The notes beneath the pieces are model-generated. The model saw only the letters and a program-made list of their open reading frames with translations, was not told the origin of the DNA and ran no database searches. From CAYFZR01 sp046760505 [NCBI: Candidatus Hydrothermarchaeota archaeon] (GTDB lineage Archaea; CAYFZR01), in assembly GCA_046760505.1 (NCBI GenBank), contig JBHIEG010000023.1:1-28319 (forward strand): a stretch of DNA of 28,319 nucleotides, in the 5' to 3' direction. This document shows, one piece after another, positions 1 through 28,319 of this stretch; positions within the stretch are counted from its first letter, which is position 1, and each line of letters starts with the position of its first letter. A program made the translations under genes and the position numbers.

Positions 1-23
1 ACAATCCATTCTTCCATGGAAAA

Positions 24-62
24 TATTATATAACAAATAGATCATGCGATTTTTTAGGTGAT
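24..62 (+). promoter_or_regulatory. Promoter and SD of the 13-haem cytochrome gene
   Basis: An AT-rich TATA-like element (ATATTATATAAC, about 24-35) should place transcription start near 54-60. A GGTGAT Shine-Dalgarno match, the best complement to the archaeal 16S tail (AUCACCUCC), sits at 57-62. The SD lies 18 bases before the first conventional start (TTG at 81) but only 3 or 6 bases before two in-frame ATC codons at 66 and 69, so the true start is uncertain. Confidence 0.5.
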
Positions 63-80
63 ACAATCATCAAACGCGGA

Positions 81-989
81 TTGGTGCTCTTGAGTTTCTT
101 ACTTCTAACTTTCAGTACAGGTTACGCTGCGTATGTAAATTGTATTAACTGTCACAAAGAGCCCGAGAAAATACATCCTAGTGTAAACATAGAACTTTGC
201 GCAAGATGTCATTCCATAGAGGGTAAGTTTGGTAAAAATGAGATACATGTGATACACAGACCAAAAGTAGATTGTACAACTTGCCATGGAACCATGCCCA
301 CGATTATTGAGAAGCCAGTGTGTGAAAAATGTCATACATCTTTAGTAGAAGCGCATGAAGTACTTGTAAAAGAAAAAAGAGTAGAAAAAACCTGCGATGC
401 ATGCCATAAAAAAGAAGCACCAAAAATTCACCACGCCTTGGATATTGCAAGAGAGTGCCAGAGGTGTCATGAAAAGCAATTCATAGAAAAAGCCCATACA
501 CTAAAGGAACAATGCAAAGACTGTCACCTAAGCAATAATCTTATAAAAATCCATGAAAATAAAGCAGACTGTTTTTCATGTCATAAATTGCCACCAAGAA
601 AACCTGCCTGCTCAGAATGCCATGCGGTTACCAATCATCTATATGACCCAATATGCGAGGAATGCCATGTAGAAGAACAGTATAGAGGAGAGTCGGTAGA
701 TAAGGGTATAAGGGTTCACAATCCCCATGCATACAAAGTGGATTGTTGGGACTGCCATATCATACCTCTGCCTGATAAAAACTGTACAATATGTCATGTG
801 ATAAAAAAAGATGCTAAAACTATACATGATGTTCATAAGGAAGCCCCCATAAAAGAAATCTGTGATAAATGTCATAAGAAACGGGAATTAAGAGAGGCAA
901 AAGCAAGCCAAAAGGCACGAACTTCAGTATCGCTAACAAAAGATAAAATCTTCAGATTTATTCTCTACGCAATATCAAATCTGACCTAA
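81..989 (+). CDS. Secreted multihaem cytochrome c with 13 CxxCH motifs
   Basis: An extracytoplasmic c-type multihaem cytochrome, probably moving electrons outside the membrane. The reading frame holds 13 CxxCH motifs, from CINCH near residue 21 to CDKCH near residue 262, including CARCH, CTTCH, CWDCH and CTICH. Many additional histidines could be distal ligands, as in class III-like and NrfB/OmcA-style multihaem proteins. A hydrophobic N-terminus ending in TGYA-AYVN looks like a Sec signal peptide. Starting at TTG 81 gives only 16 residues with no positive charge; the open frame extends upstream through I-I-K-R-G, a better n-region, but offers no conventional start. No clear transmembrane anchor is seen at the C-terminus. 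It is monocistronic and convergent with the polyprenyl synthase. Haem count is seen directly; partner and direction of electron flow are inferred. The cytochrome b operon a few kb away is the obvious candidate partner. Confidence 0.9.
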   Translation: MVLLSFLLLTFSTGYAAYVNCINCHKEPEKIHPSVNIELCARCHSIEGKFGKNEIHVIHRPKVDCTTCHGTMPTIIEKPVCEKCHTSLVEAHEVLVKEKRVEKTCDACHKKEAPKIHHALDIARECQRCHEKQFIEKAHTLKEQCKDCHLSNNLIKIHENKADCFSCHKLPPRKPACSECHAVTNHLYDPICEECHVEEQYRGESVDKGIRVHNPHAYKVDCWDCHIIPLPDKNCTICHVIKKDAKTIHDVHKEAPIKEICDKCHKKRELREAKASQKARTSVSLTKDKIFRFILYAISNLT

Positions 990-1006
990 AATACATTCAT
1001 CCAGTC

Positions 1007-2005
1007 TTATAGTTCCCTCGTTGTTACAAATTCTAAAAGTTCGGCAAGTTTTTCCTTAGCAGGAGAATCTTCTATGAAATTAAGATCTTCCATCGCAAAG
1101 TCCTTGTAACGATTTTGTAGCAGAGATATCTCTTCCTTTACACTATATTTCTCTATTAGTTCGTGAATCTTTTCTATTTCATTCCTCTCTATATCTTTTT
1201 TTCCCCAAAGACCGAGGAGAAAATCTTTTTCTTTATTATTTAGGTGTGCAAAGAGTTTTATTATTACTATATTCATGTCCTCTTCCTTTAGATCGTTGAG
1301 AACGGGTTTTCCAATCTTATCCTGAGTTCCGTAAATATCCAAGAGGTCGTCTCTAATTTGCCATGCGTAACCTATAGACTTTCCATATGCATGGAGAGCC
1401 TCTATCTCCTCTCTCCTGCCGCCGCCAACTATCGCGCCCGCCTTGGCAGCCAGTGATATGAGAGGGCAAGTTTTTAACTCCACAATCTCTAGGTATTTCT
1501 CAACAGAAAACTTTTCTAATTCTGACCGCTCTAACTCCAGAGATGCACCCAGTACAGTCTTATAAACGCTTTCAACAAAACATTCTATCAACTCATACAG
1601 CTGATTCTTGGAGAGTGTATCCTCCTTATAAAATTTTAAGAGTCCATAGGTATCATTCAATAGAATGCCAGAGGCCAGAGTGGCTATCTTTCTATTCCAT
1701 TTTTTATGTACGGTAAGATCTCCCCTTCTCTTATCTGCATCATCAAACATATCATCTATTATTAGGGAAGATGTGTGAATTAATTCATATGCAAGGGACA
1801 CTGGAATAGCCTTCCTTCTTTCTCCATTTACTGCCTCGCATGCTAATAACGTTAAAATTGGTCTGAATCTTTTCCCTGATCTCATTATTGCATATCTAAC
1901 CGCTAGGCTTAGGGGATGATTGTCCAGACTTGAGTATAGTTCCCTTAGTTTATCGTTTATAAGGGAGCGATACTCATTATACCAATCAGGAAATATTTTA
2001 TCCAT
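1007..2005 (-). CDS. idsA: Polyprenyl (geranylgeranyl/farnesyl) diphosphate synthase
   Basis: Trans-isoprenyl diphosphate synthase that condenses IPP onto allylic diphosphates to make the C15-C20 chains used for archaeal ether lipids. At 332 residues it has normal family length. It shows the MRSGKRFRPIL substrate-binding segment near residues 41-51, the first Asp-rich motif DDMFD with following ADKRRG near residue 84, and the second Asp-rich motif RDDLLD near residue 217. The residues before the first DDxxD, which set chain length, are THTSS-like (I-H-T-S-S-L-I-I), without a bulky aromatic immediately before the motif; that fits a C20 product better than C15, but this is inference. Start ATG at 2005 is preceded by an AAGGGA-type SD. 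It is divergent from the methyltransferase/GGR genes, which also look lipid-related. Confidence 0.9.
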   Translation of the reverse strand: MDKIFPDWYNEYRSLINDKLRELYSSLDNHPLSLAVRYAIMRSGKRFRPILTLLACEAVNGERRKAIPVSLAYELIHTSSLIIDDMFDDADKRRGDLTVHKKWNRKIATLASGILLNDTYGLLKFYKEDTLSKNQLYELIECFVESVYKTVLGASLELERSELEKFSVEKYLEIVELKTCPLISLAAKAGAIVGGGRREEIEALHAYGKSIGYAWQIRDDLLDIYGTQDKIGKPVLNDLKEEDMNIVIIKLFAHLNNKEKDFLLGLWGKKDIERNEIEKIHELIEKYSVKEEISLLQNRYKDFAMEDLNFIEDSPAKEKLAELLEFVTTREL

Positions 2006-2030
2006 TTATTCATTCCCTTTATTCCAAAAT

Positions 2031-2048
2031 TTTTTAATATCATATATA
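2031..2048 (+). promoter_or_regulatory. TATA region of the methyltransferase gene (divergent with idsA)
   Basis: TTTAATAT at 2033-2040, 23-30 bases before the ATG at 2063, fits an archaeal TATA box for a leaderless transcript. The 57-base gap also has to carry the promoter of the minus-strand polyprenyl synthase. Confidence 0.5.
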
Positions 2049-2062
2049 CATTTCCATAGAAC

Positions 2063-2617
2063 ATGCCTCTCCTGTCTCATCAGAAAAGGGCGAAAACATT
2101 TTTTGATTATCTCTCAAGATTCTATGATCACATAAATCCAAGAATATACACAAAAGAAATGAAAGAACTGTTATTAAATGAAATCGAGGGAAAAAACATC
2201 TTGGATGTGGGAGTTGGAACCGGTTACACCACAAAAGAGATTCCCAACTCCATAGGGATCGATCTATCCTACGAAATGATCAAAAAAGGGAAGAAAAATT
2301 ACACGGGATCATTAATCGTGGGAGATGCTCTCAAACCTCCTTTCAAGCCAAAATCTTTTGACACGATAATTAGTGCTGGCTCTTTCTACTACTTTCCATC
2401 TCCTTTGGAGGCATTAAGAAAATTTCATGAGTTGTTGAGGGACAGGGGAGTTTTTCTCTGCATAGTTCCAAACACAAGAATACTCAGACCCTTCATCCAT
2501 ACATTCAAAGAAAAAGATCTTGAAGACCTCTACAAAAAGAGTTCTTTCAGACAGGAAAAGCTACTAAAGGTTTGCTTTGGAGGAATCGCATATTTCTCAA
2601 AGGCAAGAAAAATGTGA
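2063..2617 (+). CDS. Class I SAM-dependent methyltransferase
   Basis: Small Rossmann-fold methyltransferase of 184 residues. Motif I is ILDVGVGTGYTT (about residues 45-56). It is followed by a short post-I strand ending in the acidic IGIDLSYEMI, then GDALKPPFKPKSFDTIIS as motif II/III, and AGSFYYFPSPLEALRKFHELL as the helix typical of the UbiE/Methyltransf_11 group. Substrate unknown. The upstream TATA box and lack of an SD suggest a leaderless message. Its 3' end overlaps the start of the GGR-type reductase by about 41 bases in another frame, which suggests translational coupling. With a polyprenyl synthase, GGR and radical SAM protein around it, an isoprenoid lipid or quinone substrate is plausible (inference). 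Confidence 0.85.
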   Translation: MPLLSHQKRAKTFFDYLSRFYDHINPRIYTKEMKELLLNEIEGKNILDVGVGTGYTTKEIPNSIGIDLSYEMIKKGKKNYTGSLIVGDALKPPFKPKSFDTIISAGSFYYFPSPLEALRKFHELLRDRGVFLCIVPNTRILRPFIHTFKEKDLEDLYKKSSFRQEKLLKVCFGGIAYFSKARKM

Positions 2618-3770
2618 TGTCCTTGTAGTAGGTCTTGGTCCAGCGGGCGCCTTCGCCCTTAGAGAAGCATCTAAACATGTAGATGTAATAGGAATAGACT
2701 CCAAGGAAAGAATAGATTATCCCGTAAAGTGTGGGGAACTGCTTCCAAAAATAAATGAATTAAAGGACCTATTGCCAGAGACGGATAGAAAACTTATCGA
2801 ATACCTCTTCAAGGTGCCAAAAAGGTTTATTTCAAATGAAACAAGCAAAATCAGATTTATATCACCAAAAAACAACTCAATAGAAATAAAATTTAAAAAT
2901 ATCATATTAAATAGGAACAAATGGATAGAGGATATCGTAAAACAGGGAGAAAAAAATGGAGCAAGAATTCTGTTGAATACCATGGCAATAGGCCTTAAAG
3001 AAAATGTTTTAAAGGTTAAAAAGGAAGGAGAAATCTTTAACATCAAAGCCAAGGTGATAATCGGGGCAGACGGTGCATACTCAAAGGTGGCGAAGTGGAC
3101 CAATCTGTACACTAGAAACGATTCTTTATGCAAAGTAAAACAGCATCTCTTGGAGGGAGTTGAAAGTGAAACCGTGGACATGTACTTCGGGCGAAGAATT
3201 GCTCCGGGAACCTATGCATATATAATACCAAAGGGAAACTCCCTTGCGAATGTTGGAACCGGAGTAAGAAATTCTTTTATCGAAAAAGGAGATACTTTAT
3301 CAAAAATTTTAGATAGATTCATCAAAAATAATCCTCTGCTAAGAGATGCAAGGATAAAAAATACCATTGGGGCGATACTGCCGGTCGGACAGCCACTGCC
3401 TAAAACATGCAGTGATAGCGTGATGCTTGTAGGGGACGCTGCAAGACAGGTAATATCAATAGTTGGGGCTGGAATCCCTCCCAGCGCCATAGCAGGAAGT
3501 ATTGCTGGTGAAATTTCCGCTAGGCATATATTAGAAGATATCCCCCTCTCGTTATACGAGAAAAAGTGGAAAGCAAATCTATCCAAGGTCTTTGAGAGAT
3601 CTATTTTCCTAAGAAAATTTTGGGATAAACTCGCGATGGATGATGACCTCATAGAGAAGTTTATGGGAAGAATGAACGAACATGATGGAGAATCCATCCT
3701 TAGGGTTAAGTTATCCCCAAGAATAAAGATTACAAACAAATTATTCCCGCTTATCAAAAATCTCATCTGA
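2577..3770 (+). CDS. Geranylgeranyl reductase family flavoprotein
   Basis: FAD-dependent oxidoreductase of the digeranylgeranylglycerophospholipid reductase family, which saturates the isoprenoid chains of archaeal membrane lipids or quinones. At 397 residues the length is typical. It has the FAD dinucleotide motif VVGLGPAGA (about residues 17-25), the family signature YPVKCGE near residue 43, IGADGAYSKVA near residue 160, and the second FAD motif GDAARQVIS followed by GAGIPPSAIAGSIAGE near residues 284-310. Start TTG 2577 is chosen because AAAGG lies about 7 bases upstream and no other start precedes the Rossmann motif; it lies inside the methyltransferase gene. The chain substrate cannot be told from sequence. 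Confidence 0.88.
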   Translation: MEESHISQRQEKCDVLVVGLGPAGAFALREASKHVDVIGIDSKERIDYPVKCGELLPKINELKDLLPETDRKLIEYLFKVPKRFISNETSKIRFISPKNNSIEIKFKNIILNRNKWIEDIVKQGEKNGARILLNTMAIGLKENVLKVKKEGEIFNIKAKVIIGADGAYSKVAKWTNLYTRNDSLCKVKQHLLEGVESETVDMYFGRRIAPGTYAYIIPKGNSLANVGTGVRNSFIEKGDTLSKILDRFIKNNPLLRDARIKNTIGAILPVGQPLPKTCSDSVMLVGDAARQVISIVGAGIPPSAIAGSIAGEISARHILEDIPLSLYEKKWKANLSKVFERSIFLRKFWDKLAMDDDLIEKFMGRMNEHDGESILRVKLSPRIKITNKLFPLIKNLI

Positions 3771-3829
3771 CAAAAGGGAGTAGATAATAGAGTGAAATAA
3801 TGGGATTTAAAGTAAAAGGAGTTAATAAG

Positions 3830-5527
3830 ATGAGTGATCTAATTCTATTGCACCCTCCAAGCGTGTACGACTTTAGGGATATCTGTATATTTTACGGACC
3901 AGTCAGTGATCTCATACCTTCTACCCCCATATTTGAAATGTATCCGATCGGTTTTATCAGTATTGCAGAGTATTTGGAAAGACATGGATACAGAGTTAAA
4001 ATTGTAAATATTGCGGCGAAAATGTTAAAGGACAATAAGTTTAACGTTGAAAAACTGATAAAAGGCTTAGACTCGCAGGTATTCGGCATAGATCTCCACT
4101 GGCTACCCCATGCCCAAGGTTCTTTGGAGATTGCTAGAATTATAAAGAAGTACCATCCGAATTCAAAGATAGTGATGGGGGGTTTATCTTCCTCTTACTT
4201 TCACACTGAGATCATTGACCATCAAGTTGACTATATTTTAAGGGGAGACTCTACCGAAAAGCCGTTTCTCATGCTTTTAGACTGTATAGAAAAGGAAAAA
4301 AAGCCTGAGAACGTGCCAAATCTCACATGGAAAGATGATGGGAAGAAAAAAATAAATCCAATTTCTCATGTTCCCGAAAGCCTAGACGATCTCATGTTGA
4401 ATCCAGAGCCTCTGATAAAGTCGGTAATAAGAGACAGAGATATGAATGGATACATACCTTTCAAGGATTGGATAGACTATCCCCTTACCGCAGTTTTTAC
4501 ATGCAGAGGATGTCTTTACAACTGCGTAACCTGCGGCGGCTCAAAACACTTTTACTCGAGCATATGTATGAGGGAGAAAATAGCCTTAAGGAGTCCGGAT
4601 AAGATAGCGGAGGACATGGCAATTATTCAGGATTATATCCAAGGACCAATATTTATTGTCGGAGATCTTTTTCAAGGCGGGAACAAATATGCTGAAAACG
4701 TATTGAACTCAATAAAAAAAGAGAATATAGAGAATCCAGTCGTGGTAGAATTTTTTAAACCCCCTTCAGACTCATTTTTGGAAAAGATTTCCAGAACATT
4801 TAAAGAGTTTTACTTGCAGATATCTCCCGAGAGTCACGACTATTACATAAGAAGAAATCAGGGAAGAAACTACGGGAATAAAGATCTGGAGAAAGCAATA
4901 AAAAAAGCGATAGAACTTGGATGTAGTAGAATAGATGTCTTTTTCATGATAGGCATTCCTGGTCAAACAATGGATTCTGTCTACGAAACGGTTGAATACT
5001 GTGCGCATTTAATAGAATTAGATAGTTACAGAAGCGTAAGACCATTTATTTCTCCCTTAGCGCCATTTTTGGATCCGGGAAGCCTTGCATATGAAAACCC
5101 GGCTAAATTTGGATACAAACTATTTTTAAGATCTCTTGAGGATCACAGAAGGGCTCTGCTGAATCCTAGCTGGAAGCATACACTGAATTATGAAACCAAA
5201 TGGCTCAAGAAGGAAGATATAGTTAAGAGTACATACGAAAGCGCAATCAGATTAAACAGGATTAAGATGGAAAAAAATGTTATAAATCAGGAGGAAGCCC
5301 TTGAAATTGAAGAAAGGATATTGCTCTCGAGAAATATCCTTTACGAAATAGATAACGCACTGAAGTTTGACGGTGAAAAAAGAGAGAATAAACTATCGGA
5401 GTTAAAGTCTAAATTAGAGGAAGCCAATAAAGAGGTTCTATGTCCGAGAGAAGAGTTGAAATTTTCTAAAAAAGCGAAAATAAAGAAGATCAATGTACTC
5501 AAATCATTTCTGAGAAACTTTAGATGA
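3830..5527 (+). CDS. B12-binding domain / radical SAM protein
   Basis: Cobalamin-binding-type radical SAM enzyme. Starting from ATG 3830 it has 565 residues; an in-frame ATG at 3800 exists, but AAAGGAG at 3815-3821 fits the later start. The N-terminal 200 residues follow the B12-binding layout (LHPPS, PIGFISIAEYLERHGYRV, IVMGGLSSSYF, VDYILRGDSTEKPF) but lack an obvious DxHxxG base-on histidine motif. The radical SAM cluster motif CLYNCVTC supplies CxxxCxxC at residues 228, 232 and 235, with an extra Cys at 225. A GIPGQT motif lies in the barrel, and the tail (about residues 480-550) is charged and helical. From memory it resembles the archaeal Ta0216-type B12/SAM family. Reaction unknown; its place after GGR hints at lipid modification. 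Confidence 0.8.
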   Translation: MSDLILLHPPSVYDFRDICIFYGPVSDLIPSTPIFEMYPIGFISIAEYLERHGYRVKIVNIAAKMLKDNKFNVEKLIKGLDSQVFGIDLHWLPHAQGSLEIARIIKKYHPNSKIVMGGLSSSYFHTEIIDHQVDYILRGDSTEKPFLMLLDCIEKEKKPENVPNLTWKDDGKKKINPISHVPESLDDLMLNPEPLIKSVIRDRDMNGYIPFKDWIDYPLTAVFTCRGCLYNCVTCGGSKHFYSSICMREKIALRSPDKIAEDMAIIQDYIQGPIFIVGDLFQGGNKYAENVLNSIKKENIENPVVVEFFKPPSDSFLEKISRTFKEFYLQISPESHDYYIRRNQGRNYGNKDLEKAIKKAIELGCSRIDVFFMIGIPGQTMDSVYETVEYCAHLIELDSYRSVRPFISPLAPFLDPGSLAYENPAKFGYKLFLRSLEDHRRALLNPSWKHTLNYETKWLKKEDIVKSTYESAIRLNRIKMEKNVINQEEALEIEERILLSRNILYEIDNALKFDGEKRENKLSELKSKLEEANKEVLCPREELKFSKKAKIKKINVLKSFLRNFR

Positions 5528-5704
5528 ATCTGTCTTTCTAGCCTTTATGTAAACTGGGAGCAACGTTAAAAGAGTTCCTGCACTTATGAAAAACAGGGCC
5601 ATCGAGAATTCTCTTCTCGTAATAAACTCAATTCCAACCGTTACTATGAGAAGACCGAGGAGTTTAGTCATTAGGTCTATCGTGTAATAGGTTTTACCTT
5701 CCAA
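5504..5704 (-). CDS. Small two-helix membrane protein at the end of the cytochrome b operon
   Basis: A 66-residue protein with two predicted membrane helices (about residues 12-28 and 34-52) joined by a short positive loop (ITRREF) and a basic C-terminus. It starts with TTG at 5704, with AGAGGAA about 6 bases upstream directly after the stop of the CCG iron-sulfur gene; that spacing is the main argument that it is translated. It is the last gene of the minus-strand operon and overlaps the 3' end of the radical SAM gene by 24 bases tail to tail. I do not recognise the family. It may be an accessory subunit of the cytochrome b complex (inference from position). Confidence 0.55.
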   Translation of the reverse strand: MEGKTYYTIDLMTKLLGLLIVTVGIEFITRREFSMALFFISAGTLLTLLPVYIKARKTDSSKVSQK

Positions 5705-5716
5705 ATTTATTCCTCT

Positions 5717-6877
5717 TTATATGCCCATCGACTGAAGAACCAATTCTGATACGTCTCTCACCTTGATTTGTGCGTTAGCCTTTTTTACACCATCAGAGAG
5801 ATTTAATCTACAGAAAGGGCAGCAACTCGCTATCAACTCTGCACCAGTAGAAATTGCCTCATTTGCTCTTATTTCTGCAAGGGTAATTGCATCATCAGCA
5901 AATTGAGCCCTGAATCCCCCTCCTGCGCCGCAGCATCTCGCTAGTTCTTTTATATTTTCCATTTCTACTAACTCCAACTCAGGTATGGACTCCAATATCT
6001 TCCTTGGCTCCTCATATATTCCTACGTGCCTACCTAGATGACATGGATCATGATAAGTTACTCTCATTTCCATGTTCTTCTTCAAATCGATTCTGCCTTC
6101 GTTTAGGAGCTCATATATGTATTGAGAGATATGTTTGACCTCTACATCAAAATCTAGTCCTAAAGAATCAGCCCACTTGGGGTAGTCTATGTGAAGCGTA
6201 CGAAAACAACCTGCACAAGCTGCCAAAACAGTTTCTGTACCTCTATTTTTGAACTCGCTTATGTTGTGGGTGATTAAATCATATGCTATGTCAAGTTGAC
6301 CAGTTCTGAGAAACGGAGAGCCACAGCACCACTCATTTGGACCGAGAAAATCAAAATTTATTCCAGCGGCATTCAATATTTTTACGCTGCTTTTTGCAAG
6401 ATCAAGCATTCTGTAAGCCGCTGTGCATCCAGCGAAGTATAAAATTGGAGAATTCTCTTTTATGTTTATATCTTCAGGAATCCAGGCTCCTCTTTGAGAG
6501 GGTTCTTCATTGTATGGATTGTGTTTTGCTTGCGTAGCCTTTTTTATCCTAACATGATTCGGCATAGGTCCTAATTCAAGTCGAACCAGTTCAGAGCGTA
6601 TCTCTTCCCAGAGTTCTACCGTGGGTATGTTAACCTGACAAACCTCGTGGCAGTACCCGCATGTTGTGCACTGGTATATTCTTTCAGTCATGTTTTGGTC
6701 AAATCTTGCTCTGTTTTTTAAAACATTCTTCAAGAAAAATAACTTTCCTCTTGGCGTTGAAGATTCCCATTTGTTTAAATCATACATGCAGCAAACAGGT
6801 ATACAATAACCGCATTGTGCACAACTGAAAGTTTCCCATGACATTTCGTCGGTTAACTTTACTCTCCAGTCTACCAT
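5717..6877 (-). CDS. Iron-sulfur oxidoreductase subunit, GlcF/HdrD-like (two CCG domains)
   Basis: Electron-transfer subunit of 386 residues that normally pairs with a GlcD-type FAD oxidase or works as HdrD. Two [4Fe-4S] ferredoxin motifs are complete: CAQCGYCIPVC (19-29) and CTTCGYCHEVC (70-80). Two CCG (cysteine-rich) domains follow: the first with FAGC, WCCGSPFLRTG and CAGC; the second with DPCHLGRH, RCCGAGGGF and SCCPFC. In HdrB/HdrD such domains hold noncubane [4Fe-4S] clusters acting on disulfides; in GlcF/LutA-type proteins they relay electrons. An AGGAGG SD precedes ATG 6877. It lies directly downstream of the FAD subunit and five genes after a monohaem cytochrome in the same operon, so electrons probably run between FAD, these clusters and the cytochrome b. 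Confidence 0.9.
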   Translation of the reverse strand: MVDWRVKLTDEMSWETFSCAQCGYCIPVCCMYDLNKWESSTPRGKLFFLKNVLKNRARFDQNMTERIYQCTTCGYCHEVCQVNIPTVELWEEIRSELVRLELGPMPNHVRIKKATQAKHNPYNEEPSQRGAWIPEDINIKENSPILYFAGCTAAYRMLDLAKSSVKILNAAGINFDFLGPNEWCCGSPFLRTGQLDIAYDLITHNISEFKNRGTETVLAACAGCFRTLHIDYPKWADSLGLDFDVEVKHISQYIYELLNEGRIDLKKNMEMRVTYHDPCHLGRHVGIYEEPRKILESIPELELVEMENIKELARCCGAGGGFRAQFADDAITLAEIRANEAISTGAELIASCCPFCRLNLSDGVKKANAQIKVRDVSELVLQSMGI

Positions 6878-6887
6878 AAAAAACCTC

Positions 6888-8336
6888 CTATTGGCTCTTA
6901 GGTCTTTTGTATTTAAATATTTTGCTTCCGATGCTCATAAAGGGTTTTGATAATTTAATTGCAAGAGAAACAGGCATTATTGGGAAAGTTTTTATCTTCG
7001 GCGAAAATATCTTCCCTGGATTCATGATGTCATTTGGATCCACTTCCTTTTTGAATCTCTTTATCTTTTCGTATCTTTCCTTTCCGAAGAAACTCTCGGA
7101 TTCACCTGAAAACCATATTCCAGTAGAGTATATTCTTCCGCCGAACTTCTTTGCTACATCGATAATTTTAAATGCGTTGTTCCAACCAAAAGTGAATCTC
7201 AAGAAAGAGCGTTCGTCATCAAGGAAGAATGCTAGAATAGCTGCTTCTCTCTCGCTGATTACCTGTCCCTCCGCACCTATATACATGCCCTTTGTCTCTT
7301 TTTCGATTGCCTCGAGCGCCTCACCCAGTCTCTCCAATGGGACTAAGGCCTCGCTAGGTATTATACTCGGACCGAGCCTTTTTAATCTCATTGGATAAAA
7401 TCTCTCTTCCCATTCTTCTTTCGAGATTTCACCGCTAACTATTTCTCCAGCGTTTGAATATATTATGTCCACGAGTTTTTCCTTAGAATTGTTGTAGTCA
7501 GATTCGTAATAAGCGATCAATGCATAGTACTTGTCTTCTGGTAGAACTTTATGCCCGGTAGCCTCCTGCTTCAGTTTAGTGAATCCTGGAGTGCCAAAAC
7601 CTATTGTAAATGGTTTCACTTCCCTTACAATTTGATTTATTGCTCTATTTAGGGTTGCTGCATTTTTGAACAATACGGTTACTGGAACGATTTCCTCCTT
7701 GTCCTTTACCTCAATCTTCAACTTTGTTATGAATCCGGTTATTCCCTCACAGTCGCACACAAGGTCTAGATCATTGCCCTTGAACGTCATTACCTGTCCA
7801 TTGGGAGTTACTACCTCTGCCTCTCTTACCACATCGCATGCCCCTCCATGGGCTAGACTGCCGATTCCCGTGCCTCCCTGGGCAATCCAGCCCGCTACAG
7901 TAGCAGATGGAGCGCTGGATGGATAATTCTTGAGCTGTAATCCTTTTTTGTTTAGTTCCTTCTCAAGATTCCACCAAATTACGCCTGGCTCTACCGTAGC
8001 GGTCTTTTCATCTTTATTTATCTCGATTATTTTACCCATCCTCGAAAGATCGACCACTATTCCTCCGTACACTGGTAAGGCGCCTCCGTATCCTCCAGAT
8101 GCTGATCCTCTGGGTATCAAAGGCATTCTGAATTCGTTAGCCAAATTAACAAGCTTTATGAGTTCTTCATTATTTTCTGGAAGTACCACCGCATCAGGAA
8201 ATGTTGATAGCATAAAAACTGAAACCAAATCAGGAAGCATGCCTACATCATGTGAGTAGAGGAGTCTCTCGTCCTCGTCAAATCTTACCCTATCCCCAAA
8301 TATTTCTTTCAACCTGTATTTTAACTCAACATCCAT
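6888..8336 (-). CDS. FAD-linked oxidoreductase, GlcD / D-lactate dehydrogenase type
   Basis: Flavoprotein of the VAO (FAD_binding_4) family, 482 residues, probably oxidising a 2-hydroxy acid or similar substrate, or working in reverse. The FAD pyrophosphate loop is PRGSASGGYGGALPVYGG near residue 75, then IVVDLSRMGKI, and SSAPSATVAGWIAQGGTGIGS near residue 140. The FAD-oxidase C-terminal cap ends in DPNDIMNPGKIF near residue 450, as in GlcD and Dld. A GGTGAT SD precedes ATG 8336. It follows the subunit-IV cytochrome gene and precedes the CCG protein. Substrate identity (D-lactate, glycolate, other acids, long-chain intermediates) cannot be read from sequence; the family label should not be taken as D-lactate proof. 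Confidence 0.88.
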   Translation of the reverse strand: MDVELKYRLKEIFGDRVRFDEDERLLYSHDVGMLPDLVSVFMLSTFPDAVVLPENNEELIKLVNLANEFRMPLIPRGSASGGYGGALPVYGGIVVDLSRMGKIIEINKDEKTATVEPGVIWWNLEKELNKKGLQLKNYPSSAPSATVAGWIAQGGTGIGSLAHGGACDVVREAEVVTPNGQVMTFKGNDLDLVCDCEGITGFITKLKIEVKDKEEIVPVTVLFKNAATLNRAINQIVREVKPFTIGFGTPGFTKLKQEATGHKVLPEDKYYALIAYYESDYNNSKEKLVDIIYSNAGEIVSGEISKEEWEERFYPMRLKRLGPSIIPSEALVPLERLGEALEAIEKETKGMYIGAEGQVISEREAAILAFFLDDERSFLRFTFGWNNAFKIIDVAKKFGGRIYSTGIWFSGESESFFGKERYEKIKRFKKEVDPNDIMNPGKIFSPKIKTFPIMPVSLAIKLSKPFMSIGSKIFKYKRPKSQ

Positions 8337-8345
8337 TCTATCACC

Positions 8346-8786
8346 TTAATGATGCACTACTGCGTATACACTAAGACCTATCATGGCTATTATTGTTAGG
8401 ACACCGATTATAGTCCAGAAAGGTCTTTCCCAAGGGTAATATGCTTCTTTTCTGTCTATAAATGGGAGCAGAAATAACAATAGAATGAATAGTGCCGGGC
8501 CTATGATTCCACCGATTAACTTAGCCGGTATAGGACCTATTGGCCAAGTCCATGTCTTGAGAAAGCCAAAAACCGGGAAGAAGTACCAATCCGGATAATT
8601 TGAGGGCGGCATCTTGAAAGGATCAAACGGTGGATGAACAGGCAACTGGAGAAATGCGGCTAGGAAACACAAGGCTGCGAATACCAAGAGCATGACTGCT
8701 GGATATCTGAAGACCTCGTCTTTAAAGAGTATCGCGTGTCTTTCTTCCTTTTTTTCCAATCTTCTTTTTACTTCATCTATCTTCAT
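8346..8786 (-). CDS. Cytochrome b C-terminal subunit (b6f subunit IV-like)
   Basis: Membrane subunit of about 146 residues with three transmembrane helices, equivalent to subunit IV of a b6f complex or the C-terminal third of cytochrome b. The quinol-oxidation-site motif is PDWYFFPVFGFLKTW, a conservative Glu-to-Asp form of the PEWY motif. It carries HPPFDPFKMPPSNYPDWYF before helix 2 and PFIDRKEAYYPWERP before helix 3, both typical of this domain. Of two nearby starts (8792 and 8786), 8786 is preferred because GAGGA lies 7 bases upstream of it and only 1 base from the other. It is encoded just after the b6-like subunit, the split arrangement of b6f/menaquinol b6c complexes. It should pair with that subunit to form the quinone-reactive core. 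Confidence 0.88.
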   Translation of the reverse strand: MKIDEVKRRLEKKEERHAILFKDEVFRYPAVMLLVFAALCFLAAFLQLPVHPPFDPFKMPPSNYPDWYFFPVFGFLKTWTWPIGPIPAKLIGGIIGPALFILLLFLLPFIDRKEAYYPWERPFWTIIGVLTIIAMIGLSVYAVVHH

Positions 8787-8795
8787 TTTCATTCC

Positions 8796-9473
8796 TCATA
8801 GAGGTTCTTTAATGCCTTGGTTTCTCACCAATATGAAGTGTATCACGCATAAACCCATTAGGATAGCGGGAAGTACTAGGATGTGTAGGGTATAAAATCT
8901 TGCTAGGGTTCCGCCACCAATTTCAGCTCCTCCAAGAAGTAATTTCTGAAACACAGGTCCAATTACCGGTACAGAGGCTACCAACTGGAGCCCTATGGTG
9001 CTAGCCCAGTAAGAAACCTGATCCCAAGGAAGCATGTATCCTGAGAAACCCAGACCGAGGGTACAGAACAGAAGCAGCAATCCTATCATCCAATTCAGTT
9101 CCCTTGGCTTTTGATACGCTCCTACCAGATAAACTCTAAACATATGGAGATAAACCGCAGCGATCATTAGGTGAGCAGCCCAGTGATGAAGACTTCGCAT
9201 GAAGCTTCCGAGATAAACCTCCGTTGAGATGAACTTTACGCTCTCATATGCCATTTCTGCAGAGGGCACGTAATAGAACGCAAGGAAAATTCCTGTGAAT
9301 GCATCTACTAAAAAAGCAAAGAATGCTATCCCTCCCAAGCAGTAGGCAGGATTCATTGCCTGCCTCGGTACAGGTCTATCGAGTATGCTTTTTAGTAGTT
9401 CAAATACATCTATAGCGCCTGTTCTTTCGTCGATCCACTGAAGTATCCTTTCCTCCGGTTTAATCAAAGGCAT
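8796..9473 (-). CDS. Cytochrome b6-type subunit with two bis-His haems and a haem c(n) Cys
   Basis: Di-haem membrane cytochrome closely following cytochrome b6. From ATG 9473 it has 225 residues; an upstream in-frame ATG at 9497 exists, but GGTGGG at 9479-9484 lies 5 bases before 9473. Haem ligands are H96/H110 (spacing x13) and H197/H212 (spacing x14, the b6f-type spacing). Cys45 in YCLGGI matches the b6 cysteine that covalently binds haem c(n)/c(i). PWDQVSYWA in the Qo region, KPRELNW and the final RNQGI-K-EPL are also b6-like. Four helices are expected. It sits after a small membrane protein and a monohaem cytochrome, with no Rieske gene, so it is probably the quinone-reactive core of an alternative complex. 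Confidence 0.93.
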   Translation of the reverse strand: MPLIKPEERILQWIDERTGAIDVFELLKSILDRPVPRQAMNPAYCLGGIAFFAFLVDAFTGIFLAFYYVPSAEMAYESVKFISTEVYLGSFMRSLHHWAAHLMIAAVYLHMFRVYLVGAYQKPRELNWMIGLLLLFCTLGLGFSGYMLPWDQVSYWASTIGLQLVASVPVIGPVFQKLLLGGAEIGGGTLARFYTLHILVLPAILMGLCVIHFILVRNQGIKEPL

Positions 9474-9474
9474 T

Positions 9475-9735
9475 TTAACCCACCGAAATTTCTTCAATAG
9501 GCATAAATTTTCTTCTCAGCAGTGCAAAGATCATAGCTAGGAAAAGACTGCATAGTCCAATTAAGAAGCCAATAACATCAATCTTTTCTCCAAAGATGGC
9601 TTTGAGGACATTTCCTCCAAGTTTTTCAGGTCCGAATATAATCATGCCAAGAATAAGGAGAGACGTCAGAATTATCAATCCAGATAGTATGGTTAATGTA
9701 ATCACGAATGAAAGAGAGAGAACGGATCTTTCCAT
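9475..9735 (-). CDS. Small membrane protein of the cytochrome b operon
   Basis: An 86-residue protein with two hydrophobic helices (about residues 5-33 and 51-70) separated by a loop with FGPEKLGGN and ending in RRKFMP. ATG 9735 follows AGGTGAT with a short spacer. Its stop is one base before the chosen ATG of the b6 subunit and the SD of that gene lies inside its last codons, so translation is coupled. I do not recognise the family; it is most likely a small subunit of the same membrane complex, comparable in position to petite accessory subunits of other b6-type complexes, but that is inference. Confidence 0.7.
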   Translation of the reverse strand: MERSVLSLSFVITLTILSGLIILTSLLILGMIIFGPEKLGGNVLKAIFGEKIDVIGFLIGLCSLFLAMIFALLRRKFMPIEEISVG

Positions 9736-9744
9736 TCAATCACC

Positions 9745-10059
9745 TTACAGTTTCAGTGCGAATATTATAGAGAGCAACACGAAAAGCGTTGCAAAGGCAA
9801 TTATACCCATGTCCCATTGGTGTAGTTTGACGCCAACATTTGGTTCTTCAGGCTTTTCCTCGATTGTTTTTTCTGGTGGATGATAGCCAGCAAATGTATG
9901 ATGCTGTGCATAATACATGCCAAGATCATTCAAGGCGGGTGGGGCCACATCGTGGCAGAAAGTGCAGTCTCTGCCTGTTTCTTCCGCATATTTAGGCTTT
10001 GCTTGAGAGATGCCTAAAGATGAGATTATAAAAATGATGATAAGTAACATCCTCTTCAT
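9745..10059 (-). CDS. Membrane-anchored monohaem cytochrome c
   Basis: A 104-residue protein: basic signal peptide (MKRMLLIIIF to ISQA), one haem motif CTFCH near residue 32, a short linker rich in Pro and Glu, and a C-terminal helix (about residues 84-102) ending in KL. The topology is haem outside with a C-terminal anchor. The region after the haem, PPALNDLGMYYAQHHTFAGYH, holds several possible axial ligands (Met, His). It is the first gene of the seven-gene minus-strand operon, with a TATA box and an AGGTGG SD. It probably exchanges electrons with the b-type cytochrome on the outer face, taking the place a cytochrome f/c1 would hold, or passes them to multihaem cytochromes (inference). Confidence 0.85.
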   Translation of the reverse strand: MKRMLLIIIFIISSLGISQAKPKYAEETGRDCTFCHDVAPPALNDLGMYYAQHHTFAGYHPPEKTIEEKPEEPNVGVKLHQWDMGIIAFATLFVLLSIIFALKL

Positions 10060-10063
10060 GATT

Positions 10064-10103
10064 CCACCTGTGATAAACCTTCAAAAGAGACTACATATAT
10101 ATA
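10064..10103 (-). promoter_or_regulatory. Promoter of the cytochrome b/FAD/CCG operon
   Basis: On the minus strand a TATATATA element (10096-10103) lies about 37-44 bases before ATG 10059, and AGGTGG (10064-10069) is a well-spaced SD. This predicts a short 5' UTR of about 14 bases. The rest of the 10060-10294 gap is AT-rich and shows no convincing gene. Confidence 0.55.
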
Positions 10104-10294
10104 CGTTTCGACTTTGGGTTCTGTTAATTAATTTGTGATGATGAAAAATAAATCAGAAAGTAGAAAATTCGATTGTATCCTCCCAAAAGAGAGAACCATA
10201 AATTTTCGCCTTATTATCTAAAATGAGTCAAAGATAGATAGAAGTATACACTTAGAAAAATATGGAATAAATTTAAATAATAAAGGAGAAGGAA

Positions 10295-11176
10295 TCATTC
10301 ACTAACAATAACTTTTAGGAGATCCCAAAGACCAATTAATCCTTTAAAATTATCATTTTCATCCAATACGAATAGACAATCAGTTTTCTGTTTAAATAAA
10401 ACAGTCATAGCATCTGGCAGTAATGTTTCCTGATATACAATAGGCACCACAGGCTTTAGTATTTTCTCTATCGTCTCATATTTCTCGCCAAATTTTTCAA
10501 ATGCCTCTTCAATTCTAACGATGCCTTTAATTTTTTTGTCCTCTATTACGGGTAATACATGCGCTTTGGTTTTAATGAAGGAATTGATGGCGTATTCTAT
10601 CGAATCAGTTGTGGTTAATGTTACTGCTTCCTTCTCCATTAGTTCTTCCACCTTTACAGTGGGTATGCTAGATATCCACTCGATGTCTATGAGGAGGGAG
10701 TTTTCCGTATCGTCTCTACCAATTACTGTGCCATGGATTCTCATTTTGTTGGCAGGAGTAGGTCCGATAGTTATTCTTTCGCCTATGTGGATGGTTTTTA
10801 TGTCCCCGATGAGATAAACTTCAGCCTTGCATTCTTCAGGATGGGGAACTCCGGTTAGATCTATCTCAGTTACGGTTATGTTTGGGAATGGTATGCCTTC
10901 AACAGATATAGGAACTGGCACCTCTTTTTCAATTAGACAAATATTTAAAGCATCATATGCTTTGCTGGTGGGTCTGTATCCACCTTTAGGTCCGGGAACG
11001 CCTTCTACCAAGCCTAATGCCCTCAGGGACTGCATCTGATTCCTGATTGTACCTGGATTTTTGTCCGTCAAACTGGCTATATCTTTCCCCTTTACCGATG
11101 CACTCTTCTTCCTCCGGTAAAGGTCTATTAATGCTAGCAAAATCTCTCTTTGAACAGAGGTCAGCTCAACTGACAT
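10295..11176 (-). CDS. Transcriptional regulator: N-terminal winged helix plus two CBS domains
   Basis: A 293-residue predicted regulator. Residues 1-75 form a winged helix (ILLALIDLYRRKK, IASLTDKNPGTIRNQMQSLRALGLVEGVPGPKGGYRPT), a known archaeal pairing related to the HrcA DNA-binding type. A beta-rich middle segment (about 85-170) is followed by a CBS pair (about 178-290) containing VTLTTTDSIEYAINSFIKTKAHVLPVIED and a second repeat ending FVLDENDNFKGLIGLWDLL. CBS pairs usually bind adenosyl nucleotides, so it may sense energy state or SAM. An SD GGAGGG precedes ATG 11176. It is divergent from the NOG1 gene, with an inverted repeat in the gap that could be its operator. Its target genes are unknown. 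Confidence 0.85.
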   Translation of the reverse strand: MSVELTSVQREILLALIDLYRRKKSASVKGKDIASLTDKNPGTIRNQMQSLRALGLVEGVPGPKGGYRPTSKAYDALNICLIEKEVPVPISVEGIPFPNITVTEIDLTGVPHPEECKAEVYLIGDIKTIHIGERITIGPTPANKMRIHGTVIGRDDTENSLLIDIEWISSIPTVKVEELMEKEAVTLTTTDSIEYAINSFIKTKAHVLPVIEDKKIKGIVRIEEAFEKFGEKYETIEKILKPVVPIVYQETLLPDAMTVLFKQKTDCLFVLDENDNFKGLIGLWDLLKVIVSE

Positions 11177-11209
11177 ATTTTTTGCCCTCCGTTGAAAAAT
11201 AGTTTCTAA

Positions 11210-11227
11210 AATAAATGATTATTTATT
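11210..11227. promoter_or_regulatory. Inverted repeat between CBS regulator and NOG1
   Basis: AATAAAT-GATT-ATTTATT is a perfect 7-bp inverted repeat with a 4-base spacer in the divergent promoter region. It is a candidate autoregulatory operator, though its low complexity makes chance possible. Confidence 0.35.
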
Positions 11228-11279
11228 ATAGATATGTTTTATGGTTGGGTATTTAACCGAGAATTGATAATCATTATAC

Positions 11280-12218
11280 ATGTTCCAATCTTTGCCAAAC
11301 GTGATGACAGCTGATGAAATGATAGACAAAGCATTTAAAAAGGCTTCGAAAGTTACGGTTCCAAGGAAAAGGAAGAGAAAATTGGCTAAAAAAGAGAAGG
11401 AAATGCAAAAGATAAAAAAGGCTAGTCAGATATTGAAGGATAATCTTTCATACATCATAGATTCCTATCCAAATATCGATGAGGTGCCAATTTTTTACTT
11501 AGAACTTCTTGATGCATTGGTCGACAAGAACAAACTGAAGAAATCCCTTGGTGCACTAAACTGGGCAAAAAAGACAATAGAGTCTATTGAAAGACAGTCT
11601 ATTAGAGAAATTAGAGATAAGGATCCTTCAACGGTGAAGAGAAGTGCTTTTGGCAGGTATTCTTCTGTAATGAGACGGATTTCAGAAGAAATAGATTTTC
11701 TCATCGAAAGCACGAGAAAACTAAGGAAAATTCCCCAGATAGATCTCACCATTCCAACCGTGGTGGTGGCAGGACCTCCGAATGTGGGAAAATCCACCCT
11801 GATTCGCTCAATTAGCACAGCAAGACCTGAGATAAAGACTTATCCTTTCACAACGAAGGGCATAATGGTAGGTCTCATTAAAAAAGATGGCGAGAGGATT
11901 CAGATAATAGATACGCCGGGCCTGTTAGACAGGTCCATGGAGAAGCGCAACAAAATTGAAATTCAGGCAATAATAGCCCTGAAACACTTGGCAGACTTAA
12001 TTGTATTCATGATAGATCCTACAGAGACTTGTGGATATACTTTAGAGGAGCAATTAAATCTTTTGGAAGAAATAACTAGTAAATTCGACCTTAAAATTCT
12101 AAAAATTGCAAACAAATGCGATATCTTTGATGAAAAAATCAATGGTTTCCTTCCGATTAGCGCAAGAGATGGCACAAATATAGAATATTTGGTTAAAAAA
12201 ATTCTGCAGAGCATTTAA
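11280..12218 (+). CDS. NOG1-type GTPase (OBG family)
   Basis: Archaeal NOG1-like GTPase, 312 residues, expected to act in large ribosomal subunit assembly. The N-terminal helical domain (about residues 1-155, with a Lys/Arg-rich KVTVPRKRKRKLAKKEK stretch) is the NOG1 N-domain. The G domain follows: G1 GPPNVGKST at about 165-173, G2 TTKG, G3 DTPGL, G4 NKCD and G5 SARD near the end. It lacks the long C-terminal extension of eukaryotic NOG1, as is normal for archaea. A TATTTAA element about 25 bases upstream and no SD indicate a leaderless transcript. Its end is one base from the end of the convergent minus-strand gene. Confidence 0.9.
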   Translation: MFQSLPNVMTADEMIDKAFKKASKVTVPRKRKRKLAKKEKEMQKIKKASQILKDNLSYIIDSYPNIDEVPIFYLELLDALVDKNKLKKSLGALNWAKKTIESIERQSIREIRDKDPSTVKRSAFGRYSSVMRRISEEIDFLIESTRKLRKIPQIDLTIPTVVVAGPPNVGKSTLIRSISTARPEIKTYPFTTKGIMVGLIKKDGERIQIIDTPGLLDRSMEKRNKIEIQAIIALKHLADLIVFMIDPTETCGYTLEEQLNLLEEITSKFDLKILKIANKCDIFDEKINGFLPISARDGTNIEYLVKKILQSI

Positions 12219-12219
12219 G

Positions 12220-12519
12220 TTATTTTTTATATCTATATCTTTCTTTCACCTTTTCCAGAAGATCTAAAAGTTCTCTGTGAGCGGTCTTGTATTCAGAATC
12301 AGATATCTGACCTTTTAAGTAAAGAGTATGTATTTCTTCAGCATCTCTCTCAATCTCCTCCAGAAGACTGGGTAAATCTTCCCTAAACATTTTTTCCTCT
12401 TCCCCTGTTATTTTCTTCATTTCAACTTCCAGATCTCTTATTTTGAGTATGAGATATGTCTGAAAAACGATTATCAGCGTCAACAATAAAAAAACATATA
12501 GATAATAGATATCATTCAA
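12220..12519 (-). CDS. Membrane-anchored coiled-coil protein with SHOCT-like tail
   Basis: A 99-residue protein with one N-terminal transmembrane helix (residues 4-26), a charged coiled coil (about 27-60) and a C-terminal segment LYLKGQISDSEYKTAHRELL that matches the SHOCT pattern (short helix, K-G-x-I-(S/T)-D-x-E-Y/F, helix). SHOCT modules are usually oligomerisation elements at protein ends. It overlaps the stop of the RtcA gene by 8 bases and is translated from the same message. Function unknown; a link with RNA end repair is only positional. Confidence 0.65.
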   Translation of the reverse strand: MNDIYYLYVFLLLTLIIVFQTYLILKIRDLEVEMKKITGEEEKMFREDLPSLLEEIERDAEEIHTLYLKGQISDSEYKTAHRELLDLLEKVKERYRYKK

Positions 12520-13558
12520 GACCTACACCGTCCACCTCTATGGTAGAGAATCTATCCAACCCGCCCCCAACCTCGAATTTACAGTTCAAAAACTTCTCTG
12601 TAATATAGATATTCGTCAAGGCATGTTTTGAAAACATAGAAGTACTTATCTTCGATCTTCCCTCTGCCAAAGCCATGTATGGAATTATTTGATCTGCTAG
12701 ATGAGGGTCTGTTCCAGGATTTGATTTTACCATATCAAAAATTTTCTTCGAGGCTTCAATGCCTATTTTTTCTGCAGGTACGCCTTTTTTTCCCAAACAA
12801 CTTGCTCCTAAGAAAACTTTTTTTGAGTCAACCCATAATACAATCCCGCTGCCTGGCGAGACACCGGGATCTCTTGAACTAGAAAATTCTCTTTCTATTT
12901 CGCATGAAATTCCATGATCTCTCAGAAATTTCTCTGCAGAATTAGCCTGTCTATCGGAGACGTGCCTGGGCAATTTTGTACAGTATGATATGCCCTTGAT
13001 TTTATTGAATTCATTTCCTAAGGCTTCAATTTTTTTTAACCCGCTGCATGGCTCTATATAGGCATTTACAATCCCTCCTCCCTTTGGATAGTGACCTCTT
13101 CTTACCAGTTCTACTTTGCAGCGGATTCCCATCAATGAGAGAGCGCTAAGCGTTACGTTTTTGAAATAATCTATGGGTGGAGACCACTGAACGTCCGTTC
13201 CTCCTATGAGTTTAATGCTTGATTCTTCTTCTGCAAATGAAAGAACAGGCAACAGTGCTTGTAAAATTAAGGTAACGCTTCCCGCAGTCCCAACATCTAT
13301 TACCATATCTCCTCCTTTTATCTTTCCAGGTTCAAAAGTTATTTCTTGCGATCCTATTTTTAAGCCAGTCACTTTTGCATCACATATACTAGCAACAGAC
13401 TTTATTGCATGCAGGTGCTGGGCTGCTAAACCCGGATTCGGACGTTTAGAGCGAATATTATAAATCTTGAAGGGTTTTTTTGTTACCGCCCCAAGTGCAA
13501 GCGATGTCCTCAGGATCTGACCTCCGCCTTCTCCAAAGGATCCATCGATTTCAATCAT
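12512..13558 (-). CDS. rtcA: RNA 3'-terminal phosphate cyclase
   Basis: RtcA converts RNA 3'-phosphate ends to 2',3'-cyclic phosphates using ATP. The signature IDGSFGEGGGQILRTSLALG lies at the N-terminus, RPNPGLAAQHLHAIK near residue 45, and the catalytic histidine in DPHLADQIIPYMAL near residue 305. The reading frame is open to 13672, but ATG 13558 is chosen: the protein then begins MIEIDGSFGEGGG as in the family, has the usual length (348 residues), and a TATA element (13582-13588) lies 24 bases upstream, giving a leaderless message. The upstream extension would overlap the divergent gene at 13610. It is cotranscribed with the SHOCT-like membrane protein. Confidence 0.93.
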   Translation of the reverse strand: MIEIDGSFGEGGGQILRTSLALGAVTKKPFKIYNIRSKRPNPGLAAQHLHAIKSVASICDAKVTGLKIGSQEITFEPGKIKGGDMVIDVGTAGSVTLILQALLPVLSFAEEESSIKLIGGTDVQWSPPIDYFKNVTLSALSLMGIRCKVELVRRGHYPKGGGIVNAYIEPCSGLKKIEALGNEFNKIKGISYCTKLPRHVSDRQANSAEKFLRDHGISCEIEREFSSSRDPGVSPGSGIVLWVDSKKVFLGASCLGKKGVPAEKIGIEASKKIFDMVKSNPGTDPHLADQIIPYMALAEGRSKISTSMFSKHALTNIYITEKFLNCKFEVGGGLDRFSTIEVDGVGLE

Positions 13559-13581
13559 GTTATCATTTTTGGGGGCAAGGG

Positions 13582-13588
13582 TATTTAT
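13582..13588. promoter_or_regulatory. Single TATA box shared by two divergent leaderless genes
   Basis: TATTTAT (ATAAATA on the other strand) is 22-28 bases before ATG 13610 on the plus strand and about 24-30 bases before the rtcA ATG at 13558 on the minus strand. Each distance is right for a leaderless archaeal transcript, and no second TATA element fits in the 51-base gap. Confidence 0.5.
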
Positions 13589-13609
13589 TGGTTTAGATAG
13601 AGTTTCTTC

Positions 13610-13858
13610 ATGTTCATCCCAAATCTTATCGAGTACATGAGAAAGAATAGCGATTACCGAATAGAATTCCACTGTCCAACCATAGTAGTTAAGAAAAATG
13701 GAAGATTTTGCGCTTATATTGAAAAATTATGGAATGAAATCATTATTTACTGGATAAATCCAGAAAAAAAAGAGTATTTTGAATTAGAAAGGCTGATATC
13801 TGATTTTTTAGGGAAAAATCATGGATTCAAAGTAGTTCAAAAGGAGATGATTAGATGA
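13610..13858 (+). CDS. Small conserved-looking protein of unknown function
   Basis: An 82-residue soluble protein with a Phe/Tyr/Trp-rich centre (RIEFHCPTIVVKKNGRFC, LWNEIIIYWINPEKKEYF), predicted alpha-beta, with a C-terminal helix. I do not recognise a family. Support for it being real is the leaderless start 22-28 bases after a TATA box and its ATGA overlap with the next gene, which make a two-gene unit. Function unknown. Confidence 0.55.
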   Translation: MFIPNLIEYMRKNSDYRIEFHCPTIVVKKNGRFCAYIEKLWNEIIIYWINPEKKEYFELERLISDFLGKNHGFKVVQKEMIR

Positions 13859-14253
13859 AAGAGAAAAGGCTCATCCTATCAATTTTATTTCTTTATCTCA
13901 TTGTGATTGCTCTTCTATTGATAGACGTTTACGCTTTTTTCAAACTAAAGAAAATTTCTGTAAGGATAGAAAAACCAATAGAAATAGATCTGGAGATTCC
14001 TATCAAGAAAAAAGTAGATTTGAAGATCAACGAAACTTTTATCTTAAATGCTACCGTACCTGTAAAAACAACGGTGGAAGTCCCGCTCAACACTCCATTC
14101 GGAAGTTATAAAATTAGTATACCTGTGGAAGCGAATATACCTGTAAACGTTCCAATAAAGATAAACACGAAAGTTTCACTCCCGATAGACGAGAAGTTTC
14201 ATCTAAAAAGTACTATCGTATTCAACGAGAGTATTCCAGTATCTATAACATAA
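13855..14253 (+). CDS. N-terminally anchored beta-repeat membrane protein
   Basis: A 132-residue protein with one transmembrane helix (residues 9-28), probably anchoring an outward beta-rich domain. The rest is built from alternating short strands punctuated by Pro and Asn: IEKPIEIDLEIPIKKKVDL, ILNATVPVKTTVEVPLN, ISIPVEANIPVNVPIKINTKVSLPI. The alternation of hydrophobic and polar residues suggests a beta-solenoid or long hairpin-type fibre. It overlaps the preceding gene by ATGA, so translation is coupled. It has no Cys and no recognisable catalytic motif. Function unknown. Confidence 0.6.
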   Translation: MKEKRLILSILFLYLIVIALLLIDVYAFFKLKKISVRIEKPIEIDLEIPIKKKVDLKINETFILNATVPVKTTVEVPLNTPFGSYKISIPVEANIPVNVPIKINTKVSLPIDEKFHLKSTIVFNESIPVSIT

Positions 14254-14271
14254 TTGTGCTATAAAATACTT

Positions 14272-15123
14272 CTAGAGAGAGTACTTCTTTCCAATCTCGA
14301 TTATCTCCCTTATTTTTTCCTTGGGAGTATCTTCTATCAATCCTTCGCAGCTCAAAATAATTTTTTTGTTTGACTCAGCCAAAGACTCTATTTTTCTTTC
14401 TATTTCTTCAGTTTTTTCTTTGTAGATTTCTTTTGAATTTATGCCACCCATAAGAATTTTTTCCGTATCAATTTTCTCTATATCTGCCTCCAAACTTAAT
14501 ATCTCGGCTATACTTTCCTCTAAGGAAACTTTTAAGTCTCCACAAATGTGCAGTATTCTTTCACCTTTTAACTTATTTAAAACCATGTTTTGATACGGAA
14601 ATGCAAGTTCAAAGAAATTTTCTGGTGAGATAAGGTCTTGAGATGCGCATGGATCTCCTACGAAATAAAATGAAGTTTCAATAAATTCAGATAGTTCAAT
14701 AACTGTCTTTGCCGCTTCTTCTAGAATACTTTTAGCCTGATCGATGTCTTCCTTAATTTTTAGTAAAAAATCTGTTCCAAACTTCTCGTAGCAGAGAGTA
14801 AATGGAGCGGTAATTATCCCTACAACTGGCACGTCCAGAGCGTTACACAGTATTTCATTGCATTTTATCAACTCCTGAATTCTATCATGATATACGAATC
14901 CTTCCTCGAAGCAATTTCTGAATAAATCCGGATCGAAATAGGATAGACTAAGATCGGGTTTATAAAAATCGTAGGCCTTTTTTAATGCATGAGCAGCCTT
15001 TTCTCCATCCGAAAGAATTTCTTCATACGTATAAGGGGTAAAAACTTGAGCATGGCGGAGTCCAATTAGGGGGGCAACCTTTAAAATCAAGGGATCACCT
15101 AGTACTGATATCTGTGGGGACAC
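14272..15123 (-). CDS. UroD/MtaA-family methyltransferase, compact form
   Basis: A 283-residue member of the uroporphyrinogen decarboxylase-like family to which MtaA/MtbA (methylcobamide:CoM methyltransferases) belong. The zinc-site residues are present: His192 and Cys194 in LHICGD and Cys259 in LSCEG. GDPCASQDLISPENFFELAFPY (about 156-178) is the usual family segment. It is about 60 residues shorter than MtaA because the usual N-terminal ERF...EEPD start is missing. GTG 15123 lies inside the AAA gene (25-base overlap), so translation is probably coupled. The shortened N-terminus may be genuine or a start problem, but the preceding frame runs into the AAA gene. Substrate unknown; either a thiol or a cobamide partner is expected from the family. 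Confidence 0.8.
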   Translation of the reverse strand: MSPQISVLGDPLILKVAPLIGLRHAQVFTPYTYEEILSDGEKAAHALKKAYDFYKPDLSLSYFDPDLFRNCFEEGFVYHDRIQELIKCNEILCNALDVPVVGIITAPFTLCYEKFGTDFLLKIKEDIDQAKSILEEAAKTVIELSEFIETSFYFVGDPCASQDLISPENFFELAFPYQNMVLNKLKGERILHICGDLKVSLEESIAEILSLEADIEKIDTEKILMGGINSKEIYKEKTEEIERKIESLAESNKKIILSCEGLIEDTPKEKIREIIEIGKKYSL

Positions 15124-15962
15124 TCTTCCCCTAGAACTTCTTCGTACTTGTTCAATTCCTCCTTTGTTAAGGGTGGATTGATTCTTTCGAAAGCCTTTAA
15201 GAAATGCTCCATTTTTATCTTTTCAAATTTCTCTTTGCCTTCTTTTATGGCAATCAATGCGGCTTCTCTGCAAAGAGCCACGATGTCTGCACCCACGTAA
15301 TATTCGGTCATTTTAGCAAGTTTTCCCAAATCAACTTCGATATCAACAGGCATTTTTCTTGTTTGCATTCTCAGGATTTCCAGTCTATCGTTAAAATCTG
15401 GCGCGGGCACATATATTTTCCTCTCAAGTCTTCCATTTCTCAATATTACAGGGTCCAGTATGTCTGGTCTATATGTGGCTCCTATTGTGACCACTTCTCT
15501 CTCATTGCTCACACTATCAAGCGCCTGATTTATAATTCTGGTCGCCTCCGGAGTGGCAAAACGCATTGGTGCATCTCTCGTAATTCCAGAGGTCCATAGA
15601 GACATTTCTTCTCTTCTTGGGGCTAAAGAATCGATTTCATTAATAAAAACAACGCAGGGCTTTAGTCTCACTGCTTCTTCAAACATCTCTTTTATTACGT
15701 GAGGTTCGCTTATTACCTCTATCCCCTTTACAGTTATATAACTTGCATTCGCCTCATAGGCAGATGCTTCAGCAAGCATGCTCTTTCCGCCCCCAGGAGG
15801 GCCCCAAAGCAATATACCCGCTGGTGGTTTTAGGTTTGCTTTTTCAAAGGAATTGTGATACTTCAAAGGCAGGGAAACCATTTCCTCAAGCCTTTCTTTA
15901 ACCTTTTGAAGCCCTCCAATTTCTTCCCACCCAAACCTCGGTTCCAAAACCTCGTAGTACAT
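15099..15962 (-). CDS. Single-domain Cdc48/VAT-like AAA protein with altered active site
   Basis: A 287-residue protein equal to one classical AAA module with no N-domain or second ring. It has Walker A GPPGGGKS (54-61), AAA second region of homology with both arginine-finger positions (R175, R178 in LRNGR), and a C-terminal lid YVGADIVALCREAALIA, all close to Cdc48/VAT. Two residues that are nearly invariant are changed: the Walker B Asp is Asn108 (FINEID instead of FIDEID) and the sensor-1 Asn is Tyr164 (ATYRPD instead of ATNRPD). Nucleotide binding is likely, hydrolysis may be weak or absent. It starts at ATG 15962 behind a TATA box shared with the divergent MtaA-like gene, and it overlaps the compact methyltransferase. 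A role as an assembly or remodelling factor for these methyltransferases is inference. Confidence 0.85.
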   Translation of the reverse strand: MYYEVLEPRFGWEEIGGLQKVKERLEEMVSLPLKYHNSFEKANLKPPAGILLWGPPGGGKSMLAEASAYEANASYITVKGIEVISEPHVIKEMFEEAVRLKPCVVFINEIDSLAPRREEMSLWTSGITRDAPMRFATPEATRIINQALDSVSNEREVVTIGATYRPDILDPVILRNGRLERKIYVPAPDFNDRLEILRMQTRKMPVDIEVDLGKLAKMTEYYVGADIVALCREAALIAIKEGKEKFEKIKMEHFLKAFERINPPLTKEELNKYEEVLGEECPHRYQY

Positions 15963-15988
15963 AATGTAGATGTATCTTTGAGGAGAGG

Positions 15989-16000
15989 ATATATATTTTA
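15989..16000. promoter_or_regulatory. TATA region shared by AAA gene and MtaA-like gene
   Basis: ATATATATTTTA lies 25-36 bases before ATG 16025 on the plus strand and 27-38 bases before ATG 15962 on the minus strand. It is the only TATA-like element in the gap and supports the choice of 16025 as the methyltransferase start. Confidence 0.5.
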
Positions 16001-16024
16001 TTGACCAAAACCAGTTTTATCTGT

Positions 16025-17083
16025 ATGAATTCAAGAGAAAGATTTGAAGCATCTATACGTTTAGAAGAGCCAGATCTTATTCCAGTGGCTCCAATGGTTA
16101 ACGTTCCACACGCCTCAAAGGTTTTGGGAGTTAAGCCATGGGAGTACGTGACAGATAACCATCTCTACGTGAAAGGTCAAATTGCTTCCCTGAAAAAATA
16201 TGGTTACGACTGGATATTCAATCATCAGCCCATACAGGGAGTCACAGAAGAGGAAAAAAAAAGTATGAGAATTGAAGAGGGTTTTGTTGTTCTAACTCAT
16301 GAAATGGGCTCAAAGATAAAAATACCTTTGGAAGGAGGTCCTTCTATAATAGAACCTGTTTTGAAGGATTATAGCGATTTAGACTCCCTTGAAATACCTG
16401 ATATGGACAAAAAGGAGAGAATGGAGCCATTGATCAACTTAATAGATCTGACGAAAAACGAGGTATACATATGCAGTAAGGTTCAGGCCCCGTTCCATTA
16501 TTCGGCAGAATGGATGAGGGGTATGGAAAAATTTCTGCTTGACCTATTTGTAAATCCAAGGGATGCGAAAAGACTGCTCGCATTCATGACAGAATATGCG
16601 ATAGAGGTTGGAAAAAAACAGATTGATGTGGGGACCCATGGGATAATGATGGAAGACCCTTCTGCAGCCAGCCAAGTGATATCCCCCAAACACTACGAAG
16701 AATTCGCCTTTCCCTATGAAAAAAAGGTATGCAAGGAGTTGAGAAAATACGGAGGAGAGATTATCATCCATATATGTGGAAATACTACTCCAATACTTGA
16801 TAGCCTTGTGAAAACAAAAGCAAATTGCCTGAGCTTAGACGAAACAGTAGATCTTGGATATGCAAAGGAGAAAGTTGGGGAAAAGGTAGCAATATTTGGT
16901 AATGTGTCGGTTGATACGGTTTTTAATGGACCAACAGAAAAAATTCAGGAGGAAGTGAAGGAAAATATTGAGAAAGTGGGCAGGAGAGGATATATTGTAT
17001 CTACGAGTTGTGGACTGCATGCTAACACTCCTTTCGAGCATGTTCATGCCTTGGTTAATGCAGCAAGGAAATGGGGTAAATAA
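16025..17083 (+). CDS. MtaA/MtbA-like methylcobamide methyltransferase (UroD family)
   Basis: A 352-residue UroD-fold protein resembling methylcobamide:coenzyme M methyltransferases. ATG 16025 gives the family-typical beginning MNSRERFEASIRLEEPDLIPV and lies 25 bases after a TATA box; an in-frame TTG at 16001 is less likely. Zinc ligands are His249 and Cys251 in IIHICGNTTPIL and Cys329 in STSCGLHANTP, the arrangement of MtaA/MtbA. MEDPSAASQVISPKHYEEFAFPY (about 210-232) is also characteristic. No corrinoid protein or substrate-specific methyltransferase is nearby, so the methyl donor is unknown and the true acceptor could be a thiol other than CoM. It is divergent from the AAA/compact methyltransferase pair, with which it probably forms a functional module. 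Confidence 0.85.
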   Translation: MNSRERFEASIRLEEPDLIPVAPMVNVPHASKVLGVKPWEYVTDNHLYVKGQIASLKKYGYDWIFNHQPIQGVTEEEKKSMRIEEGFVVLTHEMGSKIKIPLEGGPSIIEPVLKDYSDLDSLEIPDMDKKERMEPLINLIDLTKNEVYICSKVQAPFHYSAEWMRGMEKFLLDLFVNPRDAKRLLAFMTEYAIEVGKKQIDVGTHGIMMEDPSAASQVISPKHYEEFAFPYEKKVCKELRKYGGEIIIHICGNTTPILDSLVKTKANCLSLDETVDLGYAKEKVGEKVAIFGNVSVDTVFNGPTEKIQEEVKENIEKVGRRGYIVSTSCGLHANTPFEHVHALVNAARKWGK

Positions 17084-17100
17084 TTAGGAAGACATATCTT

Positions 17101-17124
17101 AAAAAAGAAGGAGGTTGCTCCTTC
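17101..17124 (-). terminator. Intrinsic-type hairpin terminator after the AIM24-like gene
   Basis: On the minus strand the sequence GAAGGAG-CAAC-CTCCTTC forms a 7-bp stem with a 4-base loop, followed directly by six T. It begins 3 bases past the stop of the gene at 17127. On the plus strand the T-run would precede the hairpin, so it serves only the minus-strand unit. Confidence 0.6.
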
Positions 17125-17126
17125 AC

Positions 17127-17816
17127 TTAGTCTTTTCCTATTGGAAGAAATGGAATCAGAGACCTCGCAAACTCAGGAAGTTGTCTTGTCTGCAATTGTA
17201 TCTGACCTGGACCTGTGAACTCAAAGACGAGTCCTTCTCCGCTTAGCACTGTAGACTTCAAACCTCCAACTCTCCTTACCGTGTAGTTCATTGTGTCGCT
17301 GAATGCCACCACATGTCCCGTATCCACGATGAGTTTTTCTCCAGGTTTTAACTCCTTCTTCTCTATCCCTCCAAAGGAAGAAACCCAGACTATTCCTGTA
17401 CCACTCGCTCTAAGCATTATTATGTCGCTTTCTCCAAGAAAGCCCTTCCAGCCCTGCCATGATGTGTCTATATCGATTCCAGGAGTGTTTGCTATGTAAC
17501 TACCGCTCTGTATTATCAGTCCCTCATTATTTAATTCTATGGCCTCTATATCTCCAATGTGTGGTCCAGTAAGCGCAATTTCACCATTTTCCCTCGCATG
17601 AAAAGTATTTGTCCAGAAAGATTCTCCTCCCAAAAATGAGGTTTTCAGACTTTTCAAAAGCCCACCTAAACCTCCTCCACCGCGCATATGGGTTTCTATC
17701 TCTATCGTTGGGGTCATGTGCACCATAGCGCCTGCCTCGGCAGTTATGCTTTCTCCCTTATTGAGTTTTATCTTCAAAAGAGAGAAAGACGGTCTGTAAA
17801 GAACTTCATATTCCAC
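17127..17816 (-). CDS. AIM24 / TIGR00266 family protein
   Basis: A 229-residue beta-rich protein of the widespread TIGR00266 (AIM24-like) family, of unknown biochemical role. Recognisable segments are ESITAEAGAMVHMTPTIEIET near residue 22, a Gly-rich loop RGGGGLGGLLKSL near 45, LGGESFWTN, GLIIQSGSYIA near 118, and GEGLVFEFTGPGQIQLQTR near 193. GTG 17816 is preceded by AGGTGAT and lies just after the stop of the upstream helical protein, so the two form an operon. A hairpin terminator follows it. Confidence 0.85.
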   Translation of the reverse strand: MEYEVLYRPSFSLLKIKLNKGESITAEAGAMVHMTPTIEIETHMRGGGGLGGLLKSLKTSFLGGESFWTNTFHARENGEIALTGPHIGDIEAIELNNEGLIIQSGSYIANTPGIDIDTSWQGWKGFLGESDIIMLRASGTGIVWVSSFGGIEKKELKPGEKLIVDTGHVVAFSDTMNYTVRRVGGLKSTVLSGEGLVFEFTGPGQIQLQTRQLPEFARSLIPFLPIGKD

Positions 17817-17828
17817 AACATCACCTCG

Positions 17829-18893
17829 CTACTTCAACATAGACATGAGTAACTCTAACTCTTTTTCGTACGCATTTATATACTCTTTGTAGAGTTTAGA
17901 GGGTATTTTTCCCTTTGAATAATCATCTATTAACCTCTGTATTTCTTCTTTTACCTCTTCTATCCTCTTTTCTGTTTCAGATTCTAAGGTCCGCTGTACC
18001 AAAATCTCTGCTTCTCTCTTTATCTTGGCAAGATTCTTTAGACTTCTTAATGCCTCTTCAGATGCCTTTTTCTCTTTTGGGCTCAGGAACTCAGGCTCAA
18101 AATAGTGAGAAGGTTCGAGTGCCAAATTTATCCTAGATAAAATAGCCTCTTCCGCTTTTTTATGGAATTTTCCTAGTCCTTTGGAGAGAATGCTTGCTAT
18201 CTGTACTACATCTAGCACATCCTTTGGAGACATCTTCAAATGCACCACGTTCGTGGCTATGGTGGACAGGATTCTGTTGTATTTACCGCTGTTTACTTTC
18301 TCAATGAAATCCTCGGCTACGTAATTCAAATCTGTTTCCAATTTTTTGCTAAAGGACATCACCTGGGCGCCCAAAGCGGTGATCGTGCTCCCAACCACAA
18401 GACCTAAATCTCTTTTTATTTCATTTTCTAACAATTCCAAGGACTGCAAAAGAGTTTCTTCATCCAGTTCATGCCTATAAGTTATTAGAACCGCTATCGC
18501 TCTTAGCAATGTATCTATCTCGTCCTTCTCCAGTATTTCCTGGTCTTTTATCTCCTTCAATAAATGCTTGTATACAAAATGATCAATTTCTTTCTTTGGC
18601 AGGTTTTCTGATGTTAATCTGTGAAGCGTTTTCTTGAAGAAGGAAAACAACTTAGATATGAGTACTTGCCATTTTCTCTTCCCGGTAGATTCGATTCCAA
18701 ACTGCTCAAAGACCTTTGGAATTGAATCATTCAACTCGGTAATGCCCATGGGAAATGGTTTGTCTATCTCTCTCAGGGTCCAAACGTATTCGACAAAGTC
18801 CTTGTTGTTCAGATACCATTCATTGAGACCATCAATATTGTAGGTTAATATGAGATTCAGTTCCTCCTCTAAGTTTGGTAACCCTTCCTCCAT
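17829..18893 (-). CDS. Unknown helical protein with C-terminal coiled coil and SHOCT-like end
   Basis: A 354-residue, almost entirely alpha-helical, probably cytoplasmic protein. I recognise no catalytic motif. Residues about 285-354 form a charged coiled coil (KIKREAEILVQRTLESETEK, RIEEVKEEIQRLIDDY) ending in a SHOCT-like element SKGKIPSKLYKEYINAYEKEL. A central hydrophobic patch, DLGLVVGSTITALGAQVMSF (about 176-195), could pack as a buried helix or bind a membrane. It is first in an operon with the AIM24-like gene. AIM24-like proteins are often found next to helical partners, but a functional link is inferred only from order. Confidence 0.6.
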   Translation of the reverse strand: MEEGLPNLEEELNLILTYNIDGLNEWYLNNKDFVEYVWTLREIDKPFPMGITELNDSIPKVFEQFGIESTGKRKWQVLISKLFSFFKKTLHRLTSENLPKKEIDHFVYKHLLKEIKDQEILEKDEIDTLLRAIAVLITYRHELDEETLLQSLELLENEIKRDLGLVVGSTITALGAQVMSFSKKLETDLNYVAEDFIEKVNSGKYNRILSTIATNVVHLKMSPKDVLDVVQIASILSKGLGKFHKKAEEAILSRINLALEPSHYFEPEFLSPKEKKASEEALRSLKNLAKIKREAEILVQRTLESETEKRIEEVKEEIQRLIDDYSKGKIPSKLYKEYINAYEKELELLMSMLK

Positions 18894-18970
18894 GTTACCA
18901 CTTCGTAATTCTCTATGATTTCCAAATATTTAAGCATCATGTGAACAAATCTGATCTCAGCAGGTAAATT

Positions 18971-18979
18971 TTTATAAAA
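18971..18979 (+). promoter_or_regulatory. TATA box of the HD phosphohydrolase gene
   Basis: TTTATAAAA lies 20-28 bases before ATG 18999, with no SD between; a leaderless transcript is expected. Confidence 0.55.
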
Positions 18980-18998
18980 AATTGGGTAATTCCCAAAT

Positions 18999-19544
18999 AT
19001 GGTATATCGCTACAGAGAACTGGTAAAGGATCTATTTAATCTCTCTGAACTTAAAAGGTTAAACGAATTACCTAGTCATGCAATCACAGATGTTTTAAGA
19101 ATTCGCAAAAGAAGTTACAGAAGGTCAATGCTTGATCACTCCCTATCTGTTTCTAGGACTTGTTATTTAATCGGAAAAAAACTGAAACTAAACGTAAGGG
19201 ATCTTGCAAGAGCCGGTCTACTGCACGATGTAGGCTTTACCGTAAAAGGTTGTAAAATATGCGAGATTGATCCCATATCCTTGTACAGCTGTGGGTTCTG
19301 TCACCACAGATCCAGCGCAAGGATAGCAAAAGAGATAGGAGAAAAAGAAAATGTTGTCAATATGATAAGGTCTCATATGTTTCCTCTATGCTTGAGCCCT
19401 CCACTCAACAAGGAATCCATGGTTCTCTGGTTTGCTGACAAAATTTGCGCTCTAATGGATTTTTTATTTTTGGATCGAATTTTTTTCAAAGATTTAGAAA
19501 TTTTTAAGGTAGAAATTCTAAAATCAGATGATGGACAAAATTGA
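18999..19544 (+). CDS. HD-domain phosphohydrolase with Cys-rich insert
   Basis: A 181-residue HD-superfamily metal-dependent phosphohydrolase. Metal-site residues are His in MLDHSLSVS (about residue 44), HD in GLLHDVG (about 73-74), the HH pair in CGFCHHRSS (about 100), His in MIRSHMFPL (about 125), and Asp in WFADKICALMDF (about 147). Between the HD pair and the HH pair it carries CKICEIDPISLYSCGFC, a CxxC-x10-CxxC insert that could bind zinc or a small Fe-S cluster. Substrate unknown; (oligo)nucleotides are usual for the superfamily. Its 3' end overlaps that of the mtnA gene by 21 bases tail to tail. Confidence 0.82.
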   Translation: MVYRYRELVKDLFNLSELKRLNELPSHAITDVLRIRKRSYRRSMLDHSLSVSRTCYLIGKKLKLNVRDLARAGLLHDVGFTVKGCKICEIDPISLYSCGFCHHRSSARIAKEIGEKENVVNMIRSHMFPLCLSPPLNKESMVLWFADKICALMDFLFLDRIFFKDLEIFKVEILKSDDGQN

Positions 19545-20543
19545 TTCTTCATAAGGAGGTCTCAGTACTCCCTTCTCTGTGAATATTGCATCTATCATAT
19601 TCGGCGGAGTTATATCGAAAGCGGGATTAAATACCTCAATTCCCTCTGGGGCGATTCTTTTTTCCCCTATATGGGTTACTTCTTCAGGGTCTCTTTCTTC
19701 GATGATTACCTCCTCCACGCCTTTTTTGAGATCGAAGGTGGAAGACGGAGCTGCAACATAAAAGGGTATCCGGTGCTTTTCTGCAAGGATCGCTATTCCA
19801 TAGGTTCCAATCTTATTTACCACATGGCCTGTCCTCAATATTCTGTCTGCTCCCACCAGAACAGCATCCAGCATTTCATTTGCCATTAAGTGTGCCACCA
19901 TATTGTCTGTAATGAGAGTGACAGGAATATTTTCTTTCTTAAGTTCGTATGCGGTTAGCCTTGCCCCCTGGAGAAGCGGTCTCGTCTCAGTTACAAACAC
20001 CCCAATCCTATGACCTCTTGCCCAGCATGTTTTTATAGGGGCCAGAGCAGTTCCGTATCCAGAGGTTGCCAGACCTCCTGCATTGCAGTGAGTTAGGACT
20101 GATTTTTTATCTTTTAAAAACTCGTATCCGAATTCACCTATTTTTTTATTTGCCTCCATATCTTCTTCCATGATTTTATTCGCTTCTTCAACTATTTTTT
20201 CCCTGAGTAAAGTTACATCATCGTACTTATATATTAGATCCAGAATACGATCGATTGCCCAGAAGAGGTTTACTGCGGTAGGACGTGTTATTTTCAATCT
20301 TTCCGCTGCTTTATTAATTTCTTCGCGAAAAATTTCAGGGTCCTTTGCGCTGCTTTTTATTGCGGATATAGCTAGCGCGTACCCTGCCGAAATACCAATT
20401 GCCGGGGCACCCCTTACCTTAAGATTTTCAATCGCTCTTGCTACACACTCCAAATCTCTGCATCGAATCCACTTCTCTTCAAGAGGAAGTTTTGACTGAT
20501 CCAGGATCAATAGAGAATCTCCATTCCAAATGAAAGGTTGCAT
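19524..20543 (-). CDS. mtnA: S-methyl-5-thioribose-1-phosphate isomerase
   Basis: MtnA interconverts methylthioribose-1-phosphate and methylthioribulose-1-phosphate in methylthioadenosine salvage; archaeal homologues may act in a shunt toward isoprenoid precursors. At 339 residues it has normal length. Motifs: VRGAPAIGISAGYALA near 43, the catalytic Cys in THCNAGGLATSGYGTALAPI near 152, ETRPLLQGARLTAYEL near 185, ITDNMVAHLM near 213, and the catalytic Asp in LVGADRI followed by VVNKIGTYGIA near 233. These distinguish MtnA from the related ribose-1,5-bisphosphate isomerase and aIF2B. A TATA element 20561-20577 lies about 25 bases upstream; no SD is seen. Confidence 0.92.
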   Translation of the reverse strand: MQPFIWNGDSLLILDQSKLPLEEKWIRCRDLECVARAIENLKVRGAPAIGISAGYALAISAIKSSAKDPEIFREEINKAAERLKITRPTAVNLFWAIDRILDLIYKYDDVTLLREKIVEEANKIMEEDMEANKKIGEFGYEFLKDKKSVLTHCNAGGLATSGYGTALAPIKTCWARGHRIGVFVTETRPLLQGARLTAYELKKENIPVTLITDNMVAHLMANEMLDAVLVGADRILRTGHVVNKIGTYGIAILAEKHRIPFYVAAPSSTFDLKKGVEEVIIEERDPEEVTHIGEKRIAPEGIEVFNPAFDITPPNMIDAIFTEKGVLRPPYEESILSII

Positions 20544-20560
20544 GATCTAAATTATGTAAG

Positions 20561-20577
20561 TTTTAAATATAATTTTA
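20561..20577. promoter_or_regulatory. Divergent TATA region between mtnA and the coiled-coil/wHTH gene
   Basis: TTTTAAATATAATTTTA is a near-palindromic AT element. It is about 25 bases before the mtnA ATG (minus strand, leaderless) and about 40 bases before ATG 20610 (plus strand), whose SD GGTGAT is at 20599-20604. Confidence 0.45.
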
Positions 20578-20609
20578 GTTCCTCTTAAGTTAGCATGCGG
20601 TGATTACGA

Positions 20610-20975
20610 ATGTCATTATTTTACCCAAAGAAAGAGGAAAGGTTAGATAAGCTTGAGGAAATTTCAGAAGAAAACAAAGTGAAAATAGAGAAACTATACG
20701 AAGAAATTAAGGCTCTCGATGGAAAAATTGAGGAATTGAAAAAAAAGGTTGAAGAAATGACCATAGTATACCCTGAGAAGAGAGAATGGTTAAGAGAGGT
20801 TCAACTAAGAACCTTAGTCGTCCTCCAAAAGCTTGAGGGAGCCTCTCTATCCACCGTAGCTCACAGACTTGGACTCAATGAAACTTACGTAAAAGGAGTG
20901 CTTGATCAGTTGATAGAACTTGGTTTGGTCACCTCCGAGGATAGGGGAGGAGAGACATACTACAGGTCAAAGTAG
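20610..20975 (+). CDS. Coiled-coil plus winged-helix protein, probable regulator
   Basis: A 121-residue protein. Residues about 8-50 are a heptad-like coiled coil (LDKLEEISEENKVKIEKLYE, IKALDGKIEELKKKVEEM). Residues about 63-121 form a winged helix: VLQKLEGASLSTVAHRLGLN, YVKGVLDQLIELGLVTSED, GGETYYRSK. The layout suggests a coiled-coil dimeric DNA-binding protein. GGTGAT at 20599-20604 is a well-placed SD. It is first in the plus-strand run that leads to the phosphatase-superfamily gene and beyond. DNA targets are unknown. Confidence 0.75.
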   Translation: MSLFYPKKEERLDKLEEISEENKVKIEKLYEEIKALDGKIEELKKKVEEMTIVYPEKREWLREVQLRTLVVLQKLEGASLSTVAHRLGLNETYVKGVLDQLIELGLVTSEDRGGETYYRSK

Positions 20976-21079
20976 TTAGATATGTTATTCTTATTGCATT
21001 TATCCTCTCTATCCCACCTGGATGTATATCCAATCCGGAAGAAGTCTCCATAAAGATAATATCTCCAACGATTCAATCA

Positions 21080-21739
21080 ATGCTTAATATAACTGAAGAA
21101 AATACAATGTTATCAAGATACCATGGAAAACGTGTCATATTGATTGTTGTTGATGGAATGGGATGGTACACCTTAGAAAATGGATTGAGGGTAAAGGAAC
21201 TGCCGACATTCAGGTATCTTATAAAAAACGGAATCTACGTGAAGGCGAGATCTGTTTATCCCTCGGACACAAAACACGGTCACAGGGCTATATTCTACGG
21301 AAAATCAGAGAAAACGATATTTCAGATCTTAAAGGAAAAAGGACTTAAATCAGCATCTATTTCAAATGAAAAACTCTATGAAAAGGCTTTTCCTTACGGA
21401 GCAGAAATCATAGAGGTAAAGGATTTGGACATGGACGGATTTGTGGGAGATGATGATGACATCGTGCTAACCGTAAAGAAACTTAAGGACGGTTACTCAC
21501 TGATGTTCATCCACCTGAGCGTTGATTATACATCACATAAGTATGGACCTTACTCTTATCAGGCTATTAACGATCTTGAAGATGCAGACAGCCAAATAAA
21601 AGAGATAGTAAGGAAATATCCCGGAAGTATTTTAATCATTACCGCTGACCACGGCATGCATGAAACCCTTAGTGGAGGAGAACACGGCAGTATGCATGAG
21701 AAAGATATAAGCGTTCCTATAATAATTGGAAGAGTATAG
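21080..21739 (+). CDS. Alkaline phosphatase superfamily phosphodiesterase, possibly a lipoprotein
   Basis: Metal-dependent phosphohydrolase of the nucleotide pyrophosphatase/phosphodiesterase and phosphoglycerate-mutase-like group. Motifs from ATG 21080 (219 residues): VILIVVDGMGWYTL (about 19), PSDTKHGHRA with the likely nucleophile Thr, VDYTSHKYGP (about 150, metal-binding D and H), TADHGMHE (about 190) and GEHGSMHEKD (about 202). The same frame stays open upstream from 20945 and encodes R-Y-V-I-L-I-A-F-I-L-S-I-P-P-G-C, a convincing lipoprotein signal peptide, but with no ATG, GTG or TTG before it. The annotated start may therefore miss about 40 residues. It is followed directly by the prenyltransferase-like gene. 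Substrate unknown. Confidence 0.82.
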   Translation: MLNITEENTMLSRYHGKRVILIVVDGMGWYTLENGLRVKELPTFRYLIKNGIYVKARSVYPSDTKHGHRAIFYGKSEKTIFQILKEKGLKSASISNEKLYEKAFPYGAEIIEVKDLDMDGFVGDDDDIVLTVKKLKDGYSLMFIHLSVDYTSHKYGPYSYQAINDLEDADSQIKEIVRKYPGSILIITADHGMHETLSGGEHGSMHEKDISVPIIIGRV

Positions 21740-22600
21740 ATGTATGATAAAAATGCCCTTTTAAAATGGATAGATAAATGTAGAAACGAAGATGGAGGTT
21801 TTGGAAGAAGACCAAAAAGAGAATCCACCCTCAAAGATACATTTAACGCCCTATCGATCTTATCTTCTAAAAAAATGGATGAAAAAAGAAAAAAAGAAAT
21901 AATTGATTTTGTAATCAGTTGTAAGGATTCAAAAGGCTATGGAAAGAGACCGGAATGGAAAGAAAATATAATCGATACATACTTTGCGATAAAGATCCAT
22001 GAACTCTTAGAAATGCCTTTAGAAGGAAAAGAAAAGGTATTAGAACTACTAGAAAAATACAAAAATGATGATGGAGGCTATGGATTAAAAAAGGGATGGA
22101 GATCTTGCCTTTGGAATACGAGGTTTGCGGTTCAGATATGTAGTTCTCTGGGTAAAAAATCGGATTTAAACAAAGAGAAGATTTTAAAACTAATTTCAGA
22201 TAGAAAAAACAAGGATGGATGTTTTTCTTATTCAAAAGACAGTTTTTCAAGGCTAGAATACACATATGATGCCTTATTGATTCTGAATGAATTCAATGCT
22301 CTCTCTGAAATAGAGAGGAACAGAGTAATTGAGTTTGTGCTAAAATGTAGAAAGCCTGATGGCGGCTTCGGCGCTTTTCCCCAAGATACTTCCTGGCTTG
22401 AATATACCTACGATGCCCTCGGGATACTCAATATGCTAGATTCACTTGATCTTGTGGAAGAACATACCCTGATGTTTATTGCAAGATGTCAGAACGATGA
22501 TGGAGGCTTTGGCTCTAGACCAGGTGAACCATCAAGGATGGATAACGCCTACGATGCTTTCAACTCCCTGAAGATAATTGAATCTCAATCTGAATGGTGA
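21740..22600 (+). CDS. Prenyltransferase/squalene-cyclase-type alpha-alpha barrel repeat protein
   Basis: A 286-residue protein of about six tandem helical-hairpin repeats of 45-50 residues, each marked by a loop like (D)DGGFG: NEDGGFGRRP near 16, SKGYGKRPEW near 61, DDGGYGLKKGW near 111, KDGCFSYSKDSF near 158, PDGGFGAFPQDTSW near 208 and DDGGFGSRPGEPS near 256. Each is followed by an A/Y-T-F/Y-D-A-L helix. This is the fold of protein prenyltransferase beta subunits, squalene cyclases and complement C3d-like domains. The DxDD cyclase motif and the Asp/Cys/His zinc site of protein prenyltransferases are not apparent, so it may be a binding protein rather than an enzyme. ATG follows the previous stop without a gap. 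Confidence 0.8.
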   Translation: MYDKNALLKWIDKCRNEDGGFGRRPKRESTLKDTFNALSILSSKKMDEKRKKEIIDFVISCKDSKGYGKRPEWKENIIDTYFAIKIHELLEMPLEGKEKVLELLEKYKNDDGGYGLKKGWRSCLWNTRFAVQICSSLGKKSDLNKEKILKLISDRKNKDGCFSYSKDSFSRLEYTYDALLILNEFNALSEIERNRVIEFVLKCRKPDGGFGAFPQDTSWLEYTYDALGILNMLDSLDLVEEHTLMFIARCQNDDGGFGSRPGEPSRMDNAYDAFNSLKIIESQSEW

Positions 22601-22604
22601 AAAA

Positions 22605-23234
22605 ATGGTTTCTTTGTCTATAAAATGTAAACCAAGTGTAGAGGTTTTAAAATCCTTGATGGATATTATAGAGGAAGTGAACGTTAAAACCATTTACTTC
22701 GATAAAAGTTTAGCCTATCCCATAAGGATAGAAATAGAAGGAGAATTTGAATGGATGATTAAAGAATTGGAGAGGAATGAGGCAGTGGAATCCATAAGGG
22801 TGGGAAAGTCATTTGACCAGGTTTATGGAAAGAGAGTTCTAGTATATGGATGGGGTGCACAGATAAGTCAGGTAGTTCTCGGCGCTGTAACGGAGGCAGA
22901 TAGACACAACATAAGAGGGGAAAGAATAAGCATTGATACGATACCCGTAATAGGAGATGCACTCAGAGAGGCTATTTTTTCAACTTCAGACCTGCCAAGA
23001 GCAAGCATACTCGTACTCGCATGCGCTGTACTAGACAGGGAACTGGAGAATGCAATAAAAAAACTTAAGGAAGAAACAGATATTCCTATAATTGCTCTCA
23101 ATTCAATTGGCGGAGGGAAAGAACTCGCAGATCTTATTGTAACCGATCCTGTGCAGGCAGGGGTGATGGCGGTAATGGCTGTTGCAGATACCGCATTATT
23201 CGATATAAAAAAGATCAGAAAAAAGAAATTTTAA
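22605..23234 (+). CDS. DUF5612-like archaeal protein
   Basis: A 209-residue protein I associate with the DUF5612 family of euryarchaea, function unknown. ATG 22605 is chosen over an in-frame TTG at 22578 because GGTGA (22596-22600), overlapping the previous stop, is a suitable SD. The N-terminal ~65 residues look like an ACT-type beta-alpha-beta domain (VEVLKSLMDIIEEVNVKTIYF). The rest resembles a nucleotide-binding-like alpha/beta domain: KRVLVYGWGAQISQVVLGAVTEA, ASILVLACAVLDRELENAI, IIALNSIGGGKELADLIVTD and PVQAGVMAVMAVADTALF. It is followed at 32 bases by the pyrophosphatase gene. Confidence 0.7.
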   Translation: MVSLSIKCKPSVEVLKSLMDIIEEVNVKTIYFDKSLAYPIRIEIEGEFEWMIKELERNEAVESIRVGKSFDQVYGKRVLVYGWGAQISQVVLGAVTEADRHNIRGERISIDTIPVIGDALREAIFSTSDLPRASILVLACAVLDRELENAIKKLKEETDIPIIALNSIGGGKELADLIVTDPVQAGVMAVMAVADTALFDIKKIRKKKF

Positions 23235-23266
23235 TTAGAAGGTAAGATTATTAGGGAGGTGATTTC

Positions 23267-24199
23267 ATGGATGATACTATCTATGTAATCGGACACAAAA
23301 GTCCAGATACGGATTCAATATGCTCCGCAATAGCATATGCACATTTTAAGCAAAAATTGGGAATGAAAAACGTTAAAGCAGCTAGATTGGGAGAGCCAAA
23401 CCTAGAGACCAAATTTGTACTTGACTACTTCAAGGTAGATCTACCAGAGATACTTGAAGATGGAAGTGGTAAAAAGCTTATTCTCCTAGATCATAACGAA
23501 GTCTCCCAGACAATAGAAAAGATAGATGAGGGTGAAATCCTAGAGATCATAGACCATCACAAGATTGGAGATATCCAGACTCCAAATCCTATATTCTTTC
23601 ACGCTGAGCCAATAGGAAGCACTGCCACAATAATTGCTGATTTCTACTTTGATGAGGGAATAGACTTAGAAAAAGATATTGCTGGAATATTGCTTGCTTC
23701 AATCCTTTCTGATACGGTTATATTCAAGTCACCTACCTGCACTCAAAAAGATAAAGACATAGCAAAAAAATTAGCAAGTATGGTTGGAATAGAAATAGAA
23801 AAATTTGGAATAGATATGTTCAAGGCAAAAGCAGATCTGGCAAGCAAAAGTGCTAGAGAAATACTGGTAACGGACTTCAAAGAATTTGATTTCAGTGGAA
23901 ACAGGGTCGGAATAGGACAGATAGAAGTCATGGATGAGGAGGAAGTTCAAATGAAAAGAAAGGAAATACTGGAAGAAATGGAGAATCTGAGAAATGAAAA
24001 AGGACTGGTCATGGTAACCTTAATGATAACCAACATATTGAAAGAAGGAAGCGAGCTTCTCTTCGTTGGGGATAAAAAGGAAATATTTGAAAGGGCATTC
24101 AATGCAAAGGTGGAGAATGACTCCATCTATCTAGAAGGAGTTATGTCAAGAAAGAAGCAGGTTGTACCTCCACTTGAAAATGCTTTTGCTCATGCATAA
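23267..24199 (+). CDS. ppaC: Manganese-dependent inorganic pyrophosphatase (family II)
   Basis: Cytosolic DHH-family enzyme that hydrolyses PPi, 310 residues, the normal length. Motifs: GHKSPDTDSICSAIAYA (about 8-24, metal site), LLDHNEVSQT (about 73), the signature DHH in EIIDHHKIGDI (about 94-96), GSTATIIAD (about 117), LASILSDTVIFKSPT (about 142) and the C-terminal DHHA2 substrate site with SRKKQVVPPLENAF. Upstream GGGAGGTGAT, 23254-23263, is the strongest SD in the window and suggests high translation. It is the last gene of the plus-strand run; the next gene is convergent at one base. Confidence 0.95.
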   Translation: MDDTIYVIGHKSPDTDSICSAIAYAHFKQKLGMKNVKAARLGEPNLETKFVLDYFKVDLPEILEDGSGKKLILLDHNEVSQTIEKIDEGEILEIIDHHKIGDIQTPNPIFFHAEPIGSTATIIADFYFDEGIDLEKDIAGILLASILSDTVIFKSPTCTQKDKDIAKKLASMVGIEIEKFGIDMFKAKADLASKSAREILVTDFKEFDFSGNRVGIGQIEVMDEEEVQMKRKEILEEMENLRNEKGLVMVTLMITNILKEGSELLFVGDKKEIFERAFNAKVENDSIYLEGVMSRKKQVVPPLENAFAHA

Positions 24200-24200
24200 T

Positions 24201-24503
24201 TTATTCTTTAAGCGCCTTAGATAACATGAATGCGCCTATAATGATGCATGGAATTCCGAATATTGCTAGGATTATTGTGAGGGTCAGTTTAATCCCTATC
24301 AGAATCGCTATCACGCCGCAGGTGATCCAGATAACCTTCGCGAAGGCATGAAGTCCCAGTCCATCCATGATCAGTATTCCGCCCAAGAATATTAAAGGAA
24401 TACCGAATATAGCGGTGAGTACTGGAACGAGCAATTTGACTCCGAATATCAGCAGTATTATCCCGAAGACTATCTCAACTATTTCGCCTGTAGATATCTC
24501 CAT
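24201..24503 (-). CDS. BofA-like small membrane protein with internal duplication
   Basis: A 100-residue, very hydrophobic protein resembling the pro-sigma-K processing inhibitor BofA family seen in archaea as a membrane protein of unknown role. It is made of two similar halves of about 40 residues: FGIILLIFGVKLLVPVLTAI then FGIPLIFLGG, and CGVIAILIGIKLTLTIILAI then FGIPCIIIGA. Four membrane segments are expected. An AGGTG SD lies before ATG 24503, and a long AT tract (TTTAAATATATAATTATA on the minus strand, 24535-24555) supplies the TATA box. Confidence 0.7.
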   Translation of the reverse strand: MEISTGEIVEIVFGIILLIFGVKLLVPVLTAIFGIPLIFLGGILIMDGLGLHAFAKVIWITCGVIAILIGIKLTLTIILAIFGIPCIIIGAFMLSKALKE

Positions 24504-24657
24504 GCGAACACCTTTTTCCCGCGGAATCGTTTCGATATAATTATATATTTAAAAAGTTATATCTTTTCTTTTGTTCAGGCTCAGATTAATCTTCAATTCT
24601 TTTAAAATGTACCCTCTCAAAGAGAGAAACCTTAAACCTTTTGGGTTATTCGATGAT

Positions 24658-24674
24658 AGGAAGTTTAACTTCCT
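24658..24674. repeat. Perfect inverted repeat upstream of vapBC
   Basis: AGGAAGT-TTA-ACTTCCT, 7-bp arms and a 3-base spacer, about 57 bases before the antitoxin start. It is a candidate operator half-site pair for ribbon-helix-helix antitoxin autoregulation. Confidence 0.5.
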
Positions 24675-24682
24675 AATTCAAG

Positions 24683-24703
24683 GTAGTAAAGATATTATAC
24701 TAC
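24683..24703. promoter_or_regulatory. Second inverted repeat over the vapBC promoter
   Basis: GTAGTA-AAGATATTA-TACTAC, 6-bp arms and a 9-base spacer, with the likely TATA element (ATATTATA) inside the spacer. Ends 27 bases before ATG 24731. A protein bound here would block transcription, as in VapB autoregulation. Confidence 0.5.
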
Positions 24704-24730
24704 AAAATGGTATTACTATTAGGTGAGAAT

Positions 24731-24961
24731 ATGGGTTCTTACAAGACGGTATCCGCGAAAATTGATGCTGAACTGAAAGAAAAGATCAACAGATACAATA
24801 TAAATGTCAGCAGGGTGATAAAAAAGGCTCTGGAAGAGGAAGTTAGAAGGAGAGAGGAAGAAGAAATAAAAGAGATGCTGAAAGAAGCGAGTAGAATACT
24901 CTCCAAGATTGGCAGAGAGAACATAATACAGTTCATAAGGGAAGGGAGAGAAGAGAGATGA
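24731..24961 (+). CDS. vapB: VapB-type ribbon-helix-helix antitoxin
   Basis: A 76-residue antitoxin for the adjacent PIN toxin. ATG 24731 has AGGTGAG (24721-24727) at a 3-base spacer; an in-frame ATG at 24707 lies too near the operator and promoter. The N-terminus YKTVSAKIDAELKEKINRYN then VSRVIKKALEEEV is a ribbon-helix-helix (CopG-like/VapB) DNA-binding domain. The rest, RRREEEEIKEMLKEASRILS, is the charged, flexible toxin-binding tail. Its stop overlaps the toxin start by 4 bases. Two palindromes upstream are plausible binding sites. Confidence 0.85.
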   Translation: MGSYKTVSAKIDAELKEKINRYNINVSRVIKKALEEEVRRREEEEIKEMLKEASRILSKIGRENIIQFIREGREER

Positions 24962-25362
24962 TGTTATTCGATGCAAGTGCCTTACTTAATATTTTGGAAA
25001 GAGAGAACAGCCTTGAGATTCTGAAGAACTGCTTCATTTCGGATCTGACCTGTTATGAGATAGGAAATGCAATATGGAAATCGGTGTACAGAGAATTGCT
25101 TACCGAAGAAGAGGCTTTGAAACTCCTAAAGATTTTTGGTGAAATGGCCAAAATACTTAAAGTTGCAGCTCTAGAAAAGGAAAAAATGAAGGATGTACTT
25201 GAAATCTCTATAAAAGAATCGATCTCGTTTTACGATGCATCTTACATTTTCATTGCAATTGAAAACGGTCTAGACCTTGTTACAGATGATAAAAAACTGG
25301 GAAATTTAGCTAGCAGATACTTGAAGGTCCATAGCAGTCTGGAATTGCCTTTAGATTTTTAG
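24958..25362 (+). CDS. vapC: VapC-type PIN-domain toxin
   Basis: A 134-residue PIN-domain ribonuclease toxin, typically a tRNA or rRNA endonuclease. Acidic active-site residues are visible: Asp in MMLFDASALLN (about 5), Glu in TCYEIGNAIWK (about 37), Asp in SFYDASYI (about 95) and Asp in LVTDDKKL (about 113). An ATGATG offers two starts one codon apart (24958 or 24961). The toxin overlaps the antitoxin stop by 4 bases, the standard VapBC layout. All catalytic residues appear intact, so it is probably active. Confidence 0.88.
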   Translation: MMLFDASALLNILERENSLEILKNCFISDLTCYEIGNAIWKSVYRELLTEEEALKLLKIFGEMAKILKVAALEKEKMKDVLEISIKESISFYDASYIFIAIENGLDLVTDDKKLGNLASRYLKVHSSLELPLDF

Positions 25363-25451
25363 CAAGTATGTTTGTTTTCAGAACAAATGAAACGTATATG
25401 ATCGGGCTTTCTCCCAACCATTCAGGTACGTTATGTTAGGATGTGTAATTT

Positions 25452-25505
25452 TCATAACATGTCCTTTTCCTTTAAACTCTTAATGAGTGATTCTATTTCT
25501 TTCAT
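25452..25505 (-). pseudogene. 17-codon ORF, possible HEPN toxin remnant
   Basis: Directly overlapping the nucleotidyltransferase stop (ATGA), a short frame encodes MKEIESLIKSLKEKDML then a stop. HEPN toxins paired with MNT antitoxins begin with a similar helical KEIESLIK-type sequence but run to about 130 residues. After the stop the frame continues for 24 more codons with weak likeness only. It could be the decayed 5' end of a HEPN gene, or a chance ORF. Confidence 0.25.
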
Positions 25506-25816
25506 GAAGGCAATCCTTCTTTTCGCACATTTATAAGCAATGGGCTGTTAACTCTATGATAGTCTTCCTCAGATACAGGATAAATTGATATCAGCACGCC
25601 GTATTTAAGATTTATTTCTGTTATTATATCTATCATTCTGTCTATTTCTTTCCCGGGAACAACTTTTCCTTCAAGAACAATAAGTAAGTCTATGTCCGAT
25701 TCCTCTGTCGCCTCACCCCTTGCCCATGAGCTGTAGAGGATGATATTCTTTAATCTCTTGCCATACAATTTTTCAATTTCTGTTCTAAATTCCGTGAGTA
25801 TCTTTTTTGTTTCCAT
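25502..25816 (-). CDS. MNT-type minimal nucleotidyltransferase (MntA-like antitoxin)
   Basis: A 104-residue pol-beta-fold nucleotidyltransferase of the MNT family, which in MntA-HepT systems adds AMP to the HEPN toxin to silence it. The core motif YSSWARGEATEESDIDLLIV (about 28-47) has the catalytic SDIDLL acidic pair, but the usual Gly of GSxARG is Ser. A third acidic position, ISIYPVSEEDY, follows near 78-90. The expected HEPN partner is not intact: only the 17-codon ORF downstream remains. It lies between VapBC and Cas3 on the minus strand. Confidence 0.8.
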   Translation of the reverse strand: METKKILTEFRTEIEKLYGKRLKNIILYSSWARGEATEESDIDLLIVLEGKVVPGKEIDRMIDIITEINLKYGVLISIYPVSEEDYHRVNSPLLINVRKEGLPS

Positions 25817-25958
25817 GATGCTCTTCTCTCCTCTCTAAAATTTTTGTAGTTTTTGTTATAAGTCCAATGTGTCCCTTGTGTTGCATCTTGCCTAGCATTT
25901 CACGAATAAAAGAAGTTGCTGATATGCGATTTGGTGAGGATGTTAATAGCGATTAGAC

Positions 25959-28070
25959 TCAAGTAAAACCTCCTCTTACACCATATGTTTCATCGTAGGA
26001 AATATCTATTATTGGAAAGCCTTCATCTGGTATTTTAACCATCCAAATTGGTATTGGAACAGTATATTCCTTTATCATTGCGAAAATTTTTCTTTTTTCC
26101 ATGTAAGTTTCTTTTTTCATTTGATCATATAGTTTTCTAACCTCTTTTTCATAGATACTTGGAATACCAAGCACTGTAAATTCATCTCTGAACTTTAAGA
26201 GTTTCTGAGCAAATTCATCTCTAACTCTCCAAGAATATAAGAAGGCAGTATTATCTTGCCAGTCGCTCAACAAATTATATATCCTCCTTTGCTTTACTTC
26301 TGAAAGAAAAATTTCTTTATCGTATTCTTCTATCAGTTGAAGTTCATTTTCAAGATTTTCGCTCTCTAAACGCTTTAGGAATTTCCAAGTTCTACGAACA
26401 TCTTCCTTTTCGTATGGATATCCTTTATTAGAATTTATCTCGTTAGGAAAGGTTATCCACGCATTTATTTTCTCTGTTTTCTCTTTATACCTATTTACTC
26501 TACCAAACCTCTGAACAAGAGATTCTAAAGGAGCACATTCAGTTACCATAAAATCAAACGATACATCGAGAGAGACCTCTATGACTTGGGTAGCAACTAA
26601 AATAAAACTCTCTCCGTTTCTTATCCAATTGGTAATTTTTTCTTCTTTTTCACTTCGATGCTTATAAATGAAACGTGAGTGTAGTAACTCTGTGTTTACG
26701 TCTGAATTCCTCAACAAGTTTTGCAGTTCCTTAAATACATTCTGGGATTTTTCTACGGTGTTACATACTATCGCTATCCTAAATGGGTTTTTTTGAGAAC
26801 TAAAAATATCAAGAACGCTCTCAACAATCTCTTGTAAATCTTCCTCAACAATCTTGTACATTACTCTTCTTCTCTTTCTGAATTCATCGTTTAACCATAA
26901 TTTTTCTACTTTTCCTCCAAATATCCCAGTGAAATGTTCTAGAAGTTTGGAAGGAAAAGTTGCTGACATTACACAAAACTTTAAGTTGTAAAGTTCAGCA
27001 AAACGTTCAAGGAAATAAGAAAGAATGTACAGCATATTCGGTGAAAAAGTATGGACTTCATCAAGAATAATTACCGAATTTCTTAAATGGGGGCGTTTTA
27101 TAAAGTATTTTCCCACTTGAAGGAATGTCAACAATAGCTGGTCAAGTGTGGTAATGATAACAGGCTGAACGAAATAGGAAGAGAACATTAATTCCCTGAA
27201 ATCGCTGTCCTCTCTTTTTACGGCCTCTACATCAGCATAATAAAAAAGTTCACCCACATTTTCTTTCCCAAAAAAGCGACACAGATCATCATAAAAACTC
27301 TTTATTGAAGTGATTGTGGGCAGAACATAGATTATCCTTGAGCCATTTCCTATCGCATATGAGAGAGAGGCTGCCGTCTTTCCCCAACCAGTGGGGGCTC
27401 TGATGAGCAAATTCGTATCTATTTTACTTAGATTTAACTGTGTTTTTAGAGTATCACTTCTTATTTTTAGTCTTTTTTTCTTGATTTTCTCATTAAGCCA
27501 TGCTTCTAGGTCTTTAACATTTTTATTCGGTTTCTTTATCGTGTAATTTGTTAAGTTGTTAGCTGATAGAATATCCGCAAATTTGAAAAGTCCATAAACA
27601 TCAACAAAGTTGATCTTCGACATTAGATCGAGTTTAGAGACTAATCTGTAAAGATTTCTTCTCCAATTTATCATTTCGCTTTCAATCCATTTTTTCTCGC
27701 TTACAATAGCCTCATTTTTAACCCTATATACATCCTCATCCTCTATGCTTGTTAAACTACTGTGATGTTTAAGTATAAACAAAGGAAGAAGAGGATACTT
27801 CCCCAATTCCTCCCTACCCATGATAAAAAGAATGAGAGTTGAAAGGGGAGAGTGAAATGGATTTTTTTCGTTATGGACGCTCCAGTCATTTCTAAGTTTT
27901 CCTAAATCATGGTAATAGCAAAGGAGTTCAGCAAATTCTTGATAGTTCTTCAAATCATAAAAATTTAGAAATTCAAAATTTAATCCTTTGCATTCCTCAA
28001 TATGTTTACCTAACTTTTTACCTTCATGCGATTCTTTACTCCAAATTCTCTCTTCTAAATCGCTCAACAT
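25959..28070 (-). CDS. cas3: CRISPR-associated Cas3, HD nuclease-helicase
   Basis: Effector of a type I CRISPR-Cas system: degrades target DNA after Cascade recruitment. Domains in order: HD nuclease (about residues 14-130; SHEGKKLGKHI, YYHDLGKLRNDW, HSPLST, LKHHSSLT), then a superfamily 2 helicase with Walker A APTGWGKTAASL (about 225), motif II DEVHTFSP (about 335), motif III SATFP, and motif VI ESLVQRFGRVNR (about 520), plus a C-terminal accessory domain. ATG 28070 is chosen; GTG 28073 immediately upstream is also possible. It overlaps an upstream minus-strand frame by about 35 bases, as in a cas operon. HD and helicase are in one protein, which argues against type I-A; the exact subtype is not visible. 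Confidence 0.93.
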   Translation of the reverse strand: MLSDLEERIWSKESHEGKKLGKHIEECKGLNFEFLNFYDLKNYQEFAELLCYYHDLGKLRNDWSVHNEKNPFHSPLSTLILFIMGREELGKYPLLPLFILKHHSSLTSIEDEDVYRVKNEAIVSEKKWIESEMINWRRNLYRLVSKLDLMSKINFVDVYGLFKFADILSANNLTNYTIKKPNKNVKDLEAWLNEKIKKKRLKIRSDTLKTQLNLSKIDTNLLIRAPTGWGKTAASLSYAIGNGSRIIYVLPTITSIKSFYDDLCRFFGKENVGELFYYADVEAVKREDSDFRELMFSSYFVQPVIITTLDQLLLTFLQVGKYFIKRPHLRNSVIILDEVHTFSPNMLYILSYFLERFAELYNLKFCVMSATFPSKLLEHFTGIFGGKVEKLWLNDEFRKRRRVMYKIVEEDLQEIVESVLDIFSSQKNPFRIAIVCNTVEKSQNVFKELQNLLRNSDVNTELLHSRFIYKHRSEKEEKITNWIRNGESFILVATQVIEVSLDVSFDFMVTECAPLESLVQRFGRVNRYKEKTEKINAWITFPNEINSNKGYPYEKEDVRRTWKFLKRLESENLENELQLIEEYDKEIFLSEVKQRRIYNLLSDWQDNTAFLYSWRVRDEFAQKLLKFRDEFTVLGIPSIYEKEVRKLYDQMKKETYMEKRKIFAMIKEYTVPIPIWMVKIPDEGFPIIDISYDETYGVRGGFT

Positions 28071-28266
28071 CACTTACATCCCATATAGCTATACCATTTA
28101 CTGTTTTTATTGGTTTTTTAACCTTAAATTCTACATTAAAACCTTGATAAAAGAAAGTGTTCAAATATAACACTGTTATTAACTTTGTTCTAAAGCGCCT
28201 CTTGATCAAATTTTCTGTGATTTTCAGGATATCTTTCTCTCCTCTTCCGGTAACGCAACCCTCCAT
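28036..28266 (-). CDS. Unidentified gene upstream of cas3, possibly frameshifted C-terminus
   Basis: A 76-residue frame whose end overlaps cas3, containing KITENLIKRRFRTKLITVLY, FFYQGFNVEFKVKKPIKTV and NGIAIWDVSDVERF. In type I loci the gene just before cas3 is commonly cas5, but I do not recognise this sequence as such. A 31-codon frame entering from the window edge (to 28224) overlaps its first residues and ends in RVALPEEERKIS; joining the two by a one-base shift near 28226-28266 would give a smooth reading. ATG 28266 has no good SD. It may be the C-terminal part of a longer gene. Confidence 0.4.
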   Translation of the reverse strand: MEGCVTGRGEKDILKITENLIKRRFRTKLITVLYLNTFFYQGFNVEFKVKKPIKTVNGIAIWDVSDVERFRRENLE

Positions 28267-28319
28267 TCTCTGGACTTGCTTTCAAGAAGAGAAATCACCT
28301 TGGAAATTTCTCGTTCTCT
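28224..28319 (-). CDS. Partial reading frame entering from the right edge
   Basis: A 31-codon open frame, no start inside the window, encoding REREISKVISLLESKSREWR followed by VALPEEERKIS and a TGA stop. Its composition looks like real protein. It is either the end of an upstream cas-locus gene or, by frameshift, the same gene as the frame at 28036-28266. Confidence 0.3.
   Translation of the reverse strand, partial: REREISKVISLLESKSREWRVALPEEERKIS

What the first reader, a model, noticed from the sequence alone, without database searches (positions are those of the whole stretch)
5504..10059. Rieske-less b6f-like cytochrome complex fused by operon to a GlcD/HdrD-type dehydrogenase in an archaeon
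Seen: seven close-packed minus-strand genes encode monohaem cytochrome c, small membrane protein, b6-type cytochrome b, subunit IV, FAD oxidoreductase, CCG Fe-S protein and a small membrane protein, with SDs inside or next to the preceding stops. Known: b6f/b6c complexes normally need a Rieske protein as the high-potential acceptor; GlcD/GlcF or HdrD pairs normally dock to other cytochromes or reduce quinone directly. Inferred: a quinone-linked complex in which the FAD/CCG arm exchanges electrons with a b6-type core and a c-type cytochrome on the outside, a candidate undescribed respiratory complex.
Basis: partly seen in the sequence, partly recalled or inferred. Interest (0 to 1): 0.82.

Follow-up and report, generated by a model that had tools for sequence, protein, structure and literature searches.

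The report
Rieske-lacking b6 complex with HdrD-like arm
An archaeon has a seven-gene operon for what looks like a respiratory membrane complex that joins a photosynthesis-style cytochrome b6 core to a cytoplasmic flavin and iron-sulfur arm; related complexes keep an extra iron-sulfur subunit (Rieske) that is missing from this stretch of DNA, so it looks like an unusual variant of a little-studied kind.

Summary
In detail: seven tightly packed minus-strand genes (10059-5504) encode a tail-anchored monohaem c, a small membrane protein, b6-type cytochrome b (four haem His, haem-ci Cys), subunit IV (PDWY), a GlcD-like flavoprotein, a two-CCG HdrD-like protein and a second small membrane protein, memT. 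No Rieske gene lies in the 28.3 kb; no whole genome is held.

Relatives support linking the Fe-S/flavin arm to the b6 core. In 31 fetched Thermoplasmatota loci the Fer4 part of the arm (in 15 also CCG) is fused to subunit IV; memT often follows; GlcD lies within 8 kb of b6 in 10 relatives. An HMM built without the window picks memT alone from the window (E 6e-11).

They also temper it: 32 of 32 readable loci of this type and 27 of 27 Chloroflexota monohaem-b6 loci carry Rieske, so this is a Rieske-lacking (or Rieske-elsewhere) member. The GlcD-like protein lacks GEHGxG, so glycolate or lactate is unsupported. Anammox Rieske/b complexes with cytoplasmic FeS/FAD arms are the nearest described kind. 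Most likely a cytoplasmic-arm:quinone:cytochrome c complex; direction unproven. New variant of a known kind; interest 0.6.

The parts
9745..10059 (-). P0001: tail-anchored monohaem c-type cytochrome (signal-like N-terminus, CTFCH, C-terminal hydrophobic stretch), in the place where Thermoplasmatota relatives have Rieske
   Evidence: no significant family hit
9475..9735 (-). P0002: small protein with two hydrophobic stretches, no His, no homologue found
8796..9473 (-). P0003: b6-type cytochrome b; H96/H110/H197/H212, C45 (haem-ci position), GYMLPWDQ
8346..8792 (-). P0004: subunit IV-like, three hydrophobic stretches, PDWY Qo motif
6888..8336 (-). P0005: GlcD-like VAO-type FAD protein without GEHGxG
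5717..6877 (-). P0006: HdrD/TfrB-like protein, Fer4 dicluster plus two complete CCG sites
5504..5704 (-). P0007 (memT): two hydrophobic stretches; family found beside b6/IV genes in Thermoplasmatota; TTG start; overlaps the convergent gene by 24 nt
10060..10125 (-). Upstream region with BRE/TATA-like CGAAACGTATATATATG
   Evidence: read by eye; no archaeal promoter scan run
81..989 (+). 13-haem multihaem cytochrome c, possible downstream electron acceptor (inference)
1007..3770 (.). polyprenyl synthetase, methyltransferase and geranylgeranyl-reductase-like genes, possible quinone side-chain genes (inference)

Best explanation
The operon encodes one membrane complex. The b6/IV core carries haems bL, bH and ci and both quinone sites. 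On the cytoplasmic side the flavoprotein P0005 and the Fe-S protein P0006 exchange electrons with haem ci/bH; memT helps to assemble or dock. On the outside the tail-anchored monohaem P0001 is the electron exit, doing the job of Rieske plus cytochrome f, and may feed the 13-haem cytochrome encoded nearby. Most likely net flow is from an unknown cytoplasmic donor through FAD and Fe-S clusters into the quinone pool, with quinol then oxidised at Qo towards cytochrome c. Shown: genes, ligand residues, and linkage or fusion of Fe-S arm and b6/IV in relatives. Inferred: assembly in this organism, cytoplasmic docking, direction of flow, and that P0001 replaces Rieske.
For: Tight operon. Four haem His, haem-ci Cys and PDWY kept. 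Fer4, in 15 of them with CCG, in one frame with subunit IV in 31 fetched Thermoplasmatota loci (36 frames listed, 5 of them duplicate short loci; CCG content). In the shortest forms (L123, L131) Fer4 starts about 30-40 residues after the last hydrophobic stretch. memT homology, E 6e-11. GlcD-like gene within 8 kb of b6 in 11 of 34 non-edge b6-IV-CCG/memT loci, the window included; 8 of 22 genomes holding both genes have them within about 10 kb, against 0.3 expected under an assumed rate (my count). b6 tree: window sister to the Thermoplasmatota CCG/memT clade, 90/78. Chloroflexota monohaem-b6-IV-Rieske-CCG clusters. b6/IV pairs without adjacent Rieske do exist in Thermoplasmatota, the 12-haem type.
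Against: Rieske is present in every readable CCG/memT-type relative (32 of 32) and in 27 of 27 Chloroflexota loci. The window's CCG is of the GlcD-paired HdrD class, not the IV-fused class, so its arm was assembled separately. memT also follows IV without adjacent CCG (L136, L138-L140), so it is tied to b6/IV rather than to CCG. Several fetched Thermoplasmatota b6 loci show neither CCG nor memT (L130, L134, L135, L215, L225-L229). Only 13 of 55 FAD-bearing loci also held b6 (many short or duplicate). Hydropathy helix counts before Fer4 are even in 23 of 36 rows and odd in 13, so cytoplasmic placement is not settled. The tree fork is below the tool's star threshold and the window branch is long.
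Confidence: 0.5

Rival explanations
1. An ordinary Rieske/b6 complex plus a separate GlcD-CCG enzyme that share an operon. The Rieske gene lies elsewhere in the genome; GlcD-CCG reduces quinone or another acceptor on its own.
For: Rieske in all readable CCG/memT-type and Chloroflexota relatives; GlcD-CCG pairs often occur without b6 in the fetched stretch; PDWY as in Rieske-bearing relatives.
Against: Fer4/CCG in one frame with IV in relatives; memT, a b6/IV neighbour in relatives, closes the window operon after CCG; P0001/P0002 sit where Rieske sits.
Confidence: 0.25
2. Reverse use: quinol is bifurcated at Qo, the high-potential electron going to P0001 and the low-potential one through bL, bH and ci into P0006/P0005 to reduce a cytoplasmic acceptor, as proposed for anammox Rieske/b complexes that make NAD(P)H.
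For: Same layout of core plus cytoplasmic FeS/FAD arm (PMC12954380 passages); Qo motifs and haem-ci Cys kept.
Against: No NAD(P)-binding family in P0005 or P0006 at E<=1; no Rieske seen as high-potential gate; no evidence of a high-potential acceptor.
Confidence: 0.15
3. The CCG protein is itself catalytic: it oxidises thiols or reduces a disulfide with Hdr-type noncubane clusters, and the b6 core replaces the usual HdrE.
For: P0006 keeps all Cys of both CCG sites and lacks the His cap of EtfD; best NCBIfam match TfrB, 263 bits.
Against: TfrB cut-off (385) not reached; a flavoprotein is encoded beside it. Genes for thiol cofactors were not looked for.
Confidence: 0.1

Closest known systems
Anammox (Kuenenia) Rieske/cytochrome b complexes with NAD(P) oxidoreductase arm (PMC12954380, passages)
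   Same: cytochrome b, SUIV-like core with haem cN and a cytoplasmic FeS/FAD arm
   Different: NAD(P) reductase arm, Rieske and multihaem c there; GlcD/CCG arm, monohaem c and no Rieske in the window here
Cytochrome b6f / b6c complex
   Same: split b6 and subunit IV, four His, haem-ci Cys, PxWY
   Different: no Rieske in the window, no cytochrome f; CCG/FAD genes added
EtfD / EMO (M. smegmatis EtfD, 9ojn; PMC13083937, passages)
   Same: Fer4 plus two CCG domains wired to a membrane b haem and quinone
   Different: EtfD uses its own five-TM b-haem domain and ETF; ligands differ (Thr and His cap in EtfD, full Cys set here)
HdrDE / TfrB
   Same: P0006 sequence class
   Different: no HdrE-type cytochrome b in the operon; GlcD-like partner
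Methanoperedens Rieske/cytb complex (PMC4683180, passages)
   Same: archaeal b/c complex proposed to feed c-type cytochromes
   Different: has Rieske and pentahaem cytochromes; no FAD/CCG arm in the passages read

Membership tests
Rieske/cytochrome b (bc1/b6f) complex | cytochrome b with four haem His | tested here: met
   H96/H110/H197/H212; Pfam
Rieske/cytochrome b (bc1/b6f) complex | Qo motif PEWY-type in subunit IV | tested here: met
   PDWY, also in Rieske-bearing relatives
Rieske/cytochrome b (bc1/b6f) complex | b6-type: split IV and haem-ci Cys | tested here: met
   C45 in YCLGG; role of this Cys recalled
Rieske/cytochrome b (bc1/b6f) complex | Rieske 2Fe-2S protein | tested here: inconclusive
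   none in the window; genome not held
EtfD/EMO | CCG protein with Fer4 domains | tested here: met
EtfD/EMO | EtfD ligand set (Thr at D1, His cap at D2) | tested here: not met
   CC and Gly in P0006
EtfD/EMO | own five-TM b-haem domain | tested here: not met
   P0006 has no hydrophobic stretch over threshold
GlcD glycolate oxidase / D-lactate dehydrogenase | FAD_binding_4 and FAD-oxidase_C domains | tested here: met
GlcD glycolate oxidase / D-lactate dehydrogenase | GEHGxG motif (seen in chain 8jdb) and curated GlcD cut-off | tested here: not met
   GESESFFG instead; 125 of 567.9 bits
HdrD/TfrB | two complete CCG cysteine sets | tested here: met
HdrD/TfrB | disulfide/thiol chemistry | not testable with these tools
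   needs enzyme assay
Anammox-type R/b complex with NAD(P) arm | NAD(P) oxidoreductase subunit | tested here: not met
   no NAD(P)-binding family in P0005/P0006 at E<=1
ExtP b-type cytochrome | NCBIfam cut-off 290 bits | tested here: not met
   253.6 bits

The most novel reading that the evidence does not exclude
A Q-cycle complex without any Rieske protein, in which one tail-anchored haem c takes electrons straight from the Qo site, while haem ci on the other side is wired to a HdrD-like protein with two Hdr-type noncubane clusters and an unknown-substrate flavoprotein, so that quinone chemistry is coupled directly to cytoplasmic flavin or disulfide chemistry.
Probability: 0.17. Interest if true: 0.85.

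Novelty: new variant of a known kind. Interest (0 to 1): 0.6.

Why it matters
Complex III-type enzymes are usually drawn as closed machines between quinol and cytochrome c. Fusion of an Fe-S (HdrD-like) arm to subunit IV in many Thermoplasmatota, a like gene cluster in one Chloroflexota order, and this GlcD/HdrD variant suggest a class whose cytoplasmic-side haems are wired to metabolism. If the window member truly works without Rieske, it tests whether Rieske is needed for quinol bifurcation at all.

Tried and rejected
Rejected: that the Chloroflexota locus L001/L141 is a second Rieske-less case. Its contig ends inside subunit IV, beyond an inserted ORF; in 27 of 27 fetched relatives Rieske follows IV. 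Rejected: L123 as a Rieske-less case; its b6 ORF runs off the contig. Rejected: glycolate or lactate as named substrate. Weak: link of GlcD-CCG to quinone genes; 9 of 55 FAD-bearing loci had a UbiA/GGR/polyprenyl-synthase HMM hit, some of them probably thioredoxin-reductase-like false hits, against 12 of 80 b6-only loci, so no enrichment.

Host phylum: full-length matches reached at most 46% for NOG1, 45% for P0005 and 47% for P0006; one partial P0005 match at a contig end was 49% over 140 residues (G209) and was not followed. Other archaeal phyla could not be reached: genome searches need a handle, and of the 80 loci kept by the single genome-contig scan (257 found) two bore archaeal titles, both placed in Thermoplasmatota. 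One search repeated the same phylum from another centre and added nothing.

Literature: nine searches of the open PMC library listed nothing about a b6/IV-CCG complex. I saw titles and abstract starts only, of capped lists (25 of 28, 20 of 114 and 12 of 417 papers), and passages of four papers; subscription papers and preprints are not covered.

Dropped rows: the tree used 18 of the 80 genome-contig loci plus fetched loci; identical sequences, partial hits (L290 among them) and duplicate short loci were left out. Labels were set by locus: the L124 row is its 12-haem-type b6 though labelled R-b6-IV_MHC, and L001 (labelled other_bact) lies on the same contig as L141. The FAD count skipped the two contig-edge loci, one of which (L169) has a GlcD-like gene.
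Full report
What is there. The window holds seven minus-strand ORFs between 10059 and 5504, with gaps of 9, 1, 3, 9, 10 and 12 nt and SD-like sequences before each start. Upstream of the first is a BRE/TATA-like CGAAACGTATATATATG, read by eye. P0001 (104 aa) has a signal-like stretch, one CTFCH and a C-terminal hydrophobic stretch; P0002 (86 aa) and P0007 (66 aa) each have two hydrophobic stretches; P0003 is Cytochrome_B; P0004 is Cytochrom_B_C; P0005 is FAD_binding_4 plus FAD-oxidase_C; P0006 has Fer4 and two CCG stretches.

Cofactor residues. P0003 aligns along nearly its whole length with solved b6 chains and keeps H96/H110 and H197/H212 (spacings 14 and 15) and C45 in YCLGG, the haem-ci cysteine position (the role of this Cys is recalled). 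GYMLPWDQ and, in P0004, PDWY keep the Qo site; the 36 IV-fusion frames of relatives also have PDWY. P0002 and P0007 hold no His, so they add no obvious extra haem. P0006 keeps both complete CCG cysteine sets ('EWCCGSP...ACAGCF' and 'RCCGAGGG...CCPFC'), unlike EtfD, where a Thr and a His give a linear and a capped cluster (passages of PMC13083937; alignment). Its nearest solved relative is EtfD 9ojn, E 9e-36, and its best NCBIfam match TfrB, below cut-off. P0005 has GESESFFG where D-lactate dehydrogenase 8jdb has GEHGIG; none of the 64 aligned rows of GlcD-like segments (window, duplicates and gapped rows included) shows GEHG at that place. Its substrate is therefore open.

Are these genes a unit elsewhere? 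P0003 was searched in 194 genomes of the phylum of L026 (titled Thermoplasmata archaeon): 85 had a match at E<=1e-8. It was searched in 53 further relatives: 28 had one. I fetched wider DNA for part of these and marked it with HMMs. A recurrent order is Rieske, b6, subunit IV with Fer4 or Fer4-CCG in the same frame, then memT. One search lists 36 frames with both IV and a CCG-HMM hit; five are duplicate short loci, so 31 loci. In 15 of these the CCG domain itself is in the frame (L126 cut by a contig end); in the other 16 only Fer4 is, with the CCG part, where seen, in another frame close by. In nine loci (L169-L176, L179) a GlcD-like gene lies on the opposite strand beyond memT. In L138 and L139 the order is Rieske, b6, IV, memT, with a GlcD::CCG fusion 4-6 kb away; L252 has a GlcD::CCG fusion facing Rieske and the start of a b6 gene at a contig end. 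Several other fetched b6 loci (L130, L134, L135, L215, L225-L229) show neither CCG nor memT, so the arm is not universal. Of 34 non-edge b6-IV loci followed by CCG or memT (window included), 11 have a GlcD-like hit within 8 kb, the window being one. Among the 53 relatives, 22 genomes have both a P0005 match and a P0003 match, and in 8 they lie within about 10 kb (my count); with an assumed chance rate of 1.4% per genome the binomial tail is 4e-10, though these genomes are related and not independent.

memT. An HMM built from 28 sequences, none from the window, finds one of 266 window frames, P0007, E 6e-11. This small protein ties the window operon to the Thermoplasmatota complexes independently of the cytochromes. 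It also occurs right after IV where no CCG is adjacent (L136, L138-L140), so its tie is to b6/IV. A b6 tree (118 rows) places the window as sister to the CCG/memT clade with 90/78 support, below the tool's star threshold and on a long branch.

Rieske. Of the 36 loci (window included), two are cut at the contig edge (L140, L169). Of the other 34, 32 have Rieske within 3 kb upstream of b6; the exceptions are L123, whose b6 frame runs off the contig, and the window, which has 18 kb of sequence upstream. In the window P0001 and P0002 stand where Rieske stands. In Chloroflexota, 28 of 151 genomes of the order of G003 have the monohaem-b6 protein at E<=1e-80; of the 27 fetched besides G003, 27 have CxxCH in the b6 frame and Rieske after subunit IV, and 22 have CCG downstream; the five that do not have at most 2.0 kb left on the contig. 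G003 itself looked Rieske-less only because its contig ends in subunit IV. ETF genes lie between an upstream CCG and b6 in G003, but no ETF hit appeared in the other 27 (ETF HMMs from three sequences at most, so a weak test). On the other side, a second Thermoplasmatota b6/IV type with a 12-haem cytochrome has no adjacent Rieske.

Where is the arm? In the shortest fusions (L123, L131) Fer4 begins about 30-40 residues after the last hydrophobic stretch, with basic residues between, as expected for a domain on the cytoplasmic surface. Crude hydropathy counts give an even number of helices before Fer4 in 23 of 36 rows and an odd number in 13, so this is favoured, not settled. The window's own CCG is not of the fused class but of the class that pairs with GlcD in the fetched Thermoplasmatota loci. 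P0006-like proteins are common there: 88 of 250 genomes of the class of G232 have a match at E<=1e-75, at most 47% identical. Only 13 of 55 FAD-bearing loci (many short or duplicate) also show b6. The window thus has a widespread GlcD-CCG pair inside a b6/memT operon.

How it most likely works. The b6/IV core binds quinone at both sides. Electrons move between the P0005 flavin, the P0006 clusters and haem ci/bH; P0001 is the outer exit, possibly towards the 13-haem cytochrome encoded at 81-989. I judge input from a cytoplasmic donor into the quinone pool most likely. The reverse, bifurcation-driven direction has a close precedent in the proposal for anammox Rieske/b complexes, whose cytoplasmic FeS/FAD arm is thought to receive electrons from the N-side haems (passages of PMC12954380). 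A plain operon of two enzymes with Rieske elsewhere remains possible, because no genome is held for the window.

Known or new. Known kinds: b6f/b6c; anammox complexes with a NAD(P) arm; EtfD and HdrDE as CCG:quinone enzymes. A b6/IV core carrying a CCG arm, in Thermoplasmatota and in one Chloroflexota order, was not named in what I saw of nine literature searches: titles and abstract starts of capped lists, open PMC papers only. Among the loci of this type the window is the one readable case without adjacent Rieske. I file it as a new variant of a known kind.

Limits. Host phylum is unresolved; only Thermoplasmatota and bacterial genomes could be reached. No structure prediction was run. Complex assembly, docking and direction are inference.

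Noticed in passing
L124:6528-7247 and L178, L183, L184, L233, L234: A second b6/IV pair in Thermoplasmatota without an adjacent Rieske; where the upstream gene was read (L124, L178) it encodes a 12-haem cytochrome c. The L124 copy has an altered Qo-side motif (GYVLPMDE instead of PWDQ). A Rieske-lacking multihaem variant of the core.
   Followed up: partly
L264-L290: Conserved Chloroflexota cluster: b6 with an N-terminal CxxCH segment, subunit IV, Rieske, then CCG protein (27 loci; CCG seen in the 22 with enough downstream sequence).
   Followed up: partly
L170-L176, L182, L232: Subunit IV fused to about five extra hydrophobic segments before Fer4, reminiscent of an added HdrE/EtfD-like membrane domain.
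   Followed up: partly
L142:10247-13033: 928-aa subunit IV::Fer4/CCG fusion with a roughly 270-residue non-membrane insert between hydrophobic segments.
   Followed up: no
L246:2843-13726: GlcD::CCG fusion flanked by geranylgeranyl-reductase-like, polyprenyl synthetase and two UbiA genes on one side and SCO1 and a protein with weak cupredoxin/COX2 matches on the other.
   Followed up: partly
window 81-3770: 13-haem cytochrome c followed by polyprenyl synthetase, UbiE-like methyltransferase and geranylgeranyl-reductase-like genes next to the operon.
   Followed up: partly
window 17127-17816: AIM24 homologue 58% identical to one in L159, a locus that also holds a GlcD::CCG fusion; the nearest hint of host kinship.
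   Followed up: no
G209:C52:3-422: Partial P0005 match, 49% over 140 residues at a contig start, higher than any full-length match seen.
   Followed up: no
window 25959-28073: DEAD-box helicase with Cas3-like C-terminal match; not examined.
   Followed up: no
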